A DNA stretch of 64,000 nucleotides from a halophilic archaeon (GTDB taxonomy: Archaea > Halobacteriota > Halobacteria > Halobacteriales > Haladaptataceae), in contig QNGA01000003.1 of assembly GCA_003298465.1 (NCBI GenBank), positions 1-64,000 on the forward strand, written 5' to 3'. Position numbers and translations under genes: made by a program. The notes under the pieces were generated by a model, which saw nothing but the letters and a program-made list of their open reading frames with translations, was not told the DNA's origin and searched no databases. Shown piece by piece: positions 1 to 64,000 of the stretch (its first letter is position 1; each line of letters opens with the position of its first letter).

Positions 1-344
1 TCCTCGACGCGCCGGGCATCGAACACGCCCAGGAACACAACACGGGCATGGACCAGTCGGGCGACGACGAGTACGGCGCGCCGGGCCACGACTCGCCGGG
101 CCACGACTCGATGTGGGTCGCCAAGAGCGAGGACGAGGTCGTCGAGCACACCGGGAAAGTCCACGAGGGCCTCGTCGCCACCGGACTCGCCACTGCGACG
201 ACGTACGGCCTCACCCGGATGGGGCCGACGTTCGGCGCGATGCTGCTCTCCGGCAAGCGCGCCGCCCAGGTCGCGCTGGACGAACTCGACGCCGACGCCG
301 ACCCCGTCGAGATGGCGCGCACCCCGTCGCCGGCCGACGACTGA
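1..344 (+). CDS. thi4: Thiamine thiazole synthase Thi4, C-terminal part (5' truncated by window edge)
   Basis: The gene enters from the left edge and is read in frame from base 3. The visible end carries the family's C-terminal FAD/NAD-fold signature, [17 protein letters not shown], after a VxxxTxxVxxGLxxTG segment. Thi4 makes the ADP-thiazole moiety of thiamine from NAD and glycine. Archaeal forms are thought to act catalytically with free sulfide rather than sacrificing a cysteine. The residue that would decide this lies upstream of the window. The next gene starts 6 bases after the stop, so co-transcription is likely. Confidence 0.9.
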
Positions 345-349
345 GAGCC

Positions 350-1054
350 GTGCCCGACCGCGTCTCGCTGTACCGGCCCGAGTCCGACGCGGTCGACGCG
401 AACGCGATAGCGGACTGGCTTCGCGGACGCCTCACCGTCGACGTGACCGTGCGCGACCCGTTCCCGCTCGACCCCTCCTCGGTCGCCGACCGGCAGGTCG
501 CGGACCCGGACCGTCCCCGGACGGGGTCGCGGACGAGCGACGACGTCCGGGGGCGACTGTACGACGGGCGGGCCGTCCAGCGGGCGTGCAACGCCGCTCT
601 GGACGCCGCCGGGAGCGACCGGTCGCTCTCCCACTGCCGGGTCGCACTGCTCGACCTGCCGCTGGCGACGTGGGGGAACGACCGCTGGCACCGCCGGGTG
701 AGCGTCCTCGGTCGGCCCGCGGTCGTCTCGGTCCCGGGGCTCTGGAGCGCGCCCGCGAAGCCGACCGAGTACTACTGGCACCAGCGGCGGTACGCGCGGG
801 CGACGGGCGAGGTGCCGCCCGAGGACGTCCTGGCCGAGCGCGTCGAGGCGGCGTTCCTGCACCGCGAAGACCCCCGGACGACCGAGGCGCTGAAGGGGTA
901 CGTCCTCCAGGCGGTTCACTATCTGGCGAGCGGCGAGGCGTTCTGCGACGACGAGCGGTGTCGCCTCCACAACGCGCACCGTCACGAGGGCGTCCTCCGC
1001 GCCCAACTCGACGACCCCGAGTTCTGCGAGGACCACGCGCGGCGGTACGGGTAG
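350..1054 (+). CDS. Uncharacterised conserved haloarchaeal protein, possible metallopeptidase-like (DUF6775-type)
   Basis: A GTG start 6 bases after thi4 gives 234 residues. A longer in-frame ORF exists upstream but it overlaps thi4, so GTG at 350 is preferred. The C-terminus has a Cys/His-rich motif, CxxxxCRLHNAHRHEG, followed by FCxxH. This suggests metal binding and resembles the Cys/His tail of archaemetzincin-like proteases. No HExxH motif is present. From memory the family is called DUF6775 (putative metallopeptidase), and I am not certain of that name. The close spacing suggests an operon with thi4. Confidence 0.65.
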   Translation: MPDRVSLYRPESDAVDANAIADWLRGRLTVDVTVRDPFPLDPSSVADRQVADPDRPRTGSRTSDDVRGRLYDGRAVQRACNAALDAAGSDRSLSHCRVALLDLPLATWGNDRWHRRVSVLGRPAVVSVPGLWSAPAKPTEYYWHQRRYARATGEVPPEDVLAERVEAAFLHREDPRTTEALKGYVLQAVHYLASGEAFCDDERCRLHNAHRHEGVLRAQLDDPEFCEDHARRYG

Positions 1055-1144
1055 GCGCGAGTCGGTCCCGCGGAATCGAGTCGAGGACGAACCCGGGGCT
1101 GTCGAGGGTCGATTGCGGAGAACGGGGGAGAACGGAAGCGACGG

Positions 1145-1519
1145 TTACTCGTCGACGGCGACGGCGTTGACCTGTCCGGTCTGGCCGGGACGCGACGTGA
1201 CGCGGGCCTTGCCCTCGTTCGTGACGATGACCGCGCCCTTCGTGATGATGTTCCGGCGAGCGTAGTTGGGGTTGGCGTCGTTCTCGACGACGTCCTGGAT
1301 GGTCGCGTTGACCGTCTCGCCGCCGTCGGTCACGTTGGCCACGTTCGTGGTGAGCGCCCGGATCTTCTGGGTGTTGCCGCGGGCGTCGACGGTGCGGAAG
1401 TCGTTCTCGCCGACCTGGGTCTCGGTCGGCTCGCGACCGAGTTCGTGCTTTTTCTTCTTGTGGAGATGCTTCAGTCGGCCGCCGGTCCGCTTGCGCGTGG
1501 AGCGTCCCTGGTCTTTCAT
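1145..1519 (-). CDS. rps8e: Small ribosomal subunit protein S8e
   Basis: The start MKDQGRSTRKRTGGR is the classic S8e N-terminus, followed by a basic stretch and the conserved HELGREPTETQVG segment. An ATG 30 bases further upstream is in frame, but it adds ten residues not seen in the family, so the start at 1519 is chosen. The length of 124 residues is normal for archaea. S8e is a protein of the small ribosomal subunit shared by archaea and eukaryotes. The gene is convergent with the upstream gene pair and divergent from the DUF2240 gene. Confidence 0.95.
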   Translation of the reverse strand: MKDQGRSTRKRTGGRLKHLHKKKKHELGREPTETQVGENDFRTVDARGNTQKIRALTTNVANVTDGGETVNATIQDVVENDANPNYARRNIITKGAVIVTNEGKARVTSRPGQTGQVNAVAVDE

Positions 1520-1609
1520 GTACGGCAGGTCGGGCAGGTCACACTTCAATGGCTCGATTGCGCCCCGACATCGGCAGATTTAGGCCGGCGCGGGCGGGAC
1601 GGCGGGACG

Positions 1610-2062
1610 ATGAGCCTGCGGACAGCGGTGGCAGCGCCGTTCCGACAGACGGGTCGTGACCGAATGAGCGAGAGCGAGTACGTCGTCGCGCTGTCGCTGG
1701 ACCGCGACTGGTTCTCGCCCGACCAGGCCAAGCGCCTCGTGGACGTGGCGACGAGCCAGGGGCTGCTCGCGCGCGAGGACGGCGAACTGGTGGCGGAGTT
1801 CGACCCGAGCGAGGTCGAGATACCGGAGGAGTTCGTGCCCGACGAGAGCCTGCTGCGCGAGCAGTCGACGTTCGAGAAGGTGCTCGACAAGGTGGTCTCG
1901 GCGGGGACCGACAAGCGGACCGCCGTCGCGGAGATAAACGAACTCCAGCAGGACGCCGGCCTGACCGTCGAGGCGGCGGCCGTCGTCTACGCTCGCCGGA
2001 GAGGCGTCACCGTCCACGCCGAGGCGGAGGAGGCCCGCGAGGAGCTGAAATCGTCGGAGTGA
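1610..2062 (+). CDS. DUF2240 family protein
   Basis: 150 residues. The N-terminal block MSLRTAVAAPFRQTG and the segment SLDRDWFSPDQAKRLV match the haloarchaeal DUF2240 family as I remember it. The start at 1610 is preferred over the internal ATG at 1664 because a TATA-like box (tttagg, about 1579) sits at leaderless spacing before it and the extra residues are family-typical. The protein is predicted cytosolic and mostly helical. Function is unknown. It is divergently arranged with rps8e. Confidence 0.8.
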   Translation: MSLRTAVAAPFRQTGRDRMSESEYVVALSLDRDWFSPDQAKRLVDVATSQGLLAREDGELVAEFDPSEVEIPEEFVPDESLLREQSTFEKVLDKVVSAGTDKRTAVAEINELQQDAGLTVEAAAVVYARRRGVTVHAEAEEAREELKSSE

Positions 2063-2140
2063 GTCGCGGCGACGCGCTTCGTCGTCGGGGGTCGGCCCGC
2101 GAGACGGGAAACCTAAACGCCGGCCGCGCCAACGTCGGGT

Positions 2141-2524
2141 ATGGTCGAGGACCGAGTTACGGACGGTCGACGCATCGCGGAACTGCTGGCGTCGGAACTC
2201 GACGGCCGCGAGGACGGGGCGCTCGACGCCCTGGCCGTCGTGAACGCCGACCGCGACGTGGAACCCACCGAGGACGGCGCGTTCGCCTACGAGGTCGAAC
2301 GACGCGACGCGGATAACGAGGACGGCGAACTCCTCGGCGGCGTCTACGTCCACCCCGACCGGATTCACGTCGAACTCCGGGAGGACGTCGAGGACGTCGA
2401 GCGGGCGGCGCGAGAGGCGGGCCTCCGGACCCGCCCGAAAGCCGTCCGACCGCCGCGCGTGCTGGTGTTCGTCGAGAGCGGCGCGGAGGTGAAGCGCTTC
2501 ACGAACGTTTTCGAACACATTTAA
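2141..2524 (+). CDS. Hypothetical protein
   Basis: 127 residues, acidic, no signal peptide or membrane segment. A TATA-like cctaaac element near 2111 precedes the ATG at about leaderless spacing. The sequence alternates predicted helices with a strand-rich C-terminal half (VLVFVESGAEVKRF). I do not recognise the family. Codon use matches the GC-rich core genes, in contrast to the two following genes. Confidence 0.6.
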   Translation: MVEDRVTDGRRIAELLASELDGREDGALDALAVVNADRDVEPTEDGAFAYEVERRDADNEDGELLGGVYVHPDRIHVELREDVEDVERAAREAGLRTRPKAVRPPRVLVFVESGAEVKRFTNVFEHI

Positions 2525-2571
2525 AATAACGTACATAAAATTTACATTACCTCTCATATTTCTCTCTGAGT

Positions 2572-3810
2572 ATGGCTAAAAATAGCCATACCTCCAGCCG
2601 AAGAAAAGCCCTGAAATCGATCGGTGTAGGTGCAGTCGGTCTCACTTCGCTACCGATTACGACCGGTGCTAAATCGGAAATCCAGTGTCGGAGCGTGACG
2701 AGCACCGAATACACCGGACTCGCGTACGATCCCGAGAGCCTGGAGATCGTAGGAACCGCTTCCGGAGAGTTCAACGAAATAACAAAGGGGCTGAGTGGAA
2801 ATATCTCGGTCCCGAGTACCTCCGTTTCCCTCTCTCGATCTCGACCCGAGACTCCCCGCCGAAACTCCAGTTCAGAATCGCGACTGTTCACGAAAAATGA
2901 GAGAAAAGAGGAGAAGAAACCGTACAAACACACCGAGGTCGTCGTCGCTTCTGACAACTCCATAACGGGAAACATCAGAAAGCCGTCGTTGGACTCGGTG
3001 GCGTTCACACTGCTACCGAAATCCGCACCGAAAGCTAACCAACTTGAAGAGTTTATAAAGAGAGCGAAGCCTGACCGTAACAGGACGTACGAGCAGGAGG
3101 TTACGGAACAGAGCGGGTCTATCGCTAGCACCGATGACGAGAACTACAAAGACATCACGTGGGTTCGAACCAGGGACTACGGCAACGATTTCGACGATGA
3201 CGGTTGGGAGTGGTTCGCCTACTTGACTGGTGATGCAGACAAGTCGTACGACGTGGATCAACTGCCGAACAACGGGTACAATCGCTGGTCACTGCAGTCG
3301 TACTTCACGAAAGTGCCGTCCTCCGACACTTCTGACGTCAGTCTCGACCTCACGAGCCACACCGACTATATCGACGTCGCCCCCGATTCAGGGTACAAGT
3401 CGGGACGAGATTCCGGACTAAAGATAACGTCCGAACGGCCAGACACGCGGGGTGAAGACGACGACTATTCGTTCTCCGTTGGAATCGGATACGCGTTCGG
3501 TTCGGTTTCGGTGGGTCCGTCCGTATCGGTCAATCTGGACCGAAACACGTACGATCTGAACGACGACCACATGTACTCGGAATGGATAATGAACCTCAAT
3601 CAGTTCCCGACCGGCCAAGAGGACAATCGCGGCGTGTGGTTCGATATGGAACCTTCCACGAGCGAAGATACGAAAGACGTACGGGCGGAATCACAGTACA
3701 ACTGGAACTACGACGAAGCGGGAACGGCCTGTGATCCCGGCAGAACGATCTACGTCAGGGACAGCGTGGACCTCCCCTTGAGTTCCAATCTCACCGTCGA
3801 TATCGTCTAA
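2572..3810 (+). CDS. Putative Tat-exported protein of unknown function, AT-richer than neighbours
   Basis: 412 residues. The N-terminus has a twin-arginine-like motif (SRRKALKS) followed by a short hydrophobic stretch, so export by the Tat pathway is likely. The mature part is rich in Ser, Thr, Asp and Tyr and strand-prone. Around residues 300-330 a glycine/serine/valine alternation (YAFGSVSVGPSVSVNL) looks like beta-hairpins. Base composition and codon use are visibly less GC-biased than in flanking genes, which is a sign of recent acquisition. The upstream gap holds AT-rich elements (tttaaaataa, ataaaattta) at promoter distance. No family is recognised. The following gene, 40 bases on, shares the same character. 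Confidence 0.65.
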   Translation: MAKNSHTSSRRKALKSIGVGAVGLTSLPITTGAKSEIQCRSVTSTEYTGLAYDPESLEIVGTASGEFNEITKGLSGNISVPSTSVSLSRSRPETPRRNSSSESRLFTKNERKEEKKPYKHTEVVVASDNSITGNIRKPSLDSVAFTLLPKSAPKANQLEEFIKRAKPDRNRTYEQEVTEQSGSIASTDDENYKDITWVRTRDYGNDFDDDGWEWFAYLTGDADKSYDVDQLPNNGYNRWSLQSYFTKVPSSDTSDVSLDLTSHTDYIDVAPDSGYKSGRDSGLKITSERPDTRGEDDDYSFSVGIGYAFGSVSVGPSVSVNLDRNTYDLNDDHMYSEWIMNLNQFPTGQEDNRGVWFDMEPSTSEDTKDVRAESQYNWNYDEAGTACDPGRTIYVRDSVDLPLSSNLTVDIV

Positions 3811-3850
3811 GAGTAACTATTAACTCTTTCCCCGCGCTCACACACGTACA

Positions 3851-4246
3851 ATGAAGCGGAGGAAGTTGCTAAAAATAGGCGTTCCGACTACCGTTTTCGC
3901 CACGACCGGGCTGTACGTAACGTCGACCAAGTCCACGGACGTTCACGTACGGAACGACACGAACTCCGCGCGCTCCGTCTCTATCTCGATCCGACGGAAA
4001 GACGGTGGTGGAAAACAGTACACGGAAGAGTTCACCCTTCCGCCGAACGGAGACGTGACCGAGGAGAACGTGTTGAGCAACGGTGATTACCACCTCGCCA
4101 TCGAAAACGAGAGCACTCGTCTGGAGCGGGACGTCTCCAACGAGTTCTGTCGGGACCCGGCCATCTACGTCGCGATCTACGACGGCGGCGGAATCTCGCT
4201 CTCCTCCTCCGAATGTTGGCTCGACTACGTCCGCGCCGACCGATAG
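3851..4246 (+). CDS. Small putative Tat-exported protein of unknown function
   Basis: 131 residues. It begins MKRRKLLKIG followed by a hydrophobic stretch, a Tat-like signal. The mature part alternates short strands (VHVRNDTNSARSVSISI) in the manner of an immunoglobulin- or transthyretin-like fold. Two cysteines (FCRD and ECW) near the C-terminus could form a disulfide outside the cell. It follows the 412-residue secreted protein by 40 bases, with its own AT-rich element (attaact, near 3820) at leaderless spacing. Function unknown. The pair may form a secreted two-gene cassette. Confidence 0.6.
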   Translation: MKRRKLLKIGVPTTVFATTGLYVTSTKSTDVHVRNDTNSARSVSISIRRKDGGGKQYTEEFTLPPNGDVTEENVLSNGDYHLAIENESTRLERDVSNEFCRDPAIYVAIYDGGGISLSSSECWLDYVRADR

Positions 4247-4306
4247 CGGAATCCGGAACGAGTTCGCCGGCCCGGCTGAATCCGGTCGTCCCGGTGCGCG
4301 AACCCG

Positions 4307-5257
4307 CTAGTCGTCGCTCGTCGCCTTCCGCTCGCCGTCGACGGGATAGTCCGGCGTCGCGCCGTCGACGGCGTCGGGCAGCCCGAGCTGGTACTCCCGG
4401 TCGGGGTCGCGGAGTTCGGTGCGGCCGCGGCGGATGGCCACGTCGTCGTTGAGATGCAGTTCGACCGCTTCGAGCAGAGCCTCCGCCTCCAGGGGCTGAC
4501 CCCGCACGCGCATCGCCTCGACGCTCGCGTCGTCGGGCACGTCGAACGCGCGCTGGGTGACGATGGGTCCCTGGTCGAGGTCGGTCGTCACGTAGTGGGC
4601 GGTGACGCCGGCGACGCGGACGCCGGCCTCCTTCGCCTGGCGGTACGCCTTCGCGCCGGGGAACGCCGGCAGGAGGCTGGGGTGGACGTTGATGATGCGC
4701 CCCTCGTAGCGGAAGACGACCTTCGGGCTGAGGATGCGCATGAACCGCGCGAGCACGACGAGGTCGACGTCGTAGTCGTCCAGCAGCGAGAGCAACTGCT
4801 GCTCGTCGTGGCTCCCGCTCTCGTCGCCGACGTCGTGGAACGGGACGCCGTGGCGTTCGGCGACCGGCTGGAGGTCGTCGTGGTTGCCGATGACGACGCC
4901 GATCTCCGCGTCGAGTTCGCCCTCGGCCTGGGCCGTCAGCAGCTTCTCCAGGCAGTGGGACTCCTTCGTGACCAGCACGGCGACCTGGCGGGCGTCGCGG
5001 TCCGCGGGGAACCGCACCCGGACGTCGACCCCGAGGTCGTCGCCGAGCGCCGCCAGTTCGCGCCGGAGGTGGTGTTCGCTCGCGTCCATCCCCGTCGCGT
5101 CGACGCGCATCGTCATCCGGAAGAGGTCGTCCCTGACCGCCTGGTCCAGGTCCTCGATGTTGACGCCGTGCTCGAACAGGAGCGTCGTAATCCGGGCGAT
5201 GAGTCCGGTGTCGTCGTCGCCGACGACGGTTATCTCGGTCAGCTCACGGGCGCTCAT
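4307..5257 (-). CDS. purU: Formyltetrahydrofolate deformylase (PurU-type)
   Basis: 316 residues. An N-terminal ACT domain (about residues 6-85) is followed by a formyltransferase-fold domain with catalytic N190 and H192 in INVHPSLLP, and D228 in DLDQGPI. The enzyme releases formate from 10-formyl-THF, which can feed purine synthesis. The open frame continues far upstream, but that part overlaps purS and the intergenic region in antisense and has no family match. The start MSARELTEI at 5257 is therefore chosen. It is divergent from purS-purQ across a 162-bp gap, which fits a shared purine/C1 role. Confidence 0.9.
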   Translation of the reverse strand: MSARELTEITVVGDDDTGLIARITTLLFEHGVNIEDLDQAVRDDLFRMTMRVDATGMDASEHHLRRELAALGDDLGVDVRVRFPADRDARQVAVLVTKESHCLEKLLTAQAEGELDAEIGVVIGNHDDLQPVAERHGVPFHDVGDESGSHDEQQLLSLLDDYDVDLVVLARFMRILSPKVVFRYEGRIINVHPSLLPAFPGAKAYRQAKEAGVRVAGVTAHYVTTDLDQGPIVTQRAFDVPDDASVEAMRVRGQPLEAEALLEAVELHLNDDVAIRRGRTELRDPDREYQLGLPDAVDGATPDYPVDGERKATSDD

Positions 5258-5419
5258 CGTACCACTAGCCGCGGTAGGAGGGCAGCCATTGAACGCTTCA
5301 ATCGAGGTCGTCGGGCAAAAGCGTTCGCACTGGCGCAACACTCGTCGGTGCACTACACGTTCGTGCACAACGACGACGTTCCAAAAGAGCTTTTGAGCAT
5401 GGACGACCACCTCCAGACG
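5258..5419. promoter_or_regulatory. Divergent purU / purS promoter region with inverted repeats
   Basis: The 162-bp gap between two divergent purine genes holds three symmetric elements. They are ATTGAA-CGC-TTCAAT at 5288-5302 (perfect 6-bp arms), GTGCAC-N9-GTGCAC at 5348-5368, and AAAAG-AG-CTTTT at 5383-5394. The first lies about 31-45 bases upstream of the purU ATG and the last about 26-37 bases before the purS ATG, which is where TATA/BRE elements are expected. Operator function is inferred from position and symmetry only. Confidence 0.45.
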
Positions 5420-5671
5420 ATGACTGCCTACACCGCGACGGTGACCGTCCGGCTCAAATCGGGCGTCCTCGACCCCGAGGCCGAGACGACCCAGCGGGCG
5501 CTGGAGCGACTCAGCTTCGAACTGGAGTCGCTCCGCCGGGCCGACGAGTTCGAGATAGACCTCGACGCCGCCGACGCCGAGGCGGCCGGCGAGCGCGCCG
5601 AGGAGATGGCCGAACGCCTCCTCGCCAATCCGACCATCCACGACTACGCGGTCGACGTCCGGGAGCGATGA
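5420..5671 (+). CDS. purS: Phosphoribosylformylglycinamidine synthase subunit PurS
   Basis: 83 residues, the usual size of PurS. It begins MTAYTATVTVRLKSGVLDP, the family N-terminus, and ends with the LLANPTIHDY block. An in-frame ATG exists 21 bases upstream but would add atypical residues. PurS bridges PurL and PurQ in the FGAM synthase complex of purine synthesis. Its stop overlaps the purQ start by 4 bases (ATGA), so the two are translationally coupled. purL is not in the window. Confidence 0.93.
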   Translation: MTAYTATVTVRLKSGVLDPEAETTQRALERLSFELESLRRADEFEIDLDAADAEAAGERAEEMAERLLANPTIHDYAVDVRER

Positions 5672-6342
5672 CGGTAGCGATACTGCGGTTCGGCGGAAGC
5701 AACTGCGACCGCGACGCCGAGCGCGCGCTCTCGCATCTCGACGTCGACGCGGAGATCGTCTGGCACGAGGACGGCCTCCCCGAGGACGTCTCGGGCGTGA
5801 TGCTGCCCGGCGGGTTCTCCTACGGCGACTACCTCCGCGCGGGCGCCATCGCCGCCAACTCCCCCGCGATGGCCGACGTCCGGGACGCGGTCGCGGACGG
5901 CGTCCCGCTGCTCGGCGTCTGCAACGGCGCACAGATCGGCTGCGAGGCCGGCCTGACGCCGGGCGCGTTCACGGTCAACCGGAGCGCCCGCTTCCAGTGC
6001 GAGCACGTCTTCCTCCGGGTCGAGAACGCCGACACTCCCTGGACGAGCGCCTACGACGAGGGAGAGGTCGTGGAGGTCCCCATCGCGCACGGCGAGGGCC
6101 GGTTCGAGATAACGGACGACGGACTGGCGACGCTGGCAAACGAGGACAGGATACTCTTCCGCTACTGCGACGAAGACGGGCGCGTGACCGACGCCGCCAA
6201 CCCCAACGGCTCGAAGGGCAACGTCGCGGGCGTGCTCGGCGACACCGAGCACGTCGCGGTGATGATGCCCCACCCGGAGCGCGCGTCGCTCCCGGACATC
6301 GGCGGTACCGACGGTCAGGGCGTGTTGCGCGCGTTCGCCTGA
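5668..6342 (+). CDS. purQ: Phosphoribosylformylglycinamidine synthase subunit PurQ (glutaminase)
   Basis: 224 residues, a class I glutamine amidotransferase. The nucleophile is C85 in LLGVCNGAQIG. The other triad members are H202 and E204 in MMPHPERA. The N-terminus (RFGGSNCDRD) and the PGGFSYGDYLRAG oxyanion loop are PurQ-specific. It supplies ammonia to PurL for the FGAR-to-FGAM step. It overlaps purS by 4 bases and is the last gene of the visible operon. Confidence 0.95.
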   Translation: MTVAILRFGGSNCDRDAERALSHLDVDAEIVWHEDGLPEDVSGVMLPGGFSYGDYLRAGAIAANSPAMADVRDAVADGVPLLGVCNGAQIGCEAGLTPGAFTVNRSARFQCEHVFLRVENADTPWTSAYDEGEVVEVPIAHGEGRFEITDDGLATLANEDRILFRYCDEDGRVTDAANPNGSKGNVAGVLGDTEHVAVMMPHPERASLPDIGGTDGQGVLRAFA

Positions 6343-6364
6343 AAGGGTCGACGTCGGTCCCGGA

Positions 6365-7507
6365 CTACAGTTCGCCGAGCTTTCGGAGGAGCTGACCCTC
6401 GTACTCGCGGTCGCTCCGGACGCCTTTCAGTTCGAGGACGTTGCGCTCCAGCGTGTCACGGGCGACGCTGAACGCCTGCGCCGCGCCGTACCCCTCGCCG
6501 GACCCGGCGACTTGTCCGCGGTTCGTCCGGAGGCGAATCTTCGCCTGGATGAGCGGCGTGCCGCGGAGCTTCTCCTTGTGCTCGTGGAACCGGACGTGCG
6601 CGTGGCGCACCTGCATGTCCCGGTACTTGCCCGTGATCTCCTCGATGCTCTCGCGGATGTCCTGGCGCGAGATGGTGTCGAGCAGGCTGACGTTCGTTAT
6701 CTGGACGTCCATGTGCTCTTCCTCGGTGAACGTCAGCGCCCGGAGCACGTCGGTCTTGGTGATGATGCCGCCGACGACCCGGTCGTCGTCCTCCGGCGTG
6801 ACGACCAGGCCGGCGTAGTCCTTCTCGAACATCTTCCGGACCGCCTCCTCGACCGTGTCCGACAGCGAGATTGTCTCGGCCGGGCTGTTCATGACGTCGT
6901 AGACGGGCAGGTCGAGCATCCGGTCGCTGTCGCCCCCGCGGTCGCCCTGGGTCGGCTTGTCCATGTTCCGGGTGACGAAGTCGACCACGTCGTGGGTCGT
7001 CACGACGCCCGTGAGGAAGCCGTCGTCGTTGACGACCGGCAGGCGGGAGATGCCGTGTTCGCGCATCAGGTTGATGACCCGGCCGAGCGTCCCGTCCTCC
7101 GGGACGCTGATCGGGTCCTCGGTGTATATCTGCTCGACGGTGAGCGCGTCGAGGTTGTCGAGGACGCCTTCGAGAATCATGTCCTCGTCGACGATGCCCC
7201 AGAGGGTGTCGTCCTCGAACACGGGGGCGACCTTCGTCCCGCCCTCGACGAGCGAGCGAGCGACGTCCCGGACGTCGTCGTTGCGCCCGATTCTCGGCGC
7301 GGGCTTGGTCAGCGTCGCCACCTTCGTGTGGTCCTCGATGTGAGACTGGAGAAGTTGCTTCTGGGTGATGACTCCCTCGTACTCGCCCGCCTCGGTTACG
7401 ACGATGCCCTTGGGGTTGTGTTCCTCGAACATCGAGCGGGCCTTCCCCAGTCGCTCCTCGCTCTCGATCTCGTAGTAGTCCGTCCTCGCAATGGTAGAGA
7501 TATCCAT
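6365..7507 (-). CDS. Four-CBS-domain protein fused to an HPF/RaiA-like ribosome-binding domain
   Basis: 380 residues from MDISTIARTDY. An upstream in-frame ATG at 7522 would add five residues, and I keep the family-typical start. Residues 1 to about 265 hold two CBS pairs, with repeats of the kind GVVTTHDVVDF and GIITKTDVLRA. CBS pairs usually bind adenine nucleotides. Residues about 275-375 have the strand-helix-strands-helix order and the HVRFHEHK, IQAKIRLRT and AFSVARDTLERNVL blocks that look like a long-type hibernation-promoting factor (sigma-54 modulation) domain. A nucleotide-sensing ribosome-silencing factor is a reasonable inference. It is convergent with purQ, with a 22-bp gap. Confidence 0.8.
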   Translation of the reverse strand: MDISTIARTDYYEIESEERLGKARSMFEEHNPKGIVVTEAGEYEGVITQKQLLQSHIEDHTKVATLTKPAPRIGRNDDVRDVARSLVEGGTKVAPVFEDDTLWGIVDEDMILEGVLDNLDALTVEQIYTEDPISVPEDGTLGRVINLMREHGISRLPVVNDDGFLTGVVTTHDVVDFVTRNMDKPTQGDRGGDSDRMLDLPVYDVMNSPAETISLSDTVEEAVRKMFEKDYAGLVVTPEDDDRVVGGIITKTDVLRALTFTEEEHMDVQITNVSLLDTISRQDIRESIEEITGKYRDMQVRHAHVRFHEHKEKLRGTPLIQAKIRLRTNRGQVAGSGEGYGAAQAFSVARDTLERNVLELKGVRSDREYEGQLLRKLGEL

Positions 7508-7600
7508 CGTCGTTTCTACCATCGCACGCCTCGGTCTTGAACTTTGTCGCAATTCCCTCATTTCTGGATACTTTTCTCGCCTCGGCGCGTACTCCGTGAC

Positions 7601-7930
7601 GTGCTCGTATCTACCGCGGCGTCGACGGCGCTCCCCGACATCGGAGCAGTGTTCGGACCGTACACGTACCTCGCCTCGGAGATAGCGTTCGGGACCGTCG
7701 CGCTGGCGCTCCTCCTCCGCGCCGACGCCCTCCGTCGGGCCGGCAAGACCATCCTCGTGCTCTACCCCGTGGCGTACGTCTGGGACTGGTACACCCTCAC
7801 CATCGGCGTGTTCGCCATCCGGCTCCGGACCGGCGTCGACGTGCTCGGCATCCCGGTCGAGGAACACCTGTTCATGGTCGTGGTCCCCGCGCTCGTCATC
7901 GGGCTCCACGAGAATCTCCACGGCCGATAG
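7601..7930 (+). CDS. Lycopene-cyclase-domain membrane protein
   Basis: A GTG start gives 109 residues. An AT-rich box (gatactttt) about 27-34 bases upstream supports this leaderless start over the TTG at 7544. There are three hydrophobic segments. The WDWYTLTIGVFAIRL block followed by VEEHLFM is the signature of the single-domain carotenoid cyclase family (CrtYc/CrtYd type). Full archaeal lycopene cyclases have two such domains, so this half-size protein may act as a dimer or on another carotenoid. It is divergent from the CBS-HPF gene. Confidence 0.8.
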   Translation: MLVSTAASTALPDIGAVFGPYTYLASEIAFGTVALALLLRADALRRAGKTILVLYPVAYVWDWYTLTIGVFAIRLRTGVDVLGIPVEEHLFMVVVPALVIGLHENLHGR

Positions 7931-8136
7931 CCGTCACCTGTCCGCTCCGAATCACTTCTATCGGAAGAGGTCGAAATCGGTCGGTAACCACCGCTTACCG
8001 CCGAAAAACGTTCTAATAGGGGTCGTCTACCGATTCCCGTAAGCCCCAGTTTACAACCGGTAAACGGTGAATAACAAAGGCTGGACCCAGTAATGTACGA
8101 ATCCATGCTGGGTTACGAGCTTGGGGTGGCATAGTA

Positions 8137-8799
8137 ATGAGTACTATCGGCGACTCCTCCGGCACAGACGGCAACGACCGAGGCGAAACAGACGGGGACG
8201 AATCAGGGATGGCCGGCCGCGTCCCCGATATCCTCGACTCAGACGCATCGAAAGAACGTGACGACCCTCTCTCGCGAGACATGGTGTTCGACGTCCTGAA
8301 GAACCAGCGGCGTCGGTACGCGCTCCACTACCTGAAGCAGATCGACGGAACGGTCCAGTTGAGCGACCTCGCCGAGCAGGTCGCGGCGTGGGAGAACGAC
8401 ACCGCCGTCGACGCGATATCGGCCGCGGAACGCAAGCGAGTCTACACCGCACTCTACCAGTCTCATCTTCCGAAACTCGACGACGCTGGCATCGTCGACT
8501 ACAATCAGAATCGTGGCATCGTCGAACTCTCGACGGCGGCCGAACAGATCGACCCCTATCTCGAGATGGACGCCCGCGACGACATCACCTGGTGCAGGCG
8601 GTACCTCGCGCTGGCCGGGGTCGGTTCCGTCGCCGTCGCGGCGTCGTCGTTCGGAATCCCGCCGTTCGGTGGACTGGCAGACCTCTCCCTCGCCGTTCTC
8701 GTCGTCGTCGCCTTCGCACTGGTGGCCATCGCGCACACGGTGGACGCCCGGAACGCGCCGACGACGGGCGAGCAATCTCCCGCTATCGAGGGTGAGTAG
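8137..8799 (+). CDS. DUF7344 winged-helix protein with C-terminal membrane anchor
   Basis: 220 residues. The core, about residues 45-145, begins FDVLKNQRRRYALHYL and contains the HLPKLDDAGIVDY block typical of the haloarchaeal DUF7344 winged-helix family. Two hydrophobic segments (about residues 160-200) follow, so the DNA-binding-like domain would be tethered to the membrane. The first 40 residues are Asp/Gly-rich and probably disordered. DUF7344 proteins are presumed transcription regulators. The target is unknown. A second, soluble DUF7344 gene lies at 55752. Confidence 0.75.
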   Translation: MSTIGDSSGTDGNDRGETDGDESGMAGRVPDILDSDASKERDDPLSRDMVFDVLKNQRRRYALHYLKQIDGTVQLSDLAEQVAAWENDTAVDAISAAERKRVYTALYQSHLPKLDDAGIVDYNQNRGIVELSTAAEQIDPYLEMDARDDITWCRRYLALAGVGSVAVAASSFGIPPFGGLADLSLAVLVVVAFALVAIAHTVDARNAPTTGEQSPAIEGE

Positions 8800-8875
8800 C
8801 GGTCGGCGCTCCTCTGGACCGGTCCTGTCTTCGATCGTACAGAAAACATTTGTGTCACGTTGGCGTACTCGCGTC

Positions 8876-9502
8876 ATGGCACTCGACCGCGACGCGTTCC
8901 GGTCCCCGCTCCTCTTGACCGGCGTCGTCGGCATCGTCGCGTACCTCCTCGGGTATCTCCTCTCGTTCCTCTGGACCGGCGGCGCAGTCTGGGGGGCGCT
9001 GGCGGACGTCGAACTCGCGAGCACCGCCGAAATCGGTGACCTCGCTGCGTACCTCGGCACGAACGGCGTCGTCGTTCCCGCCTGGAAGGGCGCGGGCTGG
9101 CTGTTCTACAGCGCTCACTTCGTTCCGTTCTCCACGGAGACGGTCGAGGGGTCGGTGAACCTCATCGCCGCGGCCAGGCCGGCGTACGAACTCCTCTATC
9201 TCGTGCCGCCGGTCCTCCTCGTCGGAGCGGGCGCGCTGGCGGCCCACGCGTCCGACGGCCGTACCGTCTGGCACTCGGCCTCCGCCGGAGCGCTCGTCTT
9301 CCTCGGCTACCTGCCGCTCTCGCTCGCCGGGACGCTGGCGTTCTCCGTCGGCGTCGACGCGACGCTCGTCCACCCGAGGTACTTCCCCGCGGCCGCCGTC
9401 GCCGGCGTCGCCTACCCCGTCGTCTTCGGGAGCATCGGCGGCGCACTCGGTCACGAACTTCGCAAGCGACGCGCGACGCGGGAGTCCGGCGTGACCGGAT
9501 AG
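8876..9502 (+). CDS. Hypothetical multi-pass membrane protein
   Basis: 208 residues from ATG 8876. The longer in-frame ORF upstream runs through the DUF7344 gene in another frame and is discarded. About five hydrophobic segments are visible, beginning near residues 12-35 (LLLTGVVGIVAYLLGYLLSF). The last is followed by a basic cytoplasmic tail (HELRKRRATR). The segment pattern resembles haloarchaeal membrane proteins of unknown function. An AT-rich element (agaaaacat, 8841) lies at promoter distance, so the gene is probably transcribed separately from the DUF7344 gene. Confidence 0.65.
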   Translation: MALDRDAFRSPLLLTGVVGIVAYLLGYLLSFLWTGGAVWGALADVELASTAEIGDLAAYLGTNGVVVPAWKGAGWLFYSAHFVPFSTETVEGSVNLIAAARPAYELLYLVPPVLLVGAGALAAHASDGRTVWHSASAGALVFLGYLPLSLAGTLAFSVGVDATLVHPRYFPAAAVAGVAYPVVFGSIGGALGHELRKRRATRESGVTG

Positions 9503-9678
9503 CAGTTAGGACGGCGTTCTCGAACGCACGAGTCCTTTGCGAGCGACCGCGGGGAGCGGTAGGCCGGGCGACCGTCCTTCGAGGGACAGCGTACGCCCGG
9601 CGAACCGCTCCGTTCCGTTCTCAGGGTCGAACTGTCCTCGGAAGGGATTCACTCCTCACCTTCGTTCGTCGTAGAATC

Positions 9679-9701
9679 GTGGGTTCGGGCGGGTTCGAAC
9701 C
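9679..9701. repeat. 23-bp duplicate of the tRNA-Val 3' end
   Basis: The 23 bases are identical to 9752-9774, which is the acceptor/T-arm end of the neighbouring tRNA-Val gene, in the same orientation and 73 bp away. On the minus strand the copy keeps a perfect T-arm hairpin (GGGCGG, loop TTCGAAC, CCGCCC), which pairs better than the real gene's wobble-containing arm. There is no D-arm or anticodon arm beside it. It may be an attachment-site footprint or a partial tRNA duplication. Confidence 0.8.
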
Positions 9702-9752
9702 GCCCTCGCGTCACGGATGTGCGCCTCGCGGGTTGCTCGGCGCAAAATGCAG

Positions 9753-9826
9753 TGGGTTCGGGCGGGTTCGAACCACCGATCTCGGCCTTGTAAAGGCCGC
9801 GTCATGACCAACTAGACCACGAACCC
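9753..9826 (-). tRNA. tRNA-Val (anticodon UAC)
   Basis: A 74-nt cloverleaf on the minus strand. The acceptor stem GGGTTCG pairs with CGAACCC plus discriminator A. The anticodon stem CGGCC/GGCCG encloses loop TTTACAA (anticodon TAC). The T-loop is TTCGAAC. CCA is not encoded, as usual in haloarchaea. Upstream on the minus strand, AT-rich boxes near 9853-9866 are the likely promoter. Confidence 0.95.
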
Positions 9827-9926
9827 GTACACGGAAGAAACCGCTCGGCAGGAATAACGTTTACTTTCTCCCTCGGCCCCACGCGACGTGACAGGATTTT
9901 TAGGACCGGTGAGCGAGCACTCCCGC

Positions 9927-10298
9927 ATGGACGACGCGCTCGCATCGCTGCTGGAGGAAGCGCCGGCCATCACCGTCTTCCTCGTACTCGGAATCGGGCT
10001 AGTGGCGCTGTTCACCGGCCAGCCCTGGTGGTGGATGGTGTTCCCCGTCGGGTTCGCCGTCGTGTTGCCCCTGGTGGCCATCCTCAGCGATACGTTCGCG
10101 CCGGACGCCGACGCGGCGGACGAGGGCGACAGCGAGGAACGAGACGATACGCAGGACGCGCTCGACGCCCTCCGGAGCCGCTACGCTCGCGGCGAAATCG
10201 ACGAGGCGGAGTTCGAACGTCGGGTCGAGCGGCTGCTGGAGAACGAGACGGTCGACGACGCCTCGGCGCGACGAGAGCGGGAAACCGGCCGCGAGTGA
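9927..10298 (+). CDS. SHOCT-domain membrane protein
   Basis: 123 residues from ATG 9927, chosen because the TATA-like tttttagg at about 9896-9903 is at leaderless spacing. Two hydrophobic segments (about 13-30 and 36-55) are followed by an acidic linker. The C-terminal SHOCT motif (ALRSRYARGEIDEAEFERRVERLL) occupies about residues 82-105. SHOCT is a short oligomerisation module common on small haloarchaeal membrane proteins. The specific role is unknown. Confidence 0.8.
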   Translation: MDDALASLLEEAPAITVFLVLGIGLVALFTGQPWWWMVFPVGFAVVLPLVAILSDTFAPDADAADEGDSEERDDTQDALDALRSRYARGEIDEAEFERRVERLLENETVDDASARRERETGRE

Positions 10299-10679
10299 CC
10301 GGTTCAGTGACGGCGAAGGGGACGCAAGGTGGGTCGACGCGGACCGTGCTTCGCCCGTCGAGCGGACACCACTCGTTGCCCGGAGAACAGGGGCGATTCG
10401 TGAGGACCGTTCGGACGTCGGAGTTCGATACCGTTCGCCTACCATCGTTACCGTCGACCTCCACTGTTGTCGGCCGGTTGTGGATAGGAGTAAGCGGCGG
10501 TTACGTCCGCCTGTGACCGCTCAGGACTTCCTTTCAGCGCGGCAATCACCAACGGCTACCGTCGCGTCGGGATAACTTTATCGCGACGGTAGGGTAGCCC
10601 TACGAACGACGGACTCGTTTTATCGCTGATTCAGCCTCTGTATAACAATACCGTATACCGGGCTTAGGGGGGATAGGCG
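10299..10679. promoter_or_regulatory. 381-bp upstream region of the giant copper oxidase with nested inverted repeats
   Basis: No supported gene lies here. At 10556-10566 and 10582-10592 there is a perfect 11-bp inverted repeat (CTACCGTCGCG / CGCGACGGTAG) around a 15-bp centre that contains the AT-rich gataactttat. Overlapping its right arm, GTAGGG-TAG-CCCTAC at 10589-10603 is a second perfect inverted repeat. An AT-rich tract (tataacaataccgtata, about 10639-10655) follows, 25-41 bases before the ATG, and is the likely promoter. The repeats could be operators or an RNA hairpin. Confidence 0.5.
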
Positions 10680-13600
10680 ATGGTTGACCAAGACCCTGGC
10701 CAGAGAACGGACGCATCGACCGAAAACTCATCCGACCACGAACTGACGACGTCACGACGGTCGTTCCTCGCCGCGGGCGGCACGCTCGCTGCGGGGGCCT
10801 CGTTTCCGGGCGAGGACAGTTTCCCCGGCGGCCCGGCCGAAAACCGGGGCGACGTTCCCGACGAACCGGACGACGGTTGCGAAGTACGTCGCTTCGACGT
10901 GCACGCTATCGACGTCGACATCGTCTACAATCGCTACGGCCTCCACCAGCCGGTCGGCGTGATGTACGCCCTGGAGGAGGACCTCGACGAGATCCGCGAC
11001 GTATCGGGCAAGGTTCCCTGCGGGAACAACGTCGTCTTCGAGGACGACGAACGCGACGAGGGGTCCTTCTGCGACGACGTTCCAGAGGAGAAGCAGACGG
11101 ACTGCGACACGCGACTCATCCAGCCGCTCACGCTCCGCGCGAACAAGGGCGACATCATCGAGATCGTGTTCCACAACGACCTCGACCGCCACGCCTCGAT
11201 GCACCAGACGGCCCTGCCGTACGACGTCGAGGAGAGCGACGGGATGGAAGTGGGGCGGAACCCGGACACGACCGTGCCGCCCGGCGAGTGCATCACTTAC
11301 CGGTGGTACGCCAGCGAGTTCGGCGGGCACTTCTTCCTCGACGGGGCCAACCCGTCGTACTTCAGCAGCGAGGAAGACCCCCAGGAGGTAAACCTGCTTG
11401 CCCGCGGCTTGTTCGGCTCCGTCGTCGTTCACCCCAAGGGGACGACTTGGACCGACCCGTACACAGGCGAAGAAACCCAGGGCCGGATCCAGGCCGACAT
11501 CCATCATCCGAAAACTGTCTCCCAAGAGGCGAAGGACGTCGGCCTGGAACCCGGCACGAGCTACCGGCAGTTCCTCCTCCACTACCACACCCCGGAAGGA
11601 ATCAAGACTGCGGACGGGGGTGAACTCACCTACCCGAACAGCGACGAGAAGCAGCCGGTTCACGCCATTAACTATCGGGCCGACCCGACCGGGAATCGCA
11701 TTCCCGAACTGGACGTCGACGACCCCGATGTCGAAGAACTACGGGAGGCGTTCTACAGCTCGTGGCTCCACGGCGACCCCGGCGGCGGCGACAACGTCTA
11801 TCCGATGTACGTCGGCGACCCCGTGATGGCAATCCCGGTGGGGGCCTCGGTCGAGGAAAACCACGTCCACCACCTCCACGGTCACCGCTGGAAGGAGACG
11901 CCGCCGCTGGGAAGCTCGGACACCATCGACTCCCAGACCATCGGCCTCGGCGCGACGTACGAAGCCCCGCTCACCACCGCGTTCGGAACGCCCGACGCGG
12001 CCATCAACGACTTCACCTCGGTCCGCCCGGAGATGACGTTCGAAGAGGCGTTCGAGGTCGGCGCTGGCGGGGCACACGGAGCCACTGGCGACGTCCTGTT
12101 CCACTGCCACCTCTTCCCTCACTACGGCGAGGGGATGTGGGGAATGATGCGCGTCCTCGACAAGGAGCGCAAGGGACTGAAGAAGCTCCCTACCAACAAC
12201 CCGCCGCTCCCCAAGGATAGCAAGATTCCTGGTTACCCCGAGTTCATCCCCGGCGAGTTCGGCGAGGCGCCGCCGTTCCCGCCGTACGGGGCCGCCGGAC
12301 TCGACGACTTCCGCAACCCAGAGCCCGAAGAGGAGAAGGCGCTCACTCGAAAAGGCGAAATCAAACCCGGCGCGCCGTACTCGGACCCCTGCGATCCAGA
12401 TATCGAAGAGTATGAGCCGGCATTCGAGGGCGAGAAACGGGAGTACACCATCGTCGCCCTCCCGGCGGACATCGTCTACAACGACGCCGGGGACCACGAC
12501 CCCAACGGCATCGTCTACGTGCTCGAAGAGCACGCCGACCTGGTGCGAGAGGGGAAGATGAATCCCGAGCCGCTGGTCATCCGCGCGAACGTGGGCGATT
12601 GCGTCGAAATCACCCTCAAGAACGAAGTCACCGAGGAGAACATCGCCGCAATCCCCGGGGACAGATTCCCCGAGAACCCGCCCGGCGAGGACGTCGGCGC
12701 GGAGAACGTCCCCATCCAGGCGAGCGGGAAGTCCAACCACATCCACTTCGTCTCCTACGACCTGCTCGGGTCCGACTCGCTCGCGACCGGGTTCAACTAC
12801 CGACAGGACACCCAACCGGACGAACGGATGCACTACCGCTGGTACCCCGACGAGGAGGGGACCATCTTCTTCCACGACCACATCACCGGCATCGAGGACG
12901 TGATGCACGGCTCGTTCGCCTCCCTCGTGATCGAACCGCCGAACTCGAAGTGGCTCGACCCTTACAGCGGCGACCCCATCCGGAGCGGGACGCAGGCCAT
13001 CATCCAGGACCCTAACGGGACCGACTACCGGGAGTTCTGCGTCGCCTACCAGGACTTCGCACAACTCCTCGACCGCGACGGCGAACTCGTCAACCCGCAG
13101 AAAGAGCACAACGAGAATTCGGGGGTGATGGCGCTCAACTACCGCAACGAGCCGTACTACCACCGCGACGACGCGGACCCCGCCTACGTCCACTCCTCGT
13201 TCGTCCACGGCGACCCCGCGACCCCGGTGTTCGAGGCCTACGAGGACGACCCGGTTCGGTTCCGCCTCTGGCAGGCCGCCTGGGAGGAACAGCACAATTT
13301 CCAGATTCACGGCCGGCAGTTCCCGACCGTCGGGGTAGACCAGGAGGACGCCACCACGCAGATTATCGGCACGTCCGAAGCGTTCACGATGGACCTCGAC
13401 CCGGCGGCGGAGTTCGCCGACAACGGCGACGCCTTCGAGAAACTGGACGAGAATCCGGCCGGCCTTCCCATCACGGACTACATGTACGGGTCGGCGGTGG
13501 TCGACGACCTCTGGGACGGCATGTGGGGGCTGTACCGCGAAATCGGCAAGAAGGTGAAACACCTCGAACCACTGCCGGACCGCGGCACGCCGAAGGGCTC

Positions 13601-15380
13601 CATCTCTCAGAAGGAGTTGAAGAAGATGGGCCACCCCGCGCCGTGGAGCGACTTCGACTGGAGCGAGCGCGGCCAACTGGCCCGACTCCTCTACAGCGAC
13701 GACGACTGCAAGGCGTTCCCGGCGGACAAGGACGCCCGCCAGAACGACGCCATCGAGGGAAGCCCGCCGCCGACGTCGCCGACGCCGGGGGACCCGTGTC
13801 CCGACGACGCCGCTCTCGAACGGTTCGACGTCTCGGCGTTCGACACGGAGATCGAGTACAACGACCACGGCGACCACGACCCGTACGGAATCGCGTACGC
13901 GCTCGACGACGACGTCGCCGCCATCAGGAACGGCGACCTGCCGCTCACGCCCCTCACGTTGCGCGTGAACGAGGGTGACTGCATCGAGGTCACCCTGACC
14001 AACGACGTCGACTTCGACGCGATAAACGAGGACCACCCTCACCCCGAGATGCAGGGTCCGGACCAGGAGTGGGAGCGATCAGAACGCATCTCACTACATC
14101 CCACGCGGGTCCGGTACAACGTGCTCGCGTCGGACGGGACGACCGCCGGGTTCAACTGGGACCAAACGATCGGACCGGGCGAGAGCATCACCTACCGGTG
14201 GTACGCCGACGGCGACCTCGGGGCCGCCGTTCTCCACGACCACGCGGACGTCCGGAGCAACCGCCACCACGGCGCCTACGGCCGCCTCGTCATCGGGGAG
14301 GAGGGCGTCGAGTATCTCGACCCGACCACGGGCGAGCCCGCGCCGCAGGGGCGCAGCGATTCGGTGATAGCGAAAGTGCCCGACGGCGACGACCGACGCG
14401 ACTTCGCGCTCGCGTTCGCCGACGGCCAGTTCATAGTCAACGAGGACGACCCCGACGACTGCGTCGTCCCGCCGGGCGACGACTCCGACGAGTTCGACGC
14501 CGACGCCCCGTGTAACCAGCTGGGCGACCCGGAGGACCAGGGCTTTCCGGCCATCAATTACCGATCGGAGCCGTTCTCCCGGCGGTTCGACGACGACCCC
14601 GACCCCTGGGACGTGTACGACTCGGACACGCACGGCGACCCCGCGACGCCGGTTCCGCGCGCCGTGCTCGGCGATCCGATGGATATCCACGTCCACAAGA
14701 CGGCCGACAAGGCCGACGGACTCGTGTTCCACCTCGCGGCCCACCAGTGGAACCGCATGGAAGGCGTCGAGCAGTCCAAGGACGTCGGCGTCGACGACCG
14801 GACCAGCGTCACTAAGAGCGACCTGGTCAGGCCCAAGGACGGCGCCGGCGGCAAGGCCGAGAGCACCGGCGACTTCATCTACCAGGAGACCAGGGAGAAG
14901 TTCAAGCTCGAAGGTGGCGAGTGGGGGTTCCTCCGAGTCGGCGAGAATCAGGACGACTTCTGTGAACCCGTCCAGCCGCTTCCGGACCGCTGTCAGACGC
15001 CCGTCGAGGACCGCCCCGGTTGGCAGGTCGCGCGCGGCGACTTCACGGGCGACGGCACGCGAGACGTCCTCATCGGCGTGCCGTGGAGCGAACTCGAGAC
15101 CACCGAGGCGGGCGCGGCCTACCTGTTCACCGGACCGGTCGCCGACAGAGAGATAACGGACTTGACCGGGGCCGACGTCCGACTCGTCGGTACGCAGGCC
15201 GGCGAACGGGCGGGAGAGGCGGTCAGAATCGCCGACTACAACGGCGACGGCACGGCCGACATCGTCGTCGAGTCGCGGTCGACGCGGTACGTGATTCCGC
15301 GCTCCCAGCTCGTCCACGGGAAGAAGTCGCTCGCCAACACCGTGCGGCTCGCCGACGCGGCGGTCAAAGAGGAGCTATAG
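10680..15380 (+). CDS. Giant triple-repeat multicopper oxidase with C-terminal FG-GAP-like repeats
   Basis: 1566 residues, against about 500 for a usual laccase. A Tat signal (TSRRSFLAAGG, R26-R27) follows a 24-residue leader. Three homologous repeats of two cupredoxin folds start near residues 68, 587 and 1048, each opening with a xYNxxGxHxPxGxxYxL block. Complete copper motifs occur only in the C-half of repeat 1 and the N-half of repeat 2. The first carries H395/H398/H400 in HVHHLHGH, plus HCHLFPHYGEGM with C476, H477, H481 and M486. The second carries H687/H689 and H732/H734. The matching sites elsewhere are degenerate. The tail (about 1450-1540) has DFTGDGTRD and DYNGDGTAD, Ca-binding FG-GAP-type repeats. 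The protein is probably extracellular. The substrate is unknown; a metal oxidase is plausible. Confidence 0.85.
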   Translation: MVDQDPGQRTDASTENSSDHELTTSRRSFLAAGGTLAAGASFPGEDSFPGGPAENRGDVPDEPDDGCEVRRFDVHAIDVDIVYNRYGLHQPVGVMYALEEDLDEIRDVSGKVPCGNNVVFEDDERDEGSFCDDVPEEKQTDCDTRLIQPLTLRANKGDIIEIVFHNDLDRHASMHQTALPYDVEESDGMEVGRNPDTTVPPGECITYRWYASEFGGHFFLDGANPSYFSSEEDPQEVNLLARGLFGSVVVHPKGTTWTDPYTGEETQGRIQADIHHPKTVSQEAKDVGLEPGTSYRQFLLHYHTPEGIKTADGGELTYPNSDEKQPVHAINYRADPTGNRIPELDVDDPDVEELREAFYSSWLHGDPGGGDNVYPMYVGDPVMAIPVGASVEENHVHHLHGHRWKETPPLGSSDTIDSQTIGLGATYEAPLTTAFGTPDAAINDFTSVRPEMTFEEAFEVGAGGAHGATGDVLFHCHLFPHYGEGMWGMMRVLDKERKGLKKLPTNNPPLPKDSKIPGYPEFIPGEFGEAPPFPPYGAAGLDDFRNPEPEEEKALTRKGEIKPGAPYSDPCDPDIEEYEPAFEGEKREYTIVALPADIVYNDAGDHDPNGIVYVLEEHADLVREGKMNPEPLVIRANVGDCVEITLKNEVTEENIAAIPGDRFPENPPGEDVGAENVPIQASGKSNHIHFVSYDLLGSDSLATGFNYRQDTQPDERMHYRWYPDEEGTIFFHDHITGIEDVMHGSFASLVIEPPNSKWLDPYSGDPIRSGTQAIIQDPNGTDYREFCVAYQDFAQLLDRDGELVNPQKEHNENSGVMALNYRNEPYYHRDDADPAYVHSSFVHGDPATPVFEAYEDDPVRFRLWQAAWEEQHNFQIHGRQFPTVGVDQEDATTQIIGTSEAFTMDLDPAAEFADNGDAFEKLDENPAGLPITDYMYGSAVVDDLWDGMWGLYREIGKKVKHLEPLPDRGTPKGSISQKELKKMGHPAPWSDFDWSERGQLARLLYSDDDCKAFPADKDARQNDAIEGSPPPTSPTPGDPCPDDAALERFDVSAFDTEIEYNDHGDHDPYGIAYALDDDVAAIRNGDLPLTPLTLRVNEGDCIEVTLTNDVDFDAINEDHPHPEMQGPDQEWERSERISLHPTRVRYNVLASDGTTAGFNWDQTIGPGESITYRWYADGDLGAAVLHDHADVRSNRHHGAYGRLVIGEEGVEYLDPTTGEPAPQGRSDSVIAKVPDGDDRRDFALAFADGQFIVNEDDPDDCVVPPGDDSDEFDADAPCNQLGDPEDQGFPAINYRSEPFSRRFDDDPDPWDVYDSDTHGDPATPVPRAVLGDPMDIHVHKTADKADGLVFHLAAHQWNRMEGVEQSKDVGVDDRTSVTKSDLVRPKDGAGGKAESTGDFIYQETREKFKLEGGEWGFLRVGENQDDFCEPVQPLPDRCQTPVEDRPGWQVARGDFTGDGTRDVLIGVPWSELETTEAGAAYLFTGPVADREITDLTGADVRLVGTQAGERAGEAVRIADYNGDGTADIVVESRSTRYVIPRSQLVHGKKSLANTVRLADAAVKEEL

Positions 15381-15534
15381 GTCGGCGGTCCCGTCGATTT
15401 CCGCCTCACCTCCCGGATGACGACCGGCGGCCGGTCCGGGTCGGTACCCCGGGCGAGCGCTCCGGAACTTCATCGTGGAGGCGTACCGGGAAACCGCCGG
15501 TTTTCGATCGGATAGCGATCGTTCGGAAAACGGA

Positions 15535-15608
15535 TGGGCCAACGCGGATTTGAACCGCGAACCTCCCGGTTATCAGCCGAGCGCTCAACCTGATTGAGCT
15601 ATTGGCCC
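15535..15608 (-). tRNA. tRNA-Ile (anticodon GAU)
   Basis: A 74-nt cloverleaf on the minus strand. The acceptor stem GGGCCAA pairs with TTGGCCC plus discriminator A. The anticodon loop is CTGATAA (GAT) and the T-loop TTCAAAT. CCA is not encoded. A TATA-like ccttaaca box lies about 35-40 bases upstream on the minus strand. Unlike the other two tRNA genes here, no 3'-end duplicate is seen beside it. Confidence 0.95.
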
Positions 15609-15644
15609 GCAGTGAGCGCATTCAGTGGTTGCCACTTGCTACTG

Positions 15645-16229
15645 TTAAGGGTTTCCTTTTTTCTCGTCGCCGTCGTCGAAGTCGACGTCGTAGGCGTCGT
15701 CGTCCACCCGATAGGTGTCGTCGTCGCTGGCGTCGCCCGCGCTCCCGGCTCCGCCGGTCCCCGGACCGAACCCGCCGGAGTTACTCCCCGGGCCGCCCAG
15801 GTCGCCGGGGTTCGGGAATCCGAAGGTGTAGACGTTGCCCGAGGCGAACCCGCCGGTCTGCTTGTCGACGTAGGGCACGATGATCCACTTCTTGGCGGCG
15901 ACGCGGAAGACGTATCGCGTCGGCGGGAGCGTGAACAGGAACCCCAGGGCGTCGGTGACGAGGCCGGGGGTGAGCAGGAACGCGCCGGCGACGAGCAGGA
16001 ATCCGCCGTCGATGATGCGGTCGGTCGGAATCTCGCCCTGCGCGAGTTCCGCCTGCAGTTCGCGGATGGTGTGGCGTCCCTCCGCGCGGACGAGCAGCGT
16101 TCCGACGAGCGCGGTCAACACGACGAGCGCGACGGTGACCTCCCAGCCGACCATCCCCGCGACGAACACGAGCAAGAGCCCGTCGACGAGCGGGACGAGC
16201 AGCAAGAGCGCCAGCAGCCGTTTCCACAT
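15645..16229 (-). CDS. fxsA: FxsA family membrane protein
   Basis: 194 residues from MWKRLLALLLL. The longer upstream frame is discarded because it overlaps the HAD gene in antisense. Three to four hydrophobic segments span residues 5-100, with the FxsA blocks GRHTIRELQ and GFLLVAGAFLLTPGLVTDALG. A Gly/Asp-rich disordered tail of about 60 residues follows. In E. coli FxsA interferes with phage T7 exclusion by the F plasmid. The physiological role in archaea is not known. Confidence 0.85.
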   Translation of the reverse strand: MWKRLLALLLLVPLVDGLLLVFVAGMVGWEVTVALVVLTALVGTLLVRAEGRHTIRELQAELAQGEIPTDRIIDGGFLLVAGAFLLTPGLVTDALGFLFTLPPTRYVFRVAAKKWIIVPYVDKQTGGFASGNVYTFGFPNPGDLGGPGSNSGGFGPGTGGAGSAGDASDDDTYRVDDDAYDVDFDDGDEKKGNP

Positions 16230-16300
16230 GCCCGGACGTAGTGGTTCCGACTGTAAACGCTTTTCTCCCTGCTCGCGACGGAGAAATCGAGGCGGTCGAC

Positions 16301-16948
16301 CTACAGCAGTTCGGGCAGGCGTTCGGGGAGGTCCTCGCGCTCGACGTGGGCGTCGGCCGCCGGATGGGGGTCGGGACCGCCGTCGAACACGACCTGGACG
16401 ACGTACATCCCGGCGGCTTTCGCGCCGCGGACGTCGTAGTCGGGGTGGTCGCCGACGTAGACGGCCTCCGAGGGGTCGACGTCGAGGGCGTCGAGCACAG
16501 CCGCGAACGCGCGTTCGTCGGGCTTGCCGGCGTCGAGTTCGCCGGTGACGACGGCGACGTCGAAGCTGTCCTCCCAGCCGAGTTCGGCGATCTTCCCGCG
16601 CTGGGCGACGACCGGTCCGTTCGTCAGCAGGCCGACGCGATACCGCTCGCGGAGGTCGGCGAGCATCCCGGCCGCGCCCGGCACCGGTTCGAGCGCGTCG
16701 AGGATGGCCTCGCGGTACGCGTCGGCGACGTCCTCGGCGGTGACGTCGTCGTCCCCTGAGAGGAGGTCGTCGAATATCGGTTCCCGCGTCTCGCTGACGA
16801 GGTGCCGGGAGTGGGCGTCGAGGTAGTCCTCGCGGGCGAGCGCAGGCGCGTCTGCGGCGTCCGTCGCCTCGTCGAGCAGCCGGTCCCGCGGGCGCTCGGT
16901 CACGGCGAGTGTCGAGTCGAGGTCGAAGGCGACGGCAGACGGAACCAT
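16301..16948 (-). CDS. HAD family hydrolase
   Basis: 215 residues. Motif I is AFDLDST with nucleophile D9 and acid/base D11. Motif II is LLTNG. Motif III is the K of AGKPD, and motif IV is VGDHPDYDVRGAK. The helical cap between motifs I and II is of the C1 type, as in phosphoglycolate- or haloacid-dehalogenase-like phosphatases. The substrate cannot be told from sequence. The gene is divergent from pyrF, with a gap of about 100 bp. Confidence 0.88.
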   Translation of the reverse strand: MVPSAVAFDLDSTLAVTERPRDRLLDEATDAADAPALAREDYLDAHSRHLVSETREPIFDDLLSGDDDVTAEDVADAYREAILDALEPVPGAAGMLADLRERYRVGLLTNGPVVAQRGKIAELGWEDSFDVAVVTGELDAGKPDERAFAAVLDALDVDPSEAVYVGDHPDYDVRGAKAAGMYVVQVVFDGGPDPHPAADAHVEREDLPERLPELL

Positions 16949-17047
16949 TCGTCGACTCTTGGAACTGGCGGACCTTTAGGGTACTGAAACCGACGACGCG
17001 GGGACCGCGTTCGACAGAGCCATGTCCTCTCACGAAAACCGACCGAT

Positions 17048-17893
17048 ATGAACTTCTTCGACCGGCTCGCCGACCGCATCGCGGCGACCGACAGCATCGT
17101 CTCGGTGGGGCTGGACGCCGACCGCGACCGGATTCCGGACCACCTCGAAGCGCACGACATGCCCCAGTGGGCGTTCAACCGCCGCATCATCGACGCCACC
17201 CACGAGCACGCGGCGGCGTACAAGCCCAACGCGGCGTTCTACGAGCATCCGGACGGCTGGGCCGCGCTGGAAGAGACCGTGGCGTACGCCCACGGAAAGG
17301 ACGTTCCGGTCGTCCTCGACGCCAAGCGCGCCGACATCGGCAACACGACCCGGAAGTACGCGGAACTGCTGGAGACGGCCGACGCCATCACGGTCAACCC
17401 CTACATGGGCCGGGACTCGCTGGAGCCGTTCCTCTCGCGCGAGGAGGCGGGCGTGTTCGTCCTCTGTCGCACCTCCAACTCGGGCGCGGCCGACCTGCAG
17501 GAGCTCGAACTCGCGTCCGGCGAGCCACTGTACGAGCGCGTCGCGTCGCTGGCCGACCTCTGGAACGCGAACGACAACGTCGGCCTCGTGGTCGGCGCGA
17601 CCTCGCCGGACGAACTCGAAGCGATACGCGAGCAGGTGCCCGACCTCCCCTTCCTCGTCCCGGGCGTCGGCGCGCAGGGCGGCGACGCCGAGGCGGCGGC
17701 GACGCACGCTCTCGCGGACGGCGCGGGACTGGTCAACTCCTCGCGGGGCATCATCTTCGCCGGAGAGGAGAGCGAGGCCCACAGCGCCTCCGGAAGCCGA
17801 GCCGCGGAGTCGCGGGACGCGGGCGAGGAGTTCGCCGCCGCCGCGGGCCAGGCCGCGAAGCGACTCAAACGACAGCTGAACCAGTATCGCTGA
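17048..17893 (+). CDS. pyrF: Orotidine 5'-phosphate decarboxylase
   Basis: 281 residues, the longer form of the enzyme. The catalytic signature DAKRADIGNT gives D91, K93 and D96. The N-terminal substrate loop SVGLDADRDRIP and the late PFLVPGVGAQGGD phosphate-binding loop are clear. It converts OMP to UMP, the last step of de novo pyrimidine synthesis. It stands alone, without other pyr genes in the window. Confidence 0.93.
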   Translation: MNFFDRLADRIAATDSIVSVGLDADRDRIPDHLEAHDMPQWAFNRRIIDATHEHAAAYKPNAAFYEHPDGWAALEETVAYAHGKDVPVVLDAKRADIGNTTRKYAELLETADAITVNPYMGRDSLEPFLSREEAGVFVLCRTSNSGAADLQELELASGEPLYERVASLADLWNANDNVGLVVGATSPDELEAIREQVPDLPFLVPGVGAQGGDAEAAATHALADGAGLVNSSRGIIFAGEESEAHSASGSRAAESRDAGEEFAAAAGQAAKRLKRQLNQYR

Positions 17894-17941
17894 GCCGACG
17901 GTCGGGCCGAGCGCTCGACGCCCGCACGGGTGTGCGCTCCC

Positions 17942-18166
17942 TCAGAGCTGGTGCGTGCCGTCGTCGGTGTCCGGCGGCGTCACGTCCTCCGCGCCCGGTC
18001 CGGACGGTCGCTCCTTCTCGACGTCGCCGCCTATCTCCGCGACGCACTCGACGCAGAAGCCGCTGTCGCGGCTCCAGTGCTCGTCGCAGACCAGTTTTCC
18101 GCACCGGTCGCAGTCGTGCGTCGCCTCGCGCGATTCGCAGATCTGGCACAGGCCACTGACGCTCAT
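17942..18166 (-). CDS. Small zinc-finger protein
   Basis: 74 residues. Residues 5-42 hold CQIC, CDRCGKLVC, H and CVEC pairs, enough for two zinc sites in a B-box- or AN1-like pattern. A disordered acidic/Pro tail follows. Small zinc proteins of this size are common in haloarchaea and mostly of unknown function. The gene is convergent with pyrF. A function in nucleic-acid or protein binding is only inferred. Confidence 0.75.
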   Translation of the reverse strand: MSVSGLCQICESREATHDCDRCGKLVCDEHWSRDSGFCVECVAEIGGDVEKERPSGPGAEDVTPPDTDDGTHQL

Positions 18167-18365
18167 GACTCGGCGTTCGACGGCGAGCGGTTTCAGTCTG
18201 CGGGTAGGGTCCGGTCCGCCGGTCGGCGCGCGCCGGAGTCGGTGGGACGAATCCGCCGTCGGTGTCGTCTCCCCGACCTGTCCGAGCGTGGCCGCGGTGG
18301 CGACCCCACCCGAGGCGTTGCGCTCCCATCGGCAGGTTTAGAACCGTCGTGGACAAGTGGACGAT

Positions 18366-19649
18366 ATGAACCGTCCCCGCGTCCGATACCTCGCCGCGGC
18401 GTTCGTCGTCCTCGCCGCGGTCCTCGGAATCCAGGCAGCGACGGCCGACCAGGAGGTGAAGGCCGAGACGGTCGCGGAGGGACCGTACGAGGGCCACACG
18501 CTCATCAGCGTCCAGAGCTACAAGCTGAACGGTCGGCTCGTCGTGGTGAACACCTCGACGAACGACGTCGTCTGGGAGTACGACCCGCCGAACTCCCGGG
18601 TGTTCGACGCCGAACAGCTCGAAAACGGGAACGTACTCGTCGCGGTGACGACGAAGCTCCCGCCCTCGAAGTGCCCCGAGGAGCACCTCCAGGTCGCCTC
18701 GAAGCAGTGCATCCAGGCGAAGGTGCTCGAACTCGACTACCCGAGCAAGGAGGTCGTCTGGAACTACTCGTGGTACGACGAGTACATCACCCACCACGAG
18801 GTCCACGACGTCGACCGCCTGTCGAACGGCGAGACCGCCATCGTCGACATGGGCAACGACCGCGCGTTCACCGTGAACCAGCAGGGCGAGATAACGTGGG
18901 AGTGGCAGGCCGAGAACCACCTCGCCGAGGGCACCGAGTTCCACCGGAAGTACGGCGGTCCGCCGGACCCCGGCGGCGAGAAGGACTGGACCCACATGAA
19001 CGACATCGACAAGCTGGAGAACGGCAACTTCCAGCTATCGGTCCGGAACTTCGACGTGGTCATCGAGGTGAGCCCGAAGACGAACGAGATAGTCGACGTG
19101 GTCGGCCGACCGGGCAACCACACCGTGATGAACGAGCAGCACAACCCCGACCGCCTCGAGGGGTCGAACCACCTGCTCGTCGCCGACAGCCAGAACGACC
19201 GCGTGGTCGAGTTGAACGCCACGACGGGCGACGTCGTCTGGAAGTACGGCGGCAAGAGCCTGCTCCACTGGCCGCGGGACGCCGACCGCCTGCCGAACGG
19301 CAACACGCTCATCACGGACACGTTCAACAACCGGGTCGTCGAGATAAATCCCGACGGCGAGGTCGTCTGGCGCTACGAGGGCGTGATGATGCCCTACTCG
19401 GCAGACCGGATGACGGTGCCCGAGAACTCCACCGACACGGTGCCGGCGACGCAGTTCGACAGTCACTTCCGCGACCCGAACGCCGCGACGGGCATGCTCC
19501 AGCAGGCAGAGGCGTACGCGTCGTTCGTCTTCCCGGGGTGGGTCCGCCTGCCAGAACTCGTGACGATGGCCGCCATGGTCGTGGTGGCCCTCTGGCTGCT
19601 CGGCGAACTCGCGGTCGGCGCGTACCGCGACTACGCGAGCGAGGAGTAG
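18366..19649 (+). CDS. Arylsulfotransferase-family (ASST) beta-propeller protein
   Basis: 427 residues from ATG 18366, with TATA-like gtttagaa about 27 bases upstream. The N-terminal hydrophobic segment (about 8-25) is a signal or anchor. Residues about 45-370 repeat blades with motifs such as GDVVWKYG, RLPNGNTLITDTFNNRVVEI and DGEVVWRYEG, typical of arylsulfotransferase/PQQ-like propellers. A second membrane segment (VTMAAMVVVALWLLG) near residue 400 anchors the C-terminus. Whether it transfers sulfate is unknown. Many archaeal members lack a proven activity. Confidence 0.75.
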   Translation: MNRPRVRYLAAAFVVLAAVLGIQAATADQEVKAETVAEGPYEGHTLISVQSYKLNGRLVVVNTSTNDVVWEYDPPNSRVFDAEQLENGNVLVAVTTKLPPSKCPEEHLQVASKQCIQAKVLELDYPSKEVVWNYSWYDEYITHHEVHDVDRLSNGETAIVDMGNDRAFTVNQQGEITWEWQAENHLAEGTEFHRKYGGPPDPGGEKDWTHMNDIDKLENGNFQLSVRNFDVVIEVSPKTNEIVDVVGRPGNHTVMNEQHNPDRLEGSNHLLVADSQNDRVVELNATTGDVVWKYGGKSLLHWPRDADRLPNGNTLITDTFNNRVVEINPDGEVVWRYEGVMMPYSADRMTVPENSTDTVPATQFDSHFRDPNAATGMLQQAEAYASFVFPGWVRLPELVTMAAMVVVALWLLGELAVGAYRDYASEE

Positions 19650-19716
19650 CCCGGCTCTCGACGGACGACGGGTCGCGGTCGACGTCCGGACGCGGGCGAC
19701 CGAACGCCGAGACGCC

Positions 19717-20799
19717 TCACGCGGGCTGGAGCCTGAGTACGCGGTCGTCCTGCGGTGCCGGCGGCCCGCCGCGTCCGTCCTGGTTGCTGGTCGTCACGTA
19801 GAGGTGCCCCTCCGGACCGGTGAACGCCGTCCGGAGGCGACCGTAGTCGCCCACCAGCAGGCGCTCCTGCTCGACGACGCTCCGCCCGTCGAGGCCGACC
19901 CGGTGGAGGTGGGTGCCCGCGAGCGCGCCGAAGAAGAGGTCGCCCTGCCACTCCTCGATGGGGCCGCGGTAGATGGTCGCGCTGGCCGGGGCGATGGTCG
20001 GCGTGTACGTCGCGATGGGGTCGACGTAGTCGTCGCCCTCCACGCCCATCTCCCGCGGCCAGCCGTAGTTGCCGCCGACTTCGAGGACGTTGACCTCGTC
20101 GTCGTGGTCCGGCCCGTGCTCGGTCTCGAACAGCGTACCGTCCCGGAACGTCAGCCCCTGCGGATTGCGGTGGCCGTAGGTGAACACCGCGTTCCCGAAG
20201 GGGTTGTCCGGATGCGGCGCTCCGTCGAGCGTGAGTCGGAGGACCTTCCCCGCGAGCGACGACTTCTTCTGGGCGAGGTCGCCGTCGCCCGCGTCGCCGG
20301 TCGTCACGTACAGCGCGTCGCCGTCGACGGCGAGCCGGCCGCCGTCGTGGATCGACGCGCCGGGAATCCCGTCTAGGACCACGCCGTCCGGCGCGAACCC
20401 GTCGTCCACTCGGTGACTGACGACCCGATTGCGCAGTCCGTCGGCGGCCTCGTACGTCTGGTAGGTGAACGCGACGTCCGGGTCCTCGGGATGGAAGACG
20501 AGGCCGAGCAGTCCGCCCTCGCCGCGGCTGGCGACGGTGTCGGTGAAGTCCGCGAGCACCTCGGTGGTGTTCTGTCGGATGCGCTGGACGCGCCCCGGAC
20601 GCTCGGTGAGATAGAGGTCGTCGTCGGGGCCGAACGCCGCCCCCCAGGGGACCTCCAGGTGCATGGCGACCGTCTTGACGCGCACCCCCGGTCCCCGCTC
20701 CATCGTCGTGGTCTTCGTCGAACTGCCGGACGTCTCGACGCAACCTGTGAGTCCCGCGAGTCCGAGCGACAGCGACCGGAGGTACGTGCGGCGTCGCAT
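19717..20799 (-). CDS. PQQ-dependent sugar dehydrogenase-like lipoprotein
   Basis: 360 residues. The N-terminus has an arginine-rich Tat-like start (MRRRTYLRSLSLG) and a lipobox (LTGC, Cys at about 20), so it is probably a surface lipoprotein. The propeller matches soluble glucose dehydrogenase-type enzymes: VPWGAAFGPD, GEGGLLGLVFHP, YGHRNPQGLTF, EHGPDHDDEVN and GGNYGWP. The conserved His of the SRGEGG region and the GHRNPQG motif are family hallmarks. It would oxidise sugars outside the cell with a quinone cofactor. It is convergent with the ASST gene. Confidence 0.85.
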   Translation of the reverse strand: MRRRTYLRSLSLGLAGLTGCVETSGSSTKTTTMERGPGVRVKTVAMHLEVPWGAAFGPDDDLYLTERPGRVQRIRQNTTEVLADFTDTVASRGEGGLLGLVFHPEDPDVAFTYQTYEAADGLRNRVVSHRVDDGFAPDGVVLDGIPGASIHDGGRLAVDGDALYVTTGDAGDGDLAQKKSSLAGKVLRLTLDGAPHPDNPFGNAVFTYGHRNPQGLTFRDGTLFETEHGPDHDDEVNVLEVGGNYGWPREMGVEGDDYVDPIATYTPTIAPASATIYRGPIEEWQGDLFFGALAGTHLHRVGLDGRSVVEQERLLVGDYGRLRTAFTGPEGHLYVTTSNQDGRGGPPAPQDDRVLRLQPA

Positions 20800-20941
20800 G
20801 CTCGTTTGCAGACGCTCCCGGGAGAAAAACGTAGGGATTCGGCCGCGTTCGCGCCTCGCTACCGGGTTCGGTTTCCAGTGACTGGACGTCTCGACCGGGC
20901 GTAGACTCGTCCGCCCGGCGACGGTTCCGGGGACCGGTCGG

Positions 20942-21841
20942 CTACTTCGGCGGCTGGAGGTCGCGCTGGAACTCGTCGAACACGTCGAGGTCGTCGTCGA
21001 GTTCGTACTCGATGCGACGGTCCTCCTTCCGGGAGAGGTTGGCGTCCTCCAGCGGGTCGGCCGCGTCCTCCCAGCCCGGTTTCACCTTCACGCTCTTTGC
21101 GGGCTGGCCGACCGCGATGTGGTGGGCGGGAACGTCCTTGGGGACGACCGACTTTGCGCCGACGATGGCGTTCTCGCCGACCTTCACGCCCGCGCGAATC
21201 ATCGAGTCGTAGGTGAGGCGGGCGTCGTCCTCGACGATGGTGTGGTAGTTCTCCACCTCGGTCTGGTCGACGACGTCGTGGTCGTGACTGTAGACGTGGA
21301 CGCCGTCCGAGATGGACACCCGGTCGCCGATGGTGAGTCGACCGCGGTCGTCGAGGTGGACGTCGTCGTGGACGACGGTGTTGTCGCCGACGGAGATGTT
21401 GTGCCCGTAGGTGAACGTGATGCCCTTGAAGAAGCGGCAGCCGTCCCCGCACTCCTCGAAGAGGTGCTTGGCGAGCATCCGGCGGAACCGAAGGGCGAAC
21501 TCGACGTTGTCGGCCATCGGCGTGGCGTCGAACTGCCGCCAGAGCCACTGGAGGTGTTTCGATTCCCGGAACTTCTCCTCGTCCTTCTCGGCGTAGTACT
21601 CGCTCTCCAGCGTGGAGTTGCAGGGGTCGTACCCCTGGAGCCGGACCCGCTCGGCGTTCGAGACCGGCTCGCCGTTCTGCCAGGCCTCGTAGGCCTCTCG
21701 GTCGCCGTAGAGGTCGACGAGAACGTCCTCGACCACCGCGCAGGTGTCCTCCTCGCCGGCGAGTCGCTCGTCCACCTCGTCGATGAAGCCGCGCAATCCC
21801 GCCTCGGCGGACTCCGGGAGAGTGACGTGTCGCTTTGTCAT
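20942..21841 (-). CDS. Hexapeptide-repeat acyltransferase
   Basis: 299 residues. Residues about 140-250 form a left-handed beta-helix with hexapeptide turns (ITFTYGHNISVGDNTVVHDDVHL, read in parts) and the acetyl-CoA-side block SHDHDV followed by GAKSVVPKDVPAHHIAVGQPAKSVK. This end block is typical of maltose/galactoside O-acetyltransferase-like enzymes. The first 130 residues are helical and less conserved. The acceptor is unknown; sugars or surface glycans are likely. Confidence 0.82.
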   Translation of the reverse strand: MTKRHVTLPESAEAGLRGFIDEVDERLAGEEDTCAVVEDVLVDLYGDREAYEAWQNGEPVSNAERVRLQGYDPCNSTLESEYYAEKDEEKFRESKHLQWLWRQFDATPMADNVEFALRFRRMLAKHLFEECGDGCRFFKGITFTYGHNISVGDNTVVHDDVHLDDRGRLTIGDRVSISDGVHVYSHDHDVVDQTEVENYHTIVEDDARLTYDSMIRAGVKVGENAIVGAKSVVPKDVPAHHIAVGQPAKSVKVKPGWEDAADPLEDANLSRKEDRRIEYELDDDLDVFDEFQRDLQPPK

Positions 21842-21966
21842 GATGAGATCACCGTCGGTTCGTTACTAGCGATTGGCTTCCCGACGGCATGGGGGTTTTG
21901 GTTCCGGCGGTGAGTGCTGAAACTCCGCCGGCGCGCGACGCTCGGCCGCACGTCGACCGACCCGAC

Positions 21967-23484
21967 TTACGCCAGGAACACGTGCCGCGGTCGGTCGGCG
22001 AGCACGTCCCGGCCCCAGTCGACCGTGTCGCTGAACTCGTCGCTCCGGAAGAACTCCATCGCGTCCTCCTTCGAGGCCCACTGGCTGGCGATGAACATGT
22101 CGTTCTCGTCCTCGTGGTTGGCCAGCAGTTCGGTGTCGTAGTGGCCGTCCATCTCCTCGAGCAGTCCGCCGACCGTCTCGAACTTCTCGACGAACTCCTC
22201 GCGGCGGTCGGGTTCGACCGTGTAGAACATCCCCATCGTGCCGAAGCCGCTCCCCTCTCCGGCGCGCGCGACGATGCCGGGGAGGTCCGAGAGGAAGCCG
22301 CCCGCGGTCTCCGCGGCGGACATCGTGTCCCAGATGCTCACGACCGCCGAGCGCTCCTTGCCCTCGTAGACGGCGGTCTTGACGTGCGTGTCGTAGTGTT
22401 CGAAGTTCCCCCGCAGTCCCTCGACCTCCTCGTACAGGTCGTCGGCGTCGACCTCGGAGTAGAGGACCATCGCGTACACGTCCTCGCCGTGGGGTCGGCC
22501 GGCGTAGATGTCGAGGTCGGACAGTTCGTCGCGGATGCTCTCGGACCGGCTCGCGTCGTCGCTCTCTCCGTGGCCGCCGTGGTGGTCACCGCCGCCGTGG
22601 TGGCCGCCTTCGCCGCCGTGACCGCCCTCGCCGTGGTGGGCGTCGCCACTGCCGTGGTGGTGGCCGCCCCCGCCGTGGCCGTGGGCCGCCTCGTCCTCGG
22701 GCGTCGGCACCTCGTCGCCGGCCATGAACGCCGGGAGGTCCTCCGGCGGGAACCGCCGACCGAAGTGGAAGGGGCCGAACTCGCCGTAGCGCGAACTCGC
22801 CTCGTCGAAGCGCATCTCGTAGAGCAGGTCCTTGATGTGGGTCGGGTCGTTGCTGAACAGGTCGACGCCCCACTCGTAGTCGTCCATGCCGATGGAGCCG
22901 GTGATTATCTGGGTCACCTGGCCGGCGTACCCCTTGCCGATTTCGCCGTGGCTGTCCATCATCTCCGCGCGCTCCTCGAAGTCGAGGTCGTACCAGTTGG
23001 CGTCCGGCAGGCGGTGTTTGTTCATCGGGTAGAAACAGACGAACTCGCTGTCCGGGATGTCGGGGTAGAGCTTGCTCTCGACGTAGCGCGCCAGCCCCGT
23101 GTCCTCGATGTCCTCGGGGTCTTTGACCATCTCCTCGGAGTTGTACCCCCCGACTTCCGTGACGGAGACGTAGGAGTTCGAGCGCTCGGTGAAGTCCGCG
23201 AACGTCGTCCGTTCGAACGCCCGCTCGGCGGTGTCGAGGTCGCTCACCTCCGGTCGGAAGTGGACGACGAGGACGTCCGCCTCGTGACCCATGACGGAGA
23301 ACACGGCCGAGGAGCCGTCCTCGGCGTCGGCGACGTCCTCGTGGGCTCGCAGGAACTCGACGCCGTCGTCGAGCGCGTTCTCGCGGACGCGGTCGGGCGC
23401 GTCGCGCCAGGCGTCCCAGTCGACGGTCCGGAAGTCGTGGAGCGAGTACCAGCCCTCGCTGGTCTTCGGCGGTTCTTTCGGCAT
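21967..23484 (-). CDS. pitA: PitA-like protein: chlorite-dismutase/ChdC domain, His-rich linker and Abm-like domains
   Basis: 505 residues. Residues 1 to about 250 are a chlorite dismutase-family domain close to coproheme decarboxylase. Y152 in CFYPMNKHR corresponds, from memory, to the catalytic Tyr of ChdC/HemQ. H179 in MMDSHG and the GSIGMDDYEWGVDLF block sit in the heme-binding half. Residues about 268-310 are an extreme His/Gly linker with more than 15 His. About 320-500 hold antibiotic-monooxygenase (ABM)-like ferredoxin folds. The same fusion is described in Haloferax as PitA. It likely handles heme or coproheme; the linker could bind metal. Confidence 0.85.
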   Translation of the reverse strand: MPKEPPKTSEGWYSLHDFRTVDWDAWRDAPDRVRENALDDGVEFLRAHEDVADAEDGSSAVFSVMGHEADVLVVHFRPEVSDLDTAERAFERTTFADFTERSNSYVSVTEVGGYNSEEMVKDPEDIEDTGLARYVESKLYPDIPDSEFVCFYPMNKHRLPDANWYDLDFEERAEMMDSHGEIGKGYAGQVTQIITGSIGMDDYEWGVDLFSNDPTHIKDLLYEMRFDEASSRYGEFGPFHFGRRFPPEDLPAFMAGDEVPTPEDEAAHGHGGGGHHHGSGDAHHGEGGHGGEGGHHGGGDHHGGHGESDDASRSESIRDELSDLDIYAGRPHGEDVYAMVLYSEVDADDLYEEVEGLRGNFEHYDTHVKTAVYEGKERSAVVSIWDTMSAAETAGGFLSDLPGIVARAGEGSGFGTMGMFYTVEPDRREEFVEKFETVGGLLEEMDGHYDTELLANHEDENDMFIASQWASKEDAMEFFRSDEFSDTVDWGRDVLADRPRHVFLA

Positions 23485-23587
23485 ACGGGGAGGTTAGCAG
23501 CGCCCGACCAAGGACCTTTTGAGTCCGTCGCGCCGCCGTGACCGGGGTCCGGACCGGCCGGTCGGCGCGCGTCGGACCCTCGTCGAC

Positions 23588-24295
23588 CTACTCGCCCTCC
23601 GCCGTCGGCGGTTCGCCGACGCCGGGCGACTCCTCGTCCGGCCGGTGGAGGTTCTCCTTCTGCCTGTGGACGCGCCGGTACGCTCGCCGGACGAACTGGT
23701 CGGCGGTCTCGTACCTGACCCGCGCGCCGACCCGGCCGTCACGGATGGCGTCGACGACGCTCTCGGGCGTGAGTTCGTCCGCGTCGACGCGCGTGTAGGC
23801 GCGACCGACCTCCACGGGGTAGTGCGTGTCGCTCCCGCCGACCAGCGGGAGGTCGTGGCGGTCGGCGAGCGCGCGGACCCACTCCTCGGTCCGGGGATGC
23901 TTACCGTTCACCTCGATGGCGTCGAACTCCGCGTCGACGTCCCGGACCGTGCTGTTGCGATAGGGGTGGGCGATGATGGCGGCGCAGTCGCGGTCGTGGG
24001 CGAGTTCGACCGTCTCGGCCGGCGTCAGCGTCCCCGGTTCGAGTCGGGTCGGCGGGTCCGGTCCGACGACCAGGACGTGGCCCTTCGTCGTCGATATCTC
24101 GATGCCGGGAACGGCGGGCACCGCGCCGTCCCGGAACGGGCGATGGTAGTCGTGGTTCGTCACCGCGATGGCGTCGAGACCGCGGTAGTCGGCCACGCGC
24201 GCGACCATGCGGAAACCGAGGGGGTCGAACAGTTGGGCTGCCCTCTCGTGACCGTGGAAGAACCGGGAGTGGACGTGTAAATCGATATCGAACAC
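23588..24295 (-). CDS. PHP-domain metal-dependent phosphoesterase
   Basis: 235 residues. It has the four PHP metal motifs: DLHVHSRF (motif I), VTNHDY (II), the His in IIAHPY (III) and GGSDTHYP (IV). The domain hydrolyses phosphoesters in nucleotides or signalling molecules using two or three metal ions. A basic, then acidic, tail of about 40 residues follows the domain. It is divergent from the lipid kinase gene, with a gap of about 55 bp. Confidence 0.85.
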   Translation of the reverse strand: MFDIDLHVHSRFFHGHERAAQLFDPLGFRMVARVADYRGLDAIAVTNHDYHRPFRDGAVPAVPGIEISTTKGHVLVVGPDPPTRLEPGTLTPAETVELAHDRDCAAIIAHPYRNSTVRDVDAEFDAIEVNGKHPRTEEWVRALADRHDLPLVGGSDTHYPVEVGRAYTRVDADELTPESVVDAIRDGRVGARVRYETADQFVRRAYRRVHRQKENLHRPDEESPGVGEPPTAEGE

Positions 24296-24351
24296 GATTG
24301 GATTACGAGGCCGACAGGACTTTGCCTTTTCCGCCGGAACAGGTAGGAGAG

Positions 24352-25308
24352 ATGGACGAGGCCGACACCTCGGGCGATTTCTCCTCGGTCGACGGGACGA
24401 TAGAAGACGAGCGCGTGCTCGTGCTCAACCCAGTCAGCGGCGACAGCGGCCACAGCGACCAGGTCCGCGAACTCGCCGCCGAACACGGTTTCACCGTCCT
24501 CGAAACCGAGCGCGAGGGGGAGGCCGTCGACTTCTCGCGCCGGGCGGCCGAGGGCGGGGCCTCGATGGTCGTGGCGGCGGGCGGGGACGGAACGGTGAAC
24601 GAGGTCGTTCACGGTCTCAACCTCGCGGACGCGTTCGACTCGGTCACCTTCGGCGTCGTCCCCACCGGAACCGGCAACAACTTCGCCGGCAACGTCGGTA
24701 TCACGGGCATCGAACACGCCTTCGAGATGCTCGAAGACGGCGAACGCCGCCGCATCGACGTCGGTACCGCCGACGGTCGGACGTTCGTCAACTCCTGCGT
24801 CGGCGGCCTGACCGCGGCCGCAAGCGGCGAGACCGACTCCGAGCAGAAGCAGCGTCTCGGCGTGCTCGCCTACGTCGTCGAGACGCTCCGGCTGATGTCC
24901 GACTTCGACGGACTGGCCCTCCGTGTCGAGGCGGGCACGAACACGGCGGAGTCGTGGTCCGGCCACGCCCTGTTCGTGCTCGTCGGGAACGGCCGGCGCT
25001 TCCCGGCGGAGGGCCGCACCCAGGCGAACATGGAGGACGGCCAGCTGGAGGTGACCATCATCGAGAAGATGCCGGCCAAAAACCTCCTCGGCGAGACCAC
25101 CGCCCACCGGCTGTTCGGCAGCGAGACCGAGCACGTCACCAGCCTGAAAGCGCCCCGTCTCCACATCGCCGCGGAGGACGACGAACCGGTCCAGTTCAGC
25201 CTCGACGGCGAGATGGGTGCCTGGAGGGAGTTGACGCTCGGCGTGCGTTCGCGCGTCCTGGAACTCCCCGTCGGTCCGAAGTACGAACCGGTGCCGGACG
25301 GCGACTGA
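24352..25308 (+). CDS. Diacylglycerol/lipid kinase family protein
   Basis: 318 residues from ATG 24352, which has a good purine-rich site (aggtaggagag) just upstream. A TTG further upstream is in frame but unsupported. The N-terminal DAGK catalytic domain shows VLNPVSG, the ATP loop GGDGTVNEVVHG and the PTGTGNNFAGNVG block. The C-terminal NAD-kinase-like beta-sandwich follows. It phosphorylates a lipid alcohol such as diacylglycerol-like or archaeol-type lipid, or a sphingosine-like substrate. It is convergent with pstB. Confidence 0.88.
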   Translation: MDEADTSGDFSSVDGTIEDERVLVLNPVSGDSGHSDQVRELAAEHGFTVLETEREGEAVDFSRRAAEGGASMVVAAGGDGTVNEVVHGLNLADAFDSVTFGVVPTGTGNNFAGNVGITGIEHAFEMLEDGERRRIDVGTADGRTFVNSCVGGLTAAASGETDSEQKQRLGVLAYVVETLRLMSDFDGLALRVEAGTNTAESWSGHALFVLVGNGRRFPAEGRTQANMEDGQLEVTIIEKMPAKNLLGETTAHRLFGSETEHVTSLKAPRLHIAAEDDEPVQFSLDGEMGAWRELTLGVRSRVLELPVGPKYEPVPDGD

Positions 25309-25330
25309 CGACGCGCGAACGGGGTGCGCG

Positions 25331-26233
25331 TCACCCGAACTTGCCGGTGATGTAGTCCTCGACGCGCTGGCTGTTGGGATTCTCGAAGATCTGGTCGGTG
25401 TCGCCGTACTCGACGAGTTCGCCGCCGGTGAGGAAGACGGCGGTCTGGTCGCTGATGCGGGCGGCCTGCTGCATGTTGTGGGTGACGACGACGACGGTGT
25501 ACTCGTCGGCGAGTTCCTCGATGAGTTCCTCGATTTTGGCGGTGGCGATGGGGTCGAGTGCGCTGGCGGGTTCGTCCATCAGGATGACCTCGGGGTCGAC
25601 CGCCAGACACCGCGCGATGCAGAGCCGCTGTTGCTGACCGCCCGACAGCCCCAGCGCGTTGTCGTCCAGCCGGTCTTCCACCTCCTCCCAGAGCGCGGCG
25701 TTCCGAAGCGACCGTTCGACGAGCGCGTCGGCTTCGTCGGCGTTGGCGTTGCCGAGCAGGCGCGCGAGCAGGCCGGTGTCGATGTCGCCGTGCTTGCGCG
25801 GACCGTACGTGATGTTGTCCCGGATGGATTTCGGGAAGGGGTTGGGCGACTGGAACACCATCCCCACCCGTTTGCGCAGTTCGACGAGGTTGACGCCGTC
25901 CTGGTAGATCTCCTCGCCGTCGATCTCGACCGAGCCGTCGACCTCGGCGGCGTCGATGCGGTCGTTCATCCGGTTGAGACACCGCAGATACGTCGACTTC
26001 CCGCAGCCCGACGGCCCGATGAGCGCGGTGACGCTCTCCTCGGGGATGTCCATCGAGACGCCCTTCAGCGCGTGGTCGTCGCCGTAGTGGACGTCCAGGT
26101 CCTCGACCGCTATCTTGGGGTCGCCCCGGAACTCGTAGTCCGTCCACGACTCCTGCATCTCCTCCTCGCTCTCGCCGCTGGTCGTCGTCTGCTCGGGCTG
26201 TTCGTCTCTCATCTGAGTCTGGGTTTCACTCAT
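25331..26233 (-). CDS. pstB: Phosphate ABC transporter ATP-binding protein PstB
   Basis: 300 residues. Walker A is GPSGCGKST, the Q-loop lies in [14 protein letters not shown], the signature is LSGGQQQRL, Walker B is [13 protein letters not shown] and the switch His is in THNMQQAAR. An acidic, Glu-rich 40-residue N-terminal extension precedes the domain. PstB powers high-affinity phosphate import through PstA/PstC. Its start overlaps the pstA stop by 4 bases and it is the last gene of the pstSCAB operon. Confidence 0.96.
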
Positions 26234-27837
26234 TGTCGTAGTTTCCTCCTGAAGTAGATGCGGGTCGTCACGCCGACGACGTAGAACGTTAGCACGACGA
26301 GCAGGAGCACGAACGCCGCGCCCCACGCCTGCGTCAGGCTCTCCGTGTTAATGAGCGCGTACACCTTGTAGGGGAGGGCGAGCGCGCTCTGCATCAGCGC
26401 TTCGTTCGTCACGAACGGCGGCGCGAGCGAGAACTCGAACGAGCCGAGGACGTTCGGAGCCGGCGCGCGCAGTCCGCCGGCCATCACGAGGATGAGCGGT
26501 GCCGTCTCGCCGGCGATGCGGCCGACACCGAGGATGACGCCGGTGATGACGCCGGGCATCGCCGCTGGGAGCACGACGCTCCGGATGGTCTCCCACTGCG
26601 AGACGCCCAGCGCCGCGCTCGCGTCGCGGTACTCGTCGGGGACCGTCTTGATGGCCTCCCGACTCGTGATGAGCACGAGCGGCAGTAGCATGAATCCGAG
26701 CACGAGTATGCCGGCGACGAGCGACGTGGAGTTGCCGAGTCGGGGGACGAGAAACGCGTAGCCGAACAGGCCGTAGACGATGCTCGGCGTGCTCCAGAGG
26801 CCGTTCGTCGCTATCTCGACGACGCGCGTGAATCCGCCCTGTTCGGCGTACTCGGTGAGGAAGACGGCCGCGCCGACGCCGAGCGGCACCGCGAACGCCA
26901 CGGCGCCCGCGACGACCCAGAACGTCCCCACGACAGCCGCGAAGATGCCGTTGACCTCGTCGGGCGAGAGCGTGTAGCCCGTCATCGTGAACGGCCAGTG
27001 GAACCGGATGCCGGGCGCTTCGATGACGACGTACTGGTCGAAGAAGGGCAGGTCGATCCAGAAGACGGGTGCCGTGAACAGTCCGAACTCGATACCGCGG
27101 GTCGCCGGTGCCCAGCCCTTGTCGAAGACGAACGAGATGACGAGCAGGAGGACGCCGAGCATCCCTAAAGCGTTGAGGCTGACGAGCATGTACGCACCCG
27201 TCTGGCGTCCCTGGGTGCCAAACCCGTCGTAGGCCTTTGCCGCCGACCACGCGGTGACGAGACCGACGAACACGGCGAGGACGGGAATGGCGATGTCGCC
27301 GCCGATGCCGACGGCGAACCCCTCGGGCGACCACCGCCACGAGGGCGTGATTACGTCGCCGAGCACGACGACACCGACGAGCAGCGCGAGCGCGGCCGCC
27401 GGAACCGTCGACCCGAGATCCTCGCGCGGTAGCACCGTCGCCACCGCCGTCGCGGCACCGCCGACCAGCGCGACCGCGAGCCAGCCGAGAAGGCCGAATC
27501 CCAGGGTCTGCGATGCGAAGAGGCCGGCCGCCGCGGTCCCGACGAGGCCGAACAGGCCGCCGGTGACGAGGCCGGCCGAGCGGTCGGGCGACGTGTCGAA
27601 CAGCCCCGCGTAGGACGCGACGCCGAGCACGCCGACGCCGACGCCGACCATGGCGAAGACGAGGCCGAACAGGTCGAACAGGGCGACGCCGGCCAGTTCG
27701 CCCGTCGGGTCCGTCCAGCGAAACAGCGTCGTCAGCCCGAGCATCACGGTGAGGATGCTAACACCGGCGACCGTCGCGCTGATGGCCTCGTTCGTGGACG
27801 ACTCCTCTGCTGCAACGGCGTCGGTTCCGTAGCTCAT
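26230..27837 (-). CDS. pstA: Phosphate ABC transporter permease PstA with N-terminal membrane extension
   Basis: 535 residues, nearly twice a bacterial PstA. The permease core fills the C-terminal half, with the EAA-like loop [16 protein letters not shown]. The N-terminal part (about residues 20-250) adds at least five further hydrophobic segments with no recognised domain. It forms the membrane channel with PstC. Its start overlaps the pstC stop and its stop overlaps the pstB start, so the operon is tightly coupled. Confidence 0.92.
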
Positions 27838-28910
27838 TCGTTACCTCCCAGCTTCTGTTCCATCCGCCGCTCGATGACCTGCGAGACGACGCTCAGAACG
27901 AGCACGGTGACGAACAGCACGACCCCGGCCGCGAACAGTGCCGACATCTGCATGCTGCTCGCGTTCCCGTACTGGCTCGCGATGAGACCGGTGAGCGTCT
28001 CCGTGTTGCCGAACACGTCGTATATCGGGTCCGGAAGCTCCATCGCGTGCCCGATGATGATGGTCGCGGCCATCGTCTCGCCGATGGCGCGGCCGATGCC
28101 GAGCAGGACTGCGGCCGAGATGCCGGACATCGACGCAGGGAGCGTGACGCTCTTGACCGTTTGCCAGTCCGTCGCGCCGAGCGCCAGCGACCCGCTCTTC
28201 ATCGGCGACGGCACGCTGGAGATGGCGTCCTCGGCGACGGAGACGACCGTCGGGAGCGCCATCAGTCCGATGACGCTGCCGACGGCGAAGAGGCTCCCAT
28301 ACGTTGGGAGCGCAAGTTCGTTCATCAGGTAATCGTTGAGGAGCGTGTAGCCGATGAGTCCGTACACGACGGACGGGATTCCGGCGAGCGTCTCCACGCT
28401 CGGCTTCAGTATCTCGCGGGCCCACCCCGGTGCCAATTCACTGATGAACAGCGCGCCGGCGACGCCGAGCGGCGCGGCGATGAGCGTGGCGATGAACGTC
28501 GTCATCAGCGTCCCCCAGACGGCTGGGACGAGCGAGTAGACGGGGCTCTCCGAACTGGCCGACCACATCGGCTCCTCGGTCCGAAACAGGATGTCCGGTC
28601 CCATCAGCTTGAACGCGGGAATCGACTTCGCGACGAGATACAGCGTGATGAGGCCGAGGATGAGTATCGTCGAGACGGTCATCAGGAACGTCAGGAACTT
28701 CGCCGTCGCCGCCTGGTCGGCCGCCCAGCCGTAGACGACGACGACGCCGAACGCGACCAGCGGGAACGCCGTGAACCGCGGAGCGACGAGGAACGCCAGC
28801 AGCGCAGCGACCACGGCGACCGTCCCGAGTCCCGAGATGGCTCGTCCGGTCCGACCCATCCCCTCGAAGGACCGGCGAATCGACTCTACACCGGCGGTAC
28901 TCCCCGCCAT
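27834..28910 (-). CDS. pstC: Phosphate ABC transporter permease PstC
   Basis: 358 residues with about eight hydrophobic segments. The PstC core shows PLGVAGALFISELAP and the cytoplasmic loop ALGATDWQTVKSVTLPASMSG. An extra pair of hydrophobic segments (about 25-60) precedes the usual first helix. It pairs with PstA to form the phosphate channel. The start codon shares one base with the pstS stop, and the end overlaps pstA by 4 bases. Confidence 0.94.
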   Translation of the reverse strand: MAGSTAGVESIRRSFEGMGRTGRAISGLGTVAVVAALLAFLVAPRFTAFPLVAFGVVVVYGWAADQAATAKFLTFLMTVSTILILGLITLYLVAKSIPAFKLMGPDILFRTEEPMWSASSESPVYSLVPAVWGTLMTTFIATLIAAPLGVAGALFISELAPGWAREILKPSVETLAGIPSVVYGLIGYTLLNDYLMNELALPTYGSLFAVGSVIGLMALPTVVSVAEDAISSVPSPMKSGSLALGATDWQTVKSVTLPASMSGISAAVLLGIGRAIGETMAATIIIGHAMELPDPIYDVFGNTETLTGLIASQYGNASSMQMSALFAAGVVLFVTVLVLSVVSQVIERRMEQKLGGNE

Positions 28911-30016
28911 TACTGTTCGGGGTCGGGGAGCTTGTCGAGTTGGTTCTGCTGGCGTTTCTTCGTGAGTTTGGAGTAGTCTTCGGCCGCGACGAAGTTCTTC
29001 TGTCCGTAATCAGATATTATGGACCGGAGGAAGGCGGCCTCCTTCTTCGACGTATCTTTCCACGTGTAGCAGTGGAGGTCACGCGACAGGGGGTAGTTCT
29101 TCTCGGCGAGGTTCTTGCCGGGTTCGTACACCTTACCGTCGAAGGACAGCTTGATCGGTTTGACGTCGCCGCTGACGAACGCCAGCGCCATGTACGCGAT
29201 GGCGTTGTTGGACCGCTCGACGAGCGTCTTGACCTTCTGGTTTTGCCCCTTGCGCACGTCGACACCGGGCATCTTGGCGTTCGGGCCGCTGAGCATGTTC
29301 GCCCGGAACGCCGTGTCGGTGCCCGACCCGACGGCACGGCCGACCGCCTGAATCTCCTTGTCCGGGCCGTTGTACGACGGAATCTGCGACCACTTCGTGA
29401 TTTCGCCCTTGTAGATCTTCCGCACCTGCTCGGCGGTGAGCTTCTTCACGCCCGCCTCGTAAATCGCCTTGCTGACGACGATAGGCTGGGCGTCCACGCC
29501 GACGACGTGGTTCTGGAACTTCTTCAGCTTCGACTTGCTCGCGTCCGACAGCTCGTCCTTCACCGGCGCGCTGGCGTTGCCGATGTCAACCTGCCCCTTC
29601 ATCAGCTTCTCCAGCCCTGTTCCGGAGTGGCTGAGACCGACGGTGACGTTGAACGGCGGACCGTTGTCCTGGGTCTCGAATCCGTACTTGCTCGCCCAGT
29701 AGTCGGCGTAGCTCTTCTCAGTGTCGTAGCCGTACTTGCCAGGCTGCCAGTAGTCCTCGTCACCCGCAGGCCGGTTGGCCTTCCAGACGGACGCGGCCTT
29801 GCTGACGATGGGATAGACGGTCGAGGAGCCGCCGGCGCTAAGCGACGATACTCCGCCGTTGCCGCTTCCGCCTTCCGTGTTTCCGGAATCGCTGCCGGAG
29901 TCCCCACTCTCGCCACCTGCGGGTTTCGGACTGGTGCTGATACAACCAGCGAGCGACGCCGTCGCCGCACCGCTCGCGAGCAGTACCGTACGACGGTCGA
30001 CAGGGGTTTCTCGCAT
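28910..30016 (-). CDS. pstS: Phosphate-binding lipoprotein PstS
   Basis: 368 residues from ATG 30016. A Tat-type start (VDRRTVLLASG) and lipobox (SLAGC, Cys near residue 24) predict a membrane-anchored lipoprotein, followed by a Gly/Ser-rich linker. Phosphate-binding blocks are GGSSTVYPI, HSGTGLEKL and VGRAVGSGTDTAF. It captures phosphate outside the cell for PstCAB. It is the first gene of the operon and divergent from the PhoU-type regulator. Confidence 0.95.
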   Translation of the reverse strand: MRETPVDRRTVLLASGAATASLAGCISTSPKPAGGESGDSGSDSGNTEGGSGNGGVSSLSAGGSSTVYPIVSKAASVWKANRPAGDEDYWQPGKYGYDTEKSYADYWASKYGFETQDNGPPFNVTVGLSHSGTGLEKLMKGQVDIGNASAPVKDELSDASKSKLKKFQNHVVGVDAQPIVVSKAIYEAGVKKLTAEQVRKIYKGEITKWSQIPSYNGPDKEIQAVGRAVGSGTDTAFRANMLSGPNAKMPGVDVRKGQNQKVKTLVERSNNAIAYMALAFVSGDVKPIKLSFDGKVYEPGKNLAEKNYPLSRDLHCYTWKDTSKKEAAFLRSIISDYGQKNFVAAEDYSKLTKKRQQNQLDKLPDPEQ

Positions 30017-30286
30017 TACCACCTGCTTGCCGAAGAACGAGTAAATACCCTTCTATTATTTCTATATAGATGTCCATAGACAAACGAAATTCATCGACGG
30101 GCGGACGGCACGGAGCCGTCGAACCGGAAAACAAGCGTCCAAGAGTGCGCTACTCTGCGGGAAATTTCCCGGGTACAAACGGGGAAGTATCTTCATATAT
30201 TCCGGAAATTTTCCCAAGGATCCGCTCGGCCCGCCGAGTATATAGATAGAGTTACTTTTATTGTCGGGGGGTCACCACTCACGACC
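30017..30286. promoter_or_regulatory. Divergent pstS / phoU regulatory region with palindromes
   Basis: The 270-bp gap is AT-rich against its neighbours. A perfect 14-bp palindrome, CGGGAAATTTCCCG, lies at 30158-30171. A related imperfect copy, GGAAATTTTCC, lies at 30204-30214. GAAG-TAT-CTTC is at 30184-30194. Several TATA-like tracts occur: one near 30040-30070 facing pstS, and tatata and ttacttttat near 30237-30263 facing phoU. Phosphate-responsive elements (P-box) are known upstream of haloarchaeal pst operons. Equating these palindromes with them is an inference. Confidence 0.6.
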
Positions 30287-31282
30287 ATGGAAACGCGGAA
30301 AGTGCAGGTGACGGGGGGTTCCACGTACACGGTCTCGATTCCGAAATCCTGGGCCAACGAGAACGGTATCGAAGCCGGAAGCAAGGTCGAGTTCCATCCG
30401 GAGGGCGATTCGATGCTGCTGTCGCCCGAGTCCGCCAGCGACACCATCGAGGGCACGTTCGACATCACCGGACTGGAAGGGGCGAACCTCACCCGGACCG
30501 TCTTCACGCTCTACGTCAGCGGGTTCGACGTCATCAGCCTCGAAACGCCCAGGATCAACGCCGACCAGCGCCGCGTCATCCGCGACGCCACCCAGGGACT
30601 CGTCGGCCTGGAGGTCATCGAGGAGACGGGCGACCGGGTCGTGCTCCAGGACCTGCTCGACTCCTCGGAGCTGTCGATTCACAACGCCGTCACCCGCATC
30701 CGCCTCGTCGCGCTGACGATGCTGGAGGACGCCCTGACCGCCCTGGTGGAGAACGACGACGAGCTCGCCAACGACGTCATCGAGCGCGACGACGACGTCG
30801 ACCGCCTGTGGTTCATGGTGGCGCGCGTGTTCCGCTCCGCGCTCCGGAACCCCAGCGCCGCCGCCGACATCGGCGTCCCCCGGGAGACGTGTTTCGACTT
30901 CCACTCCAGCGCCCGACAGCTAGAGCGCATCGCCGACCACGCGGCCAAGATCGCCCAGTTGTCGCTCGACCTGGAGGAGATCCCCGAGGAGGTCGCCGAC
31001 GCGCTCTGGGAACTCCACGACGACTCGACGGAGGTCGTCGACATGGCGATGGACGCGCTGTTCGAGGACGACGGTCCCGAGGCGACCGAACTGGCGAACG
31101 ACGCCCGCGAGCGCGTGCGGGGCATCGACGAGCACAACCGCCACGTCAGCGACCTCATCCGCGACCTCGACGCCCAGCAATCCCAGCTACTGCGGCTCGT
31201 CGTCGACTCCCTGTCCCGGTGTGCCGACTACGGCGGTAACGTCGCCGAGACCGCGATGCAGAAAGCGGCCCCGCGGCCCTGA
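30287..31282 (+). CDS. Phosphate uptake regulator: AbrB-type swapped-hairpin domain plus PhoU domain
   Basis: 331 residues. Residues 1-45 are a SpoVT/AbrB swapped-hairpin DNA-binding domain (TYTVSIPKSWA and EAGSKVEF). Residues about 115-325 are helical PhoU repeats with acidic metal-cluster-type motifs such as DDDVDRLWF. In bacteria PhoU modulates Pst transport and signalling. In archaea the fused DNA-binding domain suggests direct transcription control, probably of the adjacent divergent pst operon through the palindromes in between. Confidence 0.9.
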   Translation: METRKVQVTGGSTYTVSIPKSWANENGIEAGSKVEFHPEGDSMLLSPESASDTIEGTFDITGLEGANLTRTVFTLYVSGFDVISLETPRINADQRRVIRDATQGLVGLEVIEETGDRVVLQDLLDSSELSIHNAVTRIRLVALTMLEDALTALVENDDELANDVIERDDDVDRLWFMVARVFRSALRNPSAAADIGVPRETCFDFHSSARQLERIADHAAKIAQLSLDLEEIPEEVADALWELHDDSTEVVDMAMDALFEDDGPEATELANDARERVRGIDEHNRHVSDLIRDLDAQQSQLLRLVVDSLSRCADYGGNVAETAMQKAAPRP

Positions 31283-31300
31283 CCTCGCACTTCGCGACCG

Positions 31301-31981
31301 TCAGGGGAGCCGTCCGCCCGTTATCCTGACGACTCCGAGGACGTGTTCGCTGTCCGCGACCGCGACCGCGACCGACCGTTCGGAGAGCGCGCGCCGCGCC
31401 GCGGCGACGCGGTCGTCCAGCACCGCCCAGGGCGGTTCCTCGAACCCCGAGCGACCGCCGGGCGTCGAGGCCAGCACGAGACAGCGGAACGCCTGATTCA
31501 CCGGCCACGCGTACGGGCGACCGCTCTGGCCGGCGTCGAGCAGGGCGACGTTGCCGCCGGGCCGAACCGCGTCCGCCCACCGGTTCACGGCCGCGCCGGG
31601 GTCGTCCAGCATCCCGACGACGAACGTCGCCAGCACGGCGTCGACCCGCTCGCGAGGCTCGAACGCGGCGGCGTCCGCCCGCACGAGGTGGACGTTCCGC
31701 CAGCCCTCGCGCTCGACGCGGTCGCGGGCCTGCGCGAGCATCCCCGCCGTGAAGTCGACGCCGACCACCCGGCCGGCGGGCCCGACGCGCTCGCGCAGGT
31801 GCGGGAAGTTCGCGCCCGTGCCACAGCCCATCTCGACGACGGTGTCGCCCCGCGAGAGTTCGAGCCGGTCGACCGCGACGTCTCGCAGGCGCGCGAGGCC
31901 GGGCGTCGCCGACGCCAGCAGGTCGTATAGCCTCGCCCACCGGCCGTAGAACCGCTGGGCGGCGGTCGTCCCCTGAGACAC
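31301..31981 (-). CDS. Class I SAM-dependent methyltransferase (UbiE/phospholipid methyltransferase-like)
   Basis: 226 residues. Motif I is VVEMGCGTGANFPHL, and the acidic loop VVGVDFTAGML and the later VRPGGNVALLD post-motif are typical of Rossmann methyltransferases. Hydrophobic content in the last third (PVNQAFRCLVLAS) suggests association with lipid or quinone substrates, as in UbiE-like enzymes. The exact substrate is unknown. It is convergent with the PhoU-type gene. Confidence 0.8.
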   Translation of the reverse strand: MSQGTTAAQRFYGRWARLYDLLASATPGLARLRDVAVDRLELSRGDTVVEMGCGTGANFPHLRERVGPAGRVVGVDFTAGMLAQARDRVEREGWRNVHLVRADAAAFEPRERVDAVLATFVVGMLDDPGAAVNRWADAVRPGGNVALLDAGQSGRPYAWPVNQAFRCLVLASTPGGRSGFEEPPWAVLDDRVAAARRALSERSVAVAVADSEHVLGVVRITGGRLP

Positions 31982-32061
31982 GCCCGGACCTACGGCGGAC
32001 GGCTCAAAAAAGGCCGGGGCGCGAGGGACGAATTGATTTCGTCCGAGCCCCTACTGCGACC

Positions 32062-32235
32062 GTGAGCAACGATTGCACCTACTGCGGCAGCGACGTGACG
32101 GCCCACGACCCCGTGTTCGTCGCCGAGGGCGTCGGCGAGGAGCGCCAACCCGTCGGGCGGTTCTGTAACTACGCCTGCCTGACGGCGTACGTCGACGAGG
32201 AGGAGCTGACGAGCGGCGCCTGCTGTCGCATCTGA
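32062..32235 (+). CDS. 57-residue zinc-binding micro-protein
   Basis: Read directly: GTG 32062 to TGA 32233-32235 encodes MSNDCTYCGSDV, then a central segment with HDPVFV, then FCNYACL and a C-terminal SGACCRI. The CxxC and CxxxC pairs form one zinc-knuckle site. The length, the acidic composition and the position between two real genes support a true gene. It was too short for routine ORF lists. Similar micro zinc proteins are abundant in Haloferax. Function unknown. Confidence 0.7.
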   Translation: MSNDCTYCGSDVTAHDPVFVAEGVGEERQPVGRFCNYACLTAYVDEEELTSGACCRI

Positions 32236-32263
32236 TGCGTCGAACGCGTGCGAGCCGCGACGC

Positions 32264-33001
32264 CTACACCGTCTCCGGGAGCCACCCGCCGTCGACCTTC
32301 ACGTTCGCGCCGCTGAGGTAGTCGCTGTCCTCCTCCAGGAAGAACCGGACGGCCTGCGAGACGTCGTCGAACGTCGCCGGCCGGCCCCGCGGCAGCTCCT
32401 CGGGGAACACGTCGGAGTTCTCGACGACGTAGGGCGAGACGGCGTTGACCGTGATACCGTCCCGGTCCGTGTCGGCGGCGAGCATCCGGGTGAACATCAG
32501 CACGCCCGCCTTGGCGACGAAGTACGGCGCGTTCTTCGGTGCGACCAGCCCCTTCTCGGAGCTCGCGTAGCCGACGTTGACGATGCGGCCGAACCCCTGT
32601 TCGCGCATCGCCGGCAGCGCGCGCTTCGAGCAGAGGTAGGTGGCGTTGACGTTCCCCTGGATGACGGCGTTCCACCGCTCGAACGACATCTCCTCCCAGT
32701 GTTCGGGCGCGAACGGGCCGACGTTGTTCACCAGCACGTCGACGCTCCCCAGGTCGTCCTCGACGGCCGAGAAGAGCGCGTCCACGTCGCCCGGGTCGGT
32801 CACGTCGCCCTGCACGACGGCGGCCGCGGTTCCGCGATTACGTGCCGCGTCGGCGACGTCGCGGGCGGCCGCCTCGCTGTTCCGGTAGTGAACCGCCACG
32901 TCCGGGCCGCAGTCCGCGAGCGACAGCAGCAGTTCGCGGCCGACGCCCGCGGCGCTGCCGGTGACCAGTGCGACTCGACCGGAGAGGTCCGGTTCTATCA
33001 T
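32264..33001 (-). CDS. SDR family NAD(P)-dependent oxidoreductase
   Basis: 245 residues. The cofactor loop is TGSAAGVGR, followed by LVNNVG. The catalytic Tyr and Lys are in YFVAK, and a Ser is available in GYASSEKG. The C-terminal block SGANVKVDGGW is typical of 3-oxoacyl-ACP-reductase-like (FabG-type) SDRs. The substrate cannot be told from sequence. It faces the zinc micro-protein gene tail to tail. Confidence 0.85.
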   Translation of the reverse strand: MIEPDLSGRVALVTGSAAGVGRELLLSLADCGPDVAVHYRNSEAAARDVADAARNRGTAAAVVQGDVTDPGDVDALFSAVEDDLGSVDVLVNNVGPFAPEHWEEMSFERWNAVIQGNVNATYLCSKRALPAMREQGFGRIVNVGYASSEKGLVAPKNAPYFVAKAGVLMFTRMLAADTDRDGITVNAVSPYVVENSDVFPEELPRGRPATFDDVSQAVRFFLEEDSDYLSGANVKVDGGWLPETV

Positions 33002-33028
33002 GTCCGGTGGTTCGGACGCCGGGGTAAA

Positions 33029-33442
33029 CTACCTTGGCGACTCGTCCCGCGACCCTCGCTCCTCCGCCCAGAACAGCGTCTCGCCGGGAATCGTCTCGCG
33101 CCGAACCGGGACCGCGGGCCGTTCGGCCCCGAGCGTCGTGAACGCGAGGACGGCGTCGTGCCGGCGCGCCACCGCGAGCGCGGGTCGGTGCAGTTCCGGC
33201 GGGAGGTTCAGCGCGTACAGCGCGTCGGCGGCCTCGTAGACGTCCGGCGAGGGGTCGGTCACGTCGTCGACGACGAACCGGACGCCCTCGGGCACCTCGC
33301 GCGGGACCACGTCGGTCGCGGTGACCGCGACACGGTCTGCGAGCGCCGCGGCTACGTCAGGTCGATTACCTATTCCGACCTCGACGACCCGTCCGAACTC
33401 TGCCAGTCGTGCGACGAGAGCGTCTCGGGTGGCGGGCTTCAC
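33029..33442 (-). CDS. UPF0146 family protein
   Basis: 137 residues from GTG 33442. The longer frame upstream is antisense to the archaemetzincin gene and is rejected. The sequence has VVEVGIGNRPDVA, TDVVPREVPEG and FVVDDVTDP, resembling a short Rossmann/methyltransferase-like core, and the NLPPELHRPALAVAR block of UPF0146. Function is unknown. It is divergent from the archaemetzincin gene across about 40 bp, so the promoters overlap. Confidence 0.8.
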   Translation of the reverse strand: MKPATRDALVARLAEFGRVVEVGIGNRPDVAAALADRVAVTATDVVPREVPEGVRFVVDDVTDPSPDVYEAADALYALNLPPELHRPALAVARRHDAVLAFTTLGAERPAVPVRRETIPGETLFWAEERGSRDESPR

Positions 33443-33481
33443 GGCGGGATGTTTATGGGGTGCCCGGCCATAGACGTTGCC

Positions 33482-34003
33482 ATGCTGATTGACATCGTCC
33501 CCGTGGGGGACGTGGCGGGACGGGTCAAGCGAGAGGCCTCTGCCGCACTGCGGTCCGTCTATGACTGCGACGTGACAGTTCACGAACGACAGGAGATTCC
33601 GGTCGGTTCGCACGATTCGAACCGCGACCAGTACCGCGCGGAGGACTTCATCGAACTCGCCGGTCGCGTCGGCAACGGCGACAAGAACATCGCCATCACG
33701 CCCCGCGACCTGTTCTACCGCCGCCGCAACTACGTCTTCGGCCTCGCCTATCTCGACGGCGCCGGCAGCGTCATCTCGACCTACCGCCTCCAGACCTCCT
33801 CCGACGGCGGTATCACGACCAAGTCCGCCGGCGAGGTGTTCTCCGACCGCGTCCGCAAGGAGGTCGTCCACGAGATCGGCCACACCATGGGGCTCGAACA
33901 CTGCGACAACTCCCGCTGCGTGATGAACTTCTCGCCGACCGTCCGCGAGGTGGACGTGAAGGAGGAGAACCTCTGCGGTTCCTGCCAGCGCCAGGTGCTC
34001 TGA
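33482..34003 (+). CDS. amzA: Archaemetzincin family zinc metalloprotease
   Basis: 173 residues, the usual archaeal size. The zinc signature is complete: H130, E131, H134 and H140 in HEIGHTMGLEHC. The archaemetzincin-specific C141, C146 and M148 follow (CDNSRCVM), and a later CGSCQ supplies two more Cys for the structural zinc. A TATA-like tgtttatgg box about 27 bases upstream supports a leaderless ATG. Natural substrates are unknown. Confidence 0.92.
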   Translation: MLIDIVPVGDVAGRVKREASAALRSVYDCDVTVHERQEIPVGSHDSNRDQYRAEDFIELAGRVGNGDKNIAITPRDLFYRRRNYVFGLAYLDGAGSVISTYRLQTSSDGGITTKSAGEVFSDRVRKEVVHEIGHTMGLEHCDNSRCVMNFSPTVREVDVKEENLCGSCQRQVL

Positions 34004-34194
34004 GCTCCGGTCGTCCGGCGGTTTCCTTCGATGACGAGAGTAGTATTCGACTCCGTTGAAACCCCCGATTGAGGGTGGAAGTCATGGCGAGAACACGGAG
34101 TGCGTATTCAGCACAATTAGATTTATTTCCCGAGTCATCGTTCTGAATCCACTTCGACGGGTTGAATCGAACCCTTGTCCGACGGGCGACGCCC

Positions 34195-36819
34195 TCAGGG
34201 GAACACGAGGACGGTCGCGTGGTCGGTTTCGAGCACGACGACCTCCTCCCCGCTCTCGGCGCGGTACTCCTCCTCGACCGCTATCCAGTCGCCGTCGACG
34301 GTGACCTCCTCGCCGTCGGCGTCGAGCGTCACCTCGCCGTGCGTCTCCTTCTGGGCCTTCAGTTCGGCGGGGTCGGCGGCCTCTAACGCGGCGACGACCG
34401 CGCCGGCCCTGTCGCGGAACTCCGGCCCGATGGCCGAGTGGTCCGGGTCGACGTCGACCGGGACGAGCTCGACGTTCGGCCGCCCCGCCTCGATGTAGAC
34501 CGGCGCGTTGACAGTCTCGCTCAGGTCGTACGTGTCGGGGGCCCGCTCCAGGTCGGCGTACAGTTCGATGCGGTCGAGGTCGGCGTTCAGCGCCATCCCC
34601 TCGTCGGACTTCCACGCCCGCACCTCGCTCGCGACCTCGGCGATGACCTCGCCGGCCTCCTCGGCCTCCTCGTCGTGCATCTCGACGTCGGGCCAGCGCG
34701 CGCGGTGGACGCTCTCCCCGGTGCCGGGGAGGTGGTCGTGTATCTCCTCGGCGAGGAACGGCGAGAACGGCGCGAGCATCCGGACGACGCTGGAGACGCA
34801 GGTGTACAGCGCGTGCCGGGCGGCGTCGCGCTCGCCGGGGCGTCCCTCGTAGAGGCGACCCTTCACGAGTTCGAGGTAGTCGTCCGCGAGGTCCTCCCAG
34901 ACGAACTCCCGGAGGGTCCGGAGCGCGGTGTCGAACCGCTGTTCCTCCATGTCCGCTTCCACCGCGTCGGCGGTCCGGGAGAGTCGCGAGAGTATCCAGC
35001 GGTCGGCGTCGCGGTACGCCGGGTCCGACACGTCGGCGGTGTCCTCGTCGAAGTGGTTCGCGGCGAACTGGAAGATGTTCCAGACCTTCGTCAGAAACCG
35101 CGAGGCGGACTTGACCTCCTTCCACTGGAACTGGATGTCGCTACCGGGCTGGCCGCCGAGCGCGAGCGACTGCCGGAAGGCGTCGGCACTGTACTCCTCG
35201 ACGGCCTCGGTCGGCGCGACGACGTTGCCCCGGGACTTGCTCATCTTGTTGCCGTCCGGGCCGAACACCATCCCGTTGACGAGGATGGTGTCCCACGGGT
35301 GTTCGTCGGTCAGCGCCGCGACGCGGAGGAGCGTGTAGAACGCCCACGTCCGGATGATGTCGTGGCCCTGCGGGCGGAGCGCGACCGGTTCGAACTCCGC
35401 CAGGTCGAGGTCGTCGGGCCACCCGGAGATGTGGAGCGGGGTTATCGAGGAGTCCATCCACGTGTCCATCACGTCCGTCTCGCCGACCCACGCGTCGGCC
35501 CCGCACTCGGGACAGTCGCCGACGACGGGGTCGTCCTCCGTCGGGTCGACCGGCAGTTCGTCGACGTCGGCGATGTGCCAGTGGCCGCACTCGTCGCACT
35601 CCCACGCGGGGATGGGCGTGGCGAACACGCGCTGGCGGGAGATGACCCAGTCCCAGTCCATCCCCTCGGTCCACTCTTCGAGGCGGGCGGACATGTGGTC
35701 GGGAATCCACTCGACCTCCTCCGCCTGCTCCAGAATCTCGTCCTTGTGGACCTCGACGAACCACTGCTCCTTCGAGAGAATCTCGATGGGCGTGTCACAG
35801 CGCCAGCAGGCGCCGACCGACTGCTCGGTCTCTTCGGCGTCGTTGAGGTAGCCCTCGTCGTCGAGTTCGTCGGCGATGGCCTCCTTGGCGACGTCGATGG
35901 TCAGTCCGGCGAACTCGCCGGCGAGGTCGTTGAGGTGGCCGTCCTCGGTGACGACCGGTCGGAGGTCGAGGTCGTGTTCGGCCCACCAGTCGACGTCCTG
36001 CTTGTCGCCGAAGGTGCAGATCATCACCGCGCCGGTCCCGAAGTCTCCGTCGACGTCGTCGTCGCCGATGAGTTCGACCTCCTGGCCGAACAGCGGCACC
36101 TCGAACGTCTCGCCGATGCGGTCGGCGTAGCGGTCGTCGTCCGGGTCGACGGCTATCGCGACGCAGGCGGGGAGCAGTTCCGGTCGCGTGGTGGCGATTT
36201 CGAGATCTTCGTTCTCGACCCCATCGAAGGTGACGTAGTAGAGCGTCCCCGTGCGGTCCTCGTTCTCGACCTCGGCGTCGGCGATGGCGGTCTGGCACCG
36301 CGGACACCAGTTGACGGGGTGTTCGTCGCGGTAGACGTAGTCGTCCATCTCGACGAACGAGCGCTGGGTCTTCGCCCAGTACTCCGGATCCATCGTCCGG
36401 TACTCGGCGTCCCAGTCGATGGAGAACCCGAGCGCGTTCATCGTCTCCTTCATCGAGTCGATCTGCTCCTCGGTGTGTTCGACACAGAGGTCGCGGAACT
36501 CCTCGCGGGAGACGTCCGTGCGGTGGATGTCGTGGTTCTCCTCGACCTTCACCTCGGTCGGGAGGCCGTGGCAGTCCCAGCCCTGCGGGAAGAGGACGTT
36601 CTCGCCCTGCAGGCGGTGGTAGCGGGCCGCGAAGTCGATGTAGCACCACTGGAGTCCGTGGCCGATGTGGAGATTGCCCGTGGGGTACGGCGGCGGCGTG
36701 TCGATGACGTAGTCGAGGTCGGCGTCGGGGTCGGGGCTGTGCACGCCCGACTCCTGCCACTCCGTCCGCCACTTCTGCTCGATTCGTTCCGGTTTGTAGT
36801 CGTCTGGCACGTCAGTCAT
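34195..36819 (-). CDS. valS: Valine--tRNA ligase
   Basis: 874 residues, a class I synthetase. HIGH is at residues 51-54 in [11 protein letters not shown], and KMSKS at 525-529 in [11 protein letters not shown] large CP1 editing domain with two Cys pairs (CPRC, CWRC) and the zinc-like CDECGHW and CPECG loops lies between. The C-terminal helical anticodon domain follows. The start [14 protein letters not shown] is family-typical. It charges tRNA-Val. A tRNA-Val gene happens to lie at 9.8 kb. Confidence 0.95.
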
Positions 36820-37069
36820 ATCTGGCTGGTGGTGGAGAGAATCCCGTCGCTGTCGTGTAGTCCGGCGAGAACACGCGCGACGCTTCGCGCTGCTGCGCTA
36901 GAGACGTACTACCGACGCAGTCACGCTCATACTTCAACTGAGCGCACCTTCGCTGATAAATGTTCCCGTCCGATGCTCTCCGGGCCGTCGCGTCCGGACC
37001 GTCGCCGCTTCCCGACGCCGGTCCGCGGTCGGAGTCGGCGGTACTCCCGTCCCTGGTCGGACGCGACCG
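36820..37069. other. Intergenic region upstream of valS
   Basis: 250 bases between the valS start and the end of the channel gene. It contains no supported gene. The AT-rich stretch around 36920-36965 (catacttcaact, gctgataaat) may hold promoter elements for valS. No tRNA, repeat or T-box-like structure was recognised. Confidence 0.5.
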
Positions 37070-38113
37070 TCAGTTCGACCAGACGATGGTGCGCGTGAGC
37101 ACGAACATCAGCAGCGCGAGCAGCACGTGACCGAGCAACGCCTCCACCCCGGCCACGACCCGCGCCCACTCGCCGATGGGCTGGATGTCGCCGTACCCGA
37201 GCGTCGCGAAGGTGATGGTGCTGAAGTACAGGCTCTTGAAGAAGACGAGCGACAGGAAGCCTCCGGGAGTCGTCCCGGGATTCTCGACCTCGTACGTGAT
37301 GGCGACCCCGCCGGCCGTCTCCTGGATACCGCCGGTCAGCGGGTACAGTACCGCACAGAGGACGACGACCGCCAGGGAGGTCGCGATGACTCGATACGGG
37401 CTACTGCCGTACGCCGTCGTCCATCGCCAGCCCTCCTCGGCGATGGCCTTCAGGTACGCCCTCGACTCCCACAGGAGCCGCCGATGCATCTCCTTCTCGC
37501 GGTGGTAGTACCGGCGCATCGACCGACTCAACCCGTTCTTCTCGGCGACGCGCTGGAGTTCGCGGTACGTCCAGCGCGCCGCCTCGAACCGCTTGCTGCG
37601 GTCGTCCGCGTCGTCGACCGCCGCCAGTTCCGCCTCGTAGACCACCCGATCGCCGAACGACGTCTCCTCGTTGACGCGGGCGTTCGCGAAGACCACGTGG
37701 TGGAGTCGACTCCGTCGCAGCGACGCGAACCGGAGGTCGGAGCGGTCGAACTCCGCAGTTTCGAGGTTCGCGTCGCAGAACGTCGCCCACTGCGCGTCCG
37801 TCTCGCGAAACCGGCTGCCGCGGAGGTCCGTGCCGGTGAAATCCGCGTTCCGGAGGTTGCAGTCGACGAACCGGGCGTCGACGAACGTCCGTTCCGAGAA
37901 CCACTCGACGTCGTTCAGGGAGACGCCGCGAAAGACGGCACCGTCGAAGCGACGGCCGGTGGCGGCCGCCAGCGCGTCCGCGGGCTTCTGGGAAACGTCG
38001 GCGTGCCAGACGCAGCGGTCGGTCCCGTCCCAGACCGGCCGCCAGCAGCAGACGCCCCCGACGTCGGGCAGCGTGCTCGCCTCGTTCGTGTACCCGCATC
38101 GCTCCTCGGGCAT
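37070..38113 (-). CDS. Pentapeptide-repeat potassium channel with Cys/His-rich N-terminus
   Basis: 347 residues. Residues about 5-45 are Cys/His-rich (CGY, VCCWRP, RCVWHAD), probably a zinc site. About 55-150 are pentapeptide repeats of the A(N/D)FxG type (FVDCNLRNADFTGTDL). A charged helical linker leads to a two-helix pore module with the selectivity filter TLGYGD near residue 305 between hydrophobic segments. The product is predicted to be a K+ channel with cytosolic sensing domains. The start at 38113 is chosen because the upstream extension overlaps the next gene. Confidence 0.82.
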   Translation of the reverse strand: MPEERCGYTNEASTLPDVGGVCCWRPVWDGTDRCVWHADVSQKPADALAAATGRRFDGAVFRGVSLNDVEWFSERTFVDARFVDCNLRNADFTGTDLRGSRFRETDAQWATFCDANLETAEFDRSDLRFASLRRSRLHHVVFANARVNEETSFGDRVVYEAELAAVDDADDRSKRFEAARWTYRELQRVAEKNGLSRSMRRYYHREKEMHRRLLWESRAYLKAIAEEGWRWTTAYGSSPYRVIATSLAVVVLCAVLYPLTGGIQETAGGVAITYEVENPGTTPGGFLSLVFFKSLYFSTITFATLGYGDIQPIGEWARVVAGVEALLGHVLLALLMFVLTRTIVWSN

Positions 38114-38239
38114 AGTGGCAGATTGGTCCCCAGAGGTTTCTTCGTTCTCATCCGTCGATGGCCGCTCGTCGGACGTACCGTCCGGGGCGACGAACGCCGG
38201 GCCAGCACCGTTTTCCGGTCGTCTCCCGTTCGTCTCGAC

Positions 38240-38551
38240 GTGACCAGCGTCGACGACGTCGAAGACGACCTCGAACAGGCACGGAACGCCGCGCGGTCGG
38301 ACGTCGCCGCCGTCCTCGCGGACGTGAAGGAGTCCCTCGCCGCGCTGCCGGACCGCGAGGAGGACCGCGAGTCCGAACTCCGGGAACTCCGCAACCGACT
38401 CTCGGAACTCGAACACGACGCGGGTGCGGACGCCGTCGAGAAGATAGAGCAGGCCCGGAACGGCATGCACGTCCTCCAGAAGGACGCCGGCCGCGGGGAA
38501 CCGGAGGAGACCGACCTGAGCGACGAGGGGTTCGGCGACGCGAGGGAGTAG
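38240..38551 (+). CDS. Small acidic coiled-coil protein
   Basis: 103 residues from GTG 38240, which has an AT-rich box (gttttcc) about 27-30 bases upstream. The sequence is Asp/Glu/Arg-rich with heptad-like stretches (RESELRELRNRLSELE and EKIEQARNGMHVLQ), predicted as helical coiled coil. I recall similar uncharacterised haloarchaeal proteins. Function unknown. It is divergent from the channel gene. Confidence 0.65.
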   Translation: MTSVDDVEDDLEQARNAARSDVAAVLADVKESLAALPDREEDRESELRELRNRLSELEHDAGADAVEKIEQARNGMHVLQKDAGRGEPEETDLSDEGFGDARE

Positions 38552-38597
38552 GCGACGGGGCACAGCGTACTACTTGTTCCGGGCCGACGGCCCGGTC

Positions 38598-39692
38598 ATG
38601 GACGAACTGGTCGAACTCACCCGCGACCTCGTCTCGATTCCGAGCCACGAGGACGAGACGGCTGCGGGCGACCGCATCGAGGAGTGGCTTCGCGCCGAGA
38701 CGGACGCCGACGTGACCCGCGACGACGCCGGCAACGTCGTCGCGCGCCGGGGGACCGACGCCGGGGAGTCGCTGGCGCTCGTCGGCCACCACGACGTGGT
38801 CCCGCCGGCCGACGCCCAGACGGCGGACGGCGAGTACGCGGTCGTCGAGCGCGACGGCCGCCTCTACGGCCGCGGCACCGCCGACATGAAGGGTGCGGTG
38901 GCGGCCGCGATGCTTTCGTTCCGGGACAGCGAGATACGGGCCTCGTCCGGCGACGCCGCGTCGGAACTCGTCTTCGCCAGCTTCGTCGGCGAGGAGGTCG
39001 GCGGCGAGGGCGCTCGCGCGGCCATCGACGCGGGGTTCCGCCCGGACTACGCCGTCGTCGGCGAGGGGTCGACGGGATACTCCGCGCCGGGCGTGACCGA
39101 CGTCGCCGTCGCGCACAAGGGACGCCGGGGGAGTACCATCACCGCGCGCGGGGAGGCCGCCCACGCCAGCGAACCCGAGGCCGGCGAGAACGCGGTCTAC
39201 CGCGCCTGCGACGCCGTCGACGTGGTCCGGGAGCGCGAGTTCCCGACGACCGAGGTGCTCGGCGAGGAACTGTCCGGCAGCGTCGCTGTCACGGGAATCG
39301 ACGGCGGCAGCGCGTGGAACGTCGTCCCGGCCACCTGCGAGGTGACGGTCGACGAGCGCACCGTGCCCGGCGAGCGCGTCGACCTCGAAGCGGTCGAGGA
39401 GATAGACGGCGTGGAGTGGACCGTCGACCAGGACCTCCCGCCGATGCGCTGTGACGACGACGCGTTCGCGGAGACGGTGCTCGACGCGGCCCGCGACGCC
39501 CAGGCGGCGGCCCCGGAGCTGGTGACGAAACCCCACGCGACCGACGCGGGGTGGCTCTCGGACGCCGGCACGACCTGCGTGGTCTGCGGCGCGGCCGAAC
39601 CCGGCGAAGCCCACACCGACGAGGAGAGCGTGAGCCTCGACGTGCTCGAGCGGTGCTACGACATCTACCGCGCGACGGCCGAGAGCGCCTGA
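38598..39692 (+). CDS. M20 family metallopeptidase/deacylase
   Basis: 364 residues. The metal and catalytic motifs are VGHHDVVPP (His, Asp), RGTADMKG (Asp bridging metals), EEVGGEG (catalytic Glu and metal ligand) and a late His in PGEAHTDEES. The lid domain shows the ITARGEAAHAS block. The family removes N-acyl groups from amino acids (succinyl-diaminopimelate desuccinylase, acetylornithine deacetylase or LysK-like). The exact substrate cannot be fixed. It follows the coiled-coil gene by 46 bases. Confidence 0.87.
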   Translation: MDELVELTRDLVSIPSHEDETAAGDRIEEWLRAETDADVTRDDAGNVVARRGTDAGESLALVGHHDVVPPADAQTADGEYAVVERDGRLYGRGTADMKGAVAAAMLSFRDSEIRASSGDAASELVFASFVGEEVGGEGARAAIDAGFRPDYAVVGEGSTGYSAPGVTDVAVAHKGRRGSTITARGEAAHASEPEAGENAVYRACDAVDVVREREFPTTEVLGEELSGSVAVTGIDGGSAWNVVPATCEVTVDERTVPGERVDLEAVEEIDGVEWTVDQDLPPMRCDDDAFAETVLDAARDAQAAAPELVTKPHATDAGWLSDAGTTCVVCGAAEPGEAHTDEESVSLDVLERCYDIYRATAESA

Positions 39693-39802
39693 GAGGTGGG
39701 TCGTGAGGTTATCGACGAACGGGCGTCGCGGGAACGCGGCGGGGAGCGAAACCGAAGCGCTCTTGCCCGAACGCGGACTGGTGACGACGGCGAGTAACAG
39801 GA

Positions 39803-41122
39803 ATGCTACTGACCGGAACGGTCGTCGCGGACGCGTCGACGGTCATCGAGGACGGAGCCATCGTGGTCGAGGACGAACGCATCGCCGCAGTCGGCGAGCG
39901 CGAGGACGTCCTCGACGCCTACCCCGACCGCGAGGTCCGGTCGTACGACCTGCTCGCGCCGGGATTCGTCGGCAGCCACGTCCACTCCGTCCAGAGCCTC
40001 GGGCGCGGCATCGCCGACGACACCGAACTGCTCGACTGGCTCTTCGACCACGTCCTCCCGATGGAGGCGAGCCTCGACGGCGAGGCGATGTACGTCGCGG
40101 CGCGACTCGGCTACCTGGAGATGATAGAGAGCGGGACGACCACCTGCGTCGACCACCTCTCGGTCCACCACGCCGACCGGGCGTTCGACGCCGCCGTCGA
40201 GATGGGCATCCGCGGTCGCCTCGGGAAGGTCCTGATGGACAAGAGCGCGCCCGACGGCCTGCAGGAGGACGTCGACGCCGCCCTCGCGGAGACCGAACGC
40301 CTCATCGAGCGCTACCACGGCGCGAACGACGGCCGGATACGGTACGCCGTCACGCCGCGGTTCGCCGTCTCCTGCACCGAGGAGTGTCTGCGGGGCGCGC
40401 GCGCCGTCGCCGACGACCACGACGGCGTCCGAATCCACACGCACGCCAGCGAGAACCGCGACGAGGTGGCGACCGTCGAGGACGAGACCGGTCGGCGCAA
40501 CATCCACTGGCTCGACGAGGTGGGCCTGACCGGCGAGGACGTGGTGCTGGCGCACTGCATCTGGACCGACGAGGGCGAGCGCGAGGTGCTCGCTGAGACC
40601 GGCACGCACGTCACTTACTGCCCGTCCTCGAACATGAAGCTCGCGTCCGGCGTCGCGCCGGTGGTCGACTACCTCGACCGCGGCATCAACGTCGCGCTCG
40701 GCAACGACGGACCGCCGTGTAACAACACGCTCGACCCGCTGACCGAGATGCGCCAGGCGAGCCTCCTCCAGAAGGTCGAACACCTCGACCCGGAGGCGAC
40801 GCCGGCCGGGACCATCTTCGAGATGGCGACCGTCAACGGGGCTCGGGCCGCCGGCTTCGACCGCGTCGGCAAACTCCGCGAGGGCTGGCGGGCGGACGTC
40901 GTCGGCCTGACGACCGACGAGACGCGCGCGACGCCCCTGTACGACCCGCTCTCGCACCTCGTCTTCTCGGCGCACGGCGACGACGTGCGGTTCACGATGG
41001 TCGGCGGCGACGTGCTCCAGGCGGACGGCGAGGTCGTCGTCGCCGACGCCGACGCCATCCGGGAGCGGGCCCGGGAGGTCGCCGACGGCCTGGACGTCGC
41101 TCCCGACCAGCCCGGCCGCTGA
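39803..41122 (+). CDS. Amidohydrolase, nucleoside/SAH-deaminase type
   Basis: 439 residues. The metal-site motifs are GSHVHSVQS (HxH), HTHASEN (His), AHCIWT (His) and GNDGPPCNN (Asp). The segment LGRGIADDTELLDWLFDHVLPME is close to the methylthioadenosine/S-adenosylhomocysteine or 5'-deoxyadenosine deaminases, so a role in purine nucleoside salvage is likely. Chlorohydrolase- or guanine-deaminase-like activity is the alternative. Confidence 0.85.
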   Translation: MLLTGTVVADASTVIEDGAIVVEDERIAAVGEREDVLDAYPDREVRSYDLLAPGFVGSHVHSVQSLGRGIADDTELLDWLFDHVLPMEASLDGEAMYVAARLGYLEMIESGTTTCVDHLSVHHADRAFDAAVEMGIRGRLGKVLMDKSAPDGLQEDVDAALAETERLIERYHGANDGRIRYAVTPRFAVSCTEECLRGARAVADDHDGVRIHTHASENRDEVATVEDETGRRNIHWLDEVGLTGEDVVLAHCIWTDEGEREVLAETGTHVTYCPSSNMKLASGVAPVVDYLDRGINVALGNDGPPCNNTLDPLTEMRQASLLQKVEHLDPEATPAGTIFEMATVNGARAAGFDRVGKLREGWRADVVGLTTDETRATPLYDPLSHLVFSAHGDDVRFTMVGGDVLQADGEVVVADADAIRERAREVADGLDVAPDQPGR

Positions 41123-41128
41123 CCCGGG

Positions 41129-41287
41129 TCAGCGGCCGAGCGCGGTTATCGCGTCGGCGGGCGTTCCGCCGCGCGCCGAACGGCCGGCCGAGTCCTCGGC
41201 GACCCAGTCGCCGTCCGGGGTCGGACGGACGGTCGGACACTCGTCGGGGTCGCGGACCGCGTACTCCGGTCGATAGGTGGCGGACAT
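41129..41287 (-). CDS. 52-residue conserved-looking small protein
   Basis: ATG 41287 is preceded on the minus strand by acttaagg at about 27 bases, an ideal leaderless promoter, which supports a real small gene. The sequence MSATYRPEYAVRD, then DGDWVAEDS and TPADAITALGR, recalls the strand-strand-helix layout of HicB-like antitoxin domains. No HicA-like partner is next to it. Function unknown. Confidence 0.5.
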   Translation of the reverse strand: MSATYRPEYAVRDPDECPTVRPTPDGDWVAEDSAGRSARGGTPADAITALGR

Positions 41288-41483
41288 CGAGGACCGATGC
41301 GGTCTCGTCTTCCTTAAGTTGTCGCCGCCTACCGTTCGAACAGCCACCGCCTGAACCGGGTCCGCGTCCGCTCTGCGGCGTGTCGGGACGGAAGCCCCGG
41401 ACGGTATCGGACGGCCGCGTCGTTCGCCTGCACCGGTCGTCTCCGCTCACGGCAGATACTGCCAGTCGAGGGCGTGACGCTGG

Positions 41484-42485
41484 TCAAAAGCGGAGCTCCT
41501 CGTCCGACGCGGTGAACGGCGCGATCGACGCGTTGCGCTGGGCGACCCAGGCGAGCCGCAACACGAACGAAAATAGGATGGCGAGCGGTGCGAATCCGGC
41601 AGTGATCGCGACCGGAACGAGCGAGTTCAGCCAGCCCGCGGTGAGCGGCGTCGTCTTCACGCCGCCGTAGACGACGAGCACGACGGCCGTCAGGACCTCT
41701 ACGGGGACACCGACGTACAGGAGTACTCGGGAGAGAACGGAGAGCTCTTTCTCTATGTAGAGCGTCCGGAAGTACTTCCGTGCGACGTCGATGTCGAGGA
41801 GGTTCGTTCGGATCGCCGCGAGCAGGTCTCGCTGGTCGTCGGAAAGCCGGTCGTCGAAATCGGACGCTATCCGATCTATATCGCGGAGCTGGGTCGCGTG
41901 ATTCGTTCCGAGTGTCGCCTCGATGACGGTGAAGATTCGCGCCGAGTCCGCGTCGAGCGCCCGAGTGACCCTGCTCACGTCCCCGAGCAGCTCGTCGACG
42001 AGTTTCTCGACGTGCTCTCGCAGGCGGTCGTCCGTCGTGTCCGCTACCTGCTCGCGGAGTTCTTCGGTCCGGTCGCTGGTCGATTCATGCAGGGAGAGCA
42101 GGAATTCACCCGGCTTCACGGGACCTGCGGACCATCCGGCACGCGCCTGGACGTCCTCGCGGTATTCGAGCGCCCCTTCGAGACGCTGGCGTAACTCGCC
42201 GGGGGCGCCGAGTTCGCGCGAAAGGACGAGCTGGTTGATGGAGAGCACGACGGTGATGAGCGTGAAGTTCCCGCCGAGTAACGCGCTGAACAGGAAGTAC
42301 ATCGGGCTGGACGGACGACCGGAGAGGACGCCGACGTACGTTAGTACGGCAAAAACGAGGGACACCCCACCGAGCAAGGCACCAGCAACGGTCAGACGGT
42401 TACCGGTCACGAGCAACCACGAAGCCATCGACTCGCCGGTCGAACGCCGCGCGGTAGTTCTTCGGACATCGGTCGGTGTCCCCAT
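41484..42485 (-). CDS. Hypothetical membrane protein with central helical domain
   Basis: 333 residues. Two hydrophobic segments (about 28-50 and 62-82) and two near the C-terminus (about 255-275 and 285-310) flank a charged helical domain of about 160 residues. This gives a likely cytoplasmic domain between two helical hairpins. I do not recognise the family. Codon use is slightly less GC-biased than in neighbours. Confidence 0.6.
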   Translation of the reverse strand: MGTPTDVRRTTARRSTGESMASWLLVTGNRLTVAGALLGGVSLVFAVLTYVGVLSGRPSSPMYFLFSALLGGNFTLITVVLSINQLVLSRELGAPGELRQRLEGALEYREDVQARAGWSAGPVKPGEFLLSLHESTSDRTEELREQVADTTDDRLREHVEKLVDELLGDVSRVTRALDADSARIFTVIEATLGTNHATQLRDIDRIASDFDDRLSDDQRDLLAAIRTNLLDIDVARKYFRTLYIEKELSVLSRVLLYVGVPVEVLTAVVLVVYGGVKTTPLTAGWLNSLVPVAITAGFAPLAILFSFVLRLAWVAQRNASIAPFTASDEELRF

Positions 42486-42590
42486 ATTTGACGTCGGCCA
42501 CTAAGCCGCTCCGGCACCCTCGTTCCGACCCCCGGAGCGAATTCCGGGATGGTCGATATTCCTTTCTACTTCGCTGTGGTAGTATTTCAC

Positions 42591-42935
42591 ATGACTACGG
42601 CAGACCGCGACGACTCGTGGTTGCGACTCGTCATCGTGATACTCGCCGTCGTTCTGCTCGCGCCGATGCTGATGATGGCGTTCGCGTTCCCGATGATGGG
42701 CGGCTGGATGATGGGGCAAGGATACGGAGGGCAAACACCGCTCTGGGGGTGGGGGATGATGCTCGCCTCGCTGCTGGTCGTGCTCGGTCTCGGGTACGTC
42801 CTCTATCGCGCGGTCGCCAGGGACGGGTCCGACGGTGACGCCGCGCTCGAAGAACTGCGACTGGCCTACGCCCGCGGCGACATCTCCGAGGAAGAGTTCG
42901 AGTCCCGCCGCGAACGCCTCCGGCATGAACGGTAG
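42591..42935 (+). CDS. Met-rich SHOCT-domain membrane protein
   Basis: 114 residues. The first hydrophobic segment runs into a methionine-rich patch (MLMMAFAFPMMGGWMMGQG), then a second helix and a C-terminal SHOCT motif (ELRLAYARGDISEEEFESR). An AT-rich box near 42560-42570 supports leaderless ATG 42591. Met-rich patches in membrane proteins often bind Cu(I). The adjacent gene encodes a copper oxidase with its own Met/Gly insert, so copper handling is a reasonable inference. Confidence 0.75.
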   Translation: MTTADRDDSWLRLVIVILAVVLLAPMLMMAFAFPMMGGWMMGQGYGGQTPLWGWGMMLASLLVVLGLGYVLYRAVARDGSDGDAALEELRLAYARGDISEEEFESRRERLRHER

Positions 42936-43050
42936 CGGCGATGCCGTCGCGTTCGGACTCTCGACGGTGTCTGGACCGCATCGACGGCTCTTCGTATCTT
43001 CGAGCCCACTCCGTTGCGAAGGGACCGTCGGACCGACGACCAACGGCTCG

Positions 43051-44565
43051 TTATCGGACGTACTCGACGACGCGTGCCATGCCCGATTCCAGATGGTAGA
43101 GGTTGTGGCAGTGGAACAGCCAATCGCCGGGATTGTCCGCCAGGAAGTCGAACGTCACCGTCCCCATGTGACCCGGCACGACGACCGTGTCCTTCATCGC
43201 GTCACCGACCCGGAAGAAGTGCCCGTGCAGGTGCATCGGGTGGAGCACCGGACTCCGGTTCGTCATCTGGACCCGTACGTGTTCGCCCTCCCGAACCTGT
43301 AATGGGTCGGCGTCCGGATACGATTGCCCGTCGATGAGCCAGCCGTACGACCCGCCCCTCTCGGGCGACAGCGTCAGGTCGAACGTTCGGTCGGGACTCC
43401 CGCGGAGCGCCTCCGGAATCCGCTTCGCTCGCAGGTCGCCGTACTGGAGCGTCCGTCCCCACGAGTCGAGACGCGTCGGCGACGTCGACGCGTCGCCGTA
43501 CCGGAGTACCGCACGAGCCGGCCGTTCACCTCCGTCGAGCGCCCGCCCTTGAATCTCCCACGCGCCCGGGTTCGTCGCTTCGACGACGGCGTCGTACCGC
43601 TCCCCGGAACCGAAGACGAACGAGTCGACCGTCACGGGGTCGACGGGACGTCCGTCGGCGTGCGAGACGGTCAACTCGTGACCGGCGACGCCGACGCGGA
43701 ACGCCGTCGCACTGCTCGCGTTGACGAAGCGCAAGCGGACGCGCTCCCCCTGCTGTACGTCGAAGGTGGCCGGGTCCGCCGGAAGGCGACCGTTCACGAG
43801 CAGGCCCGCATACGGCGGGCGTCGGTCGCCCATCATTCCGCCGTTGCCCATCCCACCACCACGTCCTCCGCCACCGGGTCCATCGCCGCCCATTCCACCA
43901 CCGCCGCCCATTCCACCACCGCCGCCCATTCCACCACCGCCGCCCATGCCGCCGCCACCGTCGTGCGACGAACCGTCGAGCGGTTCCGGCGGTCGGGTCA
44001 GGTAGTCGTCGAACAGGAGTGTGTACTCGCGGTCGTACTCGACGTGCGGAGACCGTTCCTCTATCACGAGCGGCGCGTACAGTCCCCGGTCGAGCTGGAG
44101 GCCGACGTGGCTGTGGTAGAAGTACGTCCCCGCCGGTTCGGCCCGAAACTTGTACGTGAACGTCTCGTCGGGCTGCACCGGCTGCTGGGTGACGTTCGGC
44201 ACGCCGTCCATCTGGTTCGGCACGGGCACGCCGTGCCAGTGAATCGTCGTCCCCGCCGAGAGGCGATTCTGCAGGGCGACGCGGACGACGTCGCCCTCGG
44301 TGACGCGGAGTTCCTCGCCGGGAAACGCTCCGTCGTACAGCCAGTTTTGCGCCGACGTGTCGGCCGGCGACACCGTATCGGGAGCCGCCGTCAACGTCTT
44401 TTGTGTGTCAGCCCGTCCCGAGGCGGTCGTTCGGGGTGAAACGGCACCTCCGTCGTCGGACGGCGGAACGGCACTGGAGGCACAGCCGGCGAGGCTCCCG
44501 ATTCCGACAGCACCGACTCCTCGGACGAACGCGCGCCGAGACAGACGAGAATTGTGGTCGGTCAT
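43051..44565 (-). CDS. Laccase/CopA-like multicopper oxidase lipoprotein with Met/Gly-rich insert
   Basis: 504 residues from MTDHNSRLSRRAFVRG, a Tat signal with lipobox (LAGC). All four copper motifs are intact: H109-W-H111, H151-S-H153, HPMHLHGH with H442, H445 and H447, and HCHNLYHLESGM with H485, C486, H487, H491 and M496. Between domains (about residues 200-245) a GGGGGM tandem stretch supplies many Met residues, as in CopA/PcoA/CueO-type Cu(I) oxidases. Likely role: extracellular Cu(I) or phenol oxidation and copper resistance. The upstream ATG at 44613 is less likely because the promoter lies between the two. Confidence 0.92.
   Translation of the reverse strand: MTDHNSRLSRRAFVRGVGAVGIGSLAGCASSAVPPSDDGGAVSPRTTASGRADTQKTLTAAPDTVSPADTSAQNWLYDGAFPGEELRVTEGDVVRVALQNRLSAGTTIHWHGVPVPNQMDGVPNVTQQPVQPDETFTYKFRAEPAGTYFYHSHVGLQLDRGLYAPLVIEERSPHVEYDREYTLLFDDYLTRPPEPLDGSSHDGGGGMGGGGGMGGGGGMGGGGGMGGDGPGGGGRGGGMGNGGMMGDRRPPYAGLLVNGRLPADPATFDVQQGERVRLRFVNASSATAFRVGVAGHELTVSHADGRPVDPVTVDSFVFGSGERYDAVVEATNPGAWEIQGRALDGGERPARAVLRYGDASTSPTRLDSWGRTLQYGDLRAKRIPEALRGSPDRTFDLTLSPERGGSYGWLIDGQSYPDADPLQVREGEHVRVQMTNRSPVLHPMHLHGHFFRVGDAMKDTVVVPGHMGTVTFDFLADNPGDWLFHCHNLYHLESGMARVVEYVR
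43885..43956. repeat. 18-bp coding tandem repeat (GGGGGM units)
   Basis: Three identical copies of gccgcccattccaccacc occupy 43885-43902, 43903-43920 and 43921-43938. A fourth, diverged copy is at 43939-43956. On the minus strand each encodes a Gly-rich unit with one Met in the copper oxidase. The identity of the copies at the DNA level implies recent expansion by slippage. Confidence 0.9.
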
Positions 44566-44587
44566 CGGTCGTCGTACGCCCCGGTTA

Positions 44588-44624
44588 CAGTTAAAGTGTA
44601 GTATTGGGTTCACCGTGAACTACA
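44588..44624 (-). promoter_or_regulatory. Copper oxidase promoter with inverted repeats
   Basis: On the minus strand a TATA-like ctttaactg element (44588-44596) sits 23-31 bases before the ATG. Just upstream lies GTTCAC-C-GTGAAC (44608-44620, perfect 6-bp arms). TGTAGT/ACTACA arms at 44597-44602 and 44619-44624 overlap it. The location next to the TATA box fits an operator for a metal-responsive repressor or activator. This is an inference. Confidence 0.45.
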
Positions 44625-44779
44625 GCATCGATTAGTCACGACCACGTACCCGAGTCGGGAACAGTGGAACGCTTCATCGCCGTTGCTCTCGATCGTCGTT
44701 CCGCCGGAAGCACGCGCACCGATATTTCGCGCCGTAGCCATAACCGCCAAAAACTCGCAGCGAAAACGTTGCGGACGAG

Positions 44780-45457
44780 ATGAGTCTCCAGCAGACGCTT
44801 CAGAACGTCCTGACGACCCCGGCGTATCTCGCGACCTGGGTCCTTTTCGTCGTCGCGAGCGAGGCCATCCTGGTGTGGGACCTCTGGCGGAACAACGGCG
44901 AGATGAAGAGCCTGATGAAGCTAGTGTGGTTCCTCACGGTGCTGTACTCCGGGCCGTTCGGATTGGCGATCTACTGGTACTCGGGGCGCCAGCAGATCGC
45001 CTGCGACTCCTTCTGGCGGAAGGGCTTTCGGTCGGTGGCGCACTGCTACTCGGGATGCGGTGCGGGGGAGGTCACCGGTATCGTTCTGACCGTCGGTATT
45101 CTCGCACTCGCAGAACTCTACGTCGTCGCTATCACGTTCGGATTCGCGTACCTGTTCGGCTACGCGCTGACGGTCGGGCCGCTCGTCCAGGAAGGCGAGA
45201 CGTGGGCGCAGGCCATCGTGGACGCGCTGTACTCCGAGACCGCCTCGATCACCGTGATGGAGATCGTCGCCATCAGCGTCGACCTCTGGCTCGCGGGTGA
45301 AGCCACTATGGGTGACGTCCTGTTCTGGTCGTCGCTGTTCTTCTCGCTCTCCCTCGGTCTCATCGCGGCGTATCCGGTCAACCTCGTCCTCATCCACTTC
45401 AGCGTCAAGGAGGGAATGATGAATCCGAAGAAGATGGCCACTGACATGGGGACCTGA
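44780..45457 (+). CDS. DUF4396 family membrane protein
   Basis: 225 residues with about six hydrophobic segments. The SVAHCYSGCGAGEVTG block with conserved His and Cys, and the late YPVNLVLIHFSVKEGMM block, are the DUF4396 signature. The conserved HC...GC suggests metal or redox chemistry in the membrane. It is divergent from the laccase-like gene and I associate the family with copper/heme neighbourhoods. Function is not established. Confidence 0.8.
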   Translation: MSLQQTLQNVLTTPAYLATWVLFVVASEAILVWDLWRNNGEMKSLMKLVWFLTVLYSGPFGLAIYWYSGRQQIACDSFWRKGFRSVAHCYSGCGAGEVTGIVLTVGILALAELYVVAITFGFAYLFGYALTVGPLVQEGETWAQAIVDALYSETASITVMEIVAISVDLWLAGEATMGDVLFWSSLFFSLSLGLIAAYPVNLVLIHFSVKEGMMNPKKMATDMGT

Positions 45458-45824
45458 GGGTCGGCACGGTGCAATCACCCACGCCTCGAAAAGGAAGCGC
45501 CGGAAAAAGCGGTCGGTGACCGGGCCAACGTCAGTGAAAGCGTTCTCGAACGGCATTACGATCGACGAAGTGAGCTAGAGAAGATGGAACGACGACGGTT
45601 TGTCGACGTTCTCGGACCCGGTGTCTCGGCCCTCTTGCAACCCTCAAGCGATGACAGGTTCCGGCGTCGTGCTGTATGCAGGGCGCGTATCGGTCGGGGA
45701 CGAGGCAGAAGTCGGTGGAGAGAATAGACGTCTCACCACGACAGGAAGGATCAGAAGAATATACGTCGGAAATTCGGGGATATAATTGCGTTCGTGTTGC
45801 TGATTTGCGGACTTTTGACGGGAG
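45458..45824. other. Intergenic region with a possible decayed Tat-protein gene (about 45584-45785)
   Basis: No intact gene is supported. ATG 45584 opens MERRRFVDVLGPGVSALL, which looks like the start of a haloarchaeal Tat (lipo)protein, but the frame stops after 47 codons at 45725-45727. A second frame through 45785 continues with GVVLYAGRVSVGDEAEVGG. A frameshift remnant is one reading, and chance is another. The right part (45740-45800) is AT-rich. Confidence 0.35.
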
Positions 45825-46379
45825 TTATTCGGAATTCTGCCACTCCGACCGGAGGAGTCCATAGCAGAGCATGTCGTGATATTCGCCCTGATACCATGCG
45901 GCCTCTCGTTGCGTCCCTTCGTGCTCGAATCCCAACGATTCCAGCAGCGCGATCGACGCGTCATTGAAACCGCCGACACACGCGCCCAGACGCCGAAGGT
46001 TTCGGTCTGTAAAGGCGTACTCAACTAACCTAGCGGCAGCGTCAGACCCGTATCCCTGTCCGTGGTGTTCGGGGGCAATCCAGTACGCCAATTCCGCAGA
46101 CCGAGCCCTGGACGTCTCGCTGGGGCCGTAGCGGGATTCCGATAACGAAACGTGACCAACCGGGTCGTCGTCGTGACAGACCAAACAGTGGACGTCCCCT
46201 TCGGTGGTAAGGACATCTTCGAAAAACTCCGCGGCCAGGTTGTCGTTCATGGGATTGATATCGAGTGCCGGACGCCAGACGGTAGGATCGTTCATCACTC
46301 GTTGGATGAACTCGATATCTTCCCGTTCGACTGGTCGAAGGGTTACTGTGTCGCCCTCCAGAAACACTGGTCCAGGCAT
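45825..46379 (-). CDS. GNAT family N-acetyltransferase (RimJ/RimL-like)
   Basis: 184 residues. The start TVTLRPVEREDIEFI and the acetyl-CoA loop HHGQGYGSDAAARLVEYAF, followed by GFNDASIALLESLGFEHEG, match the RimJ/RimL ribosomal-protein acetyltransferase-like subgroup. It transfers an acetyl group to an amine on a protein N-terminus or a small molecule. Codon use is less GC-biased than in the core genes, fitting the accessory character of this stretch. Confidence 0.85.
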   Translation of the reverse strand: MPGPVFLEGDTVTLRPVEREDIEFIQRVMNDPTVWRPALDINPMNDNLAAEFFEDVLTTEGDVHCLVCHDDDPVGHVSLSESRYGPSETSRARSAELAYWIAPEHHGQGYGSDAAARLVEYAFTDRNLRRLGACVGGFNDASIALLESLGFEHEGTQREAAWYQGEYHDMLCYGLLRSEWQNSE

Positions 46380-46775
46380 ACCTGAACGTGAAACGAGTAT
46401 TATGAGTGTCTTTCGATGTCACAAGCATTAATCGCGTTCAGGTTGGTATCCTCGACCCCGTTGAAACGCTCCGCTCACGAAAAACGCAGATTCACTGACG
46501 ATTATTTCGTCTCTCACTAGTTGGAGCGACCGGAGGGCGTTCGATGAATACAGCCTCTGTATTCGGCGCGCCAATCTTGCCAGCAGTTTGTCACCACGTC
46601 CAGCGAGCGCTGTACACGGGGCGCGTATCCACCACCTCCCGTCACCCGGTTCACTTCAGAATGAACTCGAGGAGTGCGTCGTGATGGCCGATACGTCAAG
46701 CCGACACCCGACGCGTTCGATTCCGCGACCGATTCGACCGGTGACGGTCGCCGAGATGATCGATCTTGGGAAATC
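46380..46775. other. 396-bp intergenic region with a perfect hairpin at 46546-46564
   Basis: No gene is supported. GAATACAG-CCT-CTGTATTC at 46546-46564 is a perfect 8-bp inverted repeat with a 3-base centre. Near 46452-46470 the motif ctcgaccccgttgaaac resembles tcgactccgttgaaac near 34048-34063, in the gap before valS. Both may be remnants of a mobile element, but the evidence is thin. Confidence 0.4.
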
Positions 46776-47858
46776 CTACGGCTTCGCTTCGAAGACTAGA
46801 CTAGTCGGCGTCTCCGCCGCGCGGCGAAAGCGGGTGAATCCACCCTCGGTGACGACCTCACGGGTCCGTTCCTCTCCCGCTTGTGCACCGAGACCGTAGC
46901 CGACGTCCTGGCTGAGCGAATTCGGTGTACAGGCTACCGTCGAGATCGAGTACGCGAGGCGGCCAAACGGGGAGAGGTTGTCTTCGACCCGGTCCTCGGC
47001 ATAGGGTTCGACGATCATCCACGCCCCGTCGTCGGTGAGCGTCTCGTGGACGTGGGCCGCCACGCCGACAGGATCACCCATATCGTGGAAGCAGTTGAAC
47101 ATCGTGACGAGGTCGTAGTCGGTTCCGCTGTACTCCCTCGCGGTCGCCACCTCGAAGTCGACGCGGTCGGCGACGCCCGCCGCCTCCGCTCGCTCGCGCG
47201 CCACCGCAATCGATGCCTCGTGGTAGTCGATACCCACGACCGTCGAGTTGGGGTACGCTTCGGCCATGCGGATCGTCGGTGCGCCGTGCCCACAGCCCAC
47301 GTCGGCGATTCGACCGCCGGCTTTCAGCGTGGCATCTACCCCGTCGAGTGCAGCGATCCATTCGAGCAGGTAGGCCCCGTAGGACGGTCCGAAGAAGCGT
47401 TCAGTGCCGTGGAACACGTCCTCGTCGTGCTCGTGCCAGCCGATGCCCTCACCCGTTCGAAACGCCTCGCGGAGTTCGGGTTCGATCTTGGCCGCCGACG
47501 CGACCAGCTGGAACGCGCCCGGCATGAACACCGGGCTTTCCCTGTCGGCTAAAACGTACGCCTGCTCGGGAGAGAGATCGTAACGGTCGGTTTCGGGATC
47601 GTAGGTGACGTACCCGCCGGCGGCCTGCGAGCGCAGCCACTCTCGAACGTAGCGTTCTGCGGTATCCGTTTTCTCGGCCACCTCCACTGATGTGAGCGGC
47701 CCGGCGTCGTCCAGTACCGCATAGAGACCGAGTTCGTCGCCGATGACGGCCAGTGCGGCGTGGACCGTCGCGCCGAGGTCGACGAGCGACGTTTCCACGA
47801 GTTCGGTCAGTTTCTCTTCGTCGATCGGGTCTGCTTCCGCTCGGGTGTCAGTTGTCAT
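46776..47858 (-). CDS. SAM-dependent methyltransferase with N-terminal winged-helix domain
   Basis: 360 residues. Residues about 20-100 form a winged-helix/dimerisation domain (VAEKTDTAERYVREWL). The Rossmann core follows, with motif I RIADVGCGHGAPTIRMAEAYP and the DYHEASI and FNCFHDMGDP blocks. This layout is common in small-molecule O- or C-methyltransferases (Rv2258c-like). The substrate is unknown. The gene has AT-richer codon use in places and lies in the accessory stretch. Confidence 0.8.
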   Translation of the reverse strand: MTTDTRAEADPIDEEKLTELVETSLVDLGATVHAALAVIGDELGLYAVLDDAGPLTSVEVAEKTDTAERYVREWLRSQAAGGYVTYDPETDRYDLSPEQAYVLADRESPVFMPGAFQLVASAAKIEPELREAFRTGEGIGWHEHDEDVFHGTERFFGPSYGAYLLEWIAALDGVDATLKAGGRIADVGCGHGAPTIRMAEAYPNSTVVGIDYHEASIAVARERAEAAGVADRVDFEVATAREYSGTDYDLVTMFNCFHDMGDPVGVAAHVHETLTDDGAWMIVEPYAEDRVEDNLSPFGRLAYSISTVACTPNSLSQDVGYGLGAQAGEERTREVVTEGGFTRFRRAAETPTSLVFEAKP

Positions 47859-47868
47859 GATTCTGTTG

Positions 47869-48042
47869 CTACACGGTTTTCAGGTGTTCACTTCGGAGTT
47901 CTTCGTCCGTGTAGTCCTTCCCGTGGACGTCGTGCACGTGGTCTTTCGTCGATTCGACCGCTGCGCTTTCGTTCTCCGATCGGATAACGACCCGGCAGTC
48001 GGCAGCTGCCGCTTCACGGTCGAGTTCGTGTACTCGTACCAC
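47869..48042 (-). CDS. Small DUF1059-like protein
   Basis: 57 residues from GTG 48042. The C-terminal half (VESTKDHVHDVHGKDYTDEEL) resembles DUF1059 proteins, small domains with a C...H...H pattern. A Cys is present (AADCRVVIRSE). The usual N-terminal CxxxGxxC part is missing or lies in another frame, so this may be truncated or frameshifted. A strong AT-rich element at 48098-48112 lies upstream. It precedes the methyltransferase by 10 bases and may be co-transcribed. Confidence 0.4.
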   Translation of the reverse strand: MVRVHELDREAAAADCRVVIRSENESAAVESTKDHVHDVHGKDYTDEELRSEHLKTV

Positions 48043-48254
48043 TTCTGCCCACCTCCAGATACACCGTCGACTGCCACCGAGATAAACATGATTAAAGATG
48101 ATATATATTTTGGGATTTCTACCTGACAGTACCCAGTTTCCTCGACGTCCGATATCCGAGTTCGTTCCATCGACCAAGGAATAGAAGAAGCACGACCGCT
48201 GCCCAGAAGAGACCGATATCTTGAACGTTGACGTGAGCTCCTTCAGTAGGGCGG

Positions 48255-48872
48255 TCACCCAGTGAGGTTGTTGATCGTCAGGCCGATGAAGAGCAGAATT
48301 ACGATCTCGTTAATGATCCACGAGTTCGCGTTCATCCAATCGCGCACTTTCGGGAGGAAGGCTTCTCCCCGATCGCCGAACGCGAGCAAGATAAGTGCTG
48401 GAAGCGCCAGAATCAAGAGCGTGACGCCGATGAAGGGAAGAGCATCCGTCAGTGGAGCCTTTCGAGCGGCGAGATACGACGCGACGGAGGCAGACGTGAG
48501 GATGTCGGTCGGGAAGAATCCCAGTAAGAGGAAGCCCAGCCGGAACGAGAACCGAGGGTTGGCTGTCGTGAGCGTCCCCATCCACTCTGGCGGCTCTGAC
48601 TCTTCTCTCGTTCGGTAGACGTGTATCATCGCGGCGAGGAGCAGGACGAGAACGATAACGTAGAGTGTGTCGTTTGGAGTTCTTTGTCCGAGCAGGCCGT
48701 CACCAACGAAGTAAACGACAGTCACGACCAGGGAGATCGAGAGTGCGGCACCGAGGACGTACGCGGCGGAATTCCGACGCCAGTTTTCGCTCGTGGCGAG
48801 GAAGATGGGACTGAGGATCTGTGGTCCTGCAACCATCACGAACGCCAGTGGAAGAACCTCGAGGAAGCTCAT
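48255..48872 (-). CDS. GAP family (Sap/LysE-superfamily-like) membrane protein
   Basis: 205 residues with six hydrophobic segments. It has the GAP-family layout: an N-terminal VMVAGPQILSPIFLATS helix, a polar centre and the LLLGFFPTDILTSASVASYLA block. Mycobacterial members take part in glycolipid export to the surface. A transporter role here is inferred only. Codon use is AT-richer than in the core genes. Confidence 0.75.
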   Translation of the reverse strand: MSFLEVLPLAFVMVAGPQILSPIFLATSENWRRNSAAYVLGAALSISLVVTVVYFVGDGLLGQRTPNDTLYVIVLVLLLAAMIHVYRTREESEPPEWMGTLTTANPRFSFRLGFLLLGFFPTDILTSASVASYLAARKAPLTDALPFIGVTLLILALPALILLAFGDRGEAFLPKVRDWMNANSWIINEIVILLFIGLTINNLTG

Positions 48873-49232
48873 CGCTCGACCACACCACTATTCAGCCAAC
48901 TAGTAGAAAAGCGGGATGAATCGTTCGACAAATCGTGGCTCCGCCCGGTCAGCCGACCCGGTATTATCGAAACGATATCGGAGTCGTCAGAACGCCAGAG
49001 CGAGAATCGAAAACCGATCCTCCAGTCGAACACTCCCGAAATAGTGACTAACCTGACAACACCGCGGATAGGAGCGGAAGTCCGTTCCTGCTGAATCGAA
49101 CAATTGGCATCCCGGCGATTACTATGAGAGTCGCTGTTAGGTGCGCTAGAGGGATAGCGTCGGCAGTCACGTCGTGCGTATCCGCGATCACCGACTAGTA
49201 GTTTCGATTCGCATTCGAAGTTGGTCTGCGAG
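48873..49232. other. 360-bp intergenic region without a supported gene
   Basis: The sequence is AT-richer than average, with stops in all frames except a weak reading continuing antisense to the GAP gene. A box near 48902-48912 (actagtagaaaag) is the likely GAP-gene promoter. The right end borders the tRNA-Arg fragment. This looks like decayed accessory DNA. Confidence 0.45.
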
Positions 49233-49261
49233 GAATGAGCGGACGCGACGGGATTTGAACC
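49233..49261. repeat. 29-bp duplicate of the tRNA-Arg 3' end (one mismatch)
   Basis: The sequence gaatgagcgg-a-cgcgacgggatttgaacc matches 49351-49379 in 28 of 29 positions, same orientation, 118 bp away. The second copy covers the 3' end and T-arm of the tRNA-Arg gene plus 7 bases beyond it. Here the 5' half of the T-stem no longer pairs, so it is not a functional tRNA. It may be an attachment-site scar. Confidence 0.8.
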
Positions 49262-49357
49262 ACGCCCGAGAACCCGCGTTTCACGCAGAACCTCGGTCTG
49301 CTGAAAACCCCCCGCTTTCGCTCATTCGTTCCTCACGTCCGTTCGTCACAGAATGAG

Positions 49358-49430
49358 CGGGCGCGACGGGATTTGAACCCGCGGCATCTTGGTCCGGAAC
49401 CAAGTGCTCTGTCCGCTGAGCTACGCGCCC
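49358..49430 (-). tRNA. tRNA-Arg (anticodon CCG)
   Basis: A 73-nt cloverleaf on the minus strand. The acceptor GGGCGCG pairs with CGCGCCC plus discriminator G. The anticodon stem CTTGG/CCAAG encloses TTCCGGA (CCG). The T-loop is TTCAAAT. CCA is not encoded. gttaaacta, about 26-34 bases upstream on the minus strand, is the likely TATA box. Confidence 0.95.
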
Positions 49431-49636
49431 TCGCCCACCGATATGCGGTAACGTAGTTTAACAGTTGTGAAAGCGCGGCCCTCCACGGCCCGTCGAGGGC
49501 CGCGCGCTCGGTCGGCTCCGACCCGAAAGCGCCACCGCCGCCAACGTGGTAGACCGGGGGACTCCGGCGCCAGCGATAGAAAAGACGACGTCGGGTCGAA
49601 CGTCGGGGAAACCGCACTGCGGTCAGTCGCGAACGG

Positions 49637-50212
49637 TCAGGGCGTCTCGTTCGTCTCGATGCTGAGGTCGCCCTGCGGGTAGGCGGTGCAGGTGAGGATG
49701 TAACCCTTCTCGACCTCGTCCTCGCTCAGCGTCTCGTTGTTGCTGTGGACAACGTCGTCCGGTTCGCCCTCGGCTATCTTCGCACCGCAGGAGAGACACT
49801 GGCCCTGCCGGCAGGAGTAGGGGAGGTCCCAGCCCTCGTCCTCTCCGGCGTCGAGGAGGTTCTCGTTGCTGCCGACCTCGATGGTCTCGCCTTCCTTGAC
49901 GTACTCGACGTCGAAGTACTCGACTTCGTCCTCCGGAATCGCTTCGGGGTCGAAGCCCTCCTCCTCCTCTTCGCCCTCTTCGCCCTCGAGTTCGCCCTCG
50001 GCACCCGCGCCGACGGCGACCGCGCCGCCGCCACCGATGGAGCGGTTCATCGGTTCGGGGAAGTCGGTTTCGGGAACTGTTTCGGCCCGGCGGTTGAGCA
50101 CCTCCTGGGAGATGTCGTCCGCCGCCCGCCACTCGGTCCCCTTCGTGAAGTGAAGGGCCACCGCGACGAGCGCGAGCAGCAGTCCGAGTCCCAGACCCAG
50201 CATGTCCACCAT
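49637..50212 (-). CDS. Membrane-anchored plant-type [2Fe-2S] ferredoxin
   Basis: 191 residues. One N-terminal hydrophobic helix (about 4-22) is followed by a Gly/Glu-rich linker with a run of acidic residues (70-86). The ferredoxin domain follows, with C134, C139, C142 and C175 in the CxxxxCxxC...C spacing. The start at 50212 is preferred because agttaaacc on the minus strand lies about 27 bases upstream. The longer upstream frame is rejected. It is likely an electron carrier tethered to the inner face of the membrane. Confidence 0.88.
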   Translation of the reverse strand: MVDMLGLGLGLLLALVAVALHFTKGTEWRAADDISQEVLNRRAETVPETDFPEPMNRSIGGGGAVAVGAGAEGELEGEEGEEEEEGFDPEAIPEDEVEYFDVEYVKEGETIEVGSNENLLDAGEDEGWDLPYSCRQGQCLSCGAKIAEGEPDDVVHSNNETLSEDEVEKGYILTCTAYPQGDLSIETNETP

Positions 50213-50412
50213 ATGTCGGAGCGTACGGAGCGGTGGTTTAACTGCATTGTGATTGACGGGGACGCTCTCCTTCGATGCGACGCGGCCCTCGGCGACGAGG
50301 GCGAGTCCGTCGCCGGGCGCGGACGAAAGGCCCTCTCGTCCGGGAGTTCGGTCGTCGACGGCGTCGGGCAAGCCGGAAGCTATAACCTCGCTCGGAGTCG
50401 TACTGATTCCCG

Positions 50413-50784
50413 ATGACGCTCCTCGAACTCAACCTCGAAAAACCCGCTCTCGTGGAGGAACGGGTGTACGAAACCGACACGTCCCGAACCGCGACCGAGA
50501 CGGATGAGTCGTCAGACGGCGGAAGTACGCGCCTTCGCCTGGTGCTCGGACTCGCGCTGGCGGTCGTCGCCGCGCTCGCGGTCCGGAAGCTCCGTTCCGC
50601 GCTCGGTTCGGACGACGACCACGACGAACCCACGCCGGAGGTAGACGCCGACGAGAGCGAAACCGCCGACTCCGGGAGGGTGCCCTCGCCGGGCAAGAAG
50701 ATGGCCGGCGCCCTCGGCGTCGTCGGCACCGTCGTCACCGTCGTCCTCGTCAAGAAAGCGCGGACCGGCTCCGACGACCGGTAA
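50413..50784 (+). CDS. Hypothetical protein with two hydrophobic segments
   Basis: 123 residues. Two hydrophobic stretches, one at about 43-60 (RLVLGLALAVVAALAVRKL) and one near residue 100 (GALGVVGTVVTVVLVKKA), are separated by an acidic, Pro-containing loop. The N-terminal 40 residues are polar. I do not recognise it. Similar short haloarchaeal membrane proteins are common. It is divergent from the ferredoxin gene. Confidence 0.6.
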   Translation: MTLLELNLEKPALVEERVYETDTSRTATETDESSDGGSTRLRLVLGLALAVVAALAVRKLRSALGSDDDHDEPTPEVDADESETADSGRVPSPGKKMAGALGVVGTVVTVVLVKKARTGSDDR

Positions 50785-50822
50785 CTCTTCTCCGACCGCG
50801 TTCGGTCGGCTTCCGACCGCGT

Positions 50823-52433
50823 TCAGCCGTCCTCGCTCCGCAGTCGCGACCACGCGCCGAGACCGACGCCGACCAGGCCGGCGAGCGCGCCGAATCCGGG
50901 CTGGCCGGCCGACGCCGCCGTCGTTCCGTCGGTCGTCCTGTCCCCGTTCGAGGTCGTTTCCGTCGCGTTCGACTGCTGCGGTGCGGACGGTTCGCCGCTG
51001 GCGTTCCCGACGAGCGACGGCGGGTCGGATTGCCGACCGGCCCGGTCCGGGAACGTGTAGAGGCCGCCTCTGCCGTCGGCCTCGCGGCCCATGCTGCTGG
51101 CGACGAAGAACTCCTCGGTCGCGCGTTTCGCAGTCCAGAACGCGGTCGCCTCCGGGTCTCGCCACCACGCGAGCTCCTCGGGGTTCGTCGGGTCGCTCAC
51201 GTCGTGAATCTTGACGCCGCCCTGGTACCACGAGGAGTAGAGGCGGTCGCCGACGAGGTCGAAGTTGTGTGCGGTGGTCCAGACGCCGGACGAAGACGAC
51301 CCGCCGGTGCAGTCGTGACAGCCGCGGTGGGCGACGACGCCGGCGGGGCCGAGGTCCGACGCACCGCGCTCGACGGCGGCGAGGCCGTCGAGTTCGAGGT
51401 TCGCCGCGGCTCCGGCGGCGGCGCCGGCACCGAGACCGCCGACGCCCACGCCGCCCGCGCCGCGGTCGTAGGTCGGGTCGGGCGACGTCGGCGGTGCGAT
51501 GGTCGACAGCTTCCGGGCCTCCTTCGGGTTCGAGACGTCCCAGAGTTCGATGCTGCCGGGACCGCCTTCCCCGTCGTTCGGGTCGGCGTCCCAGGCCTCC
51601 TTCCCGACGCCGAGCAGGGTGGCGTCGTCGTTCGGCATCACGTAGTGGTGGTTCCCCGGCCGGCCGACGACCGCAGCGTTGGTCTCGTCCGCGGGGATGT
51701 CGGCGAGCACGTCGATGGGGCGGTCGCCGAAGTGCGCGACGTGGCTCGGGTCGGCGGGGTCTTCGACGTCGACGACCCAGGTGCCGGCGTCCCACTGTGC
51801 GAGGTAGGCGACGCCGTCCTGCACCCAGAGGTCGTGTAGCGTCCGAATCCAGGCGTTGACCCGCGACCAGTCGGAATCGTAGTCCAGCATCGACCAGCGC
51901 CCGACCTCTTCGGGGTCGTCGTCCGACACGTCCACCATCACGAGCGGGTTTCCGTCGCCGTCGTTCGCCGTCAGGTAGGCGACGCCGCCGGTCAGAACGG
52001 CGTTGTGGATGGGGAAGTCGGTCTCGTGGAACGCGACCTGCTCCGGGTTCGCGGGGTCTCCCACGTCGTACAGCAGGAAGCCGTGGACGCCAGTGTGGTC
52101 GATGGGGTTGGCGGGGCCGACGACGAGCAGACGGTCGCCCTCGACCTTCACGTCCCATATCTGCTCGAGCGGGCCGTGCCGGCGGTCGGCCAGCAGACCC
52201 CGGCGCTCCGCGAGCGTCGACGGATTCGCCGGGTCGCTCACGTCGACCGTGGCGAACCCGTCGGTGGCGGCGACGTAGGCCGTCTTTCCGTCGGGTCCGA
52301 CGACCGCCTCCTTGGCGTTCTCGACGGCGACGCTCCCGAGCGGTTCGTACGGTCGTCTCGCGAAACCCCTGGACGCGAACGCCGTCGCGCCCACGCCCCC
52401 CACGGCGGTACGGAGAAACTCTCGCCGGCGCAT
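50823..52433 (-). CDS. LVIVD-repeat beta-propeller surface protein with PGF-CTERM anchor
   Basis: 536 residues. The start MRRREFLRTAVGG is a Tat signal, and a TATA-like cttatcc box lies at leaderless distance. The body repeats LVIVD-type blades (VDVSDPANPSTLAE, YDVGDPANPEQVA, HDVSDPTNPEELA). A His/Cys pair (HRGCHDC) lies near residue 375. After a Ser/Thr-rich stalk the C-terminus reads PGFG, a hydrophobic helix and Arg, the PGF-CTERM signal for archaeosortase-linked lipid anchoring. It is probably displayed at the cell surface. Function unknown. Confidence 0.85.
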   Translation of the reverse strand: MRRREFLRTAVGGVGATAFASRGFARRPYEPLGSVAVENAKEAVVGPDGKTAYVAATDGFATVDVSDPANPSTLAERRGLLADRRHGPLEQIWDVKVEGDRLLVVGPANPIDHTGVHGFLLYDVGDPANPEQVAFHETDFPIHNAVLTGGVAYLTANDGDGNPLVMVDVSDDDPEEVGRWSMLDYDSDWSRVNAWIRTLHDLWVQDGVAYLAQWDAGTWVVDVEDPADPSHVAHFGDRPIDVLADIPADETNAAVVGRPGNHHYVMPNDDATLLGVGKEAWDADPNDGEGGPGSIELWDVSNPKEARKLSTIAPPTSPDPTYDRGAGGVGVGGLGAGAAAGAAANLELDGLAAVERGASDLGPAGVVAHRGCHDCTGGSSSSGVWTTAHNFDLVGDRLYSSWYQGGVKIHDVSDPTNPEELAWWRDPEATAFWTAKRATEEFFVASSMGREADGRGGLYTFPDRAGRQSDPPSLVGNASGEPSAPQQSNATETTSNGDRTTDGTTAASAGQPGFGALAGLVGVGLGAWSRLRSEDG

Positions 52434-52570
52434 GCCCAGAGACACGGATGCCAACAGGATAAGTTCGGTGGTGTCAGCGCGAGCACCGTTCCGGGCTGTG
52501 CGGTCGCGTCGGGCCGGTCTCCGTCGACGCGAGTAGCCAGCGTTTTACTCGGCGGCGACGAGTCCCGGAT

Positions 52571-52909
52571 ATGAAACAGGCGATCGTCGCGCGGGCGGAC
52601 CTGGGGATGGGCGAGGGAAAACTCGCCGCCCAGGTCGCCCACGCGTCGCTGTCGGCCTACGAGGAGACCGGCAGCAAGGCGCGCAAGCGGTGGAAAGGAG
52701 AGGGTCAGAAGAAGGTCGTCCTCCAGGCGAACGGCGAGGACGCCATCTTCTCGCTCGCGGAGAAGGCGCGGGCCGAGGGACTGCCGAACGCGGTCGTCCG
52801 CGACGCGGGGCACACGCAACTCGACTCCGGGACGGTGACGGCGCTCGCGGTCGGCCCCGCGGACGACGACCTGGTCGACCGCGTGACCGGCGACCTATCG
52901 CTGTACTAA
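52571..52909 (+). CDS. pth2: Peptidyl-tRNA hydrolase, archaeal/eukaryotic type (Pth2)
   Basis: 112 residues. The N-terminus [26 protein letters not shown] and the late [19 protein letters not shown] block are Pth2 signatures. It recycles peptidyl-tRNA released from stalled ribosomes. truD lies 3.3 kb downstream on the same strand. The two are often close in archaea, and here they are separated by a sensor gene and a DUF7344 gene. Confidence 0.95.
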
Positions 52910-52997
52910 CCGTTTCTGCCGGATGGCAAGCTTCTTTGCCGGGCGGGCCATTACAGTCTGGTGTCACTGCTAACAGTTCACAAATGTAGGATATCCA

Positions 52998-55670
52998 ATG
53001 AGAGACCAGCTCGCGCGAACCGTCCTCGAGAAGTCTCCCGACCCGGTAGTCGTGGTCGACGACGACGGTCGCGTGACGTACGCCAATCGTGCGGCCGCGA
53101 CGACGCTCGACAGCGACCCCGACTCGCTCCGGGGAACGACCGCCCCGGACCTGTTCGACGGCTGGCCCGACCCCGACACGCTCGCCCGGAGCGCGCGCGA
53201 GGAGGCCTCGCTGCCCCTGACTATACGTCGGAGCGGCGAGCGAGTCACCCTGTCCTGCTCGCTCCACACGTTCGACGACGACGGTTCGTCCGTCGCGGCG
53301 TTTCTCGAAGAGCACGGACCGCTGCGGGTCGAGAACGTCGTCGACGCGCTGGACGACGTCTTCTACGTCCTTGACGCCGACCGGAACTTCCGGGAGTGGA
53401 ACGCCCGATTCGCCGACATCACGGGGTACGGCGACGACGAAATCGCCGAGATGGATCCCCTGGAGTTCGTCCCGCCGGAGGACCGCGACGCCGCCGCGGC
53501 CGCCATCGAAACGACGCTGTCGGAGGAGACGGTCGAGACCCTCCGGTCGGCGCTCGTGACGAAGTCGGGCGAGCGAATCCCCTACGAGTTCAACGCCGCG
53601 CCGCTCGTCGACGACGGACGCGTCGTCGGACTCGTCGGGACGGGGCGGGACGTCTCCGAACGCCGGAAGGCCAGGCTGGCGCTCCGCGAGAGCGAACGTC
53701 GCCGCGCGACGCTGCTGTCGAACCTGCCCGGGATGGTGTACCGGTGTCGGAACGAACCGGGCTGGCCCATGTCGTTCGTGAGCGAGGGCTGTCGCGACCT
53801 GACGGGGTACGAGTCCGAACGAATCGAACGCGGCGAGGTGTCGTGGGGGCGAGACGTCGTCCATCCGGACGACCGCGATACGATCTGGGAGGCGGTCCAG
53901 GACGCGCTCGCCGACGGCGACCGGTTCGAACTCACCTACCGGATACTGACGGCCGACGGCGAGACGCGGTGGGTGTGGGAGCAGGGCCGCGAGATGGCCG
54001 GGGCCGAGACCGGGGAACCGGACCTGGCCGGGTTCATCACGGACGTGACCGAGCAGCGCGAGGCCGAGCGACGGCTCCGCCAGGAGAAAGACCGCTTCCG
54101 GTCGCTCGTACAGGGCGTCGACGAGTACGCCATCTTCATGCTCGACCCCGACGGGTACGTCGTCAGCTGGAACGAGGGTGCCGAGCGCATCAAGGGGTAC
54201 GAGCGCGAGGAGATACTCGACGAGCACTTCTCGACGTTCTACACCGACGATGACGTGGCGGCGAGCGTCCCCGAGGAGAACCTCGCCGACGCCGCCGAAC
54301 GGGGGAAGGCCGAGGACGAAGGCTGGCGCGTCCGGAAAGACGGGTCGCGGTTCTGGGCGAACGTCGTCATCACCGCGCTACGCGACGACGACGGGCGCCT
54401 CCGGGGGTACGCGAAGGTGACCCGGGACATGACCGAGCACCGCGAGCGCGAACGACGGCTCGCCCAGCAGCGCGACGAACTGGCGACGCTGAACCGTATC
54501 AACGAACTCGTCCGCCGGGTCATCCGGAGCCTCGTCGCAGCCGCGTCCCGCGAGGAGATAGAGACGGCCGTCTGCGAACGCCTCGCCGATTCGAACCTCT
54601 ACCGGTTCGCGTGGGTCGGCGAGCGCGACCTGAGCGGCGACGTCACCGTCCGTTCGAAGGCGGGCGACGACGGCGGGTTCCACGAGCTGGTGAGCGACGC
54701 GGCCGGCGAAGAGTGGGAACGACCGGCGGTGACGGCGCTCCGGACGGACGAGTGCCAGGTCGTCCAGGACATCCCGAACGAATCGGACCACCCCGACGAC
54801 CTCGCCGACGCGGCGGGCGAGCGCGGCATCCGTTCCGGCCTCGCAGTTCCGCTGACGTACGGCGCGACGACGTACGGCGTGCTCGTCGTCTACGCGACCC
54901 GGACCGACGCGTTCAGCGAACGGGAGGCCGCCGGGTTCGACGTGCTCGGCGAGACCGTCGGCTTCGCCATCAACGCTATCGAACGGGAACGGCTGCTCGC
55001 GGCCGACTCCGTGCTCGAACTCGAGTTCCGGGTGTCCGACCCGGACTGGCTGCTGGTCGACCTCTCCGCACGCGGCGACTGCACGCTCGTCCTCGACGGC
55101 ACGGTTCCGACGTCCGAGGGAGAGATACTGCACTACGTCCGGGTTTCCGGCGTCGACCCGGAACGGGTCGCAGATTTCGCCGAGGACGTTTCGACCGTCA
55201 CCGACGTCGGAGTGGTGACCGACCGCAACGGCGACGGACTGGTCTCGATCACCGTCTCGACGTCGCTCGTCACGGCCGTGCTCGACGCCGGCGCGAGCGT
55301 CCGGTCGGCGCGCGCGCAGGCCGGCGAGGGAAAGCTGGTCGTCGAAGCTCCCCGCGACGTCGACGTGCGGACCCTGGCTGGGTCGCTCGACGACGCCTTC
55401 GTCGGCGTGGAGTTGCTCGCCAAGCGCGAGCGCGAGCGCCCCGTCCAGACGGCCGGCGAGTTCCGCGAGGAACTGGCGTCCGGGTTGACCGCGCGCCAGC
55501 GCGCGACGCTCCAGGCCGCGTTCCTCGCCGGCTACTTCGACTGGCCGCGCGCCAGCACGGCCGAGGAGGTGGCCGACTCGATGGACATCTCCTCCGCGAC
55601 GTTTCACCAGCACCTCCGAAAGGCCCAGAGAAAGCTCGCGTCGGCGTTCTTCGACGACTCCGCGAGGTAA
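52998..55670 (+). CDS. Multi-PAS/GAF bacterio-opsin-activator-type regulator with HTH_10
   Basis: 890 residues. PAS-type domains start near residues 8, 115, 235 and 365 (for example YAIFMLDPDGYVVSWNEGA). A GAF domain spans about 510-665. The BAT domain (about 672-820) begins LEFRVSDPDW. The C-terminal HTH_10 (about 832-885) reads TARQRATLQAAFLAGYFDWPR and ATFHQHLRKAQRKL. No histidine-kinase domain is present, so the sensing domains act directly on the DNA-binding end. Bat in Halobacterium activates opsin genes under low oxygen or light. The signal and targets here are unknown. Confidence 0.9.
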   Translation: MRDQLARTVLEKSPDPVVVVDDDGRVTYANRAAATTLDSDPDSLRGTTAPDLFDGWPDPDTLARSAREEASLPLTIRRSGERVTLSCSLHTFDDDGSSVAAFLEEHGPLRVENVVDALDDVFYVLDADRNFREWNARFADITGYGDDEIAEMDPLEFVPPEDRDAAAAAIETTLSEETVETLRSALVTKSGERIPYEFNAAPLVDDGRVVGLVGTGRDVSERRKARLALRESERRRATLLSNLPGMVYRCRNEPGWPMSFVSEGCRDLTGYESERIERGEVSWGRDVVHPDDRDTIWEAVQDALADGDRFELTYRILTADGETRWVWEQGREMAGAETGEPDLAGFITDVTEQREAERRLRQEKDRFRSLVQGVDEYAIFMLDPDGYVVSWNEGAERIKGYEREEILDEHFSTFYTDDDVAASVPEENLADAAERGKAEDEGWRVRKDGSRFWANVVITALRDDDGRLRGYAKVTRDMTEHRERERRLAQQRDELATLNRINELVRRVIRSLVAAASREEIETAVCERLADSNLYRFAWVGERDLSGDVTVRSKAGDDGGFHELVSDAAGEEWERPAVTALRTDECQVVQDIPNESDHPDDLADAAGERGIRSGLAVPLTYGATTYGVLVVYATRTDAFSEREAAGFDVLGETVGFAINAIERERLLAADSVLELEFRVSDPDWLLVDLSARGDCTLVLDGTVPTSEGEILHYVRVSGVDPERVADFAEDVSTVTDVGVVTDRNGDGLVSITVSTSLVTAVLDAGASVRSARAQAGEGKLVVEAPRDVDVRTLAGSLDDAFVGVELLAKRERERPVQTAGEFREELASGLTARQRATLQAAFLAGYFDWPRASTAEEVADSMDISSATFHQHLRKAQRKLASAFFDDSAR

Positions 55671-55751
55671 CTGTCGCCCCGAGAGCAGATACCAAGACAC
55701 GTAGGTACTCCACTCTTGGTGCTCAACTTCCATCGTCAGAGCGTACTATCG

Positions 55752-56126
55752 ATGAGCAACCGACGAGCCCCCACCCCGGCGTCTCCCCCCGAACCGTCCG
55801 TTCGACCGAGCGTGCAACCCTCGGTCGACACGCTGTTCGACGTGCTGTCGAACCCGTATCGCCGGTACGCCCTCGCGCAGCTCGCTCGTCACGGCGGCGA
55901 ACTGCGCGTCGACGAACTGGTCGAGCGACTGGTCGCCTGGGAGGCCGAGCCAGAGACGCCGGCAGACCCGGACCGCAGTCGCGTCGCGAGCATGCTGTAC
56001 CACGTCCACCTGCCGAAGCTGGCCGACGTGGGTCTCGTGGAGTACGACCGGGAGGAGGCGACGGTCGCGCCCGGGACGGACGCGGACGTCGCGAAGCCGT
56101 TTCTCGACCTCGTCTCCCGGCAGTGA
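55752..56126 (+). CDS. DUF7344 winged-helix protein (soluble)
   Basis: 124 residues from MSNRRAPTP. The FDVLSNPYRRYALAQLARHGGELRVDELVE helices and MLYHVHLPKLADVGLVEYD block are DUF7344. Unlike the copy at 8137 it has no membrane segments. It follows the BAT regulator by 81 bases and may share its transcript. It is likely a transcription factor. An in-frame GTG at 55716 is an alternative start. Confidence 0.75.
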   Translation: MSNRRAPTPASPPEPSVRPSVQPSVDTLFDVLSNPYRRYALAQLARHGGELRVDELVERLVAWEAEPETPADPDRSRVASMLYHVHLPKLADVGLVEYDREEATVAPGTDADVAKPFLDLVSRQ

Positions 56127-56241
56127 GGCGGGGTGGAGAACGCGAAACCGTCCCGTCCGGAGGGTCGAACTCCCCCGACCGCCGGCGGCGTCGACGGTCG
56201 GACGCAGCCTTTAGTTCGCCGGGGCGCGGAGTCGAGGGTGG

Positions 56242-57588
56242 ATGCGCGAGGCACACCCCATCGAGGCCGCGGTCGGCATGGAACACTACGTGAGCGACGC
56301 CGACGGCGTCGGCGGTCGCCTCCGCGACGAGGACCGGGACTTCCGGGTGGAGGAACTGGAGCAGTTCGACGCGGAACCGCTGGACGCCGACACTGGGTCG
56401 TACCCGCATCTCGTCGTGCGGGCGACGCTCGCCGGCTGGGACACCAACGACTTCGCGCGCCGCCTCTCGGACGCGCTGGGAATCAGCCGCGAGCGCGTCT
56501 CGTGGGCCGGAACGAAGGACAAACACGCCGTCACGACGCAACTCTTCTCGCTCCGGTCGGTCGACCCCGACGACCTCCCCGACGTTCGCGGGGCCGAGAT
56601 GACGCCCGTGGGACGTGCGGGCCGGGCGGTCCAGTTCGGCGACCTCGCCGGCAACGAGTTCGCGGTCGTCGTCCGCGACCCGGAGCGACCGGAGAACGCC
56701 GACGCGATAATCGAGGAACTCCGGGCGTTCGCCGGCGGTGACGCCGACGCGGACGACGGGGCGACGACGGTCGGCGTCCCCAACTACTTCGGCCAGCAGC
56801 GGTTCGGCAGTCGCCGCCCCGTCACGCACGAGGTCGGTCTCCACGTCGTCCGCGAGGAGTGGGAAGCGGCCGTCATGGCCTACGTCGGCAACCCCTACGA
56901 GACCGAACCCGAGGACACCCGGCGCGCTCGTCGCCGGGTTGAGGAGGTCGCTCCCGACTGGGACGCGGCCCTCGACGCGCTCCCGCGGAAACTCGGCTTC
57001 GAGCGCGCGATGGTCCACGAACTGGTCGAGAACGGCGGCGACGCGCCGGCCGACTTCCGCGCCGCGCTCGAAGCGCTGCCGACGAACCTCCAGCGCCTGC
57101 TCGTCAACGCCGCCCAGTCGTACGCGTTCAACAGGATGCTGAGCGAGCGCCTCCGCCGGGGCCTCCCGTTCGACCGCCCCGTCGAGGGTGACGTGGTCGC
57201 GTTCGCCGAGACGGTCGACGGTCTGACGGTTCCCGACGCGGACCGTCGCCAGCGCGTGACCGCCGAGCGCGTCCGCACCGTCGAGCGACACTGCGAGCGC
57301 GGCAGGGCGTTCGTCACCGCGCCGCTGGTCGGCACGGAGACGGAACTGGCCGACGGCGAACAGGGCGACGTCGAGCGCGCGGTGCTCGCCGACCTCGACC
57401 TCGCGCCCGAGGACTTCGACCTGCCCGGCGAGTTCGACTCGTCCGGCACCCGGCGCGCGATACTCGTCCGGACCGACCTCGAACTCGACCGCGACCCTCT
57501 CACCTTCGAGTTCTCGCTCCCGTCGGGGTCGTACGCGACCGTACTCCTGCGGGAGTTCCTGAAGACCGACCCGCTCGACGCCAGTTAG
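56242..57588 (+). CDS. truD: tRNA pseudouridine(13) synthase TruD
   Basis: 448 residues. The catalytic motif [12 protein letters not shown] has nucleophile D93. [12 protein letters not shown] and the [23 protein letters not shown] block are TruD-specific, and the TRUD insertion domain lies between them. It isomerises U13 in tRNA. The start follows a TATA-like tttagttcgc stretch at leaderless distance. Confidence 0.95.
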
Positions 57589-57680
57589 GGAGTCGTTTTC
57601 TCCGAATCGTATCGGAGGGCTGCTCGTCCGGGACGTGGCGGCGGTCCGCCGGGAGCCGGACGACCGGAACAGTAACTTTT

Positions 57681-57714
57681 CCTACACAAATAGGTTTTCG
57701 GGAAAGTATACTTT
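57681..57714 (+). promoter_or_regulatory. MFS transporter promoter with a small inverted repeat
   Basis: CCTA-cacaaa-TAGG at 57681-57694 is an inverted repeat, flanked by ttttcc and ggaaa half-sites. It sits just upstream of the TATA-like agtatactttt (57703-57713), which lies about 27 bases before the ATG. The block is strikingly AT-rich between two GC-rich genes. A repressor site for the transporter is a plausible inference. Confidence 0.4.
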
Positions 57715-57737
57715 TCGAGCGACGCGACGAGTAGTCG

Positions 57738-58940
57738 ATGGCGACGTCGCGACGGCTCGTCTGGCGGTACTACGCCTTCCGGGTCACGAACTCGGCCGGG
57801 TTCTACGTGCCGGTCGCTATCCTCTACCTCCAGGACGAGGGGTTCGGCCTCGACTTCGTCGGACTGGCGTACGCGGTGTTCTCGTTCGCGATGGTCGCCG
57901 CCGAGATACCGACCGGCTACCTCGGCGACTGGCTCGGCCGGCGAGCGAGTCTCGCCCTCGGCAGCGCCTGTCGCGCCGTCACGCTGGGGGCGTACCCGTT
58001 CGTGGAGTCGCCGCTCGCGTACCTCGGTCTGCACGTCCTCTGGGCGACGGGGTGGGCGTTCCGCTCCGGAACTAGCGACGCGTGGCTGTACGAACTGCTC
58101 GCGTCGCGCTTCGACGAGTCGGAGTACGCGCACGTCGAGGGCCGCGGGAGCACGGCGCTGCTCGTGACCTCGGCCGTCACCGCCGTCGCGGGCGGCGTCC
58201 TCTACGGCATCGACCCCGCGCTGCCGTTCCTCGCGAACGCGGTCCTGGCCGCACTCGGCCTCCCCATCCTCTACACCTTCCCCGCGGTGGCGAACGACGC
58301 GGACGAGGCGTTCACCGTCCGGGAGGCGGTCGAGATGCTCCGGTTGCAGGCGAGTCGCCCGGCGGTTCGCTGGCTCGTCGCGTACGCCGCGCTGTTCCAG
58401 GCGCTCTTCTCGGTCACGCGGACGCTCGAACAGCCCGCCCTGGAGGCCGTCGGACTGCCCGTCGCCGGACTCGGCCTGCTGTACGCCGGTTTCAAGGTCG
58501 TCTCCGCGAGCGCGGCCTCGGCGGCGGGCTGGTTCGAGGACCACCTGGGCGTCCGCCGGGTGTTCGCGCTGCTCGTCCCCGTCTACGGGCTCGCGTACGC
58601 CGGCGTCGCGCTCGCACCGCTGGCCGTGGTACCCGTCCTCTTTCTCAACCGCGGCCTCCGCGTCCTCACCCGTCCGATACGCAACCAGTACCTCAACGAC
58701 CGGCTGGACGACGTGGGACGGGCGACGGTGCTCTCGGGGGCGTCGATGATGCTCTCGCTCGCCGGCGGGACCGCCAAGCTGGTCGGTGGCTGGGCGGCCG
58801 CCCGGACCGGCCCCGTCGGAATCCTCCCCTGGGCGGGCGTCGCGACGGCGTGTGTGGCCGGACTCCTCTGGCTCGCCGTCTCTCCTGTGCGGTCCGACGA
58901 GACGACCGTCGACGGCGAGACCGCGGTCGCCTCGGACTGA
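57738..58940 (+). CDS. MFS transporter
   Basis: 400 residues with about 12 hydrophobic segments. The loop 2-3 motif is GYLGDWLGRRASLALG, the major facilitator signature. The N-terminal helix begins WRYYAFRVTNSAGFYVPVAILYL. The substrate is unknown; drug or small-molecule efflux is common in this subgroup. It is followed by a MATE exporter, but 125 bp apart with a separate promoter. Confidence 0.88.
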   Translation: MATSRRLVWRYYAFRVTNSAGFYVPVAILYLQDEGFGLDFVGLAYAVFSFAMVAAEIPTGYLGDWLGRRASLALGSACRAVTLGAYPFVESPLAYLGLHVLWATGWAFRSGTSDAWLYELLASRFDESEYAHVEGRGSTALLVTSAVTAVAGGVLYGIDPALPFLANAVLAALGLPILYTFPAVANDADEAFTVREAVEMLRLQASRPAVRWLVAYAALFQALFSVTRTLEQPALEAVGLPVAGLGLLYAGFKVVSASAASAAGWFEDHLGVRRVFALLVPVYGLAYAGVALAPLAVVPVLFLNRGLRVLTRPIRNQYLNDRLDDVGRATVLSGASMMLSLAGGTAKLVGGWAAARTGPVGILPWAGVATACVAGLLWLAVSPVRSDETTVDGETAVASD

Positions 58941-59065
58941 CGCGTACCGACCGTCCGCCGCGTTTAGGAACCTCTTAACTCCCCCGCGCCGCCGGAACCG
59001 GAGGCGGCCACGGGGGACGCGGCAGTCGAAATATTGAAACGTCACTGTTTCGTTTCGAAGGAACG

Positions 59066-60490
59066 ATGAGCAGTACAGAGGCGGGTGGGTCGATCACCGA
59101 GGGCGGCCTCGTTCGGCCGATGTTCGAACTCGCGTGGCCCATCGTCGTCATCCAGCTCCTCCAGGTGACGTACAACGTCGCCGACACGTTCTGGCTGGGC
59201 CGGCTCTCCGCGGACGCGGTCGGCGCGATGAGCCTCGCCTTCCCGCTCATCTTCCTTCTCATCTCCATCGCGGGCGGGTTCACGTCGGCCGGGAGCATCC
59301 TCGTCGCCCAGTACACCGGTGCGGACAGCGAGGGGTCCGCCGGGGAGGTGTCCGGCCAGGTCGTGTCGTTCGTGACGATGATGGCCGTCGTCCTCGCCGC
59401 GGCCGGGTACGTCCTCACGGAGCCGATGCTCTCGGCCATCCCGAGTCAGGCGGCGACGAGCCAGGACGTCGTCCCGCTCGCCCGCCACTACATGGAGGTG
59501 TTCTTCCTCGGACTCCCGTTCCTGTTCGGCTTCTTCGTCTTCAACTCGCTCATGCGCGGCTACGGCAACACCCGGACGCCGATGCGCATCATGGTCGTCA
59601 GCGTCGCCATCAACGTCGTGCTCGACCCCCTGCTCATCTTCGGATGGGGGCCGGTAGACGGCATGGGCATCGAGGGGGCGGCGCTGGCGACCATCGCCGC
59701 CCGTGCGGTAGCGACCGCGCTCGGGTTCTACGTCCTGTTCCGCACGGACGCCGGGCCGGACGTGCGCCCGGAGTATCTCGTCCCCGACCTGGGTTACATC
59801 CGCGACATCGTGCGTCTCGGCACGCCGAGCGCGCTCGAACAGTCGACGAGCGCGCTGGCGATGATAACGCTGACGGCGATGGTCGTCCAGTTCGCGCCGC
59901 CCGTGGTGAGCGCGTACGGCCTCGGCAACCGCCTCGCGTCGCTCGTCTTCCTCCCCGCGATGGGGCTGGGGCGGGCGACGAACACGATGGTCGGCCAGAA
60001 CCTCGGCGCGGAGAAGTCCGACCGCGCCGAGCGGGCGGTCTGGCTCGCCGCCAAGGTCGGGATGGCCGTGATGTTCGCCGTCGCCGTCGTCGCCGCGCTG
60101 TTCCCCGAACCCATCGTCGGCGTGTTCATGGCGACCGGCACCGCGAAGGCCGAGGCGACCATCGGGTACGGCAGCGAGTACCTCCGCATCCGCTCGGTGG
60201 AGTTCACGTTCATGGCGCTGTTGCAGGTGTTGCTCGGCGCGTACCGCGGCGCGGGCAACACCAAGACGGCCATGGCGTTCTCCATGGTCGCGCTGTGGAT
60301 CGGCCGGGTGCCGACGGTGTTCTACCTCGCGTTCGTACGCGACATGGGACCGACCGGCATCTGGGTCGGGATGGCGTTCGGCAACGTCCTCGGCGCGACC
60401 GCCGCTGCGCTGTGGTTCACCCGGGGAACCTGGAAGGAGGCCGTCATCGACGAACCGACCCCGGCCGTCGCGCCGGACGGAGAGGACTGA
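59066..60490 (+). CDS. MATE family efflux transporter
   Basis: 474 residues with 12 hydrophobic segments in two homologous halves. MATE features include the start LAWPIVVIQLLQVTYNVADTFWLGRL, the FNSLMRGYGNTRTPMRIM segment and its second-half counterpart GAYRGAGNTKTAMAFSM. It exports cationic drugs or metabolites using a Na+ or H+ gradient. The N-terminal 15 residues are short and polar. Confidence 0.93.
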   Translation: MSSTEAGGSITEGGLVRPMFELAWPIVVIQLLQVTYNVADTFWLGRLSADAVGAMSLAFPLIFLLISIAGGFTSAGSILVAQYTGADSEGSAGEVSGQVVSFVTMMAVVLAAAGYVLTEPMLSAIPSQAATSQDVVPLARHYMEVFFLGLPFLFGFFVFNSLMRGYGNTRTPMRIMVVSVAINVVLDPLLIFGWGPVDGMGIEGAALATIAARAVATALGFYVLFRTDAGPDVRPEYLVPDLGYIRDIVRLGTPSALEQSTSALAMITLTAMVVQFAPPVVSAYGLGNRLASLVFLPAMGLGRATNTMVGQNLGAEKSDRAERAVWLAAKVGMAVMFAVAVVAALFPEPIVGVFMATGTAKAEATIGYGSEYLRIRSVEFTFMALLQVLLGAYRGAGNTKTAMAFSMVALWIGRVPTVFYLAFVRDMGPTGIWVGMAFGNVLGATAAALWFTRGTWKEAVIDEPTPAVAPDGED

Positions 60491-60536
60491 TTTAGGCGTG
60501 GCATAATAAAATGACCCGGGTACGAACGGGCTGGTA

Positions 60537-60629
60537 ATGAGTGCGGTGAACGTTGCGTGGGGAGCCTTCTGCTCCGCTCGCCTCGACGAACGAGAAACCG
60601 GAACTGTCCGTTTCAGGGGGTGTGCGTGA
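60537..60629 (+). CDS. Possible 30-residue upstream ORF coupled to the phosphodiesterase-like gene
   Basis: ATG 60537 to TGA 60627-60629 encodes a 30-residue peptide (MSAVNVAWGAFCSARLD...). An AT-rich gcataataaaa box about 27 bases before it suits a leaderless transcript. Its stop overlaps the next start (TGATG). A GGGGG tract at 60616-60620, 8 bases before that second ATG, could act as a ribosome site. It may be a leader peptide or chance. Confidence 0.35.
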   Translation: MSAVNVAWGAFCSARLDERETGTVRFRGCA

Positions 60630-62263
60630 TGGCCGAAACGAACCTCGACGTCCTGCTCGTCGGCATCGACGCGGGGTGTCTCCCCGTCTTCGACCGGCTC
60701 TGTGACGACGAGATACCGAACATCCGTTCTATCTGTGACGACGGCGTCGCCGCGCCGTTGGAGTCCCAGATGCCGCCGTGGACGCCGAGCGCGTGGCCGT
60801 CGCTGTACACCGGCGTCAACCCCGGCAAGCACGGCGTCTGCGGGTTCGTCACCTACGAGGGGTACGACTTCCACGTCGTCACGGGGAACGACGTCGAGGA
60901 GCACTCCATCTGGTCGCTGCTCGACGACCACGGCGTGACGAGCGTCGTCGTCAACGTGCCCGTCACGCACCCCCCGGAGGAGATAGACGGCGCGGTGCTC
61001 CCGGGGTTCATCGGCCCCGAGGACCCGAGCTGTCACCCCGAGGGACTGCTCGACGACGTCCGGGACGCCATCGGCGAGTATCGCGTCTACCCGACCTACT
61101 CCCGCGAGGAGTCGGACTACACCGACGCCCAGAAGATGGAGGAGTACACCGACCTCGTCAGGATGCGCGGCGAGGCGTTCCGGTACCTGGCCGACGAGAA
61201 CGACCCCGAGTTCGGCTTCGTCCAGTTCCAGAAACCGGACACCGTCTTCCACGAGTTCGAGGGCGACTGGAACAAGGTGACGACGGTGTACCAGGAGACC
61301 GACCGCCAGATCGGGAAGATACTCGACGAGTGCGACCCCGACACCGTCATGATAGCCAGCGACCACGGCATGGGGCCGTACGACGAGTACGAGTTCCGCG
61401 TCAACGAGTTCCTGCGCGACGAGGGGTTCGTGAAAGCCACCCGGGGCGGCAAGGGGATGCCGTCGTGGAACCCCATCCAGGAGGAACTGCGCGAGGGCAA
61501 GGAGACGACGACCTGGGAGCCGAACACGGTCGAACGCATGGCGGCGACCGCGGCGAAGTTCGGCTTCACCGCCCACCGCATCCGGACGGCGCTGGAGAAG
61601 GTGGGGCTGGCCGACGTCGCGCGCCAGTACGCGCCGAAGAACGTCGCCCGGACCGGCAACGAGCAGGTCGACTTCGAGAACTCGACCGCCTACATGCGCG
61701 CCCGGACCGAACTCGGCGTCCGCATCAACTTAGAGGGCCGCGAACCGGAGGGCGTCGTTCCGCCCGAGAAGTACGACGACGTGCGCGAGGCGCTCATCGA
61801 ACGCCTGAGCGGCGTCCGGACGCCCGACGGCGACCCCGTGTTCGAGGAGGTCGCCCCGCGCGAGAAGTACTTCCACGGCAAGAACGTCGAGAACGCCCCC
61901 GACGTGGTTACCATCCCGAACGACATGGGACAGTTCCTGTCCGCGCAACTGCTCGGCGACTACTTCGCACCGCCCAACGAGCCCTGGAACCACAAGCTCG
62001 ACGGCGTCTTCGCGGCGAAAGGCGAGGGCGTCGACCCCGACGGCATCGAGGAGCGGCCGCATCCGCACCTGTTCGACGTGGCCCCGACGGTCATGTCCGC
62101 GCTCGGAATCCCCTACAGCGACCGGATGGACGGCGAGGTCATCCCCGTGGTCGAGGACGCCGGCGCGACGTCGTACCCCGAGCACGACGAGGTGGACGAC
62201 GCCGCGGTGGAGGACGAGGAGGAGGTCGAGGAACGGCTGGCCGACCTCGGCTACATGCAGTAG
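60629..62263 (+). CDS. Alkaline-phosphatase-superfamily phosphodiesterase/nucleotide pyrophosphatase-like protein
   Basis: 544 residues. The metal-site motifs are VGIDAG (Asp), PSAWPSLYTG with the Thr/Ser nucleophile region, FQKPDTVFHEF (Asp, His), ASDHGMGPYD (Asp, His) and HPHLFDVAPTVMSALGIP (His). These define the type I phosphodiesterase/sulfatase superfamily. There is no signal peptide, so it is cytosolic. A Glu/Asp-rich tail follows. Haloarchaeal relatives are often near surface-glycan genes. The substrate is unknown. Confidence 0.85.
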   Translation: MAETNLDVLLVGIDAGCLPVFDRLCDDEIPNIRSICDDGVAAPLESQMPPWTPSAWPSLYTGVNPGKHGVCGFVTYEGYDFHVVTGNDVEEHSIWSLLDDHGVTSVVVNVPVTHPPEEIDGAVLPGFIGPEDPSCHPEGLLDDVRDAIGEYRVYPTYSREESDYTDAQKMEEYTDLVRMRGEAFRYLADENDPEFGFVQFQKPDTVFHEFEGDWNKVTTVYQETDRQIGKILDECDPDTVMIASDHGMGPYDEYEFRVNEFLRDEGFVKATRGGKGMPSWNPIQEELREGKETTTWEPNTVERMAATAAKFGFTAHRIRTALEKVGLADVARQYAPKNVARTGNEQVDFENSTAYMRARTELGVRINLEGREPEGVVPPEKYDDVREALIERLSGVRTPDGDPVFEEVAPREKYFHGKNVENAPDVVTIPNDMGQFLSAQLLGDYFAPPNEPWNHKLDGVFAAKGEGVDPDGIEERPHPHLFDVAPTVMSALGIPYSDRMDGEVIPVVEDAGATSYPEHDEVDDAAVEDEEEVEERLADLGYMQ

Positions 62264-62302
62264 CCACCGCCTTTTTCGCTCTCACGCCCCTCTGAACGTC
62301 CC

Positions 62303-63808
62303 ATGGGGGAGCCCGACTTACCCGGCAGGGACGCATCGCTCTGGCTGGAGACGACGGAGACGACCGACTTCGACCCGCTGGACGGCGACGTCCAGGTCGA
62401 CGTGGCGGTCGTCGGCGGCGGAATCGCCGGACTGTCGGCGGCGACCGAACTCCGAGACGCCGGCGAGACCGTGGCGGTCGTCGAGGCCGACCGCATCGTC
62501 TCGGGCGTCACCGCCCGGACGACGGCCAAGGTGACCGCCCAGCATGGGCTGATATACGACGACGTCCGCTCCGAGTTCGGCTCCGACCGCGCCCGCCAGT
62601 ACGCGCAGGCCAACGAGGCCGCCGTCGAGGAGGTCGCGTCGCGGGCCGACGACCTCGACTGCGAGTTCCGCCGGCTGCCGGCCTACACGTACGTCGACGG
62701 CGACGACGCTCGGAAGAAGGTACGGCGCGAGGTCGACGCCGCGCGGCGTCTCGGCCTGCCGGCGTCGTTCGTCGAGGACGCGCCGGCCCCGGCGGACGCC
62801 GACTGCGCGGTCCGGTTCGACGACCAGGGACAGTTCCACCCGCGGAAGTACCTGCTCGCGCTCGCGGAGGCGATTCCGGGCGAGGGGAGTTACGTCTTCG
62901 AGGAGACGCGCGCGACCGGTATCGAGGCGGGCGAGCCGTGCCGGGTGGAGACGAACCGGGGGACGGTGACCGCCGACGACGTGGTCGTCGCCACCCACTT
63001 CCCCATCTCCGACCCGGCGGGCTACTTCGCCCGGGCGTACCCGAAGCGGTCGTACGTGCTCGCGGTCCGGACGAGCGGCCCACAGCCGGAGGGCATGTTC
63101 TACCGGACGGGCGACTCGTACTTTTCGGTGCGACCGCACGAGACCGGCGACGAGGAGTTCGTCCTGGTCGGCGGCCAGAACCACAAGACCGGACAGGGCG
63201 GCAGCACGGCCGAGCGCTACCGCCGACTGGAGCGGGAGGCCCGCGACCACTTCGACGTGGAGTCGGTCGCGTACCGCTGGTCGACCCAGGACTACGTCTC
63301 GGCCGACAGCGTTCCGTTCGTCGGTCCCATCGCGCCGTGGCGGTCGCACGTCTACGTCGCGACCGGATTCGGGGGCTGGGGGATGACGAACGGGACCGCT
63401 GCGGGGAAACTCCTCGCCGACGAGATAGCGGGAACTGGCAGCGAGTGGGCGGACGCGTTCGACCCGGGGCGGCTACCGCCGCTGGAGAGCGCGGGGGAAC
63501 TCCTCAAGGAGAACGCGAACGCCGGAAAGCGGTTCGCCGGCGACTGGGCGACGAAGCCCCGACGGAGCGAGGCGTCGCTCGCGCCCGGGGACGCCCACGT
63601 CGTCCGCGACGGCGGCGACGTGGTCGCCGAGTACCGCGACGAGGACGGCGACCGCCACCGCGTCTCGGCGGTCTGCACCCACCTGGACTGTCTCGTGGAG
63701 TGGAACGACGCCGAGCGAACCTGGGACTGCCCGTGTCACGGTTCGCGGTTCGACGTCGACGGGGGCGTCCTCGACGGCCCGGCGAACCGCGACCTGCCGA
63801 AGAAGTGA
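62303..63808 (+). CDS. FAD-dependent oxidoreductase (DAO family) with C-terminal Rieske domain
   Basis: 501 residues. The N-terminal dinucleotide fold reads VVGGGIAGLSAATEL with the acid residue in VVEAD. The DAO core runs to about 400, with GFGGWGMTNGTAAGKLLAD. The C-terminal Rieske motif is complete: ligands C458 and H460 (CTHLDC) and C476 and H479 (CPCH), with C463 and C478 available for the disulfide. The [2Fe-2S] centre would pass electrons between flavin and a partner. The physiological substrate is unknown. Confidence 0.9.
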   Translation: MGEPDLPGRDASLWLETTETTDFDPLDGDVQVDVAVVGGGIAGLSAATELRDAGETVAVVEADRIVSGVTARTTAKVTAQHGLIYDDVRSEFGSDRARQYAQANEAAVEEVASRADDLDCEFRRLPAYTYVDGDDARKKVRREVDAARRLGLPASFVEDAPAPADADCAVRFDDQGQFHPRKYLLALAEAIPGEGSYVFEETRATGIEAGEPCRVETNRGTVTADDVVVATHFPISDPAGYFARAYPKRSYVLAVRTSGPQPEGMFYRTGDSYFSVRPHETGDEEFVLVGGQNHKTGQGGSTAERYRRLEREARDHFDVESVAYRWSTQDYVSADSVPFVGPIAPWRSHVYVATGFGGWGMTNGTAAGKLLADEIAGTGSEWADAFDPGRLPPLESAGELLKENANAGKRFAGDWATKPRRSEASLAPGDAHVVRDGGDVVAEYRDEDGDRHRVSAVCTHLDCLVEWNDAERTWDCPCHGSRFDVDGGVLDGPANRDLPKK

Positions 63809-63832
63809 TCGCAGTACCTGCTCACCGCCGCG

Positions 63833-64000
63833 TCAGCGCCTCGCGCCGCGTGCGAGGGGACGCCGAGGAGCGTGAGGACGCCGGAGAGCGACGCCGCTGA
63901 CGGAGAACGCCCGCTCTCCGTCGACTAACGGCAGCACGTCGTCGTCCGCCAGCGTCGCCGTGCTCGCGGTACTCGACGGTCGGCGGCGTTCGGCACCGCG
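63833..64000 (-). other. Right-edge segment; possible C-terminus of a minus-strand gene
   Basis: A minus-strand frame is open from the window edge to a TGA at 63833-63835 (…TLADDDVLPLVDGERAFSVSG…). It could be the end of a gene beginning beyond the window. The last residues are Arg/Pro-rich and unlike a typical conserved tail, so a non-coding reading is equally possible. Confidence 0.25.

Follow-up and report, generated by a model that had tools for sequence, protein, structure and literature searches.

A predicted secreted, six-domain multicopper oxidase of the MnxG type in haloarchaea, with one retained copper assembly and a conserved acid-and-histidine cluster in domain 4

Can a protein whose three internal repeats have each lost copper ligands still hold a complete multicopper active site, and if so, what would it oxidize? 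The question is raised by a 1566-aa protein encoded by the open reading frame (ORF) at 10680..15380 (+) of a haloarchaeal window (the whole 64,000-nt stretch of DNA analysed here). An initial annotation had proposed that one active site is split across its repeats. Considered jointly, the evidence makes it quite likely that the protein is a secreted, six-domain multicopper oxidase of the MnxG type. In effect, three units of a two-domain laccase would be joined covalently in a single chain, and of the three copper assemblies that this could have given, only one survives. The features on which the argument draws are as follows (all domain boundaries are approximate):

10680..15380, + strand: predicted six-domain MnxG-type multicopper oxidase, 1566 aa
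10752..10811, + strand: putative Tat-type signal, residues 25-44 (SRRSFLAAGG...), read from the sequence
10875..11453, + strand: domain 1, N-terminal half of repeat 1, residues ~66-258
11454..12179, + strand: domain 2, C-terminal half of repeat 1, residues ~259-500
11862..11879, + strand: HxxHxH, with H395 (type 1) and H398 and H400 (trinuclear)
12102..12137, + strand: HCHxxxHxxxxM, with H475 and H477 (trinuclear) and C476, H481 and M486 (type 1)
12432..12959, + strand: domain 3, N-terminal half of repeat 2, residues ~585-760
12738..12746, + strand: HIH, residues 687-689, trinuclear His pair
12873..12881, + strand: HDH, residues 732-734, trinuclear His pair
12960..13565, + strand: domain 4, C-terminal half of repeat 2, residues ~761-962, type 1 site remodelled
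13284..13310, + strand: EEQHNFQIH of domain 4, residues 869-877
13503..13508, + strand: D942-D943 of domain 4, with D943 in place of the type 1 His
13806..14354, + strand: domain 5, residues ~1043-1225, with HDH at 1186-1188
14355..14954, + strand: domain 6, residues ~1226-1425, without a type 1 ligand set
15015..15290, + strand: two FG-GAP repeats, residues ~1446-1537, behind the oxidase core (PF01839, E 2.2e-11, two stretches)

The three repeats described in the initial annotation are real: repeats 1 and 2 are 27% identical (E 4e-33) and repeats 2 and 3 are 35% identical (E 9e-48), and Pfam places three Cu-oxidase_3 stretches and one Cu-oxidase_2 stretch on the protein. A motif script located the twin-arginine motif RRSFL at residues 26-30. 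At the other end, the two FG-GAP repeats are too few to close a beta-propeller of the usual seven blades. PF01839 is present in some haloarchaeal homologues and absent in others.

The copper ligand pattern is as first described, with each motif found at the residues claimed. Domain 2 holds the type 1 site and four trinuclear His, carried by H395/H398/H400, H475-C476-H477, H481 and M486. Domain 1 has lost its trinuclear half and reads FFLDG at 218-222, and the remaining four trinuclear His are supplied by HIH (687-689) and HDH (732-734) of domain 3. Domain 4 has HNFQIH (872-877) and GSA (937-939), such that S938 and D943 stand where Cys and His would be expected, and domain 6 has E1403 and F1408 at the equivalent places; type 1 ligands (H395, C476, H481 and M486) occur in domain 2 only. 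The resulting sum, which had been proposed from the sequence, is one type 1 site plus eight trinuclear His from domains 2 and 3, and this is the layout of MnxG. Likewise, the motif order is permuted, with HxxHxH and HCH followed by HIH and HDH. Judged from the alignments and the predicted models, the six-domain architecture and this assignment of copper ligands are almost certainly correct.

Conservation was examined in two sets of homologues, from searches that scored only the candidates sharing most words. The best 120 of 1240 matches (this protein included) formed the first set, and the best 120 of 1351 matches to a Microvirga query formed the second; 10/120 and 12/120, respectively, were dropped before counting because of low core coverage. 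The 12 ligands are identical wherever the residue is present in the first 120, and are invariant in 110/110 near-full members of the first set and 108/108 of the second; the two near-full sets have no sequence in common. Since only 79 of 1360 core columns are invariant in the first set, 12 invariant ligands out of 12 are far from what chance would give. The initial annotation also listed an HDH among the ligands kept by repeat 3. This motif is present at 1186-1188 in domain 5, but it is complete in only 3/110 near-full members from the best 120 of 1240 matches (this protein and its two closest relatives), and is thus a local feature rather than a conserved relic. A second live site between domains 4 and 5, built on this HDH, was considered and rejected, as the full motif is confined to those three rows and the HCH of domain 4 is gone.

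The proposed likeness to MnxG also holds. The MnxG chain of structure 9bxa aligns with the window protein at E 3e-187 and, H340A excepted, matches it motif for motif and domain for domain; by both its title and the alignment, 9bxa is a type 1 mutant, and H340 of Bacillus MnxG, Ala in 9bxa, corresponds to H481. Structure prediction, for which 74 of the 119 other proteins of the first search (best 120 of 1240) served as input, gave models of both halves that superpose on 9bxa, with the domain 1 to domain 4 model fitting at 2.8 Å over 782 residues. Ligands of domains 2 and 3 lying far apart would require a domain arrangement unlike that of 9bxa, on which this model superposes. Sequence and models thus support a trinuclear cluster whose His would be shared by domains 2 and 3, as in the solved MnxG.

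This arrangement is already in print. Vasin, Klotchenko and Puchkova (2013; PMC3600357) described bacterial proteins with a type 1 site in domain 2 and a trinuclear site between domains 2 and 3, and extended this to archaea. Halorubrum lacusprofundi and Haloterrigena turkmenica each contribute a protein to their set, and the window protein adds another of this kind. The same study places the cluster of chordate proteins at domains 1 and 6, in agreement with the contrast to ceruloplasmin drawn in the initial annotation.

Within the class of Haladaptatus litoreus (G002/L002), 71/391 genomes have some match, many of these to the FG-GAP tail only. Long matches to the oxidase core were found in at least 25 of the 391, and a fragment in one (G108). 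At least five genomes (G302, G372, G378, G138 and G220) have two separate core loci, and as no more than two candidates were scored per genome, copy numbers are lower bounds. Close relatives occur in Haladaptatus litoreus (83%) and Halogranum amylolyticum (79%). In a FastTree phylogeny of 114 rows, used for grouping only because the outgroups are long branches that do not all fall on one side, the haloarchaeal-named rows group together and apart from the Bacillus and Paenibacillus MnxG rows. A small group that includes Neobacillus and Bacillus sp. SCS-153A rows (P0076, P0078, P0080, P0081 and P0083) adjoins the haloarchaeal rows, for which gene transfer is a possible explanation. A Cys pair in domain 6 (1261/1278) is found in 67 of 69 haloarchaeal-side rows, defined by rank as P0001-P0075 and only in part carrying an organism name, and in 2 of the 41 others (P0082 and P0084); the tree places those two, and also P0077 from among the 41, on the haloarchaeal side. 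The pair is possibly a clade-specific disulfide. A relative on a Rubrobacter marinus plasmid (L067) is annotated as two adjacent genes, possibly a split gene, and has F in place of M at the type 1 axial position.

If the enzyme works as other multicopper oxidases do, its likely course can be outlined. The signal suggests that it would be exported by Tat, and copper loading would follow. A metal ion would then pass electrons singly to the type 1 copper (H395, C476, H481 and M486), from which they would travel via H475-C476-H477 to the trinuclear cluster at the boundary of domains 2 and 3, where O2 would be reduced to water. The candidate substrate is Mn(II) first, with Fe(II) or Cu(I) next, and the dead copper site of domain 4 may have been kept as part of the route taken by the substrate, where E869/E870, H872 and D942/D943 would hold the metal or pass it on.

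An alignment of all three repeats across the 110 members shows the fate of the lost type 1 sites. The positions in domain 6 that correspond to type 1 ligands are variable, or basic or aromatic. In domain 4, the equivalent of the type 1 Cys is Ser or other residues, while the equivalent of H395 is His (H872) and that of H481 is Asp (D943), each in 110/110. Three residues before H872, E869 is also found in 110/110; Glu occupies position 870 in 100/110, and position 942 is acidic (D or E) in 94/110. In the second set, E869, E870, H872 and D943 are each present in 108/108, with D or E at position 942 in all 108. Together, E869, H872 and D943 are invariant in 218/218 near-full members. Among five proteins from the plasmid collection, E869, E870 and H872 occur in 5/5 and D943 in 4/5, with Gly in Indioceanicola. 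Invariant Glu, His and Asp would not be expected of a freely decaying copper site. These residues could have a purely structural role, and they also form a set of the type that serves as ligands for Mn(II) or Fe(II).

Ceruloplasmin offers an analogy for the second of these roles. Each of its iron sites, as given in PMC3738974, combines a pair of Glu with an Asp and a His, and the ligands include E272 (from domain 2, in the domain 6 site) and E971 (in the domain 4 site). In the window protein, E869 lies three residues before the equivalent of the first type 1 His. In ceruloplasmin, E272 and E971 each precede the first type 1 His of the domain to which they belong by four residues. Threefold symmetry would assign E869 to the type 1 copper of domain 2. 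However, the ceruloplasmin iron ligand D1025, just before a type 1 His, corresponds to P480, which is invariant in 218/218 and counts against a full analogy. On conservation and this analogy, the chance that the domain 4 cluster lies in the substrate path is somewhat short of even. More doubtful is the fuller reading, drawn from sequence, that throughout the family the domain 4 type 1 site was turned into a hard-metal site that holds or relays Mn(II), with E869 comparable to E272/E971, and that the haloarchaeal protein is a single-subunit manganese oxidase without a MnxE/MnxF cap. In such a conversion, which is proposed only tentatively, the Cys would have given way to a non-ligand and one copper His to D943, with the other (H872) kept and with E869, the mostly acidic E870 and D/E942 added. 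Within the pseudo-threefold ring, such a site might then lie beside the type 1 copper of domain 2, a placement held with similar reserve. It is equally speculative that E869 is a glutamate lent by one domain to its neighbour's substrate site, as E272 and E971 are.

The accessory subunits bear directly on the substrate. The activity of Bacillus MnxG requires MnxE and MnxF (PMC5622069, introduction). On a Priestia plasmid (L056), two small ORFs directly before the mnxG-like gene match MnxE (E 2.7e-27) and MnxF (E 1.8e-17) of 9bxa. Searches with these two by tblastn (E 0.01) found nothing in the 64-kb window, nor in 21 haloarchaeal loci longer than 12 kb (L055 and L058 being the same place). When 28 haloarchaeal genomes (27 carriers plus G108) were scanned with a 20-row MnxE profile, none matched at E 1 and the control plasmid matched at 1e-52; the best single-sequence hits in these genomes, the control aside, had E 0.09 for MnxE and 0.09 for MnxF. 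MnxF was searched with one sequence only, such that a diverged MnxF could escape, and the source genome is covered by its 64 kb. Among approximately 5.8 billion proteins, 151 relatives of MnxE were found, and the names given for the best 120 of these are those of Bacillota (Firmicutes), Desulfitobacterium included, with genera placed from general knowledge. As MnxE/F were not detected, the haloarchaeal enzyme very probably works without the Bacillus cap; since Mnx needs mnxEFG for activity, it would act either alone or with other partners.

The gene neighbourhood was searched for such partners by an all-against-all comparison of flanking ORFs of at least 60 aa, taken from 22 kb of the window and from 19 haloarchaeal loci. 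No ORF family occurs in more than 3/20 loci at E 1e-8 and 60 bits, and therefore no operon partner is proposed. Neighbours of the window gene include a DUF7344 protein, a SHOCT protein, FxsA and a HAD hydrolase, and no metal-handling gene was recognized among the ten neighbouring ORFs scanned. Downstream are an arylsulfotransferase/PQQ-repeat-like protein (18357-19646) and a glucose/sorbosone dehydrogenase-like protein (19720-20799). In some haloarchaeal loci, CHRD-domain proteins or similar ORFs are encoded no more than several kb from the oxidase gene (L057, 10827-11483; L058, 2099-2905; L002, 3179-3832; L046, near 3958-4197), and no CHRD protein is among the ten window neighbours scanned.

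Judged by its sequence and its relatives, the enzyme is likely to be a metal oxidase, and there is perhaps an even chance that Mn(II) is its main substrate. The case for Mn(II) is that the nearest relative with a solved structure oxidizes manganese; the failure to find MnxE/F weakens the transfer of this substrate from Bacillus MnxG. The NCBIfam model for Mn-oxidising MnxG (NF041487) matches the window protein at 170.6 bits (E 2.5e-50), below its cut-off of 3100 bits. Five other members (four bacterial and one haloarchaeal) also score below this cut-off (204-347 bits, all higher than the window protein), so NF041487 does not decide whether Mn(II) is the substrate; its length of 1894 suggests that it represents the Pseudomonas-type MnxG. 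To our knowledge, no haloarchaeal member has a reported activity, metal content or phenotype, and a literature search for manganese oxidation or MnxG in haloarchaea revealed no such experiment by title or abstract opening.

Several other readings were weighed against a manganese oxidase of the MnxG type. With the same architecture, the enzyme could be a ferroxidase or cuprous oxidase that serves copper or iron tolerance, and this has a substantial minority of the probability. Ceruloplasmin, a six-domain relative by fold, is a ferroxidase, and PMC3738974 reports cuprous oxidase activity for it as well; the MnxE/F required for Mnx activity were not found in the loci and genomes searched, and the Glu, His and Asp of domain 4 suit Fe(II) as well as Mn(II). 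However, MnxG, a manganese oxidase, is the closest solved relative in both sequence and fold, and all 218 members have Pro where ceruloplasmin has the Asp that precedes its type 1 His. An oxidase of organic or phenolic compounds, similar to laccases, is improbable, given that the six-domain relatives of known substrate considered here (MnxG and ceruloplasmin) oxidize metals and that domain 4 carries an acid-rich cluster.

Two further readings concern the site itself. The loss of two of three possible copper sites would suit a decayed, inactive relic that is shedding its copper ligands piecemeal, yet the 12 that remain are invariant in 218/218 and no match listed from the 391-genome search shows an internal stop, which makes decay very improbable. 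Less probable still is a ceruloplasmin-type enzyme with its cluster between domains 1 and 6: the six-domain pseudo-threefold fold is common to both, but this location is refuted by the sequence, with FFLDG in domain 1, no HCH in domain 6 and the trinuclear His in domains 2 and 3.

Manganese oxidation by the MnxG-type enzyme, if borne out, would matter in several respects. The introduction of PMC5622069 names bacteria and fungi as Mn(II) oxidisers, and a secreted archaeal enzyme with the active-site plan of MnxG would bear on whether archaea of hypersaline habitats join manganese cycling. Working without detectable accessory subunits, it could also be a simpler model for the oxidation of Mn(II) to Mn(IV) by a multicopper oxidase. 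The main additions made here are the absence of detectable MnxE/F and the conserved domain 4 cluster, which provides a short list of residues for mutation in MnxG itself.

Among known systems, two-domain laccases such as Streptomyces SLAC and Ssl1 have a subunit comparable to each repeat of the window protein. They are homotrimers with three identical clusters, whereas the window protein would have one cluster in one chain. In three-domain laccases, two HxH motifs precede HxxHxH and HCH, an order that the window protein does not follow, its HxxHxH and HCH coming before HIH and HDH. Ceruloplasmin and hephaestin are similar in their six-domain pseudo-threefold fold and in metal oxidation, but have the cluster between domains 1 and 6 and type 1 sites in domains 2, 4 and 6 (PMC3600357). 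Hlac_1576 of Halorubrum lacusprofundi (1525 aa) and Htur_3146 of Haloterrigena turkmenica (1476 aa) are among the proteins to which PMC3600357 ascribes the same layout. The MnxG modelled by NF041487, probably the Pseudomonas type, belongs to the same superfamily. Nearest of the solved proteins is MnxG, the manganese oxidase subunit of the Mnx complex of Bacillus sp. PL-12 (9bxa). The window protein is longer (1566 aa versus 1227 aa), with a Tat-type signal, an FG-GAP tail and the domain 6 Cys pair C1261/C1278, and, unlike in Bacillus Mnx, no MnxE/MnxF was found with it. Both share the six domains and their fold, a type 1 site in domain 2 and trinuclear His in domains 2 and 3, and by alignment MnxG also has the EE-x-H motif of domain 4.
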